Assembly: GCF_005280195.1 (NCBI RefSeq)
Contig: NZ_SZPR01000019.1
Span: 392,584-456,583 of the forward strand
Direction of reading: 5' to 3'
DNA length: 64,000 bases
Source of the DNA: Streptomyces galbus
GTDB lineage: Bacteria; Actinomycetota; Actinomycetes; Streptomycetales; Streptomycetaceae
The translations under genes were made by a program, and so were the position numbers. Position 1 is the stretch's first letter, and the number at the start of each line of letters is the position of its first letter. Positions 1 to 64,000 of this stretch are shown in pieces. The notes under the pieces were generated by a model, which saw only the letters and a list, made by a program, of their open reading frames with translations, made no database searches and was not told the origin of the DNA.

Positions 1-2508
1 TCGGACGCGGGCGGTCAGCGGCTGGTGATCGCCCGGGACAGCGGGGAGGCCACGCTGTGGCCGGCGCTGCCGGTGGGCGAGGTGATCCGCCGGTACGAGG
101 AGGAGTACGGCCGTCCCGAGGACGCGCCGCAGCCGGCGCCGGCCGCGGCGCGGGTGGACCTGAACCAGACGTCGTTCCTGCTGTCGCCGCCGGAGTGGCT
201 GCAGGAGGCGGCGGACAAGCTGGGCATCCCGGACCGGCGGGAGCCGTCGGGGAGTTCGCCGTCGGCGGCCGCCGCGTCGGGGACGGACGGCGCCGGTACG
301 GGCGCCGGGGCCGCGGCCGCTTCTGCTGCCGGGGGTGCGGTGACGCCGGATCCCTCGCTGCCGCGGACGCAGGCGGGGGTGCCGGGCGGGGAGGGCGCCG
401 GAGCGGAGCCCGGTGCCGGTGTGCCTGCCGCTTCCGTGTCCGGCGCGTCCGCTGCGCCCGCCGCTCCCGTCGGGGCGACGCCCTGGGCGGGGACGGACAC
501 CAACGCCGATGCCGGCGACGACCGTTCCGTGCCGCTGCCCGCGACCGTGTTCGCGCCGCCGCTGAGCGGCTCGGACGACGAGCCCCGGCCGCCGGTCGCG
601 CCGCCGGACGCCAAGACGGCCCTGATCTCGGGCGGCAGCCAGCTCCCGCCGACGGCGTTCGCGCCGGCGCTGGACGACCCGCACGCGCCGGACGCGCAGG
701 GCACGCCGCCCACGCCGCCCGCCCCGCCGTCCGGTCCCTCGTACGGCTACCCGCAGGGCCCCGGTGCCGGAGCGGGTCCCGCGGGCGCGCCCCAGGACGG
801 CCCGGGCGCGCCCGGACGCCCGCTCGCGCCCCACGCCGGTGACATCGCCGACGCGGCCACCAGCAAGGCGGCCCCGCCGCCGCGGCGCGGGGGCGGCGCC
901 ACGCCTCCGCCCCCGCCGGGAGTGCCGGGTGCGCCGGGCGCGCGGGCGGGCGGTACGCCTCCGCCGCCGTCGGCGCCGGGTGGGGGCGGGTACGTGGCGA
1001 CGCAGTTCGTGTCGTCGCTGGGCCCCGACGGCCCCGAGGGTGCTCCGGGCGCTCCGGGTGCGCCGGCCCCGCCCCCGCCGCCGGGCGCGCCGGTCGGCAC
1101 GCCGCCGGGCGGTGTGCACCATGCGGAGACGATGTTCGCCGACCCGAACCGGCCGGGTGCCGGGCCGGTGCCTCCGCCTCCGCCGGGCATGCCGGGTGTG
1201 CCGGGAGCCCCGCAGGGCCCCTCCGCCCCCGCGCCGCAGCAGCCCCCGGCCGCACCCGGCGCCCCGCAGGTGCCCGGTGCGCCCGGTGCGCCCGGTGGGC
1301 CGGGTGCTCCCGGTCGGCCCGGCGGGCCCCGCGGGGCCGTGCACCACGCGGAGACCGTCCTGGCCGCACCCCCGGTGGGCGGTCCGGGCGCGCCCCCGCC
1401 GCCGCACGCCCCCGGCGCTCCCGGGATGCCTCCGGGCGCCCCCGGTCCGGTGCCCCCGGGCGCCGTGCCGCCGCCGGGCGTGCCGGTGCCGGGGCAGCCG
1501 CCGGCGTACGGGTACCCGCAGCAGCCGCCCGGGCAGCCGACGGTGGGCCCCGGCTACCAGGCGGTGCTGCGCTACCGCGCGCAGGACGGCTCGGAACAGC
1601 AGCTCATCCGGCGTTCGGCGCCGGGGACGCCGCACCCGGAGTGGCAGATCTTCCACGAGCTGCGGGCGATGAACGTGCCGCCGGACCAGGTGCTGGAGCT
1701 GCACACCGAGCTGGAGTCGTGCGAGCTGCCGGGCGCGTACTGCGCGCGGATGATCCGGGAGCAGTGGCCGCAGGCGCGGATCACGAGCATCGCGCCGTAC
1801 GGCACGGACCACGCGAGCCGGCAGCAGGGGATGCAGCAACTGCTGGCCCATCAGGGCGAGTTGCACCAGGTGGCGGATGGTCCCGCGCGGCCCGCGCCGG
1901 TGCGGGCGCCGCTGCCGCCGGTGCACCCGGCGCCGCCGCTGCCGCCGGAGGCGGTGGCGCAGGAGTTGGGGGCGGCGTTCGGGCCGGGGATCTTCCGGTT
2001 CGAGCAGGCGGCGGTGTCCCGGCAGGGCGTGCCGCCGATCGTCGCGCACGCGCTGGTGGTGGCGGGCCTGCCGGTGGACGTGGGGCCGTTCTTCTGGGCG
2101 CAGGCCCAGCCGGGCCGCCCGGTGCCGACGCTGGCGGAGCTGGCGCAGGAGCGCGGGGTGCAGCCGGCGCCGGACGCCGGGTCGTACCTGGTGATGGGCA
2201 GCGACTTCGGCAAGGCGCTGTGTGTGCAGTACGGGACGGCGAACATCGTCGCGGTGCCGGTGGAGGCCGGTCCGGGCGGGGCGCCGGTGCCGCCGCAGTT
2301 CGTGAACACCGGGCTCGTGGAGTTCCAGCGGTGCCTGGCCCTGCTCGGGCGGATGTGGCGGCTGCGGTTCGGGCTGAACCAGGAGCAGGCGGGCCGCTGG
2401 ACCGTGGACTTCCAGGCGCAGCTCGCCGCGCTGGACCCGGCGGCGCTGGGCTCGCCGGAGAGCTGGTGGTCGGTGCTGCTGGAGCAGATGTGGGACGGCC
2501 TGCTGTGA
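1..2508 (+). CDS. Polymorphic-toxin-type deaminase / SUKH-4 domain protein, 5' end missing
   Basis: The reading frame is open from base 1 through the first possible GTG (25), so the true start lies upstream; relatives I recall begin with a short YrhB/Imm35-like domain of which only the tail remains. A very long Pro/Gly/Ala linker (about 130-1550) follows, with GAPGAPG-type collagen-like runs and spaced T-x-F/L motifs (PATVFAPP, PPTAFAPA, VATQFVSS, AETMFADP, AETVLAAPP). From about 1555 to 1850 is a domain resembling the XOO_2897-like deaminase family, with the zinc-site signature HTELESC...AYC. The last 170 codons (about 1960-2460) match SUKH-4 immunity proteins. SUKH domains usually neutralise nuclease or deaminase toxins in polymorphic toxin systems, so toxin-like and immunity-like modules on one chain are notable. 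No signal peptide or secretion domain is visible in the part present. The domain assignments are by family recall; the biological role is unknown. Confidence 0.75.
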   Translation, partial: SDAGGQRLVIARDSGEATLWPALPVGEVIRRYEEEYGRPEDAPQPAPAAARVDLNQTSFLLSPPEWLQEAADKLGIPDRREPSGSSPSAAAASGTDGAGTGAGAAAASAAGGAVTPDPSLPRTQAGVPGGEGAGAEPGAGVPAASVSGASAAPAAPVGATPWAGTDTNADAGDDRSVPLPATVFAPPLSGSDDEPRPPVAPPDAKTALISGGSQLPPTAFAPALDDPHAPDAQGTPPTPPAPPSGPSYGYPQGPGAGAGPAGAPQDGPGAPGRPLAPHAGDIADAATSKAAPPPRRGGGATPPPPPGVPGAPGARAGGTPPPPSAPGGGGYVATQFVSSLGPDGPEGAPGAPGAPAPPPPPGAPVGTPPGGVHHAETMFADPNRPGAGPVPPPPPGMPGVPGAPQGPSAPAPQQPPAAPGAPQVPGAPGAPGGPGAPGRPGGPRGAVHHAETVLAAPPVGGPGAPPPPHAPGAPGMPPGAPGPVPPGAVPPPGVPVPGQPPAYGYPQQPPGQPTVGPGYQAVLRYRAQDGSEQQLIRRSAPGTPHPEWQIFHELRAMNVPPDQVLELHTELESCELPGAYCARMIREQWPQARITSIAPYGTDHASRQQGMQQLLAHQGELHQVADGPARPAPVRAPLPPVHPAPPLPPEAVAQELGAAFGPGIFRFEQAAVSRQGVPPIVAHALVVAGLPVDVGPFFWAQAQPGRPVPTLAELAQERGVQPAPDAGSYLVMGSDFGKALCVQYGTANIVAVPVEAGPGGAPVPPQFVNTGLVEFQRCLALLGRMWRLRFGLNQEQAGRWTVDFQAQLAALDPAALGSPESWWSVLLEQMWDGLL

Positions 2509-2630
2509 GGTGAACGTCCCGCCCTGCGCGGTGCGGTGGGGGCCGGGCCCGGTCGTACGACGGGGCCCGGCCCTCCGCTGTGTCCGGGGTGGTGCGTGTC
2601 CGGTGCTCGGAGTGTCGGGTTAGAACACTT

Positions 2631-2671
2631 ATGTCCGATACCTCAAGATGTGCGGAACGTCGTTCGGACAT
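2631..2671 (+). promoter_or_regulatory. Repeated ATGTCCGA-type half-sites in the leader of the coiled-coil gene
   Basis: ATGTCCGA at 2631-2638 is the exact inverse of TCGGACAT at 2664-2671, and a third related copy, ATGTGCGGA, lies between them at 2648-2656. They end 16 bases before the ATG at 2688. This could be an operator for a dimeric repressor or an RNA stem in the 5' leader. No convincing -35/-10 pair was found. Confidence 0.35.
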
Positions 2672-2687
2672 CGTTTGGGGTTCCAGG

Positions 2688-3572
2688 ATGAGCAGCGCAC
2701 CGGTGTCGCCGTACGGGTTCGTGGCCGTCCGCGGGCGGGGGTACCGGCCCGCGCAGGTGGAGGCGCACGCCGCCGGGATCTGCGCCGAGCGGGACGCGGC
2801 GTGGGAGCGCGCCGCCCGGCTGACGGTGCTCGCCCGGGAGATGGAGTCCGAGGTGGAGCGGTTGCGCGAGGCCGTCGGGCGGCTCGCGCCGCAGACCTAC
2901 GACGCGCTCGGGGAGTCGGCGCGGCACCTGTTCCGGCTCGCGCAGGAGGAGGCCGCGGCCGTGCGGGAACGCGCCCGGCAGGAGGCGGACGAGCGGGTCG
3001 CCCGGGCCGAGGAGCGCGCCCGGGCGGTGCGCGGGGCGGCGCAGGAACGGGCGGACGCACTGCGTGCCCAGACCGAGGAACGCGCCCGCGCCCGGCTGCT
3101 CGCCGCGCAGACGGAGGCGGACGCGATCCGTGTCACGGCCCGTGCGGAGGTCAAGGAGAGCCGGGCCGAGGCCCTCGAGGGGCTGCGCGAGCTGCGGCGC
3201 CGCACCGAGGCACTGCTCGCCGAGCAGGAGAAGGAGCAGGCCGAGCGGTGGGCCGCGGTCGAACGCGAGGAGGCCGAGCGGGCCGCCGCCCTCGACGCCG
3301 AGCACGCCCGGCGGGCCGCGCTCGCCGAGGCCGCACTGGCCCGCGCGGAGCAGGAGTTGGCCGACGCCGAGGAGGCGGACCGGCGCGGGCAGGAGGAGGC
3401 CGACGCGCGGGCCGCCGGGATCCTGGCCGCGGCCCGGCAGCACGAGGAGAGCGTCGCCCAGGAGACGGAGCGGATCCTGCGCGAGCACGGGGCGGTGTGG
3501 GACGACGTGTGCGCCCACATGGACCACATGCGCACCAGCCTGACGGCGCTGACGGGGCGCACGGTCGACTGA
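2688..3572 (+). CDS. Coiled-coil protein of the Streptomyces 'cellulose-binding protein' family
   Basis: A 294-residue protein built almost wholly of Ala/Arg/Glu-rich helix from about residue 30 to 285, with long heptad-like runs, so an extended coiled coil. The N-terminus (SPYGFVAVRGRGYRPAQVEAH) looks like the short DivIVA-like head found in streptomycete filament or polarity proteins. The family is annotated cellulose-binding after S. reticuli AbpS, but the sequence itself suggests a cytoplasmic or envelope-associated structural protein; no signal peptide or membrane segment is present. I chose the ATG at 2688 because the head motif begins right after it; the upstream in-frame extension lacks family resemblance. 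The ribosome site is weak (TTCCAGG). Function beyond coiled-coil scaffolding is inference. Confidence 0.75.
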   Translation: MSSAPVSPYGFVAVRGRGYRPAQVEAHAAGICAERDAAWERAARLTVLAREMESEVERLREAVGRLAPQTYDALGESARHLFRLAQEEAAAVRERARQEADERVARAEERARAVRGAAQERADALRAQTEERARARLLAAQTEADAIRVTARAEVKESRAEALEGLRELRRRTEALLAEQEKEQAERWAAVEREEAERAAALDAEHARRAALAEAALARAEQELADAEEADRRGQEEADARAAGILAAARQHEESVAQETERILREHGAVWDDVCAHMDHMRTSLTALTGRTVD

Positions 3573-3606
3573 CCGCGACCGCGACCGCGACCGCGACCGC
3601 GACTGA
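3571..3606 (+). repeat. GACCGC hexamer tandem repeat
   Basis: About six head-to-tail copies of GACCGC start inside the stop codon of the coiled-coil gene and run into the convergent gap before the symporter gene. It is a simple-sequence repeat, probably from slippage, with no visible coding role. Confidence 0.7.
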
Positions 3607-3702
3607 GGCGGAGCCGGAGCCGGAAGCAGGGAGCGGGAATGCGGGAGCGGGGAGCCCGGGGCCCGCTCCCGCCCCGCCCTCAGGCCCCGCCCGCCCCCGC
3701 CC

Positions 3703-5373
3703 TCACGCTCCCCGTCCGCCCCCGCCCCCGCGCACCGCGCCCGCCAGGATCCAGCTCTCCACCGCTTCGTACTGGCGGCGCTGTTCCTCCGCCTTCGCGC
3801 GGCCCGAGGCGAGGGTGCCGAGCCAGCCGAGGGCGAAGCCGAGCGGGATGGTGAGGAGGCCGGTGGTGGTGAACGGGAACCAGGTGAAGTCGGCCTCGGG
3901 GAAAGCCGATCCCGGCGCGCCGGAGACCAGCCGGGTGCCCGGCATCACCGCCAGCATCGCCAGCGTGCCGCCGATCAGCGTGGCGAGCAGGCCGGTGCGG
4001 GTGTAGCGGCGCCAGAAGAGGCTGTAGACCAGGGCCGGGGCGAGGGCCGAGGCGCCGATGCAGAAGCTGAGGGTCACCAGCGGCTGGAGGCTGCGGTGCT
4101 GGATCTGCGCGGCCAGCAGCACCGTCGGGACGCCGACCGTCAGCGCGGACAACCGGGCCAGCAGCATCTCGCGGCGCGGGGACGCCTCGTGCCGCCGGGA
4201 GGCGAACACGTCGTGGGCCAGGGAGTTGGCGCAGGCGAGGATCATCCCGGCGACGGAGGCGAGGACGGTCAGGAAGATCGCGGTGGTGACCGTGGTGAAC
4301 AGCAGCGTCTCCCCGGTGGAGACGTCCACGCCGAGGGCCGCGCGCGAGCCCAGCAGGTAGGCGGTGTTGCCCTGCGGGTCGGCGCCGGCGATCACGGCCC
4401 GCCCGACCAGGGCCGTCGCACCGAACCCGACGACGGTGATCACCAGCACGAACAGCACCACGCAGGACACCGCCCAGGACAGCGAGCGGCGCACCTGGCG
4501 GGCGGTGGAGGCGGTGTACGTGCGCATGGTGATGTGGGGCAGGCAGGCGCCGCCGAGGACCACCGACAGCTCGGCGCTGATCATGTCGAGGTCGGCGTAC
4601 GGCCCGCCGCCGAACTGCAGGCCGGAGCGCAGGAACGCGTCGCCGACCCCGCTGCCGCGGGCAGCCGCCTCGAACAGGGCGCCGGGCTGCCAGTCGAACC
4701 GGGCGAGGATCAGCAGCGCGACGGCGGCACCGGAGCCCAGCAGCATCACGATCTTCACCATCTGGATGAGGGCGGTGCCCTTCATCCCGCCGATCGCCGC
4801 GTAGCTGATCATCAGCACGCCCATGCAGAGGACACAGCCGGTCTGCAGGGAGTCGCCGGAGAAGCCCAGGATGAAGGCGAGCAGTTGGCCGGTGCCGGCG
4901 AGCTGCACCAGCATCATCGGCAGCAGCGCGGCGAGCGTGACCAGGCAGGCCGTGATGCGCACCGCCCGCCCGGGCATCCGGCGGGCCAGCACGTCGCCCA
5001 TGGTGAACCGGCCCGCGTTGCGCAGGGGTTCGGCCAGCAGGAACATCAGCAGCATCAGCGACAGCGCCGTGCTGAGGGCGAGGACGACCCCGTCGTAGCC
5101 GGCCAGCGCGATCACTCCGCCGGTGCCCAGCACGGTGGCCGCGGAGATGTAGTCGCCGGCGATGGCCAGGCCGTTGCGCAGCGGGGACAGGGAGCGGTAG
5201 CCGGTGTAGAACTCGTCGAGGTCGTCGCGGTCCGGGCCGGTCATCACGCACAGCAGCAGGGTGACGGTGGCGACGGCGGTGAAGGCGACGAGGGACATGG
5301 TCTGCGCTCCGCCGCCGAAGTCGGTGACGGCGGAGGCGAGTTCGGCGGGCGCGGCGGGGCGGGGCGCGGTCAT
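3703..5373 (-). CDS. Sodium/solute symporter, cation-acetate symporter (ActP) type
   Basis: A 556-residue membrane protein of the SSS family with about 13 hydrophobic segments. Diagnostic stretches include the N-terminal EFYTGYRSLSPLRNGLAIAG with DYISAATVLG, typical of ActP-like monocarboxylate symporters, and the sodium-site region around SLAHDVFA. It presumably takes up acetate or a related short carboxylate with Na+. The ATG at 5373 overlaps the TGA of the upstream DUF485 gene by four bases (ATGA), so the two are translationally coupled. The same pair order (yjcH-actP) is standard in bacteria, which supports the call. The substrate is inferred from family and context; pyruvate or propionate are alternatives. 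Confidence 0.88.
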   Translation of the reverse strand: MTAPRPAAPAELASAVTDFGGGAQTMSLVAFTAVATVTLLLCVMTGPDRDDLDEFYTGYRSLSPLRNGLAIAGDYISAATVLGTGGVIALAGYDGVVLALSTALSLMLLMFLLAEPLRNAGRFTMGDVLARRMPGRAVRITACLVTLAALLPMMLVQLAGTGQLLAFILGFSGDSLQTGCVLCMGVLMISYAAIGGMKGTALIQMVKIVMLLGSGAAVALLILARFDWQPGALFEAAARGSGVGDAFLRSGLQFGGGPYADLDMISAELSVVLGGACLPHITMRTYTASTARQVRRSLSWAVSCVVLFVLVITVVGFGATALVGRAVIAGADPQGNTAYLLGSRAALGVDVSTGETLLFTTVTTAIFLTVLASVAGMILACANSLAHDVFASRRHEASPRREMLLARLSALTVGVPTVLLAAQIQHRSLQPLVTLSFCIGASALAPALVYSLFWRRYTRTGLLATLIGGTLAMLAVMPGTRLVSGAPGSAFPEADFTWFPFTTTGLLTIPLGFALGWLGTLASGRAKAEEQRRQYEAVESWILAGAVRGGGGGRGA

Positions 5374-5879
5374 CGCCGTGCCTCCCGCCGGGCGTCCACC
5401 TCGGCCTGGTGGCGGATGCGCCGGGCCAGGGGGTCGACGTGGCGGCGCGCGGTGTGCTCGTAGAGGGCGATCGCCAGCAGGGTGACGGGGAGTTGGGCCA
5501 GGGCGAGCAGCAGTCCGGCGGGCAGGCCGTCGGCGACGCGGGCGGTCGTCACCGACGGTGCGCACGCCGACAGGACGAGGAAGACGAGGAAGTAGCCGAG
5601 CGCGGTGAGCGTGGCCACGCGCCGCTGCCACCGGTAGGCGGTGCGCAGGACCCGCAGGTCGCTGTGGTGCCCGAGCGGGGCGTGCTGCGGCTGCCGGCGC
5701 GGCGCGGGCCCGGGCGGAGGCGGGGCGGGGGCGGGGGCGGGCTGCCAGGGGTAGGTGAGGTGCGGCTGCCGGTGCGGCTGCGGGTGTGGCTGTGGCTGTG
5801 GCTGTGGCGAGGGGCTCGGCGGGGAGGCGGCGTACGGCGGTGGGGTGCGGTGGGGCGGGGGATACGGGTCGTGGGACAT
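5370..5879 (-). CDS. DUF485 membrane protein, partner of the symporter
   Basis: A 169-residue protein with a Pro/Gln/His-rich cytoplasmic N-terminus (PQPQPQPHPQPH run, residues about 25-45) followed by the DUF485 core (LRTAYRWQRRVATLTALGYFLVF) with two transmembrane helices and a basic, charged C-terminus. DUF485 proteins (YjcH in E. coli) are encoded beside acetate symporters and are thought to support or regulate them. The ATG at 5879 has a good AAGGAG site seven bases upstream; a longer reading to 5945 lacks a ribosome site. The last bases overlap the symporter start. The GTGGCT-type hexamer repeats in the DNA at 5777-5812 encode the PQ run. Confidence 0.85.
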   Translation of the reverse strand: MSHDPYPPPHRTPPPYAASPPSPSPQPQPQPHPQPHRQPHLTYPWQPAPAPAPPPPGPAPRRQPQHAPLGHHSDLRVLRTAYRWQRRVATLTALGYFLVFLVLSACAPSVTTARVADGLPAGLLLALAQLPVTLLAIALYEHTARRHVDPLARRIRHQAEVDARREARR

Positions 5880-6089
5880 CCCGGACTCCTTGCGCGGCTC
5901 GGGTCCGTGGCGGCGGACCGCAGGGAGGTGGGGGGTGCGGGCCACGCACGCTACTCGCCGGTCACCCGCCGCGCGGGGTTTTCAGCAAACTGGGTGGTCG
6001 GTATGCGCTTACTGCGCGACGACCGGGCTGACCTGCGGGTGTTACCGAAGGTTACGCCGCAACTGCCGCCGTTCCGGGACCCGGTGCCC

Positions 6090-7592
6090 TCAGTCGTCGG
6101 GCTCCGTCAGCACCGGGAAGCGCCGCGGGGCCACCAGCAGCAGGACCAGGAAGGCCAGCGCGGCGGCGCAGGCGGCGCCCAGGTAGACCGCGTGCACCGC
6201 GTCCGCGACCGCCCGCCGCGTGGCCTCCGCCACGGCCCCGTCGTCCAGCCCGCGCGCGACCGCGTCCAGGTCGCCCGCGCCGCCCAGCCGCGCGGCCAGC
6301 ACCCCGTTGGCCACCGCGCCGAACAGCGCAGCGCCCACCGTCTGGCCGGTCTGCCGGCAGAACAGCACCGACGCGGTCGTGGTGCCCCGCTCCGACCAGG
6401 CCACCGTGGACTGCACCCCGACGATCAGCGGCAGCTGGAACAGCCCGAGCGCCGCCCCGAGCAGCAGCATCAGCAGCGTCGGCTGCCAGGCCGCGCCCGG
6501 GTACGGCAGGAACGGGAACGCCAGCAGGACCAGGGCGGCCGCGCCGATGCCGAGCAGCGCGGTGTTGCGGAAGCCGATCCGCCGGTACACGTGCTGGCTC
6601 AGCGCCGCCGACACCGGCCAGCTCACCGTCCACACCGACAGCACGAACCCGGCGGCCACCGGCGCGAGTCCCAGCACCGCCTGGGCGTACGTCGGCAGGA
6701 ACACCGTCGGCGCCACCATCAGCAGCCCCAGCGCGCCGAGCGCGAGGTTGACCGCGGCGATCGTGCGGCGCCGCCACACCCACCCCGGGATGATCGGCTC
6801 GGCCGCCCGCCGCTCCACCAGCACCACCACCGCCACCAGGGCGAGGCCCAGGCCGAACAGGGCGAGGGACGGCGCCGACAGCCACGCCCACGCCACCCCG
6901 CCCTGCACCAGCGCGGTCAACAGCACGCCCCCGCAGGCGAACACCGCCAGCGCCCCCGCCCAGTCGACCCGCGCACGGTCCGCCGACTCGCGCTGCGGCT
7001 CGTGCAGGTGACGGACGATCAGCCACAACGCCACCGCGCCGATGGGCAGGTTGACCAGGAAGATCCACCGCCAGTCCGCGTACGCCGCGAGCACCCCGCC
7101 CAGACCCGGCCCGGCGACCGCCGAGACCGCCCACACCGTGGACAGCTTCGCCTGGATCTTCGGCCGTTCCCGCAGCGGGTACAGGTCGGCGGCCAGCGTC
7201 TGCACCGTGCCCTGCAGCGCCCCGCCGCCCAGCCCCTGCACGACCCGGAACGCGATCAGCGCGCCCATGTCCCACGCCAGCGCGCACAGCAGCGAACCCA
7301 GCAGGAACACCGCCGCGCCCGCCACCAGCACCGGCTTGCGGCCGAAGGTGTCGGACAGCTTGCCGTAGACCGGCAGGGTCACCGTCACCGCCAGCAGGTA
7401 GCCGGAGAACAGCCAGGAGAACACCGAGAAGCCGCCCAGGTCGCCGACGATCTGCGGGACGGCGGTGGAGGCGATCGTCGAGTCGAGCGCGGCCAGCGCC
7501 ATCGCCAGCATCAGCGCGGCGACCACGGCGCCCCGCCGGCCGGGTTCGGTTCGTCGCGCGGTGTGCGGCGCCGCCGGTTTCGTGGTCCCCAC
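6090..7592 (-). CDS. MFS efflux transporter, DHA2 (EmrB/QacA) family
   Basis: A 500-residue, 14-helix drug:H+ antiporter-type protein. Motif C-like and family hallmarks are present: LDSTIASTAVPQIVGDLG in helix 1, GKLSDTFGRKPVL (motif A) after helix 2, and RVVQGLGGGALQGTVQTL in helix 4. The DHA2 family exports toxic lipophilic compounds or antibiotics; the substrate cannot be read from sequence. I chose GTG at 7592 over the 20-codon-longer start because AGGAGGGGG lies seven bases upstream of it. There is no adjacent TetR or MarR regulator; the next gene on that side, 460 bases away, is a divergent ABC transporter. Confidence 0.88.
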   Translation of the reverse strand: MGTTKPAAPHTARRTEPGRRGAVVAALMLAMALAALDSTIASTAVPQIVGDLGGFSVFSWLFSGYLLAVTVTLPVYGKLSDTFGRKPVLVAGAAVFLLGSLLCALAWDMGALIAFRVVQGLGGGALQGTVQTLAADLYPLRERPKIQAKLSTVWAVSAVAGPGLGGVLAAYADWRWIFLVNLPIGAVALWLIVRHLHEPQRESADRARVDWAGALAVFACGGVLLTALVQGGVAWAWLSAPSLALFGLGLALVAVVVLVERRAAEPIIPGWVWRRRTIAAVNLALGALGLLMVAPTVFLPTYAQAVLGLAPVAAGFVLSVWTVSWPVSAALSQHVYRRIGFRNTALLGIGAAALVLLAFPFLPYPGAAWQPTLLMLLLGAALGLFQLPLIVGVQSTVAWSERGTTTASVLFCRQTGQTVGAALFGAVANGVLAARLGGAGDLDAVARGLDDGAVAEATRRAVADAVHAVYLGAACAAALAFLVLLLVAPRRFPVLTEPDD

Positions 7593-8052
7593 CGGACCCC
7601 CTCCTCGTTTTCCGGTGCCCCTTGCATCTATGTGCGGGACACAGCTTCCCACCAGGGCGGCCGGTCGCGGGAGGTGGAGCGGCCCCCGAGGGGGTCTCCA
7701 CCCGTCGGTGGAGGGCCCCTAGGGGTTCCTCCGCATCAGGGGTCGGGGAGGGCTCGTCCCGACGGAGGACGAGAGCGGGGCCCGGCCGTCCTTAACCTGG
7801 CTTTACGCCGAGGGGGCGGGCAAGCACCACCGGCCGGTGGTGGGGATAACCCCCCACGAAGACGGGTCCGGGCACCAGCGCGCCGGACCACCGCCGACCG
7901 CCAGACTCTGGGACAGGCCGAGGGGCCCGGGAGACCGGGCACCACCGGCACGACGGCACCGGCCGCACGCGGCACCACCCGCACTGCGGCACCCGTACGA
8001 CCCGCACCGCGCACCGGTGCGGCCATGTGATGACCGACATAGGAGACTTACC
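7593..8052. other. Divergent intergenic region between efflux pump and ABC exporter
   Basis: 460 bases without a credible gene. It must hold promoters for both flanking units. A perfect hairpin, CTCCACC-CGTC-GGTGGAG, lies at 7696-7713, next to a CCCC/GGGG pairing at 7683-7694; either could be an operator. A TTAACC...TTTACG stretch sits at 7792-7806. No confident -35/-10 pair was found. The 240 bases before the GTG at 8053 suggest a long leader or a far-upstream promoter. Confidence 0.5.
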
Positions 8053-8841
8053 GTGACATCGGCTGTGACCATTCCCAGGCACGGGGGCAGTGGAGGGCGT
8101 ACGGCCGTTGCCGCGCGGGCGCGGCAGGTCGTCAAGGCGTACGGGTCGGGGGAGACCCGGGTCGTCGCGCTCGACCACGTCGACGTGGACATCGCCCGCG
8201 GCCAGTTCACCGCGATCATGGGCCCCTCGGGGTCCGGCAAGTCCACCCTGATGCACTGCCTCGCCGGTCTCGACACCGTCACGTCCGGGCAGATCTACCT
8301 GGACGAGACCGAGATCACCGGCCTGAAGGACAAGAAGCTCACCCAACTGCGGCGCGACCGCGTCGGGTTCATCTTCCAGGCGTTCAACCTGCTGCCCACG
8401 CTGAACGCGCTGGAGAACATCACGCTGCCCATGGACATCGCCGGCCGCAAGCCCGACCGGGCCTGGCTGGACCGGGTCGTGGAGACCGTCGGCCTGGCCG
8501 GCCGGCTCAAGCACCGCCCGACCCAGCTCTCCGGCGGCCAGCAGCAGCGCGTCGCGGTGGCCCGCGCCCTCGCCGCGCGCCCCGAGATCATCTTCGGCGA
8601 CGAGCCGACCGGCAACCTCGACTCGCGGGCCGGCGCCGAAGTCCTCGGCTTCCTGCGCAGATCGGTCGACGAACTGGGCCAGACCATCGTGATCGTCACC
8701 CACGACCCGGTGGCCGCCTCCTACGCCGACCGCGTGCTGTACCTCGCCGACGGCCGCATCGTCGACGAGATGTTCAACCCGACCGCCGAGCAGGTCCTGG
8801 ACCGCATGAAGGACTTCGACGCCCGGGGGCGCACGTCATGA
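8053..8841 (+). CDS. ABC transporter ATP-binding protein, MacB/LolD-like
   Basis: A 262-residue ATPase with Walker A GPSGSGKST, Q-loop FIFQAFNLLP, signature LSGGQQQRVAVARAL, Walker B IIFGDEPTGNLDS and the switch histidine in VTHDPVAA. The type VI/VII pattern (FtsE/LolD/MacB) goes with mechanotransmission rather than substrate translocation. The GTG at 8053 has AGGAGA seven bases upstream. Its stop overlaps the permease ATG (8838-8841), so the two form a coupled exporter. A close paralogue lies at 40333-41106. Substrate unknown; candidates are lipids, lipoproteins or antimicrobial peptides. Confidence 0.93.
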   Translation: MTSAVTIPRHGGSGGRTAVAARARQVVKAYGSGETRVVALDHVDVDIARGQFTAIMGPSGSGKSTLMHCLAGLDTVTSGQIYLDETEITGLKDKKLTQLRRDRVGFIFQAFNLLPTLNALENITLPMDIAGRKPDRAWLDRVVETVGLAGRLKHRPTQLSGGQQQRVAVARALAARPEIIFGDEPTGNLDSRAGAEVLGFLRRSVDELGQTIVIVTHDPVAASYADRVLYLADGRIVDEMFNPTAEQVLDRMKDFDARGRTS

Positions 8842-11417
8842 CCGTGCTGAAGACCTCGATGCGCAACTTCTTCGCGCACAAGGGCCGCATGGCCCTGTCG
8901 GCGGTGGCCGTCCTGCTGTCGGTGGCCTTCGTCTGCGGCACCCTCGTGTTCACCGACACGATGAACACCACCTTCGACAAGCTCTTCGCCGCGACCTCCT
9001 CCGACGTGACGGTCAGCGCCAAGGAGGCCTCCGACACCGGCGAGACGACCTCCGACACCGGCAAGCCGCCGGTCATACCGGCCGCCGCGCTCGGCACGGT
9101 CCGCTCCGCGCAGGGCGTGAAGGCGGCGGAGGGCACCGTCTTCTCCACCTCGGTGACCGTCGTCGACGCCGACAAGGACAGCCTGTCGCCGTCCAGCGGC
9201 GCCCCGACCATCGTCGGGAGCTGGAACGCCAACGACGCCCGCACCATGAAGATCACCTCCGGCGCGGCGCCGCACGGCTCCGGCCAGGTCATGGTCGACG
9301 AGGACACCGCCGACAAGCACCACCTGCGGCTCGGCGACGAGATCGCCGTGATCAGCGCCCTCGGCACGCACACCGCGAAGATCTCCGGCATCGCCGCCTT
9401 CCAGGTCACCAACCCCGGCGCCGCGATCTTCTACCTGGACACGCCGACCGCGCAGCGCACCCTCGTCGGCGCGACGGACGTCTTCACCAACGTCAACGTC
9501 ACCGCCGCGGCCGGGGTGAGCGACGCCCAGCTCAAGAAGAACGTCACCGCCGCGCTCGGCGGCGACTACAAGGTGCAGACCGCCAAGGAGACCGCCGACG
9601 CCAACCAGAAGAGCGTCGGGGACTTCCTGAACGTGATGAAGTACGCGATGCTCGGCTTCGCCGGGATCGCCTTCCTGGTCGGCATCTTCCTGATCATCAA
9701 CACCTTCTCGATGCTGGTCGCCCAGCGCACCCGCGAGATCGGCCTGATGCGGGCCATCGGCTCCTCCCGCAAGCAGGTCAACCGGTCGGTGCTGGTGGAG
9801 GCCCTGCTGCTGGGCGTCGTCGGCTCGGTCCTCGGGGTCGGCGCGGGCGTCGGCATCGCGGTCGGCCTGATGAAGCTCATGGGCCAGATGGGCATGCACC
9901 TGTCCACCGACGACCTGACCGTCGCCTGGAGCACCCCGGTCCTCGGCCTGGTCCTGGGCGTCGTCGTCACCGTCCTGGCCGCCTACCTCCCGGCCCGCCG
10001 CGCCGGCAAGGTCTCCCCGATGGCCGCGCTGCGCGACGCCCACGCCCCCGCCGACGCCCGGGCCGGCCTGGTCCGCGCCGTGATCGGCCTGGTGCTCACC
10101 GGCGCCGGCGGCTACGCCCTCTACGTGGCCGCGAACGCCGACAAGGCCAGCGACGGCTCGCTGTGGCTCGGCCTCGGCGTCGTGGCCTCCCTGATCGGCT
10201 TCGTCGTCATCGGCCCACTCCTCGCGGGCGGCGTCGTCCGGGTCCTGGGCGCGGTGCTGCTGAGGGTCTTCGGCCCCGTCGGCCGCATGGCCGAGCGCAA
10301 CGCCCTGCGCAACCCGCGCCGCACCGGCGCCACCGGCGCCGCACTGATGATCGGCCTGGCGCTCGTGGCCTGCCTGTCGGTGGTCGGCTCCTCCATGGTC
10401 GCCTCCGCGAGCGACCAGCTCGACAAGACCGTCGGCACCGACTTCATCATCCAGTCCGACAGCGGGCAGGTCATCACCCCGCAGGCCGTCCAGGCGATCA
10501 AGAACACCCGCGGCCTGGAGCGGGTCACCGAGTACAAGACGCTCGACGTGAACCTGACCACGCCCGACGGCAAGGTCTCCAAGGACGAGACGATCAACGC
10601 GGCCGACCCGACGTACGCGAAGGACCTGCGTACCAAGACCGTCGCCGGCGACCTGGCCGACGCCTACCGGCCCGACTCGATGTCCGTCTTCGAGGGCTTC
10701 GCGAAGGACCACGGCGTCAAGCTCGGCTCCACCGTCTCGGTCGCCTTCAAGGACGGCAGGACGGCGAAGCTCACGGTCCGCGCGATCACCAGCGACGACG
10801 TCGTGATCGACAAGGGCGCGATGTACGCGTCGATCGCCACCGCCGCCAGGTACGTCCCGGCCGACAGATTGCCGCTGGACCAGCTCGTCTTCGCCACGGC
10901 GAAGGAGGGGCAGCAGGACGCCGCCTACACCTCGCTGAAGTCGGCGCTGCACGACTACCCGCAGTACACCGTGCGCGACCAGACCGACTACAAGCAGGCG
11001 CTGAAGGACCAGATCGGGCAGCTCCTCAACCTGATCTACGGCCTGCTCGCCCTCGCGATCATCGTCGCCGTCCTCGGTGTGGTGAACACCCTCGCCCTGT
11101 CGGTGGTCGAGCGCACCCGGGAGATCGGCCTGATGCGGGCCATCGGCCTCTCCCGCCGCCAGCTCCGCAGGATGATCCGCCTGGAGTCGGTGGTGATCGC
11201 CCTGTTCGGCGCGCTGCTCGGCCTCGGCCTGGGCATGGGCTGGGGCGCCACCGCCCAGCAGCTCCTCGCCCTGGAGGGCCTGCAGGTCCTCGACATCCCC
11301 TGGCCGACGATCATCGGCGTCTTCATCGGCTCCGCCTTCGTGGGCCTGTTCGCCGCGCTGATCCCGGCGTTCCGCGCGGGCCGCATGAACATCCTGAACG
11401 CCATCGCGACCGAGTAA
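8838..11417 (+). CDS. ABC transporter permease with two FtsX domains
   Basis: An 859-residue membrane protein: N-terminal helix (MALSAVAVLLSVAFVCGTLVF), a large extracytoplasmic MacB-like core (about residues 45-265), three helices of the first FtsX domain with the coupling motif LVAQRTREIGLMRAIGSSRKQV, further helices, a second extracellular region, and a second FtsX domain with LSVVERTREIGLMRAIGLSRRQL near the C-terminus. This duplicated FtsX arrangement is the usual actinobacterial form. It starts at the ATG overlapping the ATPase stop. A strong hairpin terminator follows at 11470-11517, so the operon is just two genes. Confidence 0.93.
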   Translation: MTVLKTSMRNFFAHKGRMALSAVAVLLSVAFVCGTLVFTDTMNTTFDKLFAATSSDVTVSAKEASDTGETTSDTGKPPVIPAAALGTVRSAQGVKAAEGTVFSTSVTVVDADKDSLSPSSGAPTIVGSWNANDARTMKITSGAAPHGSGQVMVDEDTADKHHLRLGDEIAVISALGTHTAKISGIAAFQVTNPGAAIFYLDTPTAQRTLVGATDVFTNVNVTAAAGVSDAQLKKNVTAALGGDYKVQTAKETADANQKSVGDFLNVMKYAMLGFAGIAFLVGIFLIINTFSMLVAQRTREIGLMRAIGSSRKQVNRSVLVEALLLGVVGSVLGVGAGVGIAVGLMKLMGQMGMHLSTDDLTVAWSTPVLGLVLGVVVTVLAAYLPARRAGKVSPMAALRDAHAPADARAGLVRAVIGLVLTGAGGYALYVAANADKASDGSLWLGLGVVASLIGFVVIGPLLAGGVVRVLGAVLLRVFGPVGRMAERNALRNPRRTGATGAALMIGLALVACLSVVGSSMVASASDQLDKTVGTDFIIQSDSGQVITPQAVQAIKNTRGLERVTEYKTLDVNLTTPDGKVSKDETINAADPTYAKDLRTKTVAGDLADAYRPDSMSVFEGFAKDHGVKLGSTVSVAFKDGRTAKLTVRAITSDDVVIDKGAMYASIATAARYVPADRLPLDQLVFATAKEGQQDAAYTSLKSALHDYPQYTVRDQTDYKQALKDQIGQLLNLIYGLLALAIIVAVLGVVNTLALSVVERTREIGLMRAIGLSRRQLRRMIRLESVVIALFGALLGLGLGMGWGATAQQLLALEGLQVLDIPWPTIIGVFIGSAFVGLFAALIPAFRAGRMNILNAIATE

Positions 11418-11469
11418 CGCCCGCCGCACCCGCGGCCACGGAGCACGGGGGAGCGGGGGACACGGGGGA

Positions 11470-11526
11470 ACGGGCCCGGTGCCGGGAGTCTTGGGGGACT
11501 CACGGCACCGGGCCCGTCGCCTTTTC
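11470..11526 (+). terminator. Terminator of the ABC exporter operon
   Basis: A 15-bp perfect stem (ACGGGCCCGGTGCCG at 11470-11484 with its inverse at 11503-11517) encloses a second 5-bp stem (GAGTC/GACTC, 11486-11501) and is followed by CGCCTTTTCCC. It lies 50 bases after the permease stop and before mfd. Confidence 0.88.
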
Positions 11527-11648
11527 CCCACCGCCCGGAGGGATCCGGCACCGGCCCGCCCACCGTCGTACGCTGGACACCCAGACCCCCGGCCCGTGAC
11601 ACGCGTCGGGCCCGTCGTGTTGCCCACCCCCCTGGAGAAAGCCCCTCC

Positions 11649-15182
<3,534 letters not shown>

Positions 15183-15203
15183 CGTCCTCGGCGCACACCT
15201 GAG

Positions 15204-15250
15204 GGGGCCCGGCAGGGGGCGGTCGGCTGGACGCCGCCCTGCCCGGCCCC
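15204..15250. terminator. Imperfect GC hairpin between mfd and the convergent small gene
   Basis: GGGCCCGGCAGGG (15205-15217) pairs with the complementary tract at 15236-15249 with one mismatch and a small bulge. It is placed 22 bases after the mfd stop and 43 bases from the end of the oppositely oriented gene, so it could serve both directions. There is no T-run. Confidence 0.6.
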
Positions 15251-15292
15251 GGGGTCCCGCGTGGACCGGGAGAGTGCCTGGGCCCTCGGGGC

Positions 15293-15478
15293 CTACGGCT
15301 GTTCGGGCCGGTCGCGGTCCATGCCGAGCGCGCCCTCCGCCTTGTGCTGCGCGTCGTCGACCTGGCTCTCGTACTTGCCGCCCGTCCTCTCGTTCACCTT
15401 CTTCTCGGCGGCGTCGGACAGGGACCCCGCCTTGTCCTGCGCCTGGCGGTTGCTCTTGAACCTGTCGAAGATGCCCAT
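15293..15478 (-). CDS. Small MT0933/Rv0909-like antitoxin-family protein
   Basis: A 61-residue hydrophilic protein (MGIFDRFKS...NERTGGKYESQVDDAQHKAEGALG), matching the short actinobacterial family annotated as antitoxin (MT0933_antitox) after Mycobacterium Rv0909. The ATG at 15478 has AAGGAG eight bases upstream. No toxin gene is adjacent on either side, so an actual antitoxin role is doubtful here; in streptomycetes the family is often solitary and may be a general stress or DNA-associated protein. The start is well supported; the function is not. Confidence 0.75.
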   Translation of the reverse strand: MGIFDRFKSNRQAQDKAGSLSDAAEKKVNERTGGKYESQVDDAQHKAEGALGMDRDRPEQP

Positions 15479-15688
15479 CCAGAGCTCCTTCCGGGGGGTG
15501 ACTCCACACTCGACCATATGCACGGCTTGCCGGACATGACCACTTGTGGGCGGATGTGGTCCAGACCTCCCGCCGGCCCCCGCGCCCGCGCTCGCTACGG
15601 TGTACGGGCCGTCACCCGGGGAATCCGCCCTGTGGCGGGCGGGCCGTAGGGCCGGGCAGGCGGTAACAGGCGGGAAGGGGAGGGGCGC

Positions 15689-16417
15689 GTGAAGCGTCTG
15701 AGGGGTGGGGCGGCGATCGCCGCGGTGCTGCTGTGCACGCTCACGGGCTGCAAGGACGACCTCGCCGGGAGCGGCACCACGGGCGGCCCCGGCGGCACCC
15801 CGGCCGCGACCGGCGGTGCGGCGCTGGCGGCGGCCGAGGCCCTGCCGGTGAAGGGCAGGGCGCCCAAGACCGGTTACACGCGCGAGAAGTTCGGCACCGC
15901 CTGGGCGGACACCGACTCCAACGACTGCGACACCCGCGACGACATACTGAAGCGGGACCTGGAGGAGGTCCGGTTCACCGGCGGCAAGTGCAAGGTGTCG
16001 TACGGCGTACTGGAGTCGGACCCCTACTCGGGCAAGTCCGTCACCTACCGGCGCGGCCGCAGCCAGGTCGACATCGACCACGTCGTCGCCCTCTCCGACG
16101 CCTGGCAGAAGGGCGCCAAGTACTGGGGCGCGAGCAAGCGCATCGCCCTCGCCAACGACCCCCTGAACCTGGTCGCCGTCGACGCGAGCACCAACCGCTC
16201 CAAGGGCGACGGCGACACGGCGACCTGGCTCCCGCCGAACAAGGCGTACCGCTGCACCTACGTCGCCGCGCAGGTCGCGGTGAAGAGGAAGTACGGCCTG
16301 TGGGTCACGGGCGCGGAGAAGTCCGCGATGAAGAAGGTCCTCGCCACCTGCCCCGCCCAGAAACTCCCCACCGGCGGCAACCCGACGAACGCTCCGGAAC
16401 GCTTCCGGGCGGGCTGA
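15689..16417 (+). CDS. Secreted lipoprotein with DUF1524-type HNH endonuclease domain
   Basis: 242 residues. A lipoprotein signal peptide ends at LTGC (Cys21), so the protein should be anchored outside the membrane. After a Gly/Ala/Thr linker comes an HNH fold of the DUF1524/GmrSD-C type: SQVDIDHVVALSDAWQKGA with the catalytic-type histidine at 131, then ANDPLNLVAVDASTNRSKGDGD, where the NxxK/N pattern completes the metal site. Such exported nucleases may degrade extracellular DNA for nutrition or during competition or lysis. The GTG at 15689 has GGGAGGGG immediately upstream. It seems monocistronic. Nuclease activity is inferred from the motif. Confidence 0.85.
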   Translation: MKRLRGGAAIAAVLLCTLTGCKDDLAGSGTTGGPGGTPAATGGAALAAAEALPVKGRAPKTGYTREKFGTAWADTDSNDCDTRDDILKRDLEEVRFTGGKCKVSYGVLESDPYSGKSVTYRRGRSQVDIDHVVALSDAWQKGAKYWGASKRIALANDPLNLVAVDASTNRSKGDGDTATWLPPNKAYRCTYVAAQVAVKRKYGLWVTGAEKSAMKKVLATCPAQKLPTGGNPTNAPERFRAG

Positions 16418-16483
16418 GCGGGCCGGACGGGCTCAGTGGGCCGGTGACCGTGTGCTGCCGCGCCGGTCGTGGGGTCGTGCGGG

Positions 16484-17287
16484 TCAGCCCAGCTCGTCCA
16501 GGTCGAGGATCTTGCCGCTCGGCTTCTGCGCCGGGACGGGCTTCTCGTAGTCGCTGAAGGCGAGCGTGCCGGGGTCGCCCGCCGACGCGCTGTCGATGCG
16601 CAGCAGGTACGGCTCACCCTGGGTCGCGACGTACACCGTGTACCGGTCCTTGCCGTCCTGCTCGGTGAGCACGATCGCGGGCGTGCCGTCGACCGTGGTC
16701 GTCCTGCCGCGCGTCGCCGCCGAGGAACCCTCGTCCGCGCCGCCGAGCACGGTGTCCAGGTCGCAGAAGCCGGAGATGTCCATGGCGTCCTTGCCGGTGG
16801 CGGACGTCTTGGTCCACTTCCCGGCGAGCATGGTCACCACGGCGTCCGCGGTGTCCTTCGACTCGCCCTTGCTCTGCGCACGCAGGAACGCCTCGTCGTA
16901 CTTCATGTAGATGGTGTCGCCGGTCTTGATCAGGTCGGCCCTGCCCTGGCCGTTCATGCTCAGCGAACCGGCGCACTCGCCCTTCTTGTCGAGGGCGACG
17001 TCCAGGGTGATCGTGCCATCGCTCTCGTCGTCGGGGACGTCACCCTTCAGCCGCAGCGACGAGGCGCCCGTGGTGGCGGTCAGGGCCCGGTCGGCGATCT
17101 GGCCGCCGGTCAGCCCGGCGAAGGGCTCCTTTTCCTTCTTCTCCTTCTCCTTGGCCGCCGGCGAGGCGTTCGTGCCGGCGGTGCGGGAGGCGCCGTCGGA
17201 CGAGTCCGACGACCCCGACCGGCAGCCGGTGAGGACGGTGGCCGTCGCGGCGGCGATGCAGAGGGCGGCGAGTGTGGTGCGGCGCAT
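16484..17287 (-). CDS. Lipoprotein of unknown function, possibly LppX/LprG-like
   Basis: 267 residues with a lipoprotein signal ending in VLTGC (Cys22), a Ser/Asp and Lys/Glu-rich spacer (KEKEKKEKEP), then a beta-rich domain with strands such as SSLRLKGDVPD, GTITLDVALDKKGECAGSL, DTIYMKYDEAFL and PYLLRIDS. The pattern resembles the LppX/LprAFG and LolA-like lipid-carrier fold common in streptomycete lipoproteins, but I cannot confirm the family. Two cysteines (GECAG and GFCDL) could form a disulphide. It starts at ATG 17287 and diverges from the methyltransferase gene across a 212-base region containing a clear inverted repeat. Confidence 0.7.
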   Translation of the reverse strand: MRRTTLAALCIAAATATVLTGCRSGSSDSSDGASRTAGTNASPAAKEKEKKEKEPFAGLTGGQIADRALTATTGASSLRLKGDVPDDESDGTITLDVALDKKGECAGSLSMNGQGRADLIKTGDTIYMKYDEAFLRAQSKGESKDTADAVVTMLAGKWTKTSATGKDAMDISGFCDLDTVLGGADEGSSAATRGRTTTVDGTPAIVLTEQDGKDRYTVYVATQGEPYLLRIDSASAGDPGTLAFSDYEKPVPAQKPSGKILDLDELG

Positions 17288-17383
17288 GGCGATTCCTTGG
17301 CGTGTTCGACGTGGTGGGCGAGACGTGCCCCGGACGTCCCCTGTGCGCCCGGGGCACCGTTCGCGGGGTCAATGACACCATGC

Positions 17384-17422
17384 GCTGTGAACCGAGTCAA
17401 CACAGTTCACAGCTTCGACTCG
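17384..17422. promoter_or_regulatory. Nested inverted repeats, candidate operator in a divergent promoter region
   Basis: GCTGTGAAC (17384-17392) and GTTCACAGC (17405-17413) form a perfect 9+9 inverted repeat with a 12-base spacer, two helical turns apart. A second, overlapping pair is CGAGTC (17393-17398) with GACTCG (17417-17422). They sit between the divergent lipoprotein and methyltransferase starts, about 95 bases from each. A dimeric repressor or activator could control either gene; the HTH of the methyltransferase itself is one candidate. Confidence 0.55.
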
Positions 17423-17499
17423 ATACACGCCGTGAAGGGGTCGGTGTCACGTGCGTCGGTATGCTCGGCGGTCACAGGGCGACGAGGGGAGCCGGACGG

Positions 17500-19524
17500 G
17501 TGCAGGACAACGCGACAGAGGTGACCGCGGCCGGGATCGCACGGCTCGCGGGCGTCGGCCGTGCCGCCGTCAGCAACTGGCGCCGCCGGCACACCGACTT
17601 CCCCAAGCCCGTGGGCGGCAGCGAGACCAGCCCCTCCTTCGCCCTCGCCGAGGTCGAGGACTGGCTGCGCCGCCAGGGCAAGCTCGCCGAGGTCCCCTTG
17701 CGTGAACGCGTCTGGCAGCAGCTCGCCGGCCACCCCGAGGGCCCGGTCACCGGCCTCATCCACGCCGGCTGCGTCCTGCTGCTCGTCCACGCCCGCCCGA
17801 CGGTCTGGCTGGAGGTGAGCTCCGGCGGGGACGAACGCCTCGCCGCCCTGCTGCCCGAGGCGCTCCAGCAGGTGCTCCCCGCAGGGCCCGCCGTCCGACC
17901 GGCCCTGCGGCCCCCCACCGGCCCCCGCCTGCTGCCCTCGGTCCCGCTGCTGCGCGGCGTGGGCGACCTGGCCGCCGAACTCGGCGCGCGCCGGGCCTTC
18001 GAGTTCCTGGTCGGCCGCCACCTGGACGCCAACCCGCGCCAGTACACGCTGACCCCCGCCGAACTCGCCCGCCTGATGGCCGACCTCGCCGGCCCCGCCC
18101 GCACCGTCCTCGACCCCGCCTGCGGCACCGGCGCCCTGCTGCGGGCCGTCGACCCGTGCCCCGGCCAGGAGCTGTACGCCCAGGACAGCGCGCCCGACCT
18201 CGCCGCGCTCACCGCCCTGCGCCTCGCGCTCGGCACCCGCGCCACCGTGCACGCGGCCGTCGGCGACACCCTGCGCGCCGACGCCCACCCGGACCTGCGG
18301 GCCGACGCGGTGCTGTGCCACCCGCCGTTCAACGAGCGCAACTGGGGCCACGACGAACTCGCCTACGACGCCCGCTGGGAGTACGGCTTCCCGGCCCGCA
18401 CCGAGTCGGAGCTGGCCTGGGTGCAGCACGCGCTGGCCCGGCTGCGCGCGGGCGGCACCGCCGTGCTGCTGATGCCGCCCGCCTCCGCCTCCCGCCGTTC
18501 CGGCCGCCGCATCCGCGCCGACCTGCTGCGCCGGGGGGCGCTGCGCGCGGTCGTCGCGCTGCCGACCGGCGCGGCACCGCCGTACAACCTGCCGCTGCAC
18601 CTGTGGGTGCTGCGCCGGCCCGAACAGGTGCCCGCGCAGCCGCGGGTGCTGCTGGTGGACGCGGGACGGTTCACCGGCGAGGGGCGCGCCGGCCCCGACT
18701 GGGACGCCGTGCGCGGCGCCGTCCTCGACGCCTGGCGGACCACCGACCGCACGGGCGACCTGGACGAACGGCCGGGCCTGGCCCGGACCGTGCCGGTCAT
18801 CGACCTGCTCGACGACGACGTCGACCTCGCCCCGGCCCGGCACCTGCCGCCGCCCCCCGTGGCCGACGGAGCGGCGGCCCTGACCGCCGTGCGCGAGCGG
18901 CTGGGGGAGACGCTGCGGCTGACGGCCGACCTCACCCCGCCGCCCGCCGACACGGGGCGGCCCGCGCACTGGCCGCTCACCACCGTCGGTGAACTCGCGC
19001 GCGGCGGAGCCCTGACGATGAGCACCGGCGGCAGCGGCGGCCACGCGCGCGTACCCGTCCTCACCGACCACGACGTGCTCGCCGGGACCGCCCCCTCCGG
19101 CACGCTCCCCGAGAGCGACGGGGAGGCGGTGCTCACCCGGCCCGGCGACGTCGTCGTCCCGGTGCTCGGCGGCGGCGCGGTGGCGCGCGTCATCGACGAG
19201 TCGACCGCGGGCGCCGCCCTCGGGCGCAACCTCGTGCTGCTGCGCCCCGACCCGGCAGCGCTCGACTCCTGGTTCCTCGCCGGGTTCCTGCGCGGCACCG
19301 CCAACCACCGCCAGGCCAGCAGCTACGCCTCCACGGCGACCCGGCTGGACGTGCGGCGGCTGCAGCTCCCCCGGCTTCCGCTGGACGAACAGCGGCGCTA
19401 CGGCGCCCGGTTCAGCGCGCTGGACGAGTTCGAGCGCGCGCTGCGACATGCGGGCCGGCTCGGGGACCAGTTGGTGCGCGGCATGTACGACGGTCTCACG
19501 GACGGCTCGGTCGCCCCGGACTGA
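17500..19524 (+). CDS. HTH - N6-adenine-type methyltransferase - type I specificity fusion
   Basis: 674 residues in three parts. Residues 9-40 (AAGIARLAGVGRAAVSNWRR) form a MerR/AlpA-like helix-turn-helix. From about 150 to 400 is an HsdM-like methylase with SAM motif I LDPACGTGALL (near 206). The catalytic motif reads CHPPFNERNWG, with His274 where the family normally has Asn or Asp of (N/D)PP(Y/F). From about 487 to the end is a type I specificity-like region (RPGDVVVPVLGGG; LFLPLDEQRRYG-like end). No hsdR, hsdS or nuclease gene is beside it, so it is solitary. The start is GTG 17500 with GAGGGGA nine bases upstream; ATG 17461 is the alternative. It could be a genuine orphan methyltransferase or a DNA-binding regulator that lost catalysis. 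Confidence 0.8.
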   Translation: MQDNATEVTAAGIARLAGVGRAAVSNWRRRHTDFPKPVGGSETSPSFALAEVEDWLRRQGKLAEVPLRERVWQQLAGHPEGPVTGLIHAGCVLLLVHARPTVWLEVSSGGDERLAALLPEALQQVLPAGPAVRPALRPPTGPRLLPSVPLLRGVGDLAAELGARRAFEFLVGRHLDANPRQYTLTPAELARLMADLAGPARTVLDPACGTGALLRAVDPCPGQELYAQDSAPDLAALTALRLALGTRATVHAAVGDTLRADAHPDLRADAVLCHPPFNERNWGHDELAYDARWEYGFPARTESELAWVQHALARLRAGGTAVLLMPPASASRRSGRRIRADLLRRGALRAVVALPTGAAPPYNLPLHLWVLRRPEQVPAQPRVLLVDAGRFTGEGRAGPDWDAVRGAVLDAWRTTDRTGDLDERPGLARTVPVIDLLDDDVDLAPARHLPPPPVADGAAALTAVRERLGETLRLTADLTPPPADTGRPAHWPLTTVGELARGGALTMSTGGSGGHARVPVLTDHDVLAGTAPSGTLPESDGEAVLTRPGDVVVPVLGGGAVARVIDESTAGAALGRNLVLLRPDPAALDSWFLAGFLRGTANHRQASSYASTATRLDVRRLQLPRLPLDEQRRYGARFSALDEFERALRHAGRLGDQLVRGMYDGLTDGSVAPD

Positions 19525-19677
19525 GCCCGGACCGGGCCTCCCGCGCGCCCGTCCCCGCCTCACCGGAAGTGATCAGTGCGGCAACGGTTCGGTACATCCC
19601 GGGACCCGTTGTCCGTGTCGGCCTATACGCTCAAGGCCTCACGTCGACGTCCAGCCACCACCGGTTCAGGAGCAGCC

Positions 19678-20343
19678 ATGTACGGCCACGGCGCGGTGCC
19701 GCCCTCACGCAGCGCGGGAACCGTCATCACCCTGCGCGTGCTGTTCGCCGCCGCCGGCTTCCTGTCGTGCGGCCTGCTCGCGTGCATGCCGCTGTTCCGC
19801 GTCGCCGCGCTGCGCGGCCGGTGGTACGACTGGACGGCCGCCTGGGTGAGCCTGCCGCTGTCCATCGGCGCGCTGGCGGTGGTCGGTTCGGTCCCCGAGA
19901 CGGACGTGCGCAGCGACATCGCGCTCGCGACCGCGCTGATCCTGGGCGCCGCGGCGGCGGCCTACTTCGTGATGGTCGACGTCCAGCTGGAGCGCAACCG
20001 GCAGCGGTTCGGCCCCGGGCCGCAGGGACCCGGCCCCGCCGCCCCCACGGTCTTCGGCTACGCCCGGCCCGCGCCGCCGGTCCCGCCGTACGCGACCACG
20101 CACGTGCCGCAGCAGCCGCCCGTCACGCCGGTGCCCGGGCCGCACACGCCGATACCCCAGCCGCACACGCCGATACCCCAGCCGCCGCCCGCCCACAGCT
20201 CCACGGCCCCGGGTCCCGTCCCGCCGCCGCAGCGCCCCGCGCCCGCCCGCATCGACCAGGTGCGCGCGGAGCTGGACGAGCTCAGCGACTTCCTGCGCAA
20301 GCAGGAGGGCCGGCCCGGCGGTGACCACGAGGGCGGCCGGTGA
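19678..20343 (+). CDS. Two- to three-helix membrane protein with proline-rich tail
   Basis: 221 residues of no named family. There are about three hydrophobic segments (VITLRVLFAAAGFLSCGLLAC; WVSLPLSIGALAVVG; IALATALILGAAAAAYFVMV), then a cytoplasmic Pro-rich tail with PHTPIPQ twice, and a short amphipathic helix (IDQVRAELDELSDFLRKQ) at the C-terminus. The ATG at 19678 has CAGGAG upstream. Its TGA overlaps the kinase GTG (GTGA), so the two are co-translated; it may be a membrane partner or substrate of the kinase, the TP dipeptides in the tail being plausible phosphorylation sites. That link is inference. Confidence 0.7.
   Translation: MYGHGAVPPSRSAGTVITLRVLFAAAGFLSCGLLACMPLFRVAALRGRWYDWTAAWVSLPLSIGALAVVGSVPETDVRSDIALATALILGAAAAAYFVMVDVQLERNRQRFGPGPQGPGPAAPTVFGYARPAPPVPPYATTHVPQQPPVTPVPGPHTPIPQPHTPIPQPPPAHSSTAPGPVPPPQRPAPARIDQVRAELDELSDFLRKQEGRPGGDHEGGR
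20140..20181 (+). repeat. 21-bp perfect tandem duplication inside the membrane protein gene
   Basis: Two identical 21-base units (20140-20160 and 20161-20181, beginning CCGCACACGCC) encode the doubled heptapeptide PHTPIPQ. Identity at the base level, including the rare ATA codon, points to a recent duplication rather than selection on protein alone. Confidence 0.9.
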
Positions 20344-21875
20344 CCGGGACGGCAGGACGCGTCGTCGGCGACCGGTACGAACTGGCCACGCTCCTCGGGC
20401 AGGGCGGCATGGGCCAGGTCTGGACGGCCTACGACCGGCGCCTGGACCGGCGCGTCGCGGTGAAGCTGCTGCGCCCCGACAAGGTGGCCGGCGCCGAGGC
20501 CGCCGAGCTGCGCCGCCGGTTCCTGCGCGAGTGCCGGGTGACCGCGCAGGTCGACCACCCCGGCCTGGTCACGGTGCACGACGCGGGCAGCGAGGGCGAG
20601 GAGCTGTTCCTCGTCATGCAGTACGTCGACGGCGCCGACCTCTCCGACCACCTGGCCGAGCACGACCCGTACCCGTGGCCGTGGGCGGTCGCGGTGGCCG
20701 CGCAACTGTGCGCCGTGCTCAGCGCGGTGCACGCGGTGCCGATCGTGCACCGCGACCTCAAGCCGCGCAACGTGATGGTGAAGCAGGACGGCACGGTCAC
20801 CGTCCTGGACCTGGGCGTCGCGTCCGTGATGGACAGCGACACCACCCGCCTGACACACACCGGTTCGCCGATCGGCTCGCCCGCGTACATGGCGCCGGAG
20901 CAGGCCATGGGCGGCGCGGTGGGCCCGTACACCGACCTGTACGCGCTCGGCGTGCTGCTGCACGAACTGCTCAGCGGTGACGTGCCGTTCGCCGGCTCCA
21001 CCGCGCTCGGCGTGCTGCACCGGCACCTGTACGAGCCGCCGGTCCCCGTGCGCCGGCTGCGCCCCGAGGTGCCGGAGGCCCTGGAGAACCTCGTGCTGCG
21101 GCTGCTGGCGAAGGACCCGCAGCACCGGCCGGCCTCCGCGCAGGAGGTCTACGAGGACCTGGCGCTGCTGCTCCCCGCGCGCGGGATGCCCACCGGGGCG
21201 CCGCTGGACCCGACGCGGCCCTTCCTGCGCCCGCACGCCCCCTGGCCGGACCGCGCGCGCACGCCCGCGCCGCAGCCCGCCCCCGCGACCCCGGTGCCCG
21301 TCGCGCCCGGCAAGCCCGACGTGGCGGACGCCGTGGACGAGGTCAAGCGCCTGCTGGGGGAGGGCCGGATCACCCAGGCCGTCGACATCCTCAGCGCGAT
21401 CCTCCCGGCCGCCGCCGAACAGCACGGCGAGCACTCCCCGGTGGTGCGCACCCTGCGCAAGCAGTACGCGGCCACCCTCATGGACGACGGCCAGTACCGG
21501 CGCGCGCTGCCCGAACTGCGCCGCCTGGCCGCCGAACGCGCCGCCGAGGCCGGCCAGGCCGACCCGCAGGCGCTGCGCTTCCGCTTCGACGTGGCCCAGT
21601 GCCTGGAACAGCTCGGCGACCCCGCGGCCGCGCTCGCCGAGTACCGCACGCTGCTGCCGTACTACGAGAACCAGTACGTCTTCACCGACCCCGAACTCGC
21701 CCACGACGTCCGCCGCCGCATCGGCCAGCTCCTCCTCGCGCTCGGCGACCGGGGCGCCGCGCACGACACGCTGATCCGGCTGCTGCACGACGTGGAACGC
21801 CTGCGCGGCCCCGGCCACCCGCTCGCCGCCGAGGTCCACCGCACCCTCCAGTGGCTGGGGCAGGTGCGCGGCTGA
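20340..21875 (+). CDS. Serine/threonine protein kinase with C-terminal TPR-like region
   Basis: 511 residues. The kinase domain spans about 12-270: glycine loop LLGQGGMGQVW, ATP lysine in VAVKLLRP, catalytic HRDLKPRNVM (near 137), metal loop DLG instead of the usual DFG (VLDLGVASV), activation loop ending GSPAYMAPEQ. A Pro/Ala linker follows, then from about 330 alpha-helical repeats (DEVKRLLGEGRITQAVDILSAIL; EYRTLLPYYENQY) of TPR type for protein binding. There is no transmembrane helix, so it is a cytosolic Hanks-type kinase, unlike PknB. It is coupled to the preceding membrane protein through a GTGA overlap. Substrates are unknown. Confidence 0.93.
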   Translation: MTGTAGRVVGDRYELATLLGQGGMGQVWTAYDRRLDRRVAVKLLRPDKVAGAEAAELRRRFLRECRVTAQVDHPGLVTVHDAGSEGEELFLVMQYVDGADLSDHLAEHDPYPWPWAVAVAAQLCAVLSAVHAVPIVHRDLKPRNVMVKQDGTVTVLDLGVASVMDSDTTRLTHTGSPIGSPAYMAPEQAMGGAVGPYTDLYALGVLLHELLSGDVPFAGSTALGVLHRHLYEPPVPVRRLRPEVPEALENLVLRLLAKDPQHRPASAQEVYEDLALLLPARGMPTGAPLDPTRPFLRPHAPWPDRARTPAPQPAPATPVPVAPGKPDVADAVDEVKRLLGEGRITQAVDILSAILPAAAEQHGEHSPVVRTLRKQYAATLMDDGQYRRALPELRRLAAERAAEAGQADPQALRFRFDVAQCLEQLGDPAAALAEYRTLLPYYENQYVFTDPELAHDVRRRIGQLLLALGDRGAAHDTLIRLLHDVERLRGPGHPLAAEVHRTLQWLGQVRG

Positions 21876-21980
21876 CGCGGGCAAGGGGAGGCCCGCGGAG
21901 TCACTGGACAGCGGGTGAATAGAGTGACGGGCGGGGCGCGCACGCGCACGCGTGCGCCGTGAACACGAATGGGGTGGGGG

Positions 21981-22811
21981 ATGGCCGAGCACCGGCAGTC
22001 CAGGAAGCGCCGATACATCGCCTGGGCCGCGGCCGGGGCCGCCGTGGTCGCCGGGGGCGGGATCGCCGCGCAGCAGTCCATGGCCGCCACCACCTGGCCG
22101 GCCCAGAAGACCTACACCGGCCGCGCCTTCGACACCTGCACCGCGCCCTCGCTGAGCGCGATGAAGGCGTGGAAGACCGACGGCTACTACGGCGCCGCCG
22201 CCGTCTACATCGGCGGCAAGAACCGCGGCTGCGCCCAGCCCAACCTCACCGCGTCCTGGGTGAAGTCGGTCAACTCCGCGGGCTGGAAGCTCATCCCGCT
22301 CTACGTCGGCGCCCAGCCGCCCTGCCAGACCGGCTCCAGCCCGGAGAAGCTGACCGCCGCCACGGCCGCCTCCCTCGGCGTGAAGGACGCGGCCGACGCG
22401 GTCGCCAAGGCGTCGGCGCTCGGCATGAAGGCCGGCAGCCCGGTCTACCTCGACATGGAGCCGTACGACATCACGAACAAGGCGTGCAACGACGCGGTGC
22501 TGACGTATGTGCGCTCGTTCACGAAGACCCTGCGGGGCAAGGTCTACCGCGGCGGCTACTACGGCTTCAGCAGCTCCAGCGCCAAGGCGATCGCCACGGC
22601 CACGAACAAGACGGACCTGCCGGGCAACCTCTGGTACGCGCTGTGGGACAAGCAGCAGACGACCACCGCCGACTGGCCGTGGGGGGCCACGCAGTTCACC
22701 AACCACAGCCGCGGCCACCAGTACCTGGTGAACAGCAAGGAGACGCGCGGCGGTCACACGCTCACCGTCGACCGCGACGCTTGGGACGCACCGGTCGCCC
22801 TCGTCGGCTGA
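21981..22811 (+). CDS. Secreted DUF1906 (glycoside-hydrolase-like) protein
   Basis: 276 residues. A basic n-region (SRKRRY), hydrophobic core and AQQSMAA cleavage region make a Sec or Tat-like signal. The mature part matches DUF1906, a TIM-barrel domain related to GH25-like lysozymes: GRAFDTCTAPSLSAMKAW at its start, VYIGG, LIPLYVGAQ, GSPVYLDMEPYD (acidic active-site-like strand), RGGYYGFSSSSAKAI and LWYALWDKQ. Members are thought to act on the cell wall or extracellular glycans, but activity is unproven. ATG 21981 is preceded by GGGGTGGGGG; ATG 21969 is a possible four-codon extension. Monocistronic, between the kinase operon and the SurA-like lipoprotein. Confidence 0.88.
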   Translation: MAEHRQSRKRRYIAWAAAGAAVVAGGGIAAQQSMAATTWPAQKTYTGRAFDTCTAPSLSAMKAWKTDGYYGAAAVYIGGKNRGCAQPNLTASWVKSVNSAGWKLIPLYVGAQPPCQTGSSPEKLTAATAASLGVKDAADAVAKASALGMKAGSPVYLDMEPYDITNKACNDAVLTYVRSFTKTLRGKVYRGGYYGFSSSSAKAIATATNKTDLPGNLWYALWDKQQTTTADWPWGATQFTNHSRGHQYLVNSKETRGGHTLTVDRDAWDAPVALVG

Positions 22812-22894
22812 CCGCCGGGCGCGGCCCCGGCCACCGCGGGCGGTGCGGCGGTGCGGCGGTGCCTGATGTTCCGGTGAATCGTTGGTCCAATGGG

Positions 22895-22923
22895 TTGGCC
22901 CCAGCCGTCCCACTGCCTACCAT
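22895..22923 (+). promoter_or_regulatory. Promoter of the SurA-like lipoprotein gene
   Basis: -35 TTGGCC (22895-22900) and -10 TACCAT (22918-22923) are separated by 17 bases, matching a vegetative HrdB-type promoter. Just downstream, TTGTGC-ACCGTC-GCACAA (22940-22957) is a perfect 6+6 inverted repeat in the leader. The TTG start is at 22976. Confidence 0.6.
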
Positions 22924-22975
22924 CGATCACCGCAAGACTTTGTGCACCGTCGCACAATCTCCTCGGGAGGTTTCC

Positions 22976-23623
22976 TTGCACCGCCGTCGCCGCACCGCGC
23001 TCCTGCTGTCCGCCGCGCTCATCGCGGCCGGCCCCCTCCTCACCGCCTGCGGGAACGACGCGCACCCGGGCGCCGCGGCGGTGGTCGGCGACCAGCGGAT
23101 CACCGTCTCCCAGCTCCAGGGCCGGGTGGACGAGGTGCGCGAGGCCCAGCGCGCGGCCGTCCGGGACGACACCCAGTACGCGCAGGCCGTCGCCCAGACC
23201 GGCACCCTCGCCCGGGACACCCTGCACGGCATGGTCCTGGACCGCGTGCTGGAGCGCGCCGCGCGCGACGCGGGCGTGACGGTCAGCCGGGGCGAGGTGC
23301 AGAGGATGCGGTCCGGCCTGGAGCAGCAGGCGGGCGGCGCGAAGGCGCTGGAGACGGCCTGGCTCCAGCAGTACGGCGTCCCGCCGCAGCGCCTCGACGA
23401 CAACCTCCGCCTCCAGCTCCAGGCGCAGAAGCTCGCGCAGAAACTGGGCACCGACACCAGCCGGCCCGAGTTCTGGAGCGCCCTGTCGAAGGCGTCGAAG
23501 GACCTCGGCGTCGACCTCAACCCGCGCTACGGCACCTGGGACGTGCAAAAGGTCAGCCGGGTGGACGCCGACACGCCGTGGGTGCGCGAGGTGACGACGG
23601 CCGGGCCGAAGCAGTCGGCCTGA
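22976..23623 (+). CDS. SurA N-terminal domain lipoprotein, putative extracytoplasmic chaperone
   Basis: 215 residues. The TTG start at 22976 is chosen because CGGGAGG ends five bases upstream and the lipoprotein signal (LHRRRRTALLLSAALIAAGPLLTAC) begins there. After the lipid-anchored cysteine the sequence GDQRITVSQLQGRVDEVREAQ resembles the helical N-terminal domain of SurA/PrsA foldases. No peptidyl-prolyl isomerase (rotamase) domain follows, so it probably acts as a chaperone, not an isomerase. The next gene downstream is mazG, about 170 bases away, in the same direction but with its own leader. Confidence 0.82.
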   Translation: MHRRRRTALLLSAALIAAGPLLTACGNDAHPGAAAVVGDQRITVSQLQGRVDEVREAQRAAVRDDTQYAQAVAQTGTLARDTLHGMVLDRVLERAARDAGVTVSRGEVQRMRSGLEQQAGGAKALETAWLQQYGVPPQRLDDNLRLQLQAQKLAQKLGTDTSRPEFWSALSKASKDLGVDLNPRYGTWDVQKVSRVDADTPWVREVTTAGPKQSA

Positions 23624-23795
23624 TCGCGACCGGGGGCCGGGGTCCGGGATCAGGCGTCCGGCGTCCGGACTCCCGCCTCCGGCGTCCACGTCTGAGGTGC
23701 GTACGGAAGCCCCGGCCGGTGTGATCGTAGGACCGCACCGTGCTGCCTGTGGACAACGCCGGGAGGCCGTCGGCGGTGTGGGTTACGTTCGAAGT

Positions 23796-24881
23796 GTGAA
23801 CGATGTGACCGCCTCCTCCGCCTCCGCCTCCGCCTCCGCCTCGTCCGCCTCCGCCGCCTCCGGCTCCCCGGACGACCGCCGCCCCGCCGACCCCACCGGC
23901 ACCGTCACCGGCCGGGTCGTCCTGCTCACCACCAGCCACCGCGTCGCCCCCGGCCTGCTGTCCTGGCCCGCCTGGGAGGCGCTGCGCACGGCGGACCGCG
24001 TGCTGTGCGCGGACGGCGCCCACCCCCAGCTCCCGTACCTGCGCGAGGCCGGGATCACCGTCGAGGAGGCGGCCCCCACGGCCGAGGAGCTGGTCGCGGC
24101 CTGCGCCGACGGCCGCACCGCGGTGGTCGTGGCCACGGGCGAGGGCGAGCCGGCCCTCACCGACGGCCTGGCCCGGCTGGCCGGCTCCGGCCGCGTCGCC
24201 CTGCCCGAGCTGGAACTGCTCCCCGCCTCCTACGACCTGCCCGGCGCACGCCTGCTCGACCTCGTGCAGGTCATGGACCGGATCCGCGCCGAGTGCCCCT
24301 GGTCGTCGCGGCAGACCCACCGCGGCCTCGCCAAGTACGCGGTGGAGGAGTCCTACGAACTGGTCGAGGCCATCGAGGACGGCGACCGCGACGAACTCCG
24401 CGAGGAACTGGGCGACGTCCTGCTCCAGGTGGTCTTCCACGCCCGGATAGCGCAGGAGGACGAGGAGGCGCCCTTCTCCGTCGACGACGTCGCCGCCACG
24501 ATCGTGGCCAAGCTGATCCACCGCCACCCCCACGTCTTCGGCGACGCGACCGCGACCACCCCCGAGGAGGTCAAGGAGCACTGGCTGCGCACCAAGGCGG
24601 CGGAGAAGCGGCGCGAGTCCGTCACCGACGGCGTGCCGCTGCACCAGCCGGGCCTGGCCCTCGCCGCCAAGCTGGCGTCCCGGGTGCGCACCGCCGACCT
24701 GGACGTGCCCCTGCCCGCCGGCGCCGGCATCGGCTACGACCTCCTCGCCCTGGCGGCCCGCGCCGAACAGGAGGGCGTCGACCCGGAGGCGGCCCTGCGC
24801 GCGGCGGCCCGCGCGTACCGGGACGCGATCAGGGAGGCGGAGGGCCTCCCCGCCCACCCCACGGATACCGTCGACCGGTGA
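23796..24881 (+). CDS. mazG: MazG-family nucleoside triphosphate pyrophosphohydrolase
   Basis: 361 residues. The C-terminal half (about 150-300) is a MazG domain: LLDLVQVMDRIRAECPWSSRQTH, then KYAVEESYELVEAIEDGDRDELREELGDVLLQVVFHA with the EExxE...ExxD Mg2+-binding pattern. It hydrolyses (d)NTPs to NMP and pyrophosphate, cleaning nucleotide pools or lowering alarmone levels. The N-terminal half (GRVVLLTTSHRVAPGLLSWPAWEALRTADRVL) looks like a degraded tetrapyrrole-methylase domain as in YabN/MazG fusions. The GTG at 23796 lacks a ribosome site, but TACGTT (23784-23789) could be a -10, suggesting a leaderless mRNA. Its stop overlaps the P450 start by GTGA. Confidence 0.9.
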   Translation: MNDVTASSASASASASSASAASGSPDDRRPADPTGTVTGRVVLLTTSHRVAPGLLSWPAWEALRTADRVLCADGAHPQLPYLREAGITVEEAAPTAEELVAACADGRTAVVVATGEGEPALTDGLARLAGSGRVALPELELLPASYDLPGARLLDLVQVMDRIRAECPWSSRQTHRGLAKYAVEESYELVEAIEDGDRDELREELGDVLLQVVFHARIAQEDEEAPFSVDDVAATIVAKLIHRHPHVFGDATATTPEEVKEHWLRTKAAEKRRESVTDGVPLHQPGLALAAKLASRVRTADLDVPLPAGAGIGYDLLALAARAEQEGVDPEAALRAAARAYRDAIREAEGLPAHPTDTVDR

Positions 24882-26245
24882 CAGACCAGCCCCACCCCCC
24901 GACCCCGCCGGCCGGCCCGGCGTCCTGCCCCGCGACCCCGGACGCGCCCGAGGCCACCGAGGCGACCGGCCCGGCACCCGTCCCGGTCACCGACGCGGCC
25001 CCCGCCCCCGAACTCTTCACCTGGGAGTTCGCCGCCGACCCCTACCCCGCCTACGCCTGGCTGCGGGAGCACGCGCCCGTGCGGTGGACGCGGTTGCCGA
25101 GCGGGGTGGAGGCATGGCTGGTCACGCGGTACGGGGACGCCAAGCAGGCGCTGGCCGACCCGCGGCTGAGCAAGAACCCCGCGCACCACGACGAGCCCGC
25201 GCACGCGAAGGGCAAGACCGGCATCCCGGGTGAGCGCAAGGCCGAGCTGATGACCCATCTGCTGAACATCGACCCGCCGGACCACACCCGGCTGCGGCGG
25301 CTCGTCAGCAAGGCGTTCACCCCGCGCCGGGTGGCCGAGTTCGCGCCGCGGGTGCAGGAGCTGACGGACGACCTCATCGACCGGTTCGCGCGGACGGGCT
25401 CGGCGGACCTCATCCACGACTTCGCCTTCCCGCTGCCCATCTACGCCATCTGCGACCTGCTGGGCGTCCCGCGCGAGGACCAGGACGACTTCCGTGACTG
25501 GGCCGGGATGATGATCCGGCACGGCGGCGGTCCCCGGGGCGGGGTCGCGCGGTCCGTGAAGAAGATGCGGGGGTACCTCTCCGAGCTGATCCACCGCAAG
25601 CGCGAGGCGCTGCCCGCCGACCCGGTGCCCGGCGAGGACCTCATCTCCGGGCTCATCCGCGCCTCCGACCACGGCGAGCACCTCACGGAGAACGAGGCGG
25701 CGGCGATGGCCTTCATCCTGCTGTTCGCCGGTTTCGAGACCACGGTCAACCTCATCGGCAACGGCACCTACGCCCTGCTCACCCACCCCGGGCAGCGCCA
25801 CCGGCTCCAGGAGTCCCTGGCCCGCGGCGAGCGCGGCCTGCTGGAGACGGGCGTGGAGGAACTCCTGCGCTTCGACGGGCCGGTGGAGCTGGCCACCTGG
25901 CGTTTCGCCACCCGGCCGCTGACCCTCGGCGGCCAGGACATCGCCCCCGGCGACCCGGTGCTCGTCGTGCTGGCCGCCGCCGACCGCGACCCGGCGCGCT
26001 TCGCCGACCCGGACGTGCTGGACCTCGCGCGCCGCGACAACCAGCACCTCGGCTACGGGCACGGCATCCACTACTGCCTCGGCGCCCCGCTGGCCCGGCT
26101 GGAGGGCCAGACCGCGCTGGCCACCCTGCTCACCCGCCTCCCTGACCTGCAACTCGCCGTAGATCCCGCCGAGTTGAGGTGGCGGGGCGGGCTCATCATG
26201 CGCGGTCTGCGCGCGTTGCCCGTCACGTTCACACCTGACCCGTAA
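24878..26245 (+). CDS. Cytochrome P450 monooxygenase
   Basis: 455 residues including a long Pro/Ala-rich N-terminal extension (about 45 residues). I-helix motif FAGFETTVN (oxygen activation), K-helix EELLRF with downstream R, and the heme loop HLGYGHGIHYCLG with axial Cys400 are all present; the usual Phe of FGxGxHxC is Tyr. It would need a ferredoxin and reductase, neither of which is nearby. It is translationally coupled (GTGA) to mazG, an unusual partnership, and is not in a recognisable biosynthetic cluster. CYP family and substrate cannot be assigned from sequence alone. Confidence 0.94.
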   Translation: MTDQPHPPTPPAGPASCPATPDAPEATEATGPAPVPVTDAAPAPELFTWEFAADPYPAYAWLREHAPVRWTRLPSGVEAWLVTRYGDAKQALADPRLSKNPAHHDEPAHAKGKTGIPGERKAELMTHLLNIDPPDHTRLRRLVSKAFTPRRVAEFAPRVQELTDDLIDRFARTGSADLIHDFAFPLPIYAICDLLGVPREDQDDFRDWAGMMIRHGGGPRGGVARSVKKMRGYLSELIHRKREALPADPVPGEDLISGLIRASDHGEHLTENEAAAMAFILLFAGFETTVNLIGNGTYALLTHPGQRHRLQESLARGERGLLETGVEELLRFDGPVELATWRFATRPLTLGGQDIAPGDPVLVVLAAADRDPARFADPDVLDLARRDNQHLGYGHGIHYCLGAPLARLEGQTALATLLTRLPDLQLAVDPAELRWRGGLIMRGLRALPVTFTPDP

Positions 26246-26308
26246 TCAACCGGGGTGCGGAGCGGGGGCGTCACCGGGCGGACGCAAAGATGACACGCGT
26301 TCAACTTT

Positions 26309-26369
26309 GTGATCTTCACGTGATCTGCGCGGCATGAACTTGTGACAAGTGATCGTCTGCCGATACGTT
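26309..26369 (+). promoter_or_regulatory. Promoter and two inverted repeats ahead of the rpfC-like gene
   Basis: -35 TTGTGA (26340-26345) and -10 TACGTT (26364-26369) are 18 bases apart. ACTTG-TGA-CAAGT (26338-26350) is a perfect inverted repeat covering the -35, and GTGA-TCT-TCAC (26309-26319) lies 20 bases further up. The second resembles a Crp-type half-site pair but has a shorter spacer than the usual Crp consensus. This suggests regulated expression of the cell wall hydrolase. Confidence 0.55.
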
Positions 26370-26447
26370 CACCCCTCAGCGCGGCGACCCGCACGTGCCC
26401 ACGGCACCCGCCGCGCCGGTCAGTGCTGTCTCGAGAAAGGCCCCCGC

Positions 26448-27500
26448 ATGCTCTCCGGGAACGGTCGTCACCGTCGCCCCCGTCAGGCCCCGGCCCTCCT
26501 CGTCGCGGCCGGCGTCACCGGCTCGGCCATCGCCATCCCGCTGCTCGCCGCCTCCGGCGCCAGCGCGGCCGACGGCACGGTCTGGGACAGGGTCGCCGAG
26601 TGCGAGTCCGGGGGCTCCTGGAGCGCCGACACCGGCAACGGCGAGTACGGCGGCCTGAGTCTCACCCAGGCCGACTGGGAGGCGTACGGCGGACTCTCCT
26701 ACGCCCCGAGCGCCGACCAGGCCAGCCGCAACCAGCAGATCGCCGTGGCCCAGAAGGTCCTCGCCGACCAGGGCGTCGGCGCCTGGGGCACCTGCGGACT
26801 GACGTCCGGGCTCACCCAGCAGAACGGCGCGCTGGGCGTGGACACCGGCGTGGCCGGCGACGCGTCGCAGGCACCGCTTCCCGGCGGACTGTCCGACTCC
26901 TCCAAGGAGACCACGGGTTCCACCGGTTCGGGTGATTCGTCCGACTCCTCCGGCTCGGCGTCCTCCACCCCGGCCGGCAGCACGGGCGCCACGCCGTCCG
27001 ACTCCGCCTCCAGCGACCCCTCTTCGCCCGCTTCGTCCGTTCCGTCCGACAAGTCCATGACGCCGGGGAAGTCCACCGGCGCCGGTGCCGGCGACGTCGC
27101 CGCGCAGACGCCCGGCGGCTCGCCCACGGGCAGCCCGTATGCGGACGACACGGACAAGTCCGAGCAGAGCGCGGGCTCTTGGAGCCTCGTCGACACCGGC
27201 GCCGCGGCCGACACGACCGACAGCGCGCCCGCCGCGGCGACCGGCACCGGCAAGCACCGGGGCGGCAGCGCCGAGGAGAGCCCGGCCGAGGACGGCACCA
27301 GCACCGCCTCCGCCGGCCGGCACGCGTCCCCCGCCGGCGAGGGCTACCTCGTCCATGCGGGCGACTCCCTGGAGTCCATCGCCGACTCCCTCCACCTCGC
27401 CGGGGGATGGCGTGCGCTGTACGAGGCGAACAAGGACGTCATCGGTGCCGACCCGAGCAGCATCGTCCCCGGTCAGACCCTGTCTCTAGGGGCTGAATAG
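26448..27500 (+). CDS. rpfC: Resuscitation-promoting factor, secreted transglycosylase with LysM
   Basis: 350 residues: signal peptide ending near ASA, RPF domain (about 43-118) with the catalytic-Glu motif [14 protein letters not shown] and [18 protein letters not shown], a long Ser/Thr/Ala/Pro linker, and a C-terminal LysM peptidoglycan-binding domain ([16 protein letters not shown]...[11 protein letters not shown]). Rpf proteins cleave peptidoglycan during spore germination and growth restart. ATG 26448 follows CGAGAAAGG. It lies directly upstream of rpfA; in S. coelicolor, as I recall, the gene in this place is rpfC. The linker is much longer than in rpfA. Confidence 0.85.
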
Positions 27501-27592
27501 GGCGAAAACGGCCGGGAGTTCACGCCCTGCTTCGCTGCGGAATGTCCGGTTTGGCGAAAGTGTGGGATGAGTCTCAGAAGCCCTGATCGTCT

Positions 27593-27622
27593 TTGAAATT
27601 CCGCCGATCACCTGTCTACGGT
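27593..27622 (+). promoter_or_regulatory. Promoter of rpfA
   Basis: -35 TTGAAA (27593-27598), 18-base spacer, -10 TACGGT (27617-27622). Transcription would begin near 27629, exactly at the start of the riboswitch fold, giving a leader of about 265 bases. Confidence 0.65.
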
Positions 27623-27627
27623 CGTGA

Positions 27628-27878
27628 TCGCTCGGCAACCCGAGCCCCGGCCGTCGCAACGCCGAATCCTGCCAGCGGCAGCCCGGGAACAGTCGTCGCG
27701 TCAAGCGCCGTAGGCAGGAGCGGGGGACCCAAGGTAAGCGCCGGGTCCGGCAGTTGAGAGGCCTTCGGGGCCGCCGACGCCGGGACCGGCTTGGGGTGAA
27801 GCCGCGCCGCCCGTGAAGGGGGGCGTGGCCGGGCAACTCAACCGGCCCGAACCCGACAGCTCACCTCGCAGGCGTCGG
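27628..27878 (+). ncRNA. ydaO/yuaA c-di-AMP riboswitch in the rpfA leader
   Basis: Conserved ydaO-type blocks occur in order: GATCGCT start, CCGAATCC (27662-27669), GGGGACCCAAGG (27723-27734), CTTGGGGTGAAGCCG (27790-27804), GGGCAACTCAACC (27831-27843), and the hallmark CCCGAACCCGACAGCT (27846-27861) with CACCTCGCAGGCG (27862-27874). It binds c-di-AMP and in S. coelicolor switches rpfA off at high ligand levels, tying wall-hydrolase synthesis to the germination signal. The fold ends about 16 bases before the rpfA ATG. Exact borders are estimated. Confidence 0.92.
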
Positions 27879-27881
27879 TGA

Positions 27882-28637
<756 letters not shown>

Positions 28638-28701
28638 CACGCGGCTCGTGACCGAAGCACAGCGCCCTCACATCCGCGGCCGTCACACTGAAGGCCCGTG
28701 A

Positions 28702-30222
<1,521 letters not shown>

Positions 30223-30267
30223 ACGGCCCGGCACTGAGCCCTAAGGGTCAAGGCTGCGCCAGTCGTA

Positions 30268-30311
30268 CGTACGTCCCCGTACCGGTCCCGTACCGTGTGC
30301 GGGGACGTACG
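30268..30311 (+). terminator. 12-bp hairpin between eno and divIC
   Basis: CGTACGTCCCCG (30268-30279) pairs perfectly with CGGGGACGTACG (30300-30311) around a 20-base loop that can itself pair. No T-run follows and divIC begins 26 bases later, so it may be a partial terminator, mRNA stabiliser or attenuator, and not a full stop. Confidence 0.5.
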
Positions 30312-30336
30312 CGCGTGTGAACGGGAGGTCGGCGAC

Positions 30337-30819
30337 ATGGCCGTGAAGGACCGCGACCGGTTCTCCACCGCGACCCGGCTGCGGCTGCTCGGCGAGCAGA
30401 CGGCGGCCCGGGTCTACCGCTCGCAGACCAGGCGGCAGGCCCGCCGCTCCCGGCTCACGAGCCGCGCCGCGCTGCTGGCGCTCGTGCTGTGCTCGCTGGT
30501 GGTCGCCCTGGCGTACCCGATGCGCCAGTACGTCTCCCAGCGCGCCGACATCGCCGACCTGAAGCGGGAGAAGCAGCAGGCCCGCCAGCGGGTGGAACAA
30601 CTGCGCGACCTCAAGGCACGCTGGCAGGACGACGCGTACGCCGAGCAGCAGATCCGGCTGCGGCTGCACTACGTGATGCCCGGCGAGACCGGGTTCGTGG
30701 TGGTCGACCCGGAGGCGGCCCGGCAGTCCCGCGCCGACCTCGGGGCCGCCGACCGGCCCTGGTACTCCAACGTCTGGGACGGGGTCGACAAGTCCGACGC
30801 CTCCGGCCAGAAGAACTGA
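30337..30819 (+). CDS. divIC: Septum formation initiator DivIC (FtsB-like)
   Basis: 160 residues, a bitopic membrane protein: basic cytoplasmic N-terminus, one transmembrane helix (AALLALVLCSLVVALAYPM, about 48-67), then an extracellular coiled coil (RADIADLKREKQQARQRVEQLRDL) and the family motif DAYAEQQIRLRLHYVMPGETGFVV. It works with FtsL and DivIB/FtsQ to activate septal wall synthesis. ATG 30337 follows GGGAGG (30323-30328). The position after eno and before DUF501 and ppx matches the actinobacterial eno-divIC-DUF501-ppx block. Confidence 0.93.
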   Translation: MAVKDRDRFSTATRLRLLGEQTAARVYRSQTRRQARRSRLTSRAALLALVLCSLVVALAYPMRQYVSQRADIADLKREKQQARQRVEQLRDLKARWQDDAYAEQQIRLRLHYVMPGETGFVVVDPEAARQSRADLGAADRPWYSNVWDGVDKSDASGQKN

Positions 30820-30840
30820 CAGAGAGACACACCCCGAAGC

Positions 30841-31386
30841 ATGGAAACGCCCCCGCCGACCACGCCGCGCACCGAGCCCACCGACGCGGACGTCGAGGCC
30901 TTCAAGCAGCAGCTCGGGCGTCCGCCGCGCGGGCTGCGCGCCATCGCGCACCGCTGCCCGTGCGGCAGTCCGGACGTCGTGGAGACGGCGCCCCGCCTGC
31001 CCGACGGCACGCCCTTCCCCACGCTGTACTACCTGACGTGCCCCCGGGCGAACTCCGCCATCGGCACGCTGGAGGCCAACGGCGTGATGAAGGAGATGAC
31101 CGAGCGGCTCGCCACCGACCCCGAGCTGGCCGCCGCCTACCGCGCCGCGCACGAGGACTACGTCCGGCGCCGTGACGAGATCGAGGAGCTCAAGGGCTTC
31201 CCGAGCGCCGGCGGCATGCCGGACCGGGTGAAGTGCCTGCACGTCCTGGTCGCGCACGCGCTGGCCGCCGGCCCCGGGGTGAACCCGCTGGGCGACGAGG
31301 CGCTGGCGATGCTGCCCGAGTGGTGGCGCAAGGGGAGTTGCGTGGTGCCCGACCGACAGACCACCACCCAGGGGGAGGCCCGGTGA
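30841..31386 (+). CDS. DUF501 family protein
   Basis: 181 residues of the conserved actinobacterial DUF501 family, always near enolase and Ppx. It has a Cys-rich block AHRCPCGSPDVVETAP (possible metal or redox site), then TPFPTLYYLTCPRANSAIGTLEANGVM and a C-terminal RVKCLHVLVAHALAAGPGVNPLGDEAL. No membrane segment. Function is unknown. It begins 21 bases after divIC and its stop overlaps the ppx GTG (GTGA at 31383-31386), so it is co-translated with the phosphatase, suggesting a link to polyphosphate or ppGpp metabolism. Confidence 0.9.
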   Translation: METPPPTTPRTEPTDADVEAFKQQLGRPPRGLRAIAHRCPCGSPDVVETAPRLPDGTPFPTLYYLTCPRANSAIGTLEANGVMKEMTERLATDPELAAAYRAAHEDYVRRRDEIEELKGFPSAGGMPDRVKCLHVLVAHALAAGPGVNPLGDEALAMLPEWWRKGSCVVPDRQTTTQGEAR

Positions 31387-32324
31387 CCCGCGTAGCCGCC
31401 GTCGACTGCGGTACGAACTCCATCCGGCTGCTCGTCGCCGACGCGCACCCGGAGACCGGCGAACTGACCGACCTGGACCGCCGCATGACGATCGTGCGGC
31501 TCGGCCAGGGCGTCGACCGGACCGGCCGCCTCGCCCCCGAGGCGCTGGAGCGCACCTTCGCCGCGTGCCGCGAGTACGCGGCGGTGATCAAGGAGCACGG
31601 GGCGGAGCGCCTGCGCTTCGTGGCCACCTCCGCCTCCCGGGACGCCGAGAACCGTGACGCGTTCGTACGGGGCGTCCTGGACATCCTGGGCGTCGAGCCC
31701 GAGGTCATCACCGGCGACCAGGAGGCCGAGTTCTCCTTCACGGGCGCCACCAAGGAGCTGACCGGGCGGGACGACCTGGCCAGGCCCTACCTGGTGGTGG
31801 ACATCGGCGGCGGGTCCACCGAGTTCGTCGTCGGCGAGGAGCGGGTGCGGGCCGCCCGCTCCGTGGACGTCGGCTGCGTCCGGATGACCGAGCGCCACCT
31901 GGTGACGGACGGGACGGTGACCGACCCGCCGACCGAGGACCGGATCGCGGCGATGCGCGCCGACATCGAGGCGGCCCTGGACCTCGCCGAGCGGACCGTC
32001 CCGCTGCACGAGGCCCGCACGCTGGTGGGCCTGGCGGGCTCGGTGACCACGGTCTCGGCCATCGCCCAGGACCTGCCCGCGTACGACTCCGCCCGCATCC
32101 ACCACTCCCGCGTCTCCCGCGACCGGGTCCGCGAGATCACCGAGTGGCTGCTGCGCTCCACCCATGCCGAGCGCGCGGCCGTCCCCTCCATGCACCCCGG
32201 CCGCGTCGACGTCATCGGCGCCGGCGCCCTGGTCCTGCTGTCGATCATGGACCGGATCGGCGCGGAGGAGGTCGTGGTGAGCGAGCACGACATCCTCGAC
32301 GGGATCGGCTGGTCCCTGGCCTGA
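31383..32324 (+). CDS. ppx: Exopolyphosphatase / pppGpp phosphohydrolase family
   Basis: 313 residues, the short two-domain ASKHA form typical of actinobacterial Ppx/GppA. Phosphate-1 motif VDCGTNSIRLLV at the N-terminus, phosphate-2 DIGGGSTEFVVG (near 140) and the adenosine-like motif GLAGSVTTVSA are present. It releases Pi from polyphosphate and/or converts pppGpp to ppGpp. GTG 31383 overlaps the DUF501 stop. A convergent toxin gene ends five bases after its stop, leaving almost no room for a terminator. Confidence 0.93.
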   Translation: MTRVAAVDCGTNSIRLLVADAHPETGELTDLDRRMTIVRLGQGVDRTGRLAPEALERTFAACREYAAVIKEHGAERLRFVATSASRDAENRDAFVRGVLDILGVEPEVITGDQEAEFSFTGATKELTGRDDLARPYLVVDIGGGSTEFVVGEERVRAARSVDVGCVRMTERHLVTDGTVTDPPTEDRIAAMRADIEAALDLAERTVPLHEARTLVGLAGSVTTVSAIAQDLPAYDSARIHHSRVSRDRVREITEWLLRSTHAERAAVPSMHPGRVDVIGAGALVLLSIMDRIGAEEVVVSEHDILDGIGWSLA

Positions 32325-32328
32325 CCGC

Positions 32329-32598
32329 CTACAGGTTGCGGTACACGTCCCGCCGGTCGCCCACCTTGACGACGAGAACGACGAGTTCCCCGTCGTTGAT
32401 CTGGTAGGCGACCCGGTAGCTTCCGACCCGGAGCCGGTAGAGCCCGGACGGGCCGGTGAGCTTCTTGACGTCGGCGTCCTGGCGGTAAGGGTCGTCACCG
32501 AGTGCGGTCAGCGCGGTCAGGATGCGCATGGCGTCGGGCCGGCTGATGGCCCGGAGCTGCCGTTGCGCCGCCGCGGTGAACCGGAAGGCGTACTTCAC
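32329..32598 (-). CDS. RelE/ParE-family toxin
   Basis: 89 residues: KYAFRFTAAAQRQLRAISRPDAMRIL...KKLTGPSGLYRLRVGSYRVAYQINDGELVVLVVKVGDRRDVYRNL, a textbook RelE fold with the C-terminal catalytic-type basic and aromatic residues (LYRLRVGSYRVAY; R...VYR). It should cut ribosome-bound mRNA and halt growth when freed from its antitoxin. The ATG overlaps the antitoxin stop by four bases (32595-32598). It is the second gene of an antitoxin-toxin pair, the usual order for YefM/Phd modules. Confidence 0.92.
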   Translation of the reverse strand: MKYAFRFTAAAQRQLRAISRPDAMRILTALTALGDDPYRQDADVKKLTGPSGLYRLRVGSYRVAYQINDGELVVLVVKVGDRRDVYRNL

Positions 32599-32867
32599 GC
32601 CGCCTCGCCGTCCTGTTCGGTGAACAGGTCTGCCAGCAGTTCCGCCATCGTCACGGTCGGACCGCCTTCGGCCAGGACCGCTTCGGCTTCACGGGCCAGC
32701 ATGACGTCGGCCGCTTCCTCCAGCGCCTCGAAGTCCGCGATCGGGACCACGGCTGCCACGGGAGCACCGTTGCGCGTGATGACGGTCGGAACGCCTTCCT
32801 CGGCCCGGTTGATGTGGTCGGCGAGGTGCGCGCGGGCTTCCCGTACGGTCACGGTGTTCTCAGTCAT
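32595..32867 (-). CDS. Phd/YefM-family antitoxin
   Basis: 90 residues: MTENTVTVREARAHLADHINRAEEGVPTVITRNGAPVAAVVPIADFEAL is the Phd/YefM DNA-binding and dimer fold; the acidic C-terminal tail (MAELLADLFTEQDGEA) would wrap the toxin. It neutralises the RelE toxin and represses the operon. ATG 32867 lies only a few bases from a possible -10 (TACACT on the minus strand at 32873-32878), so the message may be leaderless. The operator with TGTACA motifs is immediately upstream. Confidence 0.92.
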   Translation of the reverse strand: MTENTVTVREARAHLADHINRAEEGVPTVITRNGAPVAAVVPIADFEALEEAADVMLAREAEAVLAEGGPTVTMAELLADLFTEQDGEAA

Positions 32868-32875
32868 GAGGTCAG

Positions 32876-32895
32876 TGTACGCACTACTGTGTACA
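32876..32895 (-). promoter_or_regulatory. Antitoxin operator with TGTACA motifs
   Basis: TGTACG (32876-32881) and TGTACA (32890-32895, within the palindrome GTGTACAC) are 14 bases apart centre to centre and overlap the presumed promoter. TGTACA is the published core motif for YefM-type repressors, so this is very probably the autoregulatory site. Confidence 0.7.
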
Positions 32896-33101
32896 CGTGC
32901 CTTTGATCTGGGGAGTGGCGTTCGCGACCAGTCTCGACGGGATCGCGTGGTCGGTGGCGTGACACCCGTGGCCTGATGCGTCGCGGGTGACACCGGCGCA
33001 CTTTCGGAAAGAACGTGCGCGATGTGGCCATTGGTTCGTTTCACCCTTTTCGCGGCTGTCTACCCGACCGGGAGAAGCTCCGCGAGAAGGGTGAGCGAAC
33101 C

Positions 33102-34154
33102 ATGATCCGCAGAGAGCAGATCTCGTCCCTCCTGGACCACCCGGTCCTCGACGAGGGCGGCAAGAAGATCGGTGACGCCAAGCACGTCTTCCTCGACGAC
33201 ATGACCGGCGCACCGGAGTGGGTGTCGGTGAAGACCGGCCTCTTCGGCACCAGCGAGTCCTTCGTCCCCATCCGCGACGCCCGGGTGGTGGAGGACCACG
33301 TGGAGGTCCCGTACTCCAAGAGCATGGTCAAGGACGCACCGCACGTCGACGTCGACAACGGCGGCCACCTGTCGGAGGAGGAGGAGCACCGGCTCTACGA
33401 CCACTACGGCATCGACTGGGACATGTCCTGGGCCCGGGCCGACGAGCCGGGCGGGACCGGCGAGGGCGGCTGGACCCACGACGAGGGCATGGCGGCGGAC
33501 CCGGACATGGCCGCGGACCCGGACATGGCGGCGGACCCGGGCATGGACGCGAGCACGGGCGCGTCCGGCCTGGTGGACACCGAGGGTGCGGCCGGGAGGA
33601 CCGGCACGGCGGGGACGACGGCCGGCATGGCCGGGACGGCAGGGACGGCCGGCGCCGCGGGCACGGCGGACGCCGCCGGGACCGCCGGGGCCGACGCCGG
33701 GGTCCGTCCGGACATCGGTACCGCCGACGACGCCATGACGCGCTCCGAGGAGCGGATGCACGTGGGTGTCGAGCGCCGTGAGGCGGGTCGCGCCCGGCTG
33801 CGCAAGTACGTGGTCACCGAGGAGGAGGAGCACACGGTGCCGGTGCGCCACGAGGAGGTGCGCGTCGTCCGCGAGCCGATCACCGAGGAGAACCGCGACG
33901 CCGCCCTGTCCGGCCCGGACATCGCCGAGGCCGAGCACGAGGTGGTGCTGCACGAGGAGCGGCCGGTCGTGGAGACCGAGGCCGTCCCCGTGGAGCGCGT
34001 GCGCCTGACCACCGAGGAGCTGACCGAGCAGGAGACCGTACGGGGCCCGGTGCGCAAGGAGCGCATCGAGAGCAGCGCCGAGGAGGCCGACGAGGAACTC
34101 GGCTTCGCCGAGGACCGTGCCCCCGACGAGGACCGCGGCTACGGGCACACCTAG
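33102..34154 (+). CDS. PRC-barrel and DUF2382 (YsnF-like) stress protein
   Basis: 350 residues. Residues 1-80 (REQISSLLDHPVLDEGGKKIGDAKHVFLDDMTGAPEWVSVKTGLFG) form a PRC barrel. A low-complexity middle has MAADPD repeats and a Gly/Thr/Ala tract. The C-terminal part (about 225-340; RLRKYVVTEEEEHTVPVRHEEVRVVREPI) is DUF2382, with pairs of acidic/basic strands. Such proteins are induced by osmotic or general stress in actinobacteria. No signal peptide. I chose ATG 33102 because the PRC motif starts there and GAAGGG lies upstream. A very strong hairpin terminator follows. Confidence 0.88.
   Translation: MIRREQISSLLDHPVLDEGGKKIGDAKHVFLDDMTGAPEWVSVKTGLFGTSESFVPIRDARVVEDHVEVPYSKSMVKDAPHVDVDNGGHLSEEEEHRLYDHYGIDWDMSWARADEPGGTGEGGWTHDEGMAADPDMAADPDMAADPGMDASTGASGLVDTEGAAGRTGTAGTTAGMAGTAGTAGAAGTADAAGTAGADAGVRPDIGTADDAMTRSEERMHVGVERREAGRARLRKYVVTEEEEHTVPVRHEEVRVVREPITEENRDAALSGPDIAEAEHEVVLHEERPVVETEAVPVERVRLTTEELTEQETVRGPVRKERIESSAEEADEELGFAEDRAPDEDRGYGHT
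33488..33546 (+). repeat. Three 18-bp tandem repeats in the PRC-barrel gene
   Basis: Units beginning ATGGCGGCGGACCCGG recur three times with one or two base changes and encode MAADPD, MAADPD, MAADPG in the linker. Confidence 0.85.
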
Positions 34155-34180
34155 GCGGGCGCCGCACGGCCGGGAGCGGG

Positions 34181-34218
34181 GCGGCCGGGGCCGGCGGTCC
34201 GCCGCCGGCCCCGGCCGC
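34181..34218 (+). terminator. Terminator of the PRC-barrel gene
   Basis: A perfect 17-bp GC stem (34181-34197 with 34202-34218) and a 4-base loop, 26 bases after the stop codon; no T-run. Confidence 0.85.
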
Positions 34219-34402
34219 TCTCGAGCCGGGCTCCACCGGATCTCGACCGCGCCGTCCGGCCGGCCCGCGCGCGGGACGCCGACCGGGCCTCCCGGGGCCT
34301 CGATAGCCCCTGGTCAGCCGCCTCCGTTGAGCAGACCGGACCACGCCTGAGCGGGTGGAGAAGGGGTCCGGAGGGGCTCCGGCGACATGCCGTCGGGAAA
34401 GT

Positions 34403-34420
34403 TCGTGAAGTTCTTCACAA
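34403..34420 (+). promoter_or_regulatory. Rex-like redox operator upstream of ndh
   Basis: TCGTGAA-GTTC-TTCACAA differs at one base from the Rex operator consensus TTGTGAA-N4-TTCACAA. Rex senses NADH/NAD+ and represses respiratory genes, and I recall ndh as one of its targets in S. coelicolor. It lies 320 bases before the ndh ATG, so the promoter it controls must be far upstream. Confidence 0.7.
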
Positions 34421-34739
34421 GGAATTCCGTCGCGACGACCCCCTCGGTGCCTTCGGATCACCCCTCCAGAGCCCGAACTCCCCTTTGAACGTGTTCAGAA
34501 GGGGGTGTGCGGCCCTCTTCGCATCACGCACCCCAGGCGGTGTTTCCACTCCCTCACGGAGCCCTCGGAAACCCAGAGAGGCAGCTCACGCGGCATTGAC
34601 AACGGGGTGTAACGGACAACGGTTCCCGTCGTCCGTCCCGGCCCGGCCCAAAAGGGCCGCGGAGTGTAGCACAGGCACTGGGGAAGCTTGTGAAGGGGCG
34701 CACGAGGTACCCCCTCCATCCGGGTGGATACTCGATGCC

Positions 34740-36149
34740 ATGAGCACCACGGAGCGTCCCAGGATCCTCGTAGTAGGCGGTGGGTACGTAGGCCTGTACG
34801 CAGCTCGGCGCATCCTCAAGAAGATGCGCTACGGCGAGGCGACCGTCACGGTCGTCGACCCCCGGTCGTACATGACCTACCAGCCCTTCCTCCCCGAAAC
34901 CGCCGCCGGCAACATCTCCCCGCGCCACGTCGTCGTCCCGCTGCGACGCGTGCTGCCGAAGGCGGAGGTGCTCACCGGCCGGGTCACCACCATCGACCAG
35001 GACCGCAAGGTCGCCACGATCGCCCCGCTGGTCGGCGAGGCGTACGAGCTGCCCTTCGACTACCTGGTCGTCGCGCTCGGCGCGGTCTCCCGCACCTTCC
35101 CGATCCCCGGCCTCGCCGAGCAGGGCATCGGCATGAAGGGCGTCGAGGAGGCCATCGGCCTGCGCAACCACGTCCTCGAGCAGCTCGACAAGGCCGACTC
35201 CACGACCGACGAGGAGATCCGCCGCAAGGCGCTCACCTTCGTCTTCATCGGCGGCGGCTTCGCCGGCGCCGAGACCGTCGGTGAGGTCGAGGACATGGCC
35301 CGTGACGCGGCCAAGTACTACAAGAACGTGTCCCGCGAGGACATGCGCTTCATCCTCGTCGACGCCGCCGACAAGATCCTCCCCGAGGTCGGTCCCAAGC
35401 TCGGCCAGTACGGCAAGGACCACCTGGAGAGCCGCGGGGTCGAGATCTACCTGTCGACCTCCATGGACTCCTGCGTCGACGGCCACGTGGTGCTGAAGAA
35501 CGGCCTCGAGGTCGACTCCAGCACGATCGTGTGGACCGCCGGCGTCAAGCCCAACCCGGTCCTGTCCCGCTACGGCCTGCCGCTGGGTCCCCGCGGTCAC
35601 GTCGACTGCGCGGCGACGCTCCAGGTCCAGGGCACCGACTACATCTGGGCCGCCGGCGACAACGCCCAGGTCCCGGACCTCGTCGGCCGCAAGGCGGGCA
35701 ACGAGAACGCCTGGTGCCCGCCGAACGCCCAGCACGCGCTGCGCCAGGCCAAGGTCCTCGGCGACAACGTGATCTCCGGCATGCGGGGCTTCCCGCAGAA
35801 GGAGTACAGCCACGCCAACAAGGGCGCGGTCGCGGGCCTCGGCCTGCACAAGGGCGTCGCGATGATCGTCATGGGCAAGATGAAGATCAAGCTCAAGGGC
35901 CGTCTCGCCTGGTACATGCACCGCGGCTACCACGGTCTGGCCATGCCGACCTGGAACCGCAAGATCCGGGTCTTCGCCGACTGGACGCTGGGCATGTTCC
36001 TCAAGCGCGAGGTCGTCTCGCTCGGCGCCCTGGAGACGCCGCGCGAGGAGTTCTACGAGGCCGCCAAGCCCGCCCCGGTCGCGTCGGCCCCGGCCGCCCG
36101 CACCGGTGAGAAGACCGAGAAGGCCGAGGAAGCCGCCAAGGCCTCCTGA
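34740..36149 (+). CDS. ndh: Type II NADH dehydrogenase (NDH-2)
   Basis: 469 residues. An N-terminal FAD-binding Rossmann motif (RILVVGGGYVGLYAARRI) and a second NAD(H)-binding one (TFVFIGGGFAGAETVGEV, near 165) define a two-dinucleotide-domain flavoprotein; YIWAAGDNAQVPD closes the FAD site. The C-terminal part (LAWYMHRGYHGLAMPTWNRKIRVFADWTLGMFLKREVVSLG) is the membrane-anchoring, quinone-contact region. It passes electrons from NADH to menaquinone without pumping protons. The last 25 residues are Ala/Lys/Glu-rich. No clear ribosome site precedes ATG 34740. A 16-bp terminator follows. Confidence 0.95.
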   Translation: MSTTERPRILVVGGGYVGLYAARRILKKMRYGEATVTVVDPRSYMTYQPFLPETAAGNISPRHVVVPLRRVLPKAEVLTGRVTTIDQDRKVATIAPLVGEAYELPFDYLVVALGAVSRTFPIPGLAEQGIGMKGVEEAIGLRNHVLEQLDKADSTTDEEIRRKALTFVFIGGGFAGAETVGEVEDMARDAAKYYKNVSREDMRFILVDAADKILPEVGPKLGQYGKDHLESRGVEIYLSTSMDSCVDGHVVLKNGLEVDSSTIVWTAGVKPNPVLSRYGLPLGPRGHVDCAATLQVQGTDYIWAAGDNAQVPDLVGRKAGNENAWCPPNAQHALRQAKVLGDNVISGMRGFPQKEYSHANKGAVAGLGLHKGVAMIVMGKMKIKLKGRLAWYMHRGYHGLAMPTWNRKIRVFADWTLGMFLKREVVSLGALETPREEFYEAAKPAPVASAPAARTGEKTEKAEEAAKAS

Positions 36150-36171
36150 CCTCGACGTCGACCGGACCCCT

Positions 36172-36213
36172 CGAAGGGGCCGCCCGCCATCCGTGGTGCG
36201 GGCGGCCCCTTCG
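36172..36213 (+). terminator. Terminator of ndh
   Basis: CGAAGGGGCCGCCCGC (36172-36187) pairs perfectly over 16 bp with 36198-36213 around a 10-base loop, 22 bases after the stop. Confidence 0.9.
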
Positions 36214-36360
36214 GCGTTCCCGACGCCCCGTGCCGCCCAACAAGATGGCGCCTACATCTTCTTTGCCCACTCATAACTCCAATGCGGGACTGCGCAGCGG
36301 GCGTCCTGGTGTTTACGTGGTCACTGACATCCGGGATCGTTCGTCACGGAGGTGTGCGCC

Positions 36361-37656
36361 ATGGCTGACGCCGCGTCGCGGCTGAGGGGCCTGCTCGAAC
36401 AGTTGTTGGGAGCCCCGCTCCCGCTCCGCATCCACGCCTGGGACGGCTCGCAGGCGGGTCCGCCCGACGCCCCGGCGCTGGTCGTGCGCAACCGCAGGGC
36501 CCTGCGCCGCCTGCTGTTCAAACCCGGCGAACTGGGCCTGGCCCGCGCCTGGGTGGCGGGCGATCTGGACGTGGAGGGCGACCTCTACACCGCCCTCGGC
36601 CGGCTCTCCGGACTGATCTGGGAGCGCGGCGAGGACGCCCCCACCCTTGCGCAGTCGCTGCGCGACCCCCAAGTGCGCTCCGCGGTCCGCGGCCTGTTCC
36701 GGCTCGCCGGACCGCCCCTGCCGCCCGCCCCGCCCGCGGAGGAGGTCCGCCGCACCCGCCACCTGCACACCCGCCGCACCGACCGGCGCGCCATCAGCCA
36801 CCACTACGACGTCGGCAACGACTTCTACGAACTGGTCCTCGGCCCGTCCATGGTGTACTCCTGCGCCTACTGGACGGCCCCCGAGCCCCGGGGCACCCTC
36901 GAACAGGCCCAGCACGACAAGCTCGAACTGGTCAGCCGCAAGCTCGCCCTCACCCCCGGTCAGCGCCTCCTGGACGTCGGCTGCGGCTGGGGCTCCATGG
37001 CGATCCACGCGGCCCGCGAGCACGGCGTGCACGTCGTCGGCATCACCCTGTCCCAGGAGCAGGCCGCCTACGCCCGCAAGCGCGTCGCCGACGAGGGCCT
37101 GACCGACCGCGTCGAGATCCGGGTGCAGGACTACCGCGACGTCACCGACGGCCCCTTCGACGCCATCTCCTCCATCGGCATGGCCGAACACGTCGGCGCC
37201 GAGCGCTACCTGGAGTACGCCCAGGACCTCCACGCCCTGCTCACGCCGGGCGGACGGCTCCTGAACCACCAGATCGCCCGCCGCCCCCAGCGGGACGAGT
37301 CGACGTACGAGGTCGACGAGTTCATCGACGCCTACGTCTTCCCCGACGGCGAGCTGGCGCCGCTCGGCACCACCGTCACCCAGCTCGAACGCGCCGGCTT
37401 CGAGGTGCGGGACGTGGAGGCGATCCGCGAGCACTACGCGCTGACCCTGCGCCGCTGGGTGAGCAACCTGGAGGCGGACTGGCAGCGGGCGGTCGGGCTG
37501 GCCGGCTACGGCCGGGCCCGGGTCTGGCGCCTGTACATGGCGGCCTCCGCGCTCGCCTTCGAGCGCAACCACATCGGCGTCAACCAGGTGCTCGCCGTGA
37601 AGACCCCGCAGTCCGGCGCCTCGGGGATGCCGCTGCGGGCCCGCACCTGGAACTGA
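36361..37656 (+). CDS. cfa: Cyclopropane-fatty-acyl-phospholipid synthase family methyltransferase
   Basis: 431 residues. Two parts: an N-terminal lipid-binding region (about 1-130; LRRLLFKPGELGLARAWVAGDLDVEGDLYTAL) and a class I SAM methyltransferase with motif LLDVGCGWGSMAIHAA (near 206), HYDVGNDFYELVLGPSMVYSCAYW before it, and SIGMAEHVGAERY after it. All are typical of Cfa enzymes that add a methylene across unsaturated acyl chains of membrane lipids. GGAGG (36348-36352) is eight bases before ATG 36361. It is convergent with the ABC permease gene, with a shared terminator. Exact product (cyclopropane versus methyl-branched) is not decidable here. Confidence 0.92.
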   Translation: MADAASRLRGLLEQLLGAPLPLRIHAWDGSQAGPPDAPALVVRNRRALRRLLFKPGELGLARAWVAGDLDVEGDLYTALGRLSGLIWERGEDAPTLAQSLRDPQVRSAVRGLFRLAGPPLPPAPPAEEVRRTRHLHTRRTDRRAISHHYDVGNDFYELVLGPSMVYSCAYWTAPEPRGTLEQAQHDKLELVSRKLALTPGQRLLDVGCGWGSMAIHAAREHGVHVVGITLSQEQAAYARKRVADEGLTDRVEIRVQDYRDVTDGPFDAISSIGMAEHVGAERYLEYAQDLHALLTPGGRLLNHQIARRPQRDESTYEVDEFIDAYVFPDGELAPLGTTVTQLERAGFEVRDVEAIREHYALTLRRWVSNLEADWQRAVGLAGYGRARVWRLYMAASALAFERNHIGVNQVLAVKTPQSGASGMPLRARTWN

Positions 37657-37675
37657 CCGCCCCGCGGCACGCGAA

Positions 37676-37707
37676 GGGGGTCCCCGTCCCGTCGGACGAG
37701 GACCCCC
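37676..37707. terminator. Bidirectional terminator between cfa and the ABC permease
   Basis: GGGGGTCC (37676-37683) pairs with GGACCCCC (37700-37707); an inner GTCC/GGAC pairing (37686-37697) extends it. It lies between convergent gene ends 77 bases apart. Confidence 0.75.
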
Positions 37708-37733
37708 GGTGCGTCACGCGACCGGCGCCCCGG

Positions 37734-40262
37734 CTACTCCGCCTTGATCGCCTGGAGCATGTTCAGCCGCGCCGCCCTGCGGGCCGGCCACAGCGCGGCC
37801 AGGACGCCCACCGCGGCCGCCAGCGCCAGGAACGCGGCCATCCGCGCCCACGGCAGCACCAGTTCGTACGTCGCCATCCTGGTGCCCAGCAACTCACCGG
37901 CCGCCCAGCCGAAGAACACGCCCAGACCGATGCCGAGCACGCCGCCGAACAGCGAGATCACCAGGGACTCCAGCCGCACCATCCGCTTCACCGACCGGCG
38001 CTCCAGCCCGATGGCGCGCAGCATGCCGATCTCCTGGGACCGCTCGAACACCGACATCGCGAGGGTGTTGATGACGCCGAGCACCGCCACGATCACCGCC
38101 ATCGCGAGCAGGCCGTAGAGCATGTTCAGCATCAGCGTGAACATCTGGGCGATCTCCTCGGACAGGTCCTCCTTGCTCTGCACCCGGATGGCCGGATTGG
38201 AGCCGAGGGCCTTCTCCAGCCGGTCCTTCGTCGCCCCGGAGGCGCCACCCGACGTCTTCACCATGACCTGCATGTCGGCCGGATCGCTCTGGTGCGGGGT
38301 GAGCGCGGCGGTGTCCAGCATGATGCCCTGGATCAGCTCGTTGCCCTCGTAGACCCCGGCGACCGTCAGCCGCTGCGCCTTGCCGTCCTCGTAGTGCACG
38401 GTGAACGCCGAGCCGGCCTTCCAGCCGTGGGAGTCGGCGGTGTCCTGGTCGACGACGACCCGGTCGCCGCCCACCGTGAAGGAGCCGTCGTCGACCTTCA
38501 GGTCGGTCAGGTCGCCGATGGCGGAGCCGTTCACACCGGTCAGGTACTCGGTCCGCCCGTCGATGCGGGAGGGGGCGTTGCGCAGCGGGCTGGTGGTGGT
38601 CACCCCGTCGGTGTCCTTCAGCTTCCGCTCGACACCGGGCGACAGTTCGTTGCCGTTGGCCATCGACACGACGTAGTCGGCGCGGATCGCGGCCGAGGCC
38701 ATCTTGTCGATCGACTTCTGCAGGCTGCCCGCCATCACCGTCATGCCGGTGATCAGGGTCAGGCCGATCATCAGCGCGGACGCGGTGGCCGCCGTGCGGC
38801 GCGGGTTGCGCACGGAGTTCTGCCGGGCCAGCCGGCCCGAGACCCCGAAGGCGCGCAGCAGGGGCGCCGCGGCCGCGATCAGCGGACGCGACAGCAGCGG
38901 TGTCAGGATGAACACGCCGATGATGAGCAGCACCGCGCCGAAGCCCATCGGGGCCTGCCCGTCGGAGCCGGACAGGGTGGTGGCGTACAGGACGACCGTG
39001 ACGCCGGCCGCGGAGAACAGGGCGCCCAGGGTGTTGCGCAGCACCAGCGACTTGGTGGTCGCCTTGGCGTGCACGCTGCTCATCGCGGCGACCGGCGGGA
39101 TCTTCGCGGCGCGCCGGCCCGGCAGCCAGGCCGCGAGCATGGTGACGAACACGCCGACGACCAGGGCGGTGGCGACCGTGCCGGGCGAGACCACCAGCGG
39201 CCCGTCCGGGACGGTGGCGCCGAGGCCGCCCATCAGCGAGCGCAGTCCGGCCCCGATGCCGATGCCGGCCACCAGGCCGCTCACCCCGGCCACCGTGCCG
39301 ACCACGAACGCCTCGATCAGCACCGACCGGGTCACCTGGCGGCGCGAGGCGCCGACCGCGCGCAGCAGCGCCAGCTCCTTGGTGCGCTGGGCCACCAGCA
39401 TGGTGAAGGTGTTGGCGATGATGAACGTGCTGACGAACAGGGCGATCCCGGCGAACACCAGCAGGCCCTGCTTCAGCCCGCTCATCTGCGAGGAGATCAG
39501 CTCGGCCTGGTCGTCGGCCAGGCGCTCGCCGGTGGTGGTCTCGGTGGTGGCGCGGGGGAGCGCCCGGTCCAGGGCGGCCTTCAGCGCGGTCTGGCTGGTG
39601 CCGGGCGCGGCCTTGACGTCGATCTCGTCGTAGGTGCCCGCCTTGCCGAACAGCTTCTGCGCGGTCGGCGTGTCGAACAGGGCGAGGCTGCCGCCGGCGG
39701 CGACGTTGCCGTCGTCGGTGGTGAACACGCCGGTGATCCGCGGCTCCAGCACGGGGCCGTCGACGGACATCCGCACGGTGTCGCCGACCGCGTAGCCCGC
39801 GCGCCGCGCGGTCTGGGAGTCGATGGCGACCTCCCGCGCGCCGTGCGGGGCCCGGCCCTCCTTCAGCGGGTAGCGCGGGTCGTCGGTGCCCCAGTAGTTG
39901 CCGCCCTGCGACTGGAAGCCGCCGCCGATGAGCTTGCCGTCCTTGTCGGCGAGCGCGGTGAAGCCGTCGACCACGCCGATCGCGGAGGCGGCCCCCGGCA
40001 CCTTCGCGCTCGTCCTGAGCTGCGCCTCGGTCAGGTCGGGGGTGCGGCCGACGGTGTCGCCGGTGTCCTCGCCGCTCTCGGGGCGTACGGCGACGTCGAC
40101 CTGGTCGAAGCCCTTGGCGGAGCTCTGCTGGTAGGCGTCGGAGATGGTGTTGGTGAAGACCAGGGTCCCCGACACGAATGCGACGCCGAGCATCACGGCG
40201 AGCACGGTCATGAGGAGCCTGGCCTTGTGCGCGAGCACGTTGCGCAAGGCGGTACGGAACAT
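37734..40262 (-). CDS. ABC transporter permease with two FtsX domains (second system)
   Basis: 842 residues, a paralogue of the permease at 8838-11417: N-terminal helix (LLMTVLAVMLGVAFVSGTLVF), extracytoplasmic MacB-like core, first FtsX domain with LVAQRTKELALLRAVGASRRQV, further helices, and the second FtsX domain with MSVFERSQEIGMLRAIGLERRSV near the C-terminus. It should work with the ATPase encoded 70 bases upstream in the same direction as an exporter for an envelope or peptide substrate. Start is ATG 40262. There is no substrate-binding protein or two-component regulator next to it. Confidence 0.93.
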   Translation of the reverse strand: MFRTALRNVLAHKARLLMTVLAVMLGVAFVSGTLVFTNTISDAYQQSSAKGFDQVDVAVRPESGEDTGDTVGRTPDLTEAQLRTSAKVPGAASAIGVVDGFTALADKDGKLIGGGFQSQGGNYWGTDDPRYPLKEGRAPHGAREVAIDSQTARRAGYAVGDTVRMSVDGPVLEPRITGVFTTDDGNVAAGGSLALFDTPTAQKLFGKAGTYDEIDVKAAPGTSQTALKAALDRALPRATTETTTGERLADDQAELISSQMSGLKQGLLVFAGIALFVSTFIIANTFTMLVAQRTKELALLRAVGASRRQVTRSVLIEAFVVGTVAGVSGLVAGIGIGAGLRSLMGGLGATVPDGPLVVSPGTVATALVVGVFVTMLAAWLPGRRAAKIPPVAAMSSVHAKATTKSLVLRNTLGALFSAAGVTVVLYATTLSGSDGQAPMGFGAVLLIIGVFILTPLLSRPLIAAAAPLLRAFGVSGRLARQNSVRNPRRTAATASALMIGLTLITGMTVMAGSLQKSIDKMASAAIRADYVVSMANGNELSPGVERKLKDTDGVTTTSPLRNAPSRIDGRTEYLTGVNGSAIGDLTDLKVDDGSFTVGGDRVVVDQDTADSHGWKAGSAFTVHYEDGKAQRLTVAGVYEGNELIQGIMLDTAALTPHQSDPADMQVMVKTSGGASGATKDRLEKALGSNPAIRVQSKEDLSEEIAQMFTLMLNMLYGLLAMAVIVAVLGVINTLAMSVFERSQEIGMLRAIGLERRSVKRMVRLESLVISLFGGVLGIGLGVFFGWAAGELLGTRMATYELVLPWARMAAFLALAAAVGVLAALWPARRAARLNMLQAIKAE

Positions 40263-40332
40263 GGGTGGTCTCAGTCCAGGGTGGGTGACGGGGCCGGGAG
40301 CGACGGCTCGGGGCGGGGGCCGGGGACGGCGG

Positions 40333-41106
40333 TCAGCTCGTGCGGCCCTTGGTGTCGAAGCGCTTCATCCGGTCGAGCACGGAGTCGGCCGTGGGCGCGT
40401 TCATCTCGTCGACGATCCGCCCGTCCGCGAGGAAGACGACCCGGTCCGCGTAGGCCGCGGCGACCGGGTCGTGGGTCACCATGACGACGGTCTGGCCCAG
40501 CTCCCGCACGGAGTTGCGCAGGAAGCCCAGCACCTCGGCGCCGGAGCGGGAGTCGAGGTTCCCGGTGGGCTCGTCGCCGAAGATGATGTCGGGCCGGGAG
40601 GCGAGCGCGCGGGCGACGGCGACGCGCTGCTGCTGGCCGCCGGAGAGCTGCGCGGGCCGGTGGCCGAGCCGCCCGGACAGGCCGACCATCTCGATGACGG
40701 TGTCCAGCCACTGCCGGTCCGGCTTGCGGCCGGCGATGTCCATGGGGAGCGTGATGTTCTCCAGCGCGGTGAGCGTCGGCAGCAGGTTGAACGCCTGGAA
40801 GATGAACCCGATCTTGTCCCGGCGCAACCGCGTGAGCTGCTTGTCCTTCAGCGAGCCCAGCTCCGTGTCACCGATGCGCACGGACCCGGAGGAGAAGGTG
40901 TCGAGCCCGGCCACGCAGTGCATCAGCGTGGACTTGCCGGAGCCGGAGGGCCCCATGATCGCGGTGAACTCGGCCTGGTGGAAGTCGACGGAGACCCGGT
41001 CCAGGGCGACCACCTGGGTCTCGCCCTGTCCGTAGATCTTCGACAGCTCCGTGGCGCGGGCGGCCACGGCGGTGGTCCGGGAAGCGGCGAGAGGGCTGGT
41101 GGTCAC
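40333..41106 (-). CDS. ABC transporter ATP-binding protein (second system)
   Basis: 257 residues with GPSGSGKST (Walker A), FIFQAFNLLPTL, LSGGQQQRVAVARAL (signature), IIFGDEPTGNLDS (Walker B) and VTHDPVAA (switch). Very similar to the ATPase at 8053-8841, including the AENIT-like ALENITLPMDIAGRKPDR stretch. I chose GTG 41106 (VTTSPLAASRT) with GGAG nine bases upstream; the longer reading frame to 41325 runs through non-conserved sequence. First gene of a two-gene exporter operon. Confidence 0.93.
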   Translation of the reverse strand: MTTSPLAASRTTAVAARATELSKIYGQGETQVVALDRVSVDFHQAEFTAIMGPSGSGKSTLMHCVAGLDTFSSGSVRIGDTELGSLKDKQLTRLRRDKIGFIFQAFNLLPTLTALENITLPMDIAGRKPDRQWLDTVIEMVGLSGRLGHRPAQLSGGQQQRVAVARALASRPDIIFGDEPTGNLDSRSGAEVLGFLRNSVRELGQTVVMVTHDPVAAAYADRVVFLADGRIVDEMNAPTADSVLDRMKRFDTKGRTS

Positions 41107-41525
41107 GGGGTGATGCTCCGATCGCGGGACGGTGGTGGGAGGGACACCACCATCCTCACGGCCGGAAGCCGCCGTGGAGTCAGTCGCTGTTCCGGTATCG
41201 GGGGCAGACTCCGGGCGGACAGGCGGGCCGTGTGTCATACCTGGGGATGACCCCCGCCCCGGAGACGAGCGCACCGCCCGTCCGGGCCGCCGCACGGGCG
41301 GTTGTGCGAAGAACCGGTGAGGCACCTTGGTTCAAGCGGTGAAATCCCGTCATTCCGCATGTGCCGCTGACCGCTGCCAGGAGGCCTTCTGGCACGTGTG
41401 GATGGCGCGATCCCGGTGCTGATGCACCCTCAGACGTCAATAAAATAAGACAACATCGAGCCGTCCGGCCCCTGTTCGCAGGACGGGTCCCGATAGTCTC
41501 GGCCTCGACGCGGAGCCCTTGACTT
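41107..41525. other. Region between the ABC operon and bldA
   Basis: 419 bases with divergent promoters. The ABC-proximal part has no clear promoter. An AT-rich stretch (41437-41457, AATAAAATAAGACAAC) is exceptional in this genome and lies just above the bldA promoter. I see no gene. Confidence 0.6.
41471..41499 (+). promoter_or_regulatory. Probable bldA promoter
   Basis: -10-like TAGTCT (41494-41499) with a CCTGTT/CTGTTC -35-like element (41471-41477), 16-17 bases apart; transcription would start near 41506, about 20 bases before the mature tRNA end. Confidence 0.5.
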
Positions 41526-41609
41526 GCCCAGATGGTGGAATGCAGACACGGCGAGCTTAAACCTCGCTGCCCCTTCGTGGGCGTGCCGGTTCAAGTCCGG
41601 CTCTGGGCA
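41526..41609 (+). tRNA. bldA: tRNA-Leu(UAA), the developmental tRNA BldA
   Basis: An 84-base class II tRNA: acceptor GCCCAGA (41526-41532) with TCTGGGC (41602-41608) and discriminator A; anticodon stem GCGAG/CTCGC (41551-41567) with loop CTTAAAC, anticodon TAA at 41558-41560; a long variable arm (CCCCTTCGTGGGC); T-loop GGTTCAAGTCC. The 3' CCA is not encoded (CCT follows). It is the only tRNA reading UUA codons in Streptomyces, where TTA-containing genes for aerial growth and antibiotics depend on it. Confidence 0.97.
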
Positions 41610-41618
41610 CCTCCGACC

Positions 41619-41635
41619 GGCGCGGTGGCCGCGCC
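41619..41635 (+). terminator. Hairpin after bldA
   Basis: GGCGCGG-TGG-CCGCGCC (41619-41635), 7-bp perfect stem, ten bases after the tRNA, followed by CTCCTTCC. Confidence 0.65.
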
Positions 41636-41870
41636 CTCCTTCCAGGCGTCGACCGCATCCCCCCACAGCCGGTGGAGAAGTCTCCGGCCGGTACCGGACG
41701 TGTCCCAGCTCGGTCATGACGGCCGCCCGCCCGCTGCCGGGAATCACACGGACGCGTAGCGTGTTCCGCGATACGGGCAGGGAAAGATCCTCCTCAAGCA
41801 CTAGAGTCAATCCTTTGCCTTTCCATTACTCTTGAGCCAAGGCCGCGCGAGGTGGCCATGGAGGAGTGAA

Positions 41871-42773
41871 ATGAGGAGCAGAAACCCGGTCTTCTCGCGA
41901 CGGGGGTTCAGCCGCGACAACGGCTACGCGGGCTTCGACGCCGCGCCGCAGGCCGGGGGACCCGCCGTCGCCACGCAGGGCAACCCGTACGCACAGCAGG
42001 CGGGCAACCCCTACGCGCAGAACCCGTACGCCACCGACCCCTACGCCCAGCAGGCCGCCGGTGCGCCCCCCGCCCCGGTGACCACCGCCGGCCGGATGAC
42101 GATGGACGACGTCGTCGCGCGCACCGCGACCACGCTCGGCATCCTGGTCGTCACGGCCGCCCTGGCCTGGGCGCTGCTGCCGGTCGACGACGCCCACATC
42201 GGCCGGTCCTACGGCATCGGCATCGGTGCCGCGCTCGTCGCGATGGTGCTGGCGTTCGTCCAGTCCTTCAAGCGCCGGCCGGCCCCCGCGCTGATCCTGT
42301 CGTACGCCGCCCTGGAGGGCGTCTTCCTCGGCGTCGTCTCCAGCGTCGTCGACAACCGCATCGCCAGCGGCGCGGCCATGCAGGCCGTGATCGGCACCAT
42401 GGCGGTCTTCGCCGCGGTGCTGGTGGCGTACAAGGCGGGCTGGATCCGCGTCACGCGGCGGTTCTACGGCTTCGTGATGGCGGCGGCGCTCGGCTTCGTG
42501 CTGCTGATGGCGGTGAACCTGCTGTTCGCGGTCTTCGGCGGCGGTGACGGCCTCGGCTTCCGCAGCGGCGCGCTCGGCGTGGTCTTCGGTGTCATCGGCG
42601 TCATCCTCGGCGCGCTCTTCCTCGCCCTGGACTTCAAGCAGGTCGAGGACGGCGTGGCCTACGGCGCCCCGCGCGAGGAGGCCTGGCTCGCGGCCTTCGG
42701 CCTCACGCTGACGCTGGTGTGGATCTACCTCGAGTTCCTGCGGCTCATCGCGATCCTGAACAGCAACGACTAG
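41871..42773 (+). CDS. Bax inhibitor-1/YccA-family membrane protein
   Basis: 300 residues. The cytoplasmic N-terminus has NPYAQ/NPYAT/DPYAQ repeats (about 38-62), followed by TAGRMTMDDVVARTATTLGILVVTAALAWALLP and about seven transmembrane helices (ALILSYAALEGVFLGVVSSVV; GFVMAAALGFVLLMAVNLLF; LGVVFGVIGVILGALFLALDFKQVEDG), as in the actinobacterial Bax1-I branch. Relatives form proton-sensitive calcium leak channels (BsYetJ); the YccA branch modulates FtsH. The acidic DFKQVEDG in helix 6 fits the pore aspartate. ATG 41871 follows GGAGGAG. A 12-bp terminator follows. Confidence 0.88.
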   Translation: MRSRNPVFSRRGFSRDNGYAGFDAAPQAGGPAVATQGNPYAQQAGNPYAQNPYATDPYAQQAAGAPPAPVTTAGRMTMDDVVARTATTLGILVVTAALAWALLPVDDAHIGRSYGIGIGAALVAMVLAFVQSFKRRPAPALILSYAALEGVFLGVVSSVVDNRIASGAAMQAVIGTMAVFAAVLVAYKAGWIRVTRRFYGFVMAAALGFVLLMAVNLLFAVFGGGDGLGFRSGALGVVFGVIGVILGALFLALDFKQVEDGVAYGAPREEAWLAAFGLTLTLVWIYLEFLRLIAILNSND

Positions 42774-42810
42774 CGAGGAGCCGCACGCGCGCACGCGCGC
42801 GGCCAGGCGA

Positions 42811-42838
42811 AAGGGCCCCGGGTTCTCCCGGGGCCCTT
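42811..42838 (+). terminator. Terminator of the Bax inhibitor-1 family gene
   Basis: AAGGGCCCCGGG-TTCT-CCCGGGGCCCTT, a perfect 12-bp stem with a 4-base loop. Confidence 0.9.
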
Positions 42839-42893
42839 CGTCGTCGTCCCCCGTCGTCCCCCGTCGTCGTCCTGAGTCGTCGTCCGTCGTCGT
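42839..42893. repeat. CGTCGTC simple repeat
   Basis: Irregular CGTCGTC/CCCCGTCGTC repeats fill the gap between the terminator and the convergent DUF4287 gene. No protein or structured RNA is apparent. Confidence 0.7.
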
Positions 42894-42899
42894 GCGCGC

Positions 42900-43130
42900 C
42901 TAGAGCAGCTTGCGCGCGGCCCTCCTCAGGTCGTACTCGTGGATGATCGCCTTGGCGTGGCCGTACGCGAGGTTGTGCTCGTGGCGCAGCCAGCTGACCT
43001 TCTCCTCGAAGCGGAAGAGGGCCGGGCCTTCGTCGACGGTGCGCAGCCAGTCGGAGACTTCACGACCGGTGCAGTGGGGGATGCGGGCGAGCATGTTGCG
43101 ATGGGTCTCCTCGGAGAAGACTTGGGACAT
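42900..43130 (-). CDS. DUF4287 family protein
   Basis: 76 residues (MSQVFSEETHRNMLARIPHCTGREVSDWLRTVDEGP...WLRHEHNLAYGHAKAIIHEYDLRRAARKLL), a complete DUF4287 domain, often fused or adjacent to DUF5655 in other bacteria. All-helical, soluble. ATG 43130 has GGAGG six bases upstream. Function unknown; the YGHAKAIIHEYD motif is the conserved core. Monocistronic and divergent from the next small gene. Confidence 0.85.
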   Translation of the reverse strand: MSQVFSEETHRNMLARIPHCTGREVSDWLRTVDEGPALFRFEEKVSWLRHEHNLAYGHAKAIIHEYDLRRAARKLL

Positions 43131-43234
43131 CGGCGCCTCCGGATGCTGGGTGTGAGCCGGTCCTTCAGGTCACCGTGCCTGAGCGTTCGGCCGTTGGCAA
43201 CAGTGCGGCAGCGGCGCGTACGCTCGGGCCCGTG

Positions 43235-43543
43235 GTGGATACGACGCCGTTGAGCCGAGCCGTTGATCACTTCGCCGACCGGTTGCGGGCGGCACCGCAG
43301 TCGCGCCTGCAGCGCGGGGCGGCGGCCGAGGCGCTCGAGGCGGCCAGGGAACTGGCGCGGTGGGCGCAGGAACTGGAGCGGCCGGGATCGGAGCCGCGGA
43401 TCATGCCGGACGCGGGCATGTTCGCCGCCGCCGACCAACTCTCCGTCGCCGCGAACGACCTGGCGGTCGTGCTGTCCGCCGACGACGAGGTGGAGCGGGC
43501 GGTGCGGGTGATCGAGGAGGCGCAGAAGCGGGCGGGTGTCTGA
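43235..43543 (+). CDS. Small helical protein, unknown family
   Basis: 102 residues, all-helical and soluble (VDTTPLSRAVDHFADRLRA...AAEALEAARELARWAQELERPGSEPRIMPDAGMFAAADQLSVAANDLAVVL). I do not recognise a family. GTG 43235 (or 43232) has no ribosome site, but TACGCT (43219-43224) with TTGGCA/TGGCAA (43194-43200) upstream makes a plausible promoter placing the start point near the GTG, so a leaderless transcript is likely. Codon pattern fits a real gene. Confidence 0.6.
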   Translation: MDTTPLSRAVDHFADRLRAAPQSRLQRGAAAEALEAARELARWAQELERPGSEPRIMPDAGMFAAADQLSVAANDLAVVLSADDEVERAVRVIEEAQKRAGV

Positions 43544-43555
43544 CACCCGCCCCGC

Positions 43556-44335
43556 TCACAGGGACGCGATGACCCGGTCGGCCAGGATGTAGACGTTCTC
43601 CTCGCCGCACGCGAAGGTCAGGGTGTACGCGCCCGAGATGCCCGAGCCGCCGAGGAGCACCGGGGCCTCGCCCGCGGTGAGGGCGGCCGCCAGGCGCTCG
43701 GCGGTCTCGCGGTGACCTGGCGTCATGCACAGGGTGGTGCCGTCGGCGAAGACGTAGACGTCCAGCGTGCCGAGGGGACCGGGGCGCACGTCGGTCAGCT
43801 CCACGCGGGACGCGGCCAGTTCCTCCAGCGTCGCCACGGTGCGCTCGTGGTCGTTGACGACCGGTGACTGCACCGGCACGAAGTCCGGGTGGGAGGGGTG
43901 GCGGCGGCGGGCCGCGGCCAGTTCGGGGGAGTCCGCGGCGAACTCGTCCGGCTCGGTCACCGGCTCCAGCGGCTCCAGACCCGCGAAGTCGGCCTGCCGG
44001 GGCAGGAACAGCTCGCTGTCGGGCAGCCCGAGCAGCGTGGGTGCGTCGGAGGCGTCCCGCGTCTCCTGGGCGGCCCAGAACGCCCGCGCCTCGGCGAGCT
44101 CCCGCTCCCGCTCCTCGGCCAGCGCCTCGGCGACCGCCGCCCGTATCTCGGCGGCGTCAGACGTGGTCCGCGCGGCGGGCACCAGGCCGCGGGCCGCCGC
44201 GGCGTGGTTCTCGGCGAGCTGGACGTGCAGGGCGGCGACCTGCCGGCGCAGCTTCAGCAGGGTGCGCAGGACGGCGACGCCCACGGCACCGGTGGCGGCC
44301 GTGGTGACCAGCAGGGCGATCGGCATGGCGCTCAC
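43556..44335 (-). CDS. Membrane-anchored protein of unknown function
   Basis: 259 residues. One N-terminal helix (MPIALLVTTAATGAVGVAVL), then a coiled-coil stretch (KLRRQVAALHVQLAENHAAAAR; EIRAAVAEALAEERERELAEARAF), an acidic middle and a C-terminal globular region (RPGPLGTLDVYVFADGTTLCMTPGHRETAERLAAAL...GAYTLTFACGEENVYILADRVIASL). No family recognised. GTG 44335 has GGGAG eight bases upstream. The two C-terminal cysteines would be cytoplasmic or extracytoplasmic depending on topology. A possible promoter (GATAGT on the minus strand at 44393-44398) is weak. Confidence 0.7.
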   Translation of the reverse strand: MSAMPIALLVTTAATGAVGVAVLRTLLKLRRQVAALHVQLAENHAAAARGLVPAARTTSDAAEIRAAVAEALAEERERELAEARAFWAAQETRDASDAPTLLGLPDSELFLPRQADFAGLEPLEPVTEPDEFAADSPELAAARRRHPSHPDFVPVQSPVVNDHERTVATLEELAASRVELTDVRPGPLGTLDVYVFADGTTLCMTPGHRETAERLAAALTAGEAPVLLGGSGISGAYTLTFACGEENVYILADRVIASL

Positions 44336-44529
44336 TGACGTACTCCCGGTTCAAAGTCGACCCCCGACTTCCTACATCAGCTTGAAGGGCGGACTATCCA
44401 GCTGTCAGTGCGTAACGTCACGAAACGGGCAGGACTTTGGACCTGGGGTTCGGTGATGCAGCGCCTCTGAACTGCGCGTTCCCTGATGCGAGCGAGATAG
44501 GTCACATCCTGGGGGAAATTGGATCACAA

Positions 44530-44570
44530 ATCGGCCCGGAGTTCGGTGGTGTCCCGAACTCCGGGCCGAT
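44530..44570 (-). terminator. Terminator of the thiolase gene
   Basis: ATCGGCCCGGAGTTCGG (44530-44546) and its exact inverse (44554-44570) form a 17-bp stem with a 7-base loop, 48 bases beyond the thiolase stop. Confidence 0.9.
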
Positions 44571-44617
44571 GTATCACGGTGAGTGCCGTGAAGGTCACGC
44601 TCAGGTGGTCAACGGCC

Positions 44618-45838
44618 TCAGCTCAGGCGCTCGATGACCATGGCCATGCCCTGGCCGCCGCCGACGCACATCGTCTCCAGGCCGAACTGCTTGTCGTGGA
44701 ACTGGAGCGAGTTGATCAGCGTGCCGGTGATGCGGGCGCCGGTCATGCCGAAGGGGTGGCCGACGGCGATGGCGCCGCCGTTGACGTTCAGCTTGTCCAG
44801 GTCGATGCCCAGGTCGCGGTAGGAGGGGATCACCTGGGCCGCGAACGCCTCGTTGATCTCGACCAGGTCGATGTCGTCGATGGTCAGGCCGGCCCGGCGC
44901 AGGGCCTGGTTGCTCGCCTCGACCGGGCCGAGGCCCATGATCTCGGGGGAGAGGCCGGAGACGCCGGTGGAGACGATCCGGGCGAGCGGCGTCAGGCCCA
45001 GCTCGCGGGCCTTGGTGTCGGACATGATGACGACCGCGGCGGCGCCGTCGTTGAGCGGGCAGCAGTTGCCGGCGGTGACCAGGCCGTCGGGGCGGAACAC
45101 CGGCTTCAGCCCGGCGACGCCCTCCATGGTGACGCCGGCGCGGGGGCCGTCGTCCTTGGCGACGACCGAGCCGTCGGGCAGGGTCACCGGGGTGATCTCG
45201 CGCTCCCAGAAGCCGTTCTTGATGGCCTCCTCGGCGAGGTTCTGCGAGCGGACGCCGAACTCGTCCATGTCCTGGCGGGTGACGCCCTTGAGGCGGGCGA
45301 GGTTCTCCGCGGTCTGGCCCATGGCGATGTACGGGTCGGGCAGCAGGCCGTCCTCGCGCGGGTCGTGCCAGCTCGTGCCCTCCTGCTGGGCGACCTCGGC
45401 GGTGCGGGCCTCGGCCTCGGCGAACAGCGGGTTGTGCGTGTCGGGGAGGCTGTCGGAGTTGCCCTTCACGAAGCGGGAGACCATCTCCACGCCCGCCGAG
45501 ATGAACACGTCGCCCTCGCCGGCCTTGATGGCGTGCAGGGCCATGCGGGAGGTCTGCAGGGACGACGAGCAGTAGCGGGTGATCGTGCAGCCGGGGAGGT
45601 GGTCCATCCCCATCTGCACGGCCACGACGCGGGCGAGGTTGTTGCCCTGCTCGCCGCCGGGCAGGCCGCAGCCGAGCATCAGGTCCTCGATGTCCCGCGG
45701 GTCCAGCTCGGGGACCTTGGCGAGGGCCGCCTGGATGATCGTGGCGGTGAGGTCGTCCGGGCGCAGGTCCTTGAGGGAGCCCTTGAAGGCGCGGCCGATC
45801 GGGGAGCGGGCGGTCGAGACGATGACGGCTTCGGGCAT
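44618..45838 (-). CDS. Acetyl-CoA C-acyltransferase (thiolase)
   Basis: 406 residues, full-length thiolase. Nucleophilic Cys90 in TRYCSSSLQT, the His motif AVGHPFGMTGARI (NEAFAAQ precedes it) and the second Cys in CVGGGQGMAM are all intact, so it should be active. It cleaves 3-ketoacyl-CoA in beta-oxidation or condenses acetyl-CoA. ATG 45838 has GGAG six bases upstream; the longer reading lacks family similarity. No other fad genes are beside it. Within the window it is the main fatty-acid degradation gene. Confidence 0.95.
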   Translation of the reverse strand: MPEAVIVSTARSPIGRAFKGSLKDLRPDDLTATIIQAALAKVPELDPRDIEDLMLGCGLPGGEQGNNLARVVAVQMGMDHLPGCTITRYCSSSLQTSRMALHAIKAGEGDVFISAGVEMVSRFVKGNSDSLPDTHNPLFAEAEARTAEVAQQEGTSWHDPREDGLLPDPYIAMGQTAENLARLKGVTRQDMDEFGVRSQNLAEEAIKNGFWEREITPVTLPDGSVVAKDDGPRAGVTMEGVAGLKPVFRPDGLVTAGNCCPLNDGAAAVVIMSDTKARELGLTPLARIVSTGVSGLSPEIMGLGPVEASNQALRRAGLTIDDIDLVEINEAFAAQVIPSYRDLGIDLDKLNVNGGAIAVGHPFGMTGARITGTLINSLQFHDKQFGLETMCVGGGQGMAMVIERLS

Positions 45839-46030
45839 CACGGCTCCAGGGCGGTGCGTCGGAAGGATGGGAGGGCTGGTTGGGAAGTTACCCGGACGTA
45901 TGGCCCGGGTCACGGCTGCGGTCGTGTGACCCTGGCCGCACTTTCCAAGCGCTTGCTTTGTCGCGGCCGGAGGCAGGCCGGGAGGCGGCCGGGCGCCAGC
46001 CCGGGTGACGGGCCGGGTACCGCCGCCCCG

Positions 46031-46094
46031 TCACGCCGTCGGGCGGGCCGGCTCCGTCTCCGTCACGCCGTCGGACGGGCCGGCTCGGCCTCCG
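46031..46094. repeat. 32-bp imperfect tandem repeat at the end of the SGNH hydrolase gene
   Basis: Copies 46031-46062 and 46063-46094 share 29 of 32 bases (both begin TCACGCCGTCGG). The second encodes the last residues and stop of the hydrolase (EPARPTA-stop); the first is just outside the gene. 32 is not a multiple of three, so the copy is out of frame. Confidence 0.85.
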
Positions 46095-47085
46095 TCACCC
46101 GCCGGCGCCGGCGGCGCTTGAGCAGCGCCCACGGACCGCGCGGGCCCGCCGGCATCGCCGCCGTGACCTCCGTGCCGGCCTCCTCCACGGCCTCCGCCGC
46201 CGCCCGGGCCACCGGCAGGAACCCCTCGCGCCGGAAGCTGTCCGGCCGCTCCTCCTCCGCGGGCCACAGGCCCAGCGCCGCGCACACCGTCGGCAGCACC
46301 GCCATCGCCGCCGTCGCGTAACCCTCCGCCGACGGGTGGTACAGGTCCGGCCCGAACAGCTCGCGCGGGTGCGCCTCGAACTCCGGTCCGAGCAGGTCGC
46401 CCAGCGACACCGTGCGCCCGCCCTGCTCCACCACGCCGATCGTCTGCGCCGCCGCGAGCTGCCGCGAGGCCCGCCGCGCCAGCCACCGCAGCGGCTGCTG
46501 CACCGGCTCGATCGTCCCCAGGTCGGGACACGTGCCGACGACCACCTCGGCACCCGCGGTGCGCAGCCGCCGTACCGCCGAGGACAGGTGGCGCACCGAG
46601 CGGGTCGGGGGCATCCGGTGGGTCACGTCGTTGGCGCCGACCATGATCACGCACACGTCGGGCACCGGGCCGCCGGTGCCGAGCACCAGGCCGACCTGGC
46701 GGTCCAGGTCGTCCGACTGGGCGCCGGGCAGGGCGACGTTGCGCAGCCGCACCGGCCGCTCGGCCACCGCCGCGAGCCCCGACGCCAGCAGCGCGCCCGG
46801 GGTCTGGCCCGCGCGGTGCACCCCCTGGCCGGCCGCGGTGGAATCGCCCAGCAGCACCAGCAGCAGCGGCTCCTCGCCCGGCACCGCGTAGGACCGGCCG
46901 TACACCCCGTCCGCCTGCGGCACGTGCGGCTGCGCGCCGTTGCCGTACACCTGGCGCCGCGCCAGTTGCGCCTCCGCCACCAGCAGCCCCATGAGCGCCG
47001 CCCCGGCCAGACCGATGCCACCGCCGCCGTAGGCCGCGCCGGCCGCGATGCGGCGGGCCACCCTCGCCCTCGCCATGCTCGTCAT
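46063..47085 (-). CDS. SGNH/GDSL hydrolase, membrane-anchored
   Basis: 340 residues. One N-terminal helix (GGGGIGLAGAALMGLLVAEA), then the SGNH domain: block I LLLGDSTAAGQG with catalytic Ser, block III MVGANDVTH with Asn, and block V DLYHPSAEGY with the Asp/His pair. A basic tail (LLKRRRRRRVTEAEPARPTA) closes it. It should be an exported-face esterase or lipase acting on acyl or acetyl groups. ATG 47085 is the likely start (GAGGAGG lies 12 bases upstream); ATG 47076 is possible. It diverges from cystathionine beta-synthase with 150 bases between. Confidence 0.88.
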   Translation of the reverse strand: MTSMARARVARRIAAGAAYGGGGIGLAGAALMGLLVAEAQLARRQVYGNGAQPHVPQADGVYGRSYAVPGEEPLLLVLLGDSTAAGQGVHRAGQTPGALLASGLAAVAERPVRLRNVALPGAQSDDLDRQVGLVLGTGGPVPDVCVIMVGANDVTHRMPPTRSVRHLSSAVRRLRTAGAEVVVGTCPDLGTIEPVQQPLRWLARRASRQLAAAQTIGVVEQGGRTVSLGDLLGPEFEAHPRELFGPDLYHPSAEGYATAAMAVLPTVCAALGLWPAEEERPDSFRREGFLPVARAAAEAVEEAGTEVTAAMPAGPRGPWALLKRRRRRRVTEAEPARPTA

Positions 47086-47235
47086 GCGTCGCCGCCACCT
47101 CCTCGAACCCGTACACCCACTCCTTGCCCCGCACGCACGGTGGCCCAATCCCGACGGGGAGTGAACGACCCGTCCACGCTTTAGGCTGGCGGGACCACGA
47201 CGACCACTCTTTTTTGCAAGCAACCGGAGACAACG

Positions 47236-48624
47236 GTGCATTTCCACGACTCGCTGATCAGCCTCGTCGGCAACACCCCGCTGGTGCGGCTCAACAACGT
47301 GACCAAGGGCATCAAGGCGACCGTCCTGGCCAAGGTCGAGTACTTCAACCCGGGCGGCTCCGTGAAGGACCGCATCGCCCTGCGCATGATCGAGGCGGCC
47401 GAGCAGAGCGGCGAGCTCAAGCCGGGCGGCACGATCGTCGAGCCGACCAGCGGCAACACGGGCGTCGGACTCGCCATCGTGGCCCAGCAGAAGGGCTACA
47501 AGTGCATCTTCGTCTGCCCGGACAAGGTGAGCACCGACAAGATCAACGTGCTGCGTGCCTACGGCGCCGAAGTGGTCGTCTGCCCGACCGCCGTCGACCC
47601 GGAGCACCCGGACTCGTACTACAACGTCTCCGACCGGCTCGTCCGTGAGACGCCGGGCGCGTGGAAGCCCGACCAGTACTCCAACCCCAACAACCCCCTC
47701 TCCCACTACCACTCCACCGGCCCCGAGCTGTGGGAGCAGACCGAGGGGCGGATCACCCACTTCGTGACCGGCGTCGGCACCGGCGGCACCATCTCCGGCA
47801 CCGGCCGCTACCTCAAGGACGCCAGCGAGGGCCGGGTCCAGGTCATCGGCGCCGACCCCGAGGGCTCGGTGTACTCCGGCGGCTCCGGGCGCCCGTACCT
47901 CGTCGAGGGCGTCGGCGAGGACTTCTGGCCGACCGCCTACGACCGCACCCTCGCGGACGAGATCGTCCCGGTGTCCGACAAGGACTCCTTCCAGATGACC
48001 CGCCGGCTGGCCAAGGAGGAGGGCCTGCTCGTCGGCGGCTCCTGCGGCATGGCCGTGGTCGCCGCGCTGCGCGTCGCCGAGCGGCTCACCGAGGACGACG
48101 TCGTGGTCGTCCTGCTGCCCGACAGCGGGCGCGGCTACCTCAGCAAGATCTTCAACGACGAGTGGATGGCGGACTACGGCTTCCTCGAGGACGACGGTCC
48201 GAGCGCCCGCGTCGCCGACGTCCTGAGCGACAAGGTGCACGGCGCGATCCCGTCCCTCGTCCACATGCACCCCGACGAGACCGTCGGCGAGGCCATCGAG
48301 GTGCTGCGCGAGTACGGCGTGTCCCAGATGCCCGTGGTCAAGCCGGGCGCCGGTCACCCGGACGTGATGGCGGCCGAGGTCGTCGGCTCCATCGTCGAGC
48401 GCGAGCTGCTCGACGCGCTGTTCACCAAGCGCGCCTCGCTGGAGGACCCGCTGGAGAAGCACATGTCGGCCCCGCTGCCGCAGGTCGGCTCCGGCGAGCC
48501 GGTGGCCGACCTGATGTCCGTGCTCGGCGCGGCGGACGCGGCGATCGTGCTGGTGGAGGGCAAGCCGACCGGTGTGGTCAGCCGCCAGGACCTGCTGGCC
48601 TTCCTGGCCAAGACCGGGAAGTAG
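47236..48624 (+). CDS. cbs: Cystathionine beta-synthase
   Basis: 462 residues. The PLP-dependent fold-type II core carries Lys44 in NPGGSVKDR, the substrate loop PTSGNTGVGLA and the phosphate-binding GVGTGGTISGTGRYL; SNPNNPLSHYHSTGPE is CBS-specific rather than cysteine-synthase-like. Two CBS regulatory domains occupy about 340-460 (VHGAIPSLVHMHPDETVGEAIEVLREYGVSQMPV; KPTGVVSRQDLLAFL). It condenses serine and homocysteine for transsulfuration to cysteine. GTG 47236 has CGGAGA upstream; a TAGGCT -10 lies at 47182-47187. Confidence 0.95.
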   Translation: MHFHDSLISLVGNTPLVRLNNVTKGIKATVLAKVEYFNPGGSVKDRIALRMIEAAEQSGELKPGGTIVEPTSGNTGVGLAIVAQQKGYKCIFVCPDKVSTDKINVLRAYGAEVVVCPTAVDPEHPDSYYNVSDRLVRETPGAWKPDQYSNPNNPLSHYHSTGPELWEQTEGRITHFVTGVGTGGTISGTGRYLKDASEGRVQVIGADPEGSVYSGGSGRPYLVEGVGEDFWPTAYDRTLADEIVPVSDKDSFQMTRRLAKEEGLLVGGSCGMAVVAALRVAERLTEDDVVVVLLPDSGRGYLSKIFNDEWMADYGFLEDDGPSARVADVLSDKVHGAIPSLVHMHPDETVGEAIEVLREYGVSQMPVVKPGAGHPDVMAAEVVGSIVERELLDALFTKRASLEDPLEKHMSAPLPQVGSGEPVADLMSVLGAADAAIVLVEGKPTGVVSRQDLLAFLAKTGK

Positions 48625-49027
48625 CGGCGAAGCTGCGGTGAACGGGCCCCGAACGCGGCGAACGTGCGGTGTCCGGGGCCGATCGCGACGGCGCCCGACT
48701 GGTACGAGGGCGTCACGTGTACGCAGCACACGCTTAACACGGGTCAGGCAGATTGGTGGATGTCGGCAGGGACGGGAGCGGCTCCCCGTCCTGGCCGGCG
48801 GCGAACGGCGTCACGGACCTCCGGAGCGGCTCCCGGACCTCCAAGGACGCCACGGACGCGCGGCCCGGCCTGACCCGGCCCGCGTCCTCCGCGGGGACCG
48901 CCGTCGTCCCGCCCCCCGTTCACGGGGGTGCGGCGGTCCCCGCGCAAACCGCCCGGCACTCCGTCCCGCCTCACCCCGGCCCCGGTCCGCGCACTCCTCG
49001 CGGCTCCGTCCGCGCGGGCGTCCCGGC
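48625..49027. other. 403-base convergent gap after cystathionine beta-synthase
   Basis: Two hairpins after the CBS gene (GGCCCCG 48645-48651 / CGGGGCC 48674-48680; GGACGGGAG 48770-48778 / CTCCCCGTCC 48782-48791) can act as terminators. TTAACA (48734-48739) and TGGATG (48757-48762), 17 bases apart, resemble a promoter reading right, but the reading frame beyond it has no recognisable protein. Otherwise nothing seen. Confidence 0.5.
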
Positions 49028-49465
49028 TCAGTCCGTCCAGTCGTCCCCGGTGTCCTTGTTCCGGCGACGGCCGCCGAACAGGCCCGGGTGGGTGCGGGCC
49101 ACCTGGACCGCGTTGACGCCGACGATGCCGAACCACGACACGATCAGGCCGGGCAGGTGCGCCGTGCCGGCGCCGATCGCCGACAGCGGGACCGCCAGCA
49201 CCAGCGAGACGATGCCGAAGCCGAAGCGCTCACCCCAGGAGTCGGTCGCCTTCGGGGAGCGCGCGTCGCGGGCCGCGACCATCTGCTGCTCGGCCATCTG
49301 CCGGCGGACCCGGCGCTCGACCGCCCCGTCTATGCGCTGGTCGACCTTCTCCAGGAAGGATTCGACGAGCGCGGAGTCGTACTCCTCGCCGAGTTCCCTG
49401 CGGGCCTGCAGGGTGGCGTTCAGTTCCTTCTTGAGCTCGGTGTCCCGCGCGTCCGTTCCGGTCAT
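49028..49465 (-). CDS. Small integral membrane protein, unknown function
   Basis: 145 residues. The cytoplasmic N-terminal half is charged and helical (DTELKKELNATLQARRELGEEYDSALVESFLEKVDQRID...VRRQMAEQQ). Two hydrophobic segments follow (FGFGIVSLVLAVPLSAIGAG and LPGLIVSWFGIVGVNAVQVA) and a short basic tail. Similar proteins are common in streptomycetes without a named function. ATG 49465 stands alone with a weak ribosome site. Convergent with cystathionine beta-synthase and divergent from the RpiR regulator. Confidence 0.72.
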   Translation of the reverse strand: MTGTDARDTELKKELNATLQARRELGEEYDSALVESFLEKVDQRIDGAVERRVRRQMAEQQMVAARDARSPKATDSWGERFGFGIVSLVLAVPLSAIGAGTAHLPGLIVSWFGIVGVNAVQVARTHPGLFGGRRRNKDTGDDWTD

Positions 49466-49592
49466 GCGTCCACGCTAGGGAGCCCGGCTCCCCGCCGCAC
49501 TGGGGATAGCCCCCCTGTCGGCCCTCCGGTGACCGCCCCTGCCGACGGTGCCGTCCGTGCTCCCTTGCTCCGCTGTATGACCTCATGCAGAG

Positions 49593-49607
49593 TTCAGGGA
49601 CACTGAA
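49593..49607. promoter_or_regulatory. Inverted repeat before the RpiR-type regulator
   Basis: TTCAG-GGACA-CTGAA, a perfect 5+5 repeat, 24 bases before the regulator ATG. It is well placed for autorepression. TGAATA also occurs in the hutU operator half-sites. Confidence 0.5.
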
Positions 49608-49631
49608 TACGACCCGAGGGGGAGCACGGTC

Positions 49632-50468
49632 ATGACGGACAGCCCGGCCGCGCGGCTGCAGGCGCTCTTCGAGGGGCACCGGCTCACGCCGACCCAGCGG
49701 CGGATCGCGCACAGCATGGTCCGGCGGGCCGCCGACGTGCCCTTCCTGTCCAGCGTGGAGCTGGCCGAGCTGGCCGGCGTCAGCCAGCCCTCGGTCACCC
49801 GCTTCGCGGTCGCCCTCGGCTTCGACGGCTACCCGGCGCTGCGCCGGCACCTGCGCGAGGTCGCCCCGGCCGAGCAGGACGCGGCCGGCGGCGCCTTCAA
49901 CGAGTACCAGCAGGCCGTCGAGGCCGAGATCGAGAACCTGCGCCACCTCGCCGAGGCGCTCGCCGACCCCGGGCCCGTGCACCGGGCCGGGCGGGTGCTC
50001 GCCGCGTCCCGGCCGCTGCCCGTCCTCGGGCTGCGGGCCGCCGCCTCCCAGGCGTACGGCTTCGCCTACTTCGCCGCCAAGGTCCACCCGGACGTACGGC
50101 TGCTGCACGAGGGCGGCTCCATGGTCCACGACCGGATCGACGCCGCCGTCCGCGCGGGCGCCACCGCGCTGCTGTGCTTCGCGCTGCCCCGGCACCCCCG
50201 CGAGGTGGTGGACACCCTCGGGCACGCCCGGGAGGCCGGACTGACCGTGGTGACCGTGGCCGACTCGGCGTTCGCGCCGGTCGCCAAGGTGTCCGACCTG
50301 CTGCTGCCGGCCGCCGTCGGCACCGGGCTCGCCTTCGACACCGCCTGCGCGCCGATGCTGCTCGGGCGGGTGCTGCTGGAGGCGATGTGCGACGACCTGC
50401 CCGACGCCCAGGCGCGGCTGGAGGAGTTCGACGCGCGGGCGGCGGCCCGGGGGCTGTTCGTGGAGTGA
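49632..50468 (+). CDS. MurR/RpiR-family transcriptional regulator
   Basis: 278 residues. The N-terminal HTH_6 domain (TPTQRRIAHSMVRRAADVPFLSSVELAELAGVSQPSVTRFAVALGFDGYPALRRHL) is followed by a SIS (sugar isomerase) ligand domain from about 105 (RVLAASRPLPVLGLRAAASQAYGF; ALLCFALPRHPREVVDTL). SIS regulators usually sense phosphosugars, but several branches control amino-acid or urocanate-type pathways. It is the nearest DNA-binding regulator to the hut operon (4.7 kb away), so a hut role is a reasonable guess. GGGGAGCACGGTC precedes ATG 49632. Confidence 0.9.
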   Translation: MTDSPAARLQALFEGHRLTPTQRRIAHSMVRRAADVPFLSSVELAELAGVSQPSVTRFAVALGFDGYPALRRHLREVAPAEQDAAGGAFNEYQQAVEAEIENLRHLAEALADPGPVHRAGRVLAASRPLPVLGLRAAASQAYGFAYFAAKVHPDVRLLHEGGSMVHDRIDAAVRAGATALLCFALPRHPREVVDTLGHAREAGLTVVTVADSAFAPVAKVSDLLLPAAVGTGLAFDTACAPMLLGRVLLEAMCDDLPDAQARLEEFDARAAARGLFVE

Positions 50469-50601
50469 GCCACGGGCCGGTGCGCGGACCCGGCGCCGGG
50501 GTCGGGTGCCGGGTCCGGGGTGTTCTTCTCAGAGTCGTCTCACGTTCGCTCGCTACGCTCCCGGCTGACGTGTTCGTGCCGAGACGGCGAGGAGGCGGAA
50601 C

Positions 50602-51195
50602 GTGGCACGCGCGGATCGCAGAACGCAAGGTCTGGCCCGGGTGGCCGTCGTCGTACGTGCGGGAGCGGCCCCCCTGTGGTGGTGCGGGGTGGTCGCGGCG
50701 GGCGTCGGCGTACTGGTGCCGGGCATCACGGGACGGCGGATCGGGGTGCTCGCCGGGGCGGCGCTGTTCCTCGGGGCGGCGGCCGTCGTGGCCTGCCGGG
50801 GACGGCGCCGCTACCGGACCCTGGCGCGCGGGGCCGCCCGCGCGGGCCGGCACGACGTGCTCCAGGACCGGGCCGTGACCGTACGGAACTGGCGGCGCGG
50901 CCACCGCTGGTGGCTCCTGCCGGCCTTCGTGGCCGCCCTCGGCTCGTCCTTCGCGGTCCCGGCGGCCGGCGGCGGGCTGCTCGCGGGCTGCGCGGTGGGA
51001 CTGTGGCTGAAGTCGGCCTGGCTGGGCCGCCGCGAGCGGGAGGCGGACGCGCTGCTGTGGGTGCGCGTGGACTGGCTGGACCGGAGCGGCGGACGCCCCG
51101 CGGGCAAGGCCGTCAAGGGCTACCGCAGCACCGGCATCGCGGCGGGCGACGCGGCCCCGGGTGGGGCGCGCCGCCGCACCGCGGCGCTGGTCTGA
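50602..51195 (+). CDS. Integral membrane protein, unknown function
   Basis: 197 residues with about four transmembrane helices in two pairs (LWWCGVVAAGVGVLVPGI / IGVLAGAALFLGAAAVVA and WWLLPAFVAALGSSFAVPAAGGGLLAGCAVGLWL), separated by a basic cytoplasmic loop (RGRRRYRTLARGAARAGRHD). No family recognised. GTG 50602 has AGGAGG seven bases upstream. It is convergent with the Roadblock operon; only seven bases separate the two stop codons, so transcripts may overlap. Confidence 0.7.
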   Translation: MARADRRTQGLARVAVVVRAGAAPLWWCGVVAAGVGVLVPGITGRRIGVLAGAALFLGAAAVVACRGRRRYRTLARGAARAGRHDVLQDRAVTVRNWRRGHRWWLLPAFVAALGSSFAVPAAGGGLLAGCAVGLWLKSAWLGRREREADALLWVRVDWLDRSGGRPAGKAVKGYRSTGIAAGDAAPGGARRRTAALV

Positions 51196-51202
51196 GGCCG
51201 GG

Positions 51203-51577
51203 TCAGACCTCCAGGGCCTCCTCGATCCTCTTGAGCTGGTGGCGGGCCATCGCCAGGTTGGCCCGCTTGGCGTCCAGCACCAGGTAGAGGAAGAGCCCGT
51301 TGCCGCCGCGGCCGGTGAGCAGCCGGATCAGGTGGTACTGGTCGGTGAGCGTGATCAGGATGTCCTCGATCTCGGCCTTGAGGCCGAGGTGCTCCATGGT
51401 GCGCATCTTGGCGCGGATCACGTCGGTGTTGCCGGCCGCGGCGACGTTCAGGTCGAAGGTCTTGCTGCCGCCGATCGTGCCCAGCGCCATCCCGCTGGTG
51501 TAGTCGACGAGCGCGGCTCCGGTCGCGCCCTCGATGGAGGCGAGTGCTTCCTTGAGGGCGGTTTCGGTGTTGGCCAT
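51203..51577 (-). CDS. Roadblock/LC7 domain protein (last gene of operon)
   Basis: 124 residues, one complete Roadblock/LC7 fold: ALASIEGATGAALVDYTSGMALGTIGG...LKAEIEDILITLTDQYHLIRLLTGRGGNGLFLYLVLDAKRANLAMARHQLKRIEEALEV. These small alpha/beta proteins act as GTPase-regulating scaffolds (MglB, CvnB). It is clearly related to the first gene of the operon (GAALVDWTSGLALGTVG), suggesting duplication. ATG 51577 has GAGAGGAC upstream; it starts 14 bases after the preceding gene's stop. Confidence 0.9.
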   Translation of the reverse strand: MANTETALKEALASIEGATGAALVDYTSGMALGTIGGSKTFDLNVAAAGNTDVIRAKMRTMEHLGLKAEIEDILITLTDQYHLIRLLTGRGGNGLFLYLVLDAKRANLAMARHQLKRIEEALEV

Positions 51578-51591
51578 GACGGGGTGTCCTC

Positions 51592-52110
51592 TCAACTTTC
51601 CGTGGTGGTCCGCGGTGTGGTGCCGCGCGGTGTGGTGGTGGTCGTGGGCCCCGGGGCGGGACCGGCCGCGGTGCGGGCGGTGCGGGTCCGGGGCGCGGGC
51701 CGGACGGCGGGCCGGGCCGGGACCGGTGCCGGGCCCGGGGGCGTGGTGTCCACCAGCTCCCCGATGCGGGCGCCGGCCCGCCGGCCCTCCAGGTGCAGCC
51801 GGCCGACGTTGACGCGGTCCTCGGCGAGCAGCGTCAGCACGGCGTGGGCACCGGCCGCGTAGGTGGCGACGTAGCCGAGGTGGCCGCGCAGCAGCAGTTC
51901 GCGCAGCTCGCCCCGGCCGGTGGCGTCGGTGGTGCGGATCGCGACGCCGAGGGCGGCGGCGGTGAGCGCGGCCAGTCCCTCCGGTTCGACGCCGGGGGTG
52001 TCGTGGGCGAGCACCAGGCCGTCCACGCTGGCCGCGAGCGCTCCGGTCAACTGCGGCACGCGGGCGCGCAGCCGGTGCAGTTCGTCGAGTACCGCGGGCT
52101 GGTCCGCCAT
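51592..52110 (-). CDS. Roadblock/LC7 protein with Thr/Pro-rich tail
   Basis: 172 residues. The Roadblock domain (about 1-120: LDELHRLRARVPQLTGALAASVDGLVLAHDTPGVEPEGLAALTAAALGVAIRTTDATGRGELRELLLRGHLGYVATYAAGAHAVLTLLAEDRVNVGRLHLEGRR) is CvnB-like; the last 50 residues are Pro/Thr/Arg-rich with a TTTTT run, probably disordered. ATG 52110 has AGGAGAGAG upstream. Third gene of the operon. In conservons this protein type pairs with a GTPase, which is absent here. Confidence 0.88.
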   Translation of the reverse strand: MADQPAVLDELHRLRARVPQLTGALAASVDGLVLAHDTPGVEPEGLAALTAAALGVAIRTTDATGRGELRELLLRGHLGYVATYAAGAHAVLTLLAEDRVNVGRLHLEGRRAGARIGELVDTTPPGPAPVPARPAVRPAPRTRTARTAAGPAPGPTTTTTPRGTTPRTTTES

Positions 52111-52144
52111 CAGCTCTCTCCTCTCGGCGAGGGGTCGTAGGCGT

Positions 52145-52978
52145 TCAAAGGGCCTCCAGCGCATCCCTGAGCCTCTTCAGGAGGGTGATGTCGGGGTCGG
52201 TCACGGGGGGCAGGGCGATGCCCGGCGGCGGGTCGGGCGCGGCCGGCGGGGGCTTGGCGGCCACCAGTCCGGCGGCCGCCAGGCGCCGCACGTCGGTCAG
52301 CGTGGGGAAGGCCCGCCGGCCGAGCGCACGGGCGATGTCCGGGGCGGTGCGCACCCCGTCCACCAGGGCCAGTACCGCCCGTTGCCGGGCGGCCGGCGCG
52401 GTGGCCGGGCCCGGCGCCCCCGGTGGCGCGGTGCGCAGCAGGGGCGCGGTGTCCACCAGCGGCTGCGGCCAGAGGCGGTGCAGCAGCGCGCGGCGGCGCA
52501 GGGTCTCGCGCTCCAGTTCGGCGACGGTCACCGGCCGCACCGCGCCCAGCAGGTGCCCGGTGCCGTAGTGGAAGCGGCCCGGGGTGCTGCTGGGGGCGAG
52601 CGCGAAGTAGCCGGCGTCGTACACCGCGCCCAGGTGGCAGATCTCCAGCGCGCCGCGCGCGACCAGGCCGGCCTCGACCAGCAGCCGGCCCGCGCCGCGC
52701 TCCTCGTCGGCCCGCTCCACCGCCTGCCGCCAGGCGTCGGGGGTGAGGGTGCCGTGGGCGAGCAGCAGGTCGGCCAGGCCGGGGGCGAAGGGGCTCTCGG
52801 CGTGCACGACGTGGCCGTCGGCGAGGTGCAGCGTGCCGTGCTCGCGCTCCAGGACGCCGGTGGCCCGCTCGGCGGCCAGCCGGGTCAGCATGGGGGAGAC
52901 CCCGCCGCCGCCCGCGGGGTCGGGGGCCGCCGCCCGGTCGCGCACCGGCAGCCGGGGCGGCGGGACCGCGTGCGTCAT
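52145..52978 (-). CDS. DUF4388 (PATAN)-like signalling protein
   Basis: 277 residues. About 28-100 (GVSPMLTRLAAERATGVLEREHGTLHLADGHVVHAESPFAPGLADLLLAHG) resembles DUF4388/PATAN, a dimerising signalling module found with Roadblock and two-component proteins. The middle is helical, and about 200-250 (RAVLALVDGVRTAPDIARALGRRAFPTLTDVRRLAAAGLVAAK) looks like a winged helix. It ends in a helix, TLLKRLRDALEAL. ATG 52978 is two bases past the stop of the upstream gene. DNA binding is possible but not shown. The family call is by pattern and moderate. Confidence 0.65.
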   Translation of the reverse strand: MTHAVPPPRLPVRDRAAAPDPAGGGGVSPMLTRLAAERATGVLEREHGTLHLADGHVVHAESPFAPGLADLLLAHGTLTPDAWRQAVERADEERGAGRLLVEAGLVARGALEICHLGAVYDAGYFALAPSSTPGRFHYGTGHLLGAVRPVTVAELERETLRRRALLHRLWPQPLVDTAPLLRTAPPGAPGPATAPAARQRAVLALVDGVRTAPDIARALGRRAFPTLTDVRRLAAAGLVAAKPPPAAPDPPPGIALPPVTDPDITLLKRLRDALEAL

Positions 52979-52980
52979 GA

Positions 52981-53373
52981 TCACCCCAGCACCAGCCGTC
53001 CGGCCATCTCGCCCAGCCGGATCCGCGCGAGCGCGAGGTTGCCGTCCGAGCGGCCGAGGCACACGTGCAGGAACACGCTGCTGTCGAACGAGGTGGGCAC
53101 GAACCGCAGCAGGTGGTAGCTGTCGCGGTTGCTGATGATCAGGTCTTCCAGCGGCGGGTCGGCCGCCACGGCGTCGTCGACGGGCGCGAACGCCCGCTGC
53201 TCCGCGGCCAGCCGGGCGATCTCGGCGGCCTCGGCGGCGGCCGCCTCGTGGTCCCCGCCGGGGAACTCGCCGACCGTGCCCAGCGCCAGCCCGCTCGTCC
53301 AGTCCACCAGCGCGGCCCCCCGGGCTCCGGGCAGTCGCATGGCCTCCAAAAGGCACTCGTCGATTCCGGGCAC
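52981..53373 (-). CDS. Roadblock/LC7 domain protein (first gene of operon)
   Basis: 130 residues: ECLLEAMRLPGARGAALVDWTSGLALGTVGEF...PLEDLIISNRDSYHLLRFVPTSFDSSVFLHVCLGRSDGNLALARIRLGEMAGRL, a full Roadblock fold and a paralogue of the protein at 51203-51577. GTG 53373 has GGAGGGGAG seven bases upstream. It leads a four-gene operon (two bases to the next gene). No histidine kinase, DUF742 or GTPase gene, the usual conservon partners, is present on either side. Confidence 0.9.
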   Translation of the reverse strand: MPGIDECLLEAMRLPGARGAALVDWTSGLALGTVGEFPGGDHEAAAAEAAEIARLAAEQRAFAPVDDAVAADPPLEDLIISNRDSYHLLRFVPTSFDSSVFLHVCLGRSDGNLALARIRLGEMAGRLVLG

Positions 53374-53542
53374 CGTGGCTCCCCTCCCGCCTGCGGTTCG
53401 GCTGAGTGAGGAAGAGGTTACGCACGGTGCGTACGAACGGTGGGTCTTCTGGCATTTTCCAGTGGAACATGCGCGGAGCCACTAAGGTGGGTCAACTACC
53501 CCCGCGCATCTGTCCGTTGAACACCCCGGCCCGGGGAGTGCG

Positions 53543-55000
53543 TCAACGGCTCCCGGGCGCGCGCAGGGTGGTGAGGGCGTCCGCGTGCGCCCCTCCCGCC
53601 TCGGCCACCAGCTCCGGCAGCGTCTGCGGCGCCCGCACCGTCGCGAACGCCACGCCCCCGGCGCCGTCCGGCCCGAAGCCGTAGATCCCCGGCCGGGTCA
53701 GCGAGTTGTACCCGTAGTGGTGGGCGAAGTAGTAGGCGCCCGTGTCCGGCGCCGCCACGTGGTCGCCCTGCTCGAGCAACGGCAGCGCGCGCCCCTCGGC
53801 GAGCAGGTCGCCCGCGAAGCACGCGGGCCCCGCCACGTCCTGCACGACCGCGGGCCCCTCCTTCGGCCGCCCCTTCGCGTCGTAGGCGAGGATCCTCAGC
53901 GGCCAGGCGCCCGGGTCGTACACCGTGCGCGTCGCCACCTGCACGCCCGCGTGCGTCACCGCCACCGGCCGCCCGCCCGCGCCCTTGGCGTACTCCACCC
54001 GCGCCACCAGCGTGCCCTGCTCGGCCAGCAGGGCCCGCCCGAACTCGGTGACCAGCCCGTACCGCCCGTCCAGCAGCCCCGGGACCGCCTCGCGCAGCAG
54101 TCGCGCGTACTGCGCGAACGTCGGCGTCGTCGCCTCCGAGGCGAAGTTCACCGGCAGCCCCCCGCCGATGTCGAGCGTGTCGACCTGCCGCCGCCCCACA
54201 CGCGCGTTGATCTCCTCGGCCAGCGCGTACAGCTCCGCCGCGCCCCGCACCATCAGCGCCAGCGGCACGCCCTGCGACCCGGTGTGCGCGTGCAGCCGCG
54301 TCAGCCACGGCCGCTCCTCGTACGCGCGCAGCACCCACTCGCGCGCCCCCTCGTCGCGCAGCGCCACCCCGAACTTCGAGGTGGCCGTCGCCGTCGACAG
54401 CGCCTCGATGGACCCGGCGCCGATCTGCGGGTTCACCCGCAGCCCGACGGGCGAGCGGACCGGGCCCGCGCCGACCAGCGCGTCCAGGCGGGCCAGCTCC
54501 TGCGGGTTGTCCGCGTTGACGGCGATGCCGAGCGCCAGCGCCTCGCGCAGCTCGGCCGGGGTCTTCGCCGGCGAGTCGAGCACCGTCGCCCCCGGTGGTA
54601 CGCCCGCCGCCGTGGCCAGCGCCAGCTCGCCCGGGCTCGCCACCTCCGCGCCCAGCCCGGCCTCGCACAGCAGCCGCAGCACCGGCACCAGCGGGGCCGC
54701 CTTCACGGCGAAGGCGTGCAGCACGGGCGTGCCGGGCGCGACGACCGCCTCGAACGCCGAGCGCAGCCCCGCCGCGGCCTGCCGGATGCCGGTGACGTCC
54801 AGCAGCCCGACGAGCGGGGCGTCCGGACCGAGCAGGCCCTGCTCCACGGCGGCCCGCACCGCCTCGTCCCGCCGCGCCGCCCGCGCGCCGGCCCCGTCGT
54901 CGCCGTGCTCCCGCCCGCCGCCTGTGCCGCCGTCCCGGTGCTCGTGCTCGTGCTCGTGCTCGTGCGCGTCGTGCCCGTGCCCGTCGTCCAGGTCGCCCAC
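53543..55000 (-). CDS. Fold-type III PLP decarboxylase, diaminopimelate/ornithine type, His-rich N-terminus
   Basis: 485 residues. Alanine-racemase-like TIM barrel with the PLP lysine in HAFAVKAAPLVPVL, LDSPAKTPAEL, HAHTGSQG, DIGGGLPVNF and the C-terminal half-site CFAGDLLAEG and DTGAYYFAHHYGYNSLTRP. This fits LysA/ornithine decarboxylase relatives; it is probably not the housekeeping LysA. The N-terminus carries an alternating tract (GHGHDAHEHEHEHEHRD), a likely metal-binding or disordered tail coded by GCTCGT hexamer repeats. I chose GTG 55000 because GGGAG is five bases upstream. It is divergent from hutU across 171 bases. The substrate is uncertain. Confidence 0.82.
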   Translation of the reverse strand: MGDLDDGHGHDAHEHEHEHEHRDGGTGGGREHGDDGAGARAARRDEAVRAAVEQGLLGPDAPLVGLLDVTGIRQAAAGLRSAFEAVVAPGTPVLHAFAVKAAPLVPVLRLLCEAGLGAEVASPGELALATAAGVPPGATVLDSPAKTPAELREALALGIAVNADNPQELARLDALVGAGPVRSPVGLRVNPQIGAGSIEALSTATATSKFGVALRDEGAREWVLRAYEERPWLTRLHAHTGSQGVPLALMVRGAAELYALAEEINARVGRRQVDTLDIGGGLPVNFASEATTPTFAQYARLLREAVPGLLDGRYGLVTEFGRALLAEQGTLVARVEYAKGAGGRPVAVTHAGVQVATRTVYDPGAWPLRILAYDAKGRPKEGPAVVQDVAGPACFAGDLLAEGRALPLLEQGDHVAAPDTGAYYFAHHYGYNSLTRPGIYGFGPDGAGGVAFATVRAPQTLPELVAEAGGAHADALTTLRAPGSR

Positions 55001-55109
55001 GTCGTCTCCCGTCCCGTCGCCCTCGCCGAGGCCCGCGCCCGTCGGGCCGGGCCGGTGCCGGCATCCAGCCAAACACCCGTGCCGGGGAGGTGTCGGGCCG
55101 GGCCCGGTA

Positions 55110-55146
55110 TTGACTAGCCCTATTCACAAGGACAGGATGTGAATAG
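55110..55146 (+). promoter_or_regulatory. hut operon promoter with overlapping operator
   Basis: -35 TTGACT (55110-55115) and -10 CAGGAT (55133-55138) are 17 bases apart. CTATTCACA (55120-55128) and TGTGAATAG (55138-55146) form a perfect 9+9 inverted repeat that covers the spacer, the -10 and the start point: a classic repressor operator, probably lifted by a histidine pathway intermediate. Confidence 0.8.
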
Positions 55147-55171
55147 AAGTAGTAACCGGAGGAGGCAGACG

Positions 55172-56832
<1,661 letters not shown>

Positions 56833-56836
<4 letters not shown>

Positions 56837-58092
56837 CTGAGCACGGCAGCGGCCCGGCGGGGTGGCGGGCGGGCGCCTGCTTCCAGGAGATGTGGCGCGA
56901 CCTGCTCCCCGTCGGCCGCCACCCCGACTCCCGCGGCTACCGCCGGTTCGCCTGGACCGGCGCCGACGCCGAGTGCCGGGACTGGTTCCGCGCGCAGGCC
57001 GAGGCGCGCGGACTGGTCCACGAGCTCGACCGCAACGGCAACCAGTGGGCCTGGCTCGGCGACCCGCAGGCCGGGGACGCGGTCGTCACCGGCTCGCACC
57101 TGGACTCCGTCCCCGACGGCGGCGCCTTCGACGGCCCCCTCGGCGTCGTGTCGTCCTTCGCCGCGCTCGACGAACTGCTCGCCCGGGGCGCCCGCCCCAC
57201 CAAGCCGCTCGCCGTCGTCAACTTCGGTGACGAGGAGGGCGCGCGGTTCGGGCTCGCCTGCGTCGGCTCCCGGCTGACCGCGGGACGGCTCACCGTCGAG
57301 CAGGCGCACCGGCTCACCGACGGCGACGGCGTCACCCTGCCGCAGGCCATGGAGGCCGCGGGCCACGATCCCGACGCCATCGGCCCCGACCCCGAACGGC
57401 TCGCCCGCATCGGCGCGTTCGTCGAACTGCACGTCGAGCAGGGCCGCGCCCTCGACCTCAGCGGCGACCGGGTCGGCGTGGCCAGCGCCATCTGGCCGCA
57501 CGGCCGCTGGCGGTTCGACTTCCGCGGCGAGGCCAACCACGCCGGCACCACCCGGCTCACCGACCGCCGGGACCCGATGCTGTCGTACGCCGAGACCGTG
57601 CTCGCCGCCCGCCGCGAGGCGGAACTCGCCGGCGCCGTCGCCACGTTCGGGAAGATCTCCGTCGAGCCGAACGGCGTCAACGCCATCCCCTCCCTGGTGC
57701 GCGGCTGGCTCGACTCCCGCGCCGCCGACCAGGACACCCTGGACACGGTGGTCACCGGCATCGAGAAGGCCGCCCGCGCCTACGCCGACACGCACGGCGT
57801 CGACCTCGACGTCGTCCGGGAGTCCTTCACCCCCGTCGTCGAGTTCGACCACGCCCTGCGCGACGAACTCGCCCGCATCCTGGGCCGGGACGCCGAGCTG
57901 ACGGTCCCCGTCCTCGGCACCGGCGCCGGACACGACGCCGGGATCCTGTCCGACCGCGTCCCGACCGCCATGCTGTTCGTGCGCAACCCCACCGGGGTCT
58001 CGCACTCCCCGGCCGAGCACGCGGCCGAGGACGACTGCCTGGCCGGGGTGAGCGCCCTCGCCGACGTACTGGAAGGACTGGCCTGCACGTGA
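56833..58092 (+). CDS. M20 amidohydrolase (allantoate amidohydrolase-like) in the hut operon
   Basis: 419 residues of the AllC/beta-ureidopropionase branch of M20 metallopeptidases. Metal ligands are visible in [36 protein letters not shown] and near the end [14 protein letters not shown]. It is coupled to hutU (GTGA) and to hutF (GTGA at 58089-58092), so it belongs to histidine degradation, not to purine ureides. The pathway HutH-HutU-HutI-HutF yields N-formyl-L-glutamate, and no HutG-type deformylase is here; the likely role is hydrolysis of N-formylglutamate to glutamate and formate. That is inference from context. Confidence 0.88.
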
Positions 58093-59432
58093 CCTCCCCG
58101 CAGCGGACGTACTGGCTGGAGCACGCCTGGCTCGACCCCGCCGTCGAGCCGGGCGTCGCCCTCGACGTACGGGACGGGCGCATCACCGCCGTCCGCACGG
58201 ACACCCCCGCCCCGCCCCCGGGCGCCGAGGTGCTGCGCGGTCTGACCCTGCCGGGCCTCGCCAACGCCCACAGCCACGCCTTCCACCGCGCCCTGCGCGG
58301 CACCGTCCAGGTGGGCTCCGGCACCTTCTGGACCTGGCGCGAGGTCATGTACTCCGTCGCCGACCGGCTCACCCCGGAGCGCTACCACGCCCTCGCCCGC
58401 GCGGTGTACGCCGAGATGGCCCTGGCCGGCGTCACCGCCGTCGGCGAGTTCCACTACGTGCACCACACCCCCGGCGGCACCCCCTACGCCGACCCGAACG
58501 CCATGGGCGAGGCGCTGATCGAGGCCGCCGCCGACGCCGGCATCCGCATCACCCTCCTCGACACCTGCTACCTGTCCTCCGGCTTCGGCGAACCCCCGAA
58601 CGCCCACCAGCGCCGCTTCTCCGACGGCACCGCGGACGCCTGGGCCGCACGCTGTTCACTTCTCAAGGAACGGGACCACGCACGGATCGGGGCCGCCGTG
58701 CACTCGGTGCGGGCCGTGCCCGCCGGGCAACTGGCGACCGTGGCCCGCTGGGCCGAGGAGCGGCGGGCCCCGCTGCACGTCCACCTCTCCGAGCAGACCG
58801 CCGAGAACGACGCCTGCCTGGCCGCCCACGGCCGCACGCCCACCCGGCTGCTCGCCGACCACGGCGTCCTCGGCCCGCGCACCACCGGCGTGCACAGCAC
58901 CCACCTCACCGACGAGGACATCGCCCTGCTCGGCGACTCGGGCACCGGCACCTGCATGTGCCCGACCACCGAACGCGACCTCGCCGACGGCATCGGCCCC
59001 GCCGTCGCCCTGCAGCGCGCCGGCTCCCCGCTGAGCCTCGGCTCCGACAGCCACGCCGTGATCGACCTCCTCGAGGAGGCGCGGGCGATGGAGCTGAACG
59101 AGCGGCTGCGCACCCGCACCCGGGGCCACTGGACCGCCGCCGCCCTGCTGCGCGCGGCCTCCGCCGACGGCCACGCGGCGCTCGCCTGGCCGGACGCGGG
59201 CACCCTGGAGCCGGGCGCGCTCGCCGACTTCACCACGATCGCGCTGGACTCGGTCAGGACCGTGGGCCCGGTGCCCCGGCTCGGCGCCGAGACGGCCGTA
59301 TTCGCGGCGTCGGCGGCCGACATACGGCACACGGTCGTGGCCGGCCGGCACGTGGTGCGCGACGGGGCGCACACGCGCGTCCCCGACGTGCCGCGGGCCC
59401 TGGCCGAGGCCGTCGAGGTCCTCCGCGCCTGA
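58089..59432 (+). CDS. hutF: Formimidoylglutamate deiminase
   Basis: 447 residues of the amidohydrolase superfamily: zinc ligands in [23 protein letters not shown] and GSDSHAV (catalytic Asp), with HVHLSEQ in the fourth strand. HutF removes the imino group of N-formimino-L-glutamate to give N-formylglutamate and ammonia, the two-step branch used by Streptomyces and Pseudomonas. The alternative subfamily (guanine or SAH deaminase) is less likely given the operon. GTG 58089 overlaps the upstream stop. Confidence 0.94.
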
Positions 59433-59500
59433 CCCCCGCCCGCACCGCCCCCGCCGTCGCCCCGCCCGCAGCCACCGCCGCCGCCCGCCCCGAGGACACC

Positions 59501-60676
59501 ATGAGCAGCAGCACCGTCATCACCAACATCGCCACGCTGGTCACCAACGACCCCTCCCTCGGCGACACATCCCCCCTCGGACTGATCCGCGACGCGGCCG
59601 TCGTCATCGACGGCGACCGCGTCGCGTGGACCGGTGAATCCAGGAAAGCACCCGCCACTGACAACCGGGTCGACGCCGCCGGCCGGACGGTGCTGCCCGG
59701 CTTCGTGGACTCCCACTCCCACCTGGTCTTCGCGGGCGACCGCACCGAGGAGTTCAACGCCCGCATGTCCGGCCGCGGGTACACCGCCGGCGGCATCCGC
59801 ACCACCGTCGCCGCCACCCGCGCCGCGAGCGACGCGGAGCTCGGACGCACCCTGACCCGCTACCTCGGCGAGGCGCTCCGCCAGGGCACGACCACCATGG
59901 AGACCAAGTCGGGCTACGGCCTGACGGCCGCCGACGAGGCCCGGGCCCTGCGCCTCGCCGCCGCCCACACCGACGAGGTCACCTACCTCGGCGCCCACAT
60001 CGTCGCCCCCGAGTTCGCCGACGACCCGGCCGCCTACGTGGCCCTGGTCACCGGCGAGATGCTCGACGCCTGCGCCCCGCACGCCCGCTGGATCGACGTG
60101 TTCTGCGAGAAGGGCGCCTTCGACGGCGACCAGGCCCGGGCGGTCCTCACCGCCGGGCGCGCCAAGGGCCTGCACCCGCGCATCCACGCCAACCAGCTCT
60201 CCCACGGCCCCGGCGTCCAGCTCGCCGTCGAGCTCGACGCGGCCAGCGCCGACCACTGCACCCACCTCACCGACGCGGACGTGGACGCGCTGGCCCACAG
60301 CCGCACCGTCGCCACCCTGCTCCCCGGCGCCGAGTTCTCCACCCGCGCCGAGTGGCCGGACGCCCGCCGGCTGCTGGACGCGGGTGTCACGGTCGCCCTG
60401 TCCACCGACTGCAACCCGGGCTCGTCGTTCACCTCGTCGGTGCCGTTCTGCATCGCGCTCGCCGTGCGGGACATGTGCATGACCCCCGACGAGGCCGTGT
60501 GGTCGGCCACCGCGGGCGGCGCCGCGGCCCTGCGCCGGACCGACATCGGCCGCCTCACCCCCGGCGCGTACGCCGACCTGACCCTCCTGGACGCGCCCAG
60601 CCACGTCCACCTGGCCTACCGGCCGGGCGTCCCGCTGGTCTCCGGGGTCTGGCGGCGGGGCGAGCGGGTGGTCTGA
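59501..60676 (+). CDS. hutI: Imidazolonepropionase
   Basis: 391 residues, amidohydrolase fold: [19 protein letters not shown] (HxH metal site), [36 protein letters not shown] (His ligand) and [16 protein letters not shown] (catalytic Asp). It opens the imidazolone ring to give formiminoglutamate. ATG 59501 has GAGGAC upstream; it is 68 bases after hutF. Its last 61 bases overlap the convergent EamA transporter gene. Confidence 0.96.
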
Positions 60677-61614
60677 GCGGGCGGCACGGGCGGGCGCCGC
60701 TCCCGGTCGGCCACCGCCCGCCCCCACGCGGTGCCGGCCAGCACCAGCACCGCGCCGACGTACCCCGGCCACCCCGGCCGGTCGCCGGCCAGCGCGATGC
60801 CGACCGCCGCCGCCCACACCGGCTCGGTGCCCAGCAGCAGGCTGACCCGGGACGGCGAGGTGCGCCGCACCGCCCACATCTGCACGAAGAACGCGAACAG
60901 CGTGCAGAAGACCGCGAGGTAGACAAGGCCCAGCCAGTCGCCGCCGTCGAACGCGGACGCCGCCGCCCACGGCGACGCGCCCGTGCCCGGCAGCGCCACC
61001 AGCAGCGCGAACACCGCGACCGCGCCGCCCAGCTGGACCGTCGTCAACGACAGCGCGTCCGCGCCGCGCACCGACTCCATGCGGGCCATGGCGAGGACGT
61101 GCACCGTACGGGCCACCGCCGCGCCCAGCATCAGCAGGTCACCGCCCGACGGCGCCGTGAAGCCCGCGCCCTGCGTCAGCAGCGCGACGCCGACCACCGA
61201 CAGGGCCGCCGCCGCGAGGAACGACCCGGGCAGCCGGGTCCGGCGCACCCGGCTCTCGGCGAGCGGCGTGAACACCATTGTCAGGCTGATGATCAGGCCC
61301 GCGTTCGTGGCCGACGTGCGGACCAGGCCGTACGTCTCCAGCAGGAAGATGCCCGCGAGGACCAGCCCCAGCAGCCCTGCCCCGCGCAGCTGCACGGCGC
61401 TCAGCGCGCGCAGCCCGCGCCGGCCGGCCACCACCAGGACCGGCAGCGCCACGGCGAACCGCAGCACCAGGACCGCGAGCACGGTGTCGGTGGTGGTCAC
61501 GCCCTTGGCGGCGAGATAGCTGGAGCCCCACACCACCGCGACCAGCAGGACCGGCAGGTCCGCGAGGCGGCCGGGGGCGGCGGGACGGCCGGGGCGGGCG
61601 GCGGGGGCGGACAT
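60616..61614 (-). CDS. EamA (DMT-superfamily) transporter
   Basis: 332 residues with two EamA repeats, about ten transmembrane helices: [40 protein letters not shown] in the first, [19 protein letters not shown] and [38 protein letters not shown] in the second. Such proteins export amino acids or small metabolites. The C-terminus is Pro/Arg-rich and encoded on DNA overlapping the end of hutI. ATG 61614 has GAGGAG five bases upstream. Substrate unknown; a link to the histidine pathway is only positional. Confidence 0.9.
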
Positions 61615-61739
61615 CGCACTCCTCGGTGGTCGGGGCCCCCGCGCGGTCGGAAGGCCGGCTCAGCGTAGCCGCGCCCCGCGCGCGTGCCGAGCGCGTTCCA
61701 CCAGGTGAACGCGGGGCCCGGCGGCCGGGGCGCCGGCGC

Positions 61740-63278
61740 TCACCGCGCCCCGGCCCGCCAGCGCTGGTCCGCGCCGTCGTCCAGGCGGGCGAACGTCAGG
61801 CCGCCGTAGCCGTCCTCGGCCAGGGCCGTCTCCAGGGCGATCGCCGGGCGGACCGTGCCGTCCGGGTCGACCAGGAAGGTCAGGTTCTCGCCGTTGCCGC
61901 CGTACACCGACGAGCACGTCCACACGCCCACGCCCCGGTCGACGGAGCCGCGGCTGTCCAGGCAGAAGTCGGGGTCGGCGGCCGACTGGAGCACGCCCCG
62001 GCCGGCGTCGAACCGCCAGCGCTGGCTCACCGACGACGAGCACGCAACCGTGAGCACGTCCGTGCCGTCGGAGAAGTCACCGGCCACCTCCAGGCAGCGG
62101 CCCGAGGCGACGTTCACGACCTGCGCGAACGCCGCACCCGGCGCCCGCGTCGGCGAGGGGGTGGGCGTCGGCTTCGGCGTGGGCCGCGGGGAGGGCGGGC
62201 GCGTCGTGCGCGTGGGGGAGGGGGAGGGGGAGGCGGAGGGACGGCTCGGGCTGGGGACCGGCGCCGGCACGGACACCGTGGCGGTCACCGTCACCGGGGG
62301 GACGCTCGGCGGCGCGCCGCTCGCGGCCCCCGCGCCCTGCCGGTCCCGCGAGTCGGCGGAGGCGACCAGCAGCACCAGCACCGGGGCCAGCGCCACCCCC
62401 AGCGCGGCCGAGACGAGCACCAGGCGGCGGGAGGGCGGCCGGACGGCGGCGGCCCCGACGGGTCCGGCGGAGTGCGGGGCGGGCCGGTCGCGGTCCTCGG
62501 CGGCGTACGCCGTCCCGGCCCACGGCAGCAGCCCCTCGGCGAGCGTGCCGCGCGGGGCGTCGCGCAGGGCGCGTTGCTCCTCGTGGGCGGTGGCACAGTG
62601 CGGGCAGTGGGCCTTGTGGGCGTCCAGGTCCGGGCTCGGGCGCGGCGCGTCGGTGCGGACGGACTGCTCGATCAGCCGCCGGAAGTCCGGGCAGCGGGGA
62701 TCGTCGGAGGCGGCGAGGCGGTGCCGCAGCGCGGCGCCGGCCAGGGACTGCAGGGCGGGCGCGATGCCGTAGGAGACGTCCGCGGGGGTCAGGCCCAGCA
62801 GGGCCGCGGTGCGCTCCACGGGCTCGCGCTCGACCACGCCGTACCAGAGCAGGCCCTGGTCGCGGGAGGGGAGCGACTGGAAGGCGCTGAGCAGCGGCGG
62901 GACGGGGCCGCGCGGGCCGGCCGTGTTCAGGACCAGCAGCAGGCCGGGGTCGAGACCGGCGGACCGCTCGTCGGCGGCCCACTCGCCGGCGACCCGGGCC
63001 GCCAGGAGCAGGAGCTGGTGCCGCCAGGGCAGCCCCGGGTCGGTGCCGCGGGCGGTCTCCCGCGCTGCCAGGGTGAAGGCCTGCGCGGCGAGGCGGCGGG
63101 CGGCAGGGTCGCCGCTCGTGCACAGGCGGGCGTAGGCGAGCACCGCCGCGTCGTGCCGGGCGCGCAGCTCCCGCAGCGCCGGGTACGCGGTCGCCGGCGC
63201 GGCCCGGAGCAGTGCGACGAGCCGGGCGTCGGAACCGCCCGCGGGCACGCCGTCCCCGGCGCGCTCACCCTGGGCCAT
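61740..63278 (-). CDS. Sigma-factor-like / zinc-finger / transmembrane / ricin-lectin fusion protein
   Basis: 512 residues. N-terminal cytoplasmic part: a region-2-like helical block (RHDAAVLAYARLCTSGDPAARRLAAQAFTLAARE, about 40-75) and a region-4-like HTH (LLSAFQSLPSRDQGLLWYGVVEREPVERTAALLGLTPADVSYGI, about 135-180). Then an anti-sigma-type HxxHCPHC (near 230), a transmembrane helix (LVLVSAALGVALAPVLVLLVASA, about 285-310), a long Ser/Pro/Thr linker, and a C-terminal ricin beta-trefoil (about 390-512; SGRCLEVAGDFSDGTDVLTVAC...SQRWRF). ATG 63278 has GAGGAGG six bases upstream. This would be a surface lectin tied to a sigma/anti-sigma module; the sigma-like part may be inactive. Confidence 0.8.
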   Translation of the reverse strand: MAQGERAGDGVPAGGSDARLVALLRAAPATAYPALRELRARHDAAVLAYARLCTSGDPAARRLAAQAFTLAARETARGTDPGLPWRHQLLLLAARVAGEWAADERSAGLDPGLLLVLNTAGPRGPVPPLLSAFQSLPSRDQGLLWYGVVEREPVERTAALLGLTPADVSYGIAPALQSLAGAALRHRLAASDDPRCPDFRRLIEQSVRTDAPRPSPDLDAHKAHCPHCATAHEEQRALRDAPRGTLAEGLLPWAGTAYAAEDRDRPAPHSAGPVGAAAVRPPSRRLVLVSAALGVALAPVLVLLVASADSRDRQGAGAASGAPPSVPPVTVTATVSVPAPVPSPSRPSASPSPSPTRTTRPPSPRPTPKPTPTPSPTRAPGAAFAQVVNVASGRCLEVAGDFSDGTDVLTVACSSSVSQRWRFDAGRGVLQSAADPDFCLDSRGSVDRGVGVWTCSSVYGGNGENLTFLVDPDGTVRPAIALETALAEDGYGGLTFARLDDGADQRWRAGAR

Positions 63279-63297
63279 GGGCCCCTCCTCACCGGAC

Positions 63298-63315
63298 ACT
63301 GACGTACTGGTCAGT
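63298..63315. promoter_or_regulatory. TetR-type palindrome upstream of the sigma-ricin fusion
   Basis: ACTGAC-GTACTG-GTCAGT is a perfect 6+6 inverted repeat 20 bases above the ATG. Such TGAC...GTCA palindromes are typical TetR-family operators. The gene itself has no adjacent TetR regulator. Confidence 0.55.
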
Positions 63316-63375
63316 CTGAAGTGGGGGTGACCATAGTGGCCGCGGGGGCGCCTGGGGAGGTTTCCCGGGGTAACG

Positions 63376-63409
63376 GCGGGAGCCGGAGCACCAGGGCTCC
63401 GGCTCCCGC
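63376..63409 (-). terminator. Terminator of the sigma factor gene
   Basis: GCGGGAGCCGGAGC (63376-63389) and its exact inverse (63396-63409) form a 14-bp stem with a 6-base loop, beyond the stop of the sigma factor. Confidence 0.88.
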
Positions 63410-63455
63410 TCGGTGTCCGGTCCGGCCGGAGGGGGCCGGCGCCGCCGGGGGCGGG

Positions 63456-64000
63456 TCAGTCCTCGGTCGTCAGCCCCCGCCGCAGCCGCACCAGGGTGCG
63501 CGTGAGCAGGCGCGAGACGTGCATCTGGGAGATGCCCAGCTCGTCGCCGATCTCCGACTGGGTCATGTTGGCGACGAAGCGCAGCGACAGGATCGTGCGG
63601 TCGCGGGGCGTCAGCTCGGCGATGAGCGGCTTGAGGGACTCGACGTACTCGATGCCCTCCAGCCCGTGGTCCTCGTAGCCGATGCGGTCGGCCAGCGTGC
63701 CCTCGGTGTCGTTCTCCTCGGCCTGCGCGTCCAGCGAGGCGGCGGTGTACGCGTTGGAGGCGGACATGCCCTCGACGACCTCGTCGTGGGAGAGGCCGAG
63801 CCGCTCGGCCAGCTCCGCGACGGTGGGCGCGCGGTCCAGCGCCTGCGCCAGCTCGTCACCGGCCCGGGCGAGGTCCAGCCGCAGCTCCTGCAGGCGGCGC
63901 GGCACGCGCACGGACCACGAGGTGTCGCGGAAGAAGCGCTTGATCTCGCCGATGATGGTGGGCATCGCGAACGTGGGGAACTCGACGCCGCGGGACAGCT
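63456..64000 (-). CDS. sigI: SigB/SigF-family sigma factor, 5' end beyond the window
   Basis: The last 180 codons of a stress or development sigma factor. The frame is open past the ATG at 63965 into the window edge (LSRGVEFPTFAMPTIIGEIKRFFRDTSW is region 2.3-2.4), followed by region 3 (SVRVPRRLQELRLDLARAGDELAQ) and region 4 (LTPRDRTILSLRFVANMTQSEIGDELGISQMHVSRLLTRTL, the promoter-binding HTH). This is the SigB/SigF/SigI branch controlled by anti-sigma factors. In S. coelicolor sigI lies beside the hut genes in this order, so I name it sigI. A strong terminator follows. Confidence 0.85.
   Translation of the reverse strand, partial: LSRGVEFPTFAMPTIIGEIKRFFRDTSWSVRVPRRLQELRLDLARAGDELAQALDRAPTVAELAERLGLSHDEVVEGMSASNAYTAASLDAQAEENDTEGTLADRIGYEDHGLEGIEYVESLKPLIAELTPRDRTILSLRFVANMTQSEIGDELGISQMHVSRLLTRTLVRLRRGLTTED

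What the first reader, a model, noticed from the sequence alone, without database searches (positions are those of the whole stretch)
61740..63278. Sigma-like domain, zinc-binding segment, membrane helix and ricin lectin on one chain
The protein combines cytoplasmic region-2/region-4-like helices, an HxxHCPHC motif as in anti-sigma zinc fingers, one membrane helix, a long linker and an extracellular ricin beta-trefoil. It could be a one-protein carbohydrate sensor in which a sigma-like domain is held at the membrane by its own anti-sigma segment and released on glycan binding. It sits next to sigI and has a TetR-like palindrome at its start.
Basis: partly seen in the sequence, partly recalled or inferred. 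Interest (0 to 1): 0.7.

Follow-up and report, generated by a model that had tools for sequence, protein, structure and literature searches.

The report
Lectin receptor with a degenerate sigma-factor domain
This Streptomyces gene encodes a membrane protein with a sugar-binding domain outside the cell and, inside, a well-kept but apparently disarmed copy of a transcription sigma factor joined to its own anti-sigma segment, so it probably signals by gripping other proteins rather than by switching on genes directly.

Summary
The anatomy is real: sigma2-like and sigma4-like segments, a zinc anti-sigma segment (C-H-C-C), one membrane helix, a Pro-rich linker and a ricin lectin. The plan is not new. 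It is that of ECF52 sigma factors (SCO4117 in S. coelicolor), for which glycan-triggered release of the sigma part has already been proposed in print; some ECF52-like proteins already carry a ricin lectin.

What differs here is the sigma half. In 27 of 27 orthologs the DAED tetrad of region 2.2 (RNA-polymerase contact) has no acidic residue, and the second arginine of the 'RARE' motif in the sigma4.2 recognition helix is lost (the first survives in one). Pfam finds no sigma domain in 19 of 19 such proteins scanned, against 5 of 5 intact relatives. Yet this part is homologous over its full length to ECF52 (hhalign 99.9%; reversed and shuffled controls null), is conserved about as well as the lectin, and keeps all zinc ligands.

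Such proteins form one supported branch (98/99), with at least five groups bearing ricin or CBM2 domains. The window's group lies directly after a sigI-type gene in 26 of 26 further loci. Best reading: an ECF52-derived pseudo-sigma receptor acting by protein-protein exchange. Structure prediction was inconclusive; mechanism untested.

The parts
61740..63278 (-). gene for the 512-aa pseudo-sigma / anti-sigma / TM / ricin-lectin protein
   Evidence: ORF and translation; 27 orthologs counting the window
62949..63182 (-). sigma2-like segment, aa 33-110 (borders approximate)
   Evidence: hhalign to the sigma2 part of ECF52-type proteins, prob 98.6
63093..63104 (-). site of the DAED tetrad (aa 59-62), here AARR
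   Evidence: no acidic residue in 27 of 27 orthologs; acidic at the 4th position in 7 of 7 intact Streptomyces relatives
62721..62894 (-). sigma4-like segment, aa 129-186 (borders approximate)
   Evidence: hhalign to the sigma4 part of ECF52-type proteins, prob 98.0
62727..62789 (-). degenerate sigma4.2 recognition helix, aa 164-184, no K/R in the window protein
   Evidence: second R of 'RARE' absent in 27 of 27, first R present in 1 of 27
62493..62720 (-). zinc anti-sigma (ASD-like) segment, aa 187-262, ligands C196, H221, C225, C228
   Evidence: C-H-C-C in 27 of 27 orthologs; hhalign prob 92.9; weak zf-HC2 hit in ortholog L053 (E 0.026, below Pfam's cut-off)
62358..62423 (-). single membrane helix, aa 286-307
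   Evidence: hydropathy maximum with Arg-rich N flank, shown for each of 27 orthologs
62139..62306 (-). Pro/Ser/Thr-rich linker, aa 325-380
   Evidence: sequence
61758..62126 (-). ricin-type beta-trefoil lectin, aa 385-507
   Evidence: Pfam PF00652 E 7e-13; found in 9 of 9 further orthologs scanned
63298..63315 (.). ACTGAC-N6-GTCAGT inverted repeat between a promoter-like block and the ribosome-binding site
   Evidence: CTGAC-N6-GTCAG in 7 of 7 close orthologs, 0 of 20 others
63456..63998 (-). upstream sigI-type (SigB/F/G family) sigma gene, runs past the window end
   Evidence: NCBIfam TIGR02980 E 2e-63 on the part in the window; upstream on the same strand in 26 of 26 other ortholog loci

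Best explanation
It is a single-pass membrane lectin receptor descended from ECF52-type sigma/anti-sigma fusion proteins whose sigma part has become a pseudo-sigma. Shown here: the homology, the domain order, the loss of RNA-polymerase- and DNA-contact motifs, the retention of the zinc anti-sigma segment, and purifying selection on the cytoplasmic half. Inferred: the pseudo-sigma sits on its own anti-sigma segment as a built-in cap; glycan binding by the outer ricin domain (or cleavage near the membrane) opens this pair; the freed anti-sigma segment or the freed pseudo-sigma then binds a partner in trans. The likeliest partner is the sigma or anti-sigma half of an intact ECF52 paralog in the same cell, so that sugar sensing tunes that regulator by partner exchange rather than by direct promoter recognition.
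For: Full-length profile homology to ECF52-type proteins, with each sub-domain matching and controls null. A profile of window, 6 orthologs and 4 own paralogs finds ECF sigma structures first in the PDB (SigE, E 7e-4). Pfam sigma families: 0 of 19 degenerate proteins scanned against 5 of 5 intact relatives scanned. DAED tetrad without acid 27 of 27, R12 of the recognition helix 0 of 27, Zn ligands 27 of 27. pN/pS over 9 pairs, the near-identical window-L009 pair set apart: sigma2 0.32-0.41, sigma4 0.35-0.53, ASD 0.11-0.34, lectin 0.20-0.53, TM region 0.79-1.45. Mean majority-residue conservation in 26 sequences: ASD 0.81, sigma2 0.78, sigma4 0.76, lectin 0.76, linker 0.62, TM region 0.52. The degenerate proteins form one branch, 98/99 support. 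The same genome holds an ECF52-type paralog with recognisable sigma region 2 (L006). In known complexes anti-sigma helix 1 touches the DNA-binding region of sigma4 and helix 4 the RNA-polymerase-binding region of sigma2 (PMC7406223, passages), the regions that changed here while the anti-sigma segment stayed. PhyR is a precedent for a sigma-like domain that works only by binding an anti-sigma factor (PMC4598750, passage).
Against: No binding partner, ligand or activity was tested. Structure prediction was poor (pLDDT 52, 63) and fold searches gave nothing. The window group's profile alone finds no chain in the PDB at E up to 10; the link runs through the wider family. Loss of function is inferred from motifs; some sigma factors without DAED regain activity by phosphorylation (ECF43 and others, PMC8103513 passage). 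Other degenerate groups keep part of the motifs: of 11 such proteins 2 keep an acid in the tetrad and 2 keep both arginines. Not all relatives called intact have complete motifs either (both arginines in 13 of 18 non-Streptomyces ones). The fixed neighbour is a sigI-type gene, not an ECF52 gene.
Confidence: 0.45

Rival explanations
1. Active one-protein sugar sensor: the sigma part is released and drives its own regulon with unusual promoter specificity, as proposed for ECF52.
For: Same domain order as ECF52, for which this model is in print; full-length homology; the sigma-like parts are under purifying selection.
Against: Acid-free tetrad in 27 of 27 (ending RR or RQ in 23); no R12 in the recognition helix in 27 of 27; Pfam finds no sigma domain in 19 of 19 scanned. 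Ser/Thr that phosphorylation could charge lie in the tetrad of only 5 of 27 and not in the window protein.
Confidence: 0.15
2. The cytoplasmic half is only an anchor or scaffold: the protein works as a wall or surface lectin, and the sigma/anti-sigma part is an inert, stably folded relic.
For: Loss of sigma motifs; long Pro-rich linker and lectin suit a surface protein; lectin well conserved, 30 of 126 positions invariant in 26 sequences.
Against: The anti-sigma segment is the most conserved part (25 of 76 positions invariant), zinc ligands 27 of 27, and the juxtamembrane G249-L-L stretch and W253 are invariant; an inert anchor would not need this.
Confidence: 0.2
3. The protein is part of the SigI stress circuit: it senses envelope or sugar state and tunes SigI or its partner-switching regulators.
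For: A sigI-type gene lies upstream on the same strand in 26 of 26 other ortholog loci; two diverged copies (G002, G021) also sit beside it.
Against: sigI-type orthologs (at least 80% identity) occur in 53 of 61 genomes, but of the 30 best-scoring sigI loci only 11 have this gene within about 1.5 kb, so SigI does not need it. In S. coelicolor SigI is regulated by anti-sigma factor PrsI through phosphorylation-based partner switching (PMC8346170 passage), not by an ECF-type anti-sigma segment. Synteny alone may explain the neighbourhood.
Confidence: 0.12

Closest known systems
ECF52 sigma factors (SCO4117 of Streptomyces coelicolor)
   Same: Order sigma2-sigma4, zinc segment, membrane helix, Pro-rich linker, outer carbohydrate-binding domain (PMC5826349 passages); the window group aligns over its whole cytoplasmic half with ECF52-type proteins.
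   Different: No recognisable sigma domain by Pfam/NCBIfam; DAED tetrad and recognition-helix arginines lost; a ricin lectin where SCO4117 has a smart00776 module (NPCBM, by recall) and the own-genome relative L006 has NPCBM.
ECF52-like proteins with ricin lectin on Streptomyces plasmids (L021, L024, L027, L028)
   Same: Same order and a ricin-type lectin; three are annotated 'sigma-70 family RNA polymerase sigma factor', the record of L028 has no annotation.
   Different: These keep Sigma70_r2, the acid at the 4th position of the tetrad and the RARE arginines. That they belong to group ECF52 is inferred from the tree, not from the published classifier.
PhyR sigma-like domain (alphaproteobacterial general stress response)
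   Same: A sigma2/sigma4-like domain that does not act as sigma but regulates through an anti-sigma factor (PMC4598750 passage).
   Different: PhyR is a response regulator binding NepR; here the pseudo-sigma is fused to a zinc anti-sigma segment, a membrane helix and a lectin. A working resemblance only; kinship was not tested.

Membership tests
ECF52 sigma factors | Recognisable ECF sigma domain | tested here: not met
   No sigma family in Pfam or NCBIfam at E up to 5; 0 of 19 degenerate proteins in Pfam against 5 of 5 intact
ECF52 sigma factors | DAED tetrad for RNA polymerase contact | tested here: not met
   No acid in 27 of 27
ECF52 sigma factors | Basic sigma4.2 recognition helix (RARE in 7 of 7 Streptomyces ECF52-type proteins) | tested here: not met
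   R12 in 0 of 27, R10 in 1 of 27
ECF52 sigma factors | Zinc segment after sigma4 | tested here: met
   C-H-C-C in 27 of 27; hhalign prob 92.9
ECF52 sigma factors | Membrane helix, Pro-rich stretch, carbohydrate-binding domain | tested here: met
   helix by hydropathy only, sugar binding not tested
ECF52 sigma factors | Common descent | tested here: met
   hhalign 99.9 with null controls; one branch beside ECF52-like proteins in the tree
ECF52 sigma factors | Controls transcription | not testable with these tools
Class I zinc anti-sigma factors (ASD/ZAS) | Hx3Cx2C motif with upstream Cys in a helical segment | tested here: met
   H221-x3-C225-x2-C228 and C196, 27 of 27; helices there in the better part (block means mostly 76-88) of a weak model
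Class I zinc anti-sigma factors (ASD/ZAS) | Binds and inhibits a sigma factor | not testable with these tools
   No binding data
PhyR-type sigma mimics | Sigma-like domain lacking sigma activity | tested here: inconclusive
   Motif loss fits; activity not measured
PhyR-type sigma mimics | Receiver domain in the same protein | tested here: not met
   No receiver domain in the Pfam scan
STPK-activated ECFs (ECF43 type) | DAED replaced by a motif with a phosphorylatable Ser/Thr | tested here: not met
   Ser/Thr in the tetrad in 5 of 27, none in the window protein

The most novel reading that the evidence does not exclude
Streptomyces has evolved, once, a family of membrane lectin receptors in which a disarmed sigma factor serves as a ligand-gated mimic: it caps the fused zinc anti-sigma segment and, when sugar binds outside, swaps partners with intact ECF52 sigma/anti-sigma proteins. 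This would be transmembrane sigma-factor mimicry, with at least five paralogous receptors that read different polysaccharides (ricin, CBM2 and possibly LamG versions) into one sigma network.
Probability: 0.25. Interest if true: 0.78.

Novelty: new variant of a known kind. Interest (0 to 1): 0.5.

Why it matters
Sigma-factor mimicry is known from PhyR in alphaproteobacteria. A membrane-bound, lectin-carrying version in Streptomyces would show a second route from sigma factor to signalling adaptor and would link extracellular sugars to development and antibiotic control (SCO4117, the characterised ECF52 protein, affects both in S. coelicolor; PMC5826349 abstract). It also warns that the same domain order does not mean the same mechanism: the ECF52 model should not be copied onto these proteins without a test. 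Public annotation does not tell the two kinds apart well: the degenerate plasmid protein L022 is called a ricin-type lectin protein and L023 and L025 LamG proteins, while intact relatives are called sigma-70 family.

Tried and rejected
Structure prediction of the cytoplasmic part (aa 17-262, 7 sequences) gave mean pLDDT 52, and of the sigma4-plus-anti-sigma part 63. Foldseek matches of both models were meaningless (best E 0.34 and 2.1). I use them neither for nor against the sigma fold. The window group's profile alone found nothing in the PDB.

Viral contigs: no relative. A TetR operator: both arms are kept in 0 of the 20 wider orthologs, and the consensus occurs 14 times in the genome with up to 2 mismatches against 5 for the backward control; not pursued. 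ECF43-type phospho-activation: not supported.

Count caveats. The 27 orthologs are the window, 6 named loci and 20 unnamed ones picked at bits above 250 in a nucleotide search of 100 other Streptomyces genomes, so diverged copies are missed (two turned up later beside sigI). L014 comes from a record named only 'Actinobacteria bacterium'; its lectin is in another frame, and it was left out of the counts. In some searches, 18 of the 22 non-Streptomyces loci were counted; L095, L098, L099 and L100 were dropped for missing columns. The tree left out 7 rows (L073, L087, L095, L098-L101) and used only 3 of the 20 unnamed window orthologs plus L074. Four f13 loci (L088, L092, L093, L096) were put with the 'intact' group there although their tetrad and first arginine are partly changed. 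The first index used for the recognition helix was off by one; one search gives the right counts. The bit-score gap partly reflects which sequences made the profile.

Literature: an ECF52 protein with ricin, or a degenerate ECF52, was not found by the searches, nor SCO3069, in the held library. Huang 2015, Pinto and Mascher 2016 and Homerova 2012 were not read and are known only as cited. Of the papers used I saw abstract, passages and one section (PMC5826349) or passages only (PMC8999054, PMC7406223, PMC8103513, PMC4598750, PMC8346170; also PMC10766802 and PMC9205884, which changed nothing). SCO3069 as the S. coelicolor neighbour of sigI is recalled and was not checked.

Full report
What is there. 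The gene at 61740-63278 (minus strand) encodes 512 aa. Pfam sees only a ricin-type lectin at the C-terminus, and NCBIfam has nothing near its cut-offs. Before the lectin lie a Pro-rich linker and one hydrophobic helix (aa 286-307) with Arg-rich flanks on the N side, hence N-terminus in, lectin out (topology by the positive-inside rule, recalled).

Is the N-terminal half sigma-like? Yes, by descent. The same genome holds four relatives of the same kind (L002-L005) and one ECF52-type protein with a recognisable sigma region (L006: Sigma70_r2 and NPCBM above cut-off, zf-HC2 weak). A profile of the window protein, 6 orthologs and these 4 paralogs finds ECF sigma factors at the head of the PDB list (SigE, E 7e-4); of the 11 matches at E up to 10, 8 are named sigma factors and one is WhiG, but only the three SigE entries are below 0.001. 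hhalign of the 7 orthologs (A1) against 5 intact ECF52-type proteins (A3) gives 99.9% over 244 columns; sigma2, sigma4 and the anti-sigma part match one by one, and reversed or shuffled alignments score 0.3% or less. A3 itself matches ECF sigma structures clearly (E 4e-11). Against this: A1 alone finds nothing in the PDB, and AlphaFold models were poor.

What has changed. ECF sigma factors bind RNA polymerase through a negatively charged DAED motif in sigma2 (PMC8103513, passage). In intact Streptomyces ECF52-type proteins the 4th position is acidic in 7 of 7, and the recognition helix reads RARE in 7 of 7. In the window's ortholog group the tetrad has no acid in 27 of 27 (AARR, MARQ and the like); the second arginine is absent in 27 of 27 and the first is present in one. 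Among 11 other degenerate Streptomyces proteins, 2 keep an acid in the tetrad and 2 keep both arginines. Among 18 non-Streptomyces relatives, 15 have the acid at the 4th position, 18 have at least one acid, and 13 keep both arginines. Pfam sigma families appear in 0 of 19 degenerate proteins scanned and 5 of 5 intact ones scanned.

What has been kept. The zinc ligands C196, H221, C225, C228 are present in 27 of 27. Over 9 pairs, the near-identical window-L009 pair set apart, pN/pS is 0.32-0.41 in sigma2, 0.35-0.53 in sigma4, 0.11-0.34 in the anti-sigma part, 0.20-0.53 in the lectin and 0.79-1.45 in the TM region (simple Nei-Gojobori proportions). The anti-sigma part is the most conserved (0.81; sigma2 0.78, sigma4 0.76, lectin 0.76; 26 sequences). 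So the cytoplasmic half is not decaying; it is kept for something, and hardly for standard sigma work.

Family and spread. A tree of 46 cytoplasmic domains puts the 22 degenerate proteins on one side of a branch (98/99), with long branches that make inner placements unsure. In a sample of the class (98 genomes, 62 genera) the profile finds relatives in 28 genomes, but scores above 250 bits only in Streptomyces (4 of 6 Streptomyces genomes); the best elsewhere is 112.5. Own paralogs have counterparts in other Streptomyces: L003-type (own copy with CBM2) in three genomes (L104, L108, L109), L005-type (L103, L107), L004-type (L106), L002-type (L105). Outer domains seen by Pfam in the degenerate branch: ricin, CBM2 (L003) and LamG-type Laminin_G_3 (plasmid proteins L023, L025). 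The window's group is found by nucleotide search in 20 of 100 other sampled Streptomyces genomes.

Setting. Upstream, on the same strand, lies a sigI-type gene in 26 of 26 other ortholog loci. The downstream EamA transporter gene was seen in 3 of 26; 20 of those loci hold little sequence downstream. sigI-type orthologs (80% identity or more) exist in 53 of 61 genomes; of the 30 best-scoring sigI loci, 11 have this gene next to them and 19 do not within about 1.5 kb. That the neighbour is the ortholog of S. coelicolor SigI is inferred from its SigB/F/G family match and from divergent anti-sigma and anti-anti-sigma-like genes (read by eye) as described for SigI (PMC8346170, passage). A promoter-like block lies upstream: CACTATGG (up to 1 mismatch) in 7 of 7 close and 17 of 20 wider orthologs, GGTACGTCAG (up to 1 mismatch) in 6 of 7 and 15 of 20 (such short words can occur by chance, but in most loci they keep their order and a spacing of 23-26 bases).

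How it most likely works. Known class I anti-sigma domains contact the DNA-binding region of sigma4 with helix 1 and the RNA-polymerase-binding region of sigma2 with helix 4 (PMC7406223, passages). These regions are what changed in the pseudo-sigma, while the anti-sigma segment on the same chain stayed. The simplest reading is that the pair still closes on itself but the sigma part no longer makes a holoenzyme; glycan binding or cleavage would expose one half for a partner in trans, as PhyR does with NepR (PMC4598750, passage). The intact ECF52 paralog is the natural partner; this is inference, and SigI is the alternative suggested by position.

Compared with what is known. The order of domains and the release model are those of ECF52 (PMC5826349 abstract and passages; PMC8999054 passages). 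ECF52-like proteins with ricin lectins already sit in public records as 'sigma-70 family RNA polymerase sigma factor'. New here, as far as the held library shows, is that a Streptomyces branch of this family has lost the sigma motifs while keeping the anti-sigma part. I file the protein as ECF52-derived, not as an ECF52 sigma factor, because defining features were tested and not met.

Noticed in passing
L023:2053-4740 and L025:1906-4749: On two Streptomyces plasmids a LamG-type degenerate sigma protein gene follows a MHYT-domain membrane protein gene by 30 bases, as if in one operon.
   Followed up: no
window 63279-63400, minus strand: A promoter-like block (GTTACCC, GGAAACC, CACTATGG, GGTACGTCAG) recurs upstream of the gene in many orthologs; the cognate regulator is unknown.
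   Followed up: partly
L088, L092, L093, L096: Relatives from one other actinobacterial family (f13) have a partly changed DAED tetrad and only one of the two arginines; perhaps a second, independent case of sigma decay.
   Followed up: no
L014:3767-5552: The ortholog in contig LJCX01000031.1 has its lectin in a different frame, broken after the membrane helix; a stop in the Pro-rich region is reported for the S. clavuligerus SCO4117 ortholog (PMC5826349). Sequencing error or real is open.
   Followed up: no
L017 (G000:C16:467-479 kb): Two of the own degenerate paralogs (L002, L004) lie about 10 kb apart on the same strand.
   Followed up: no
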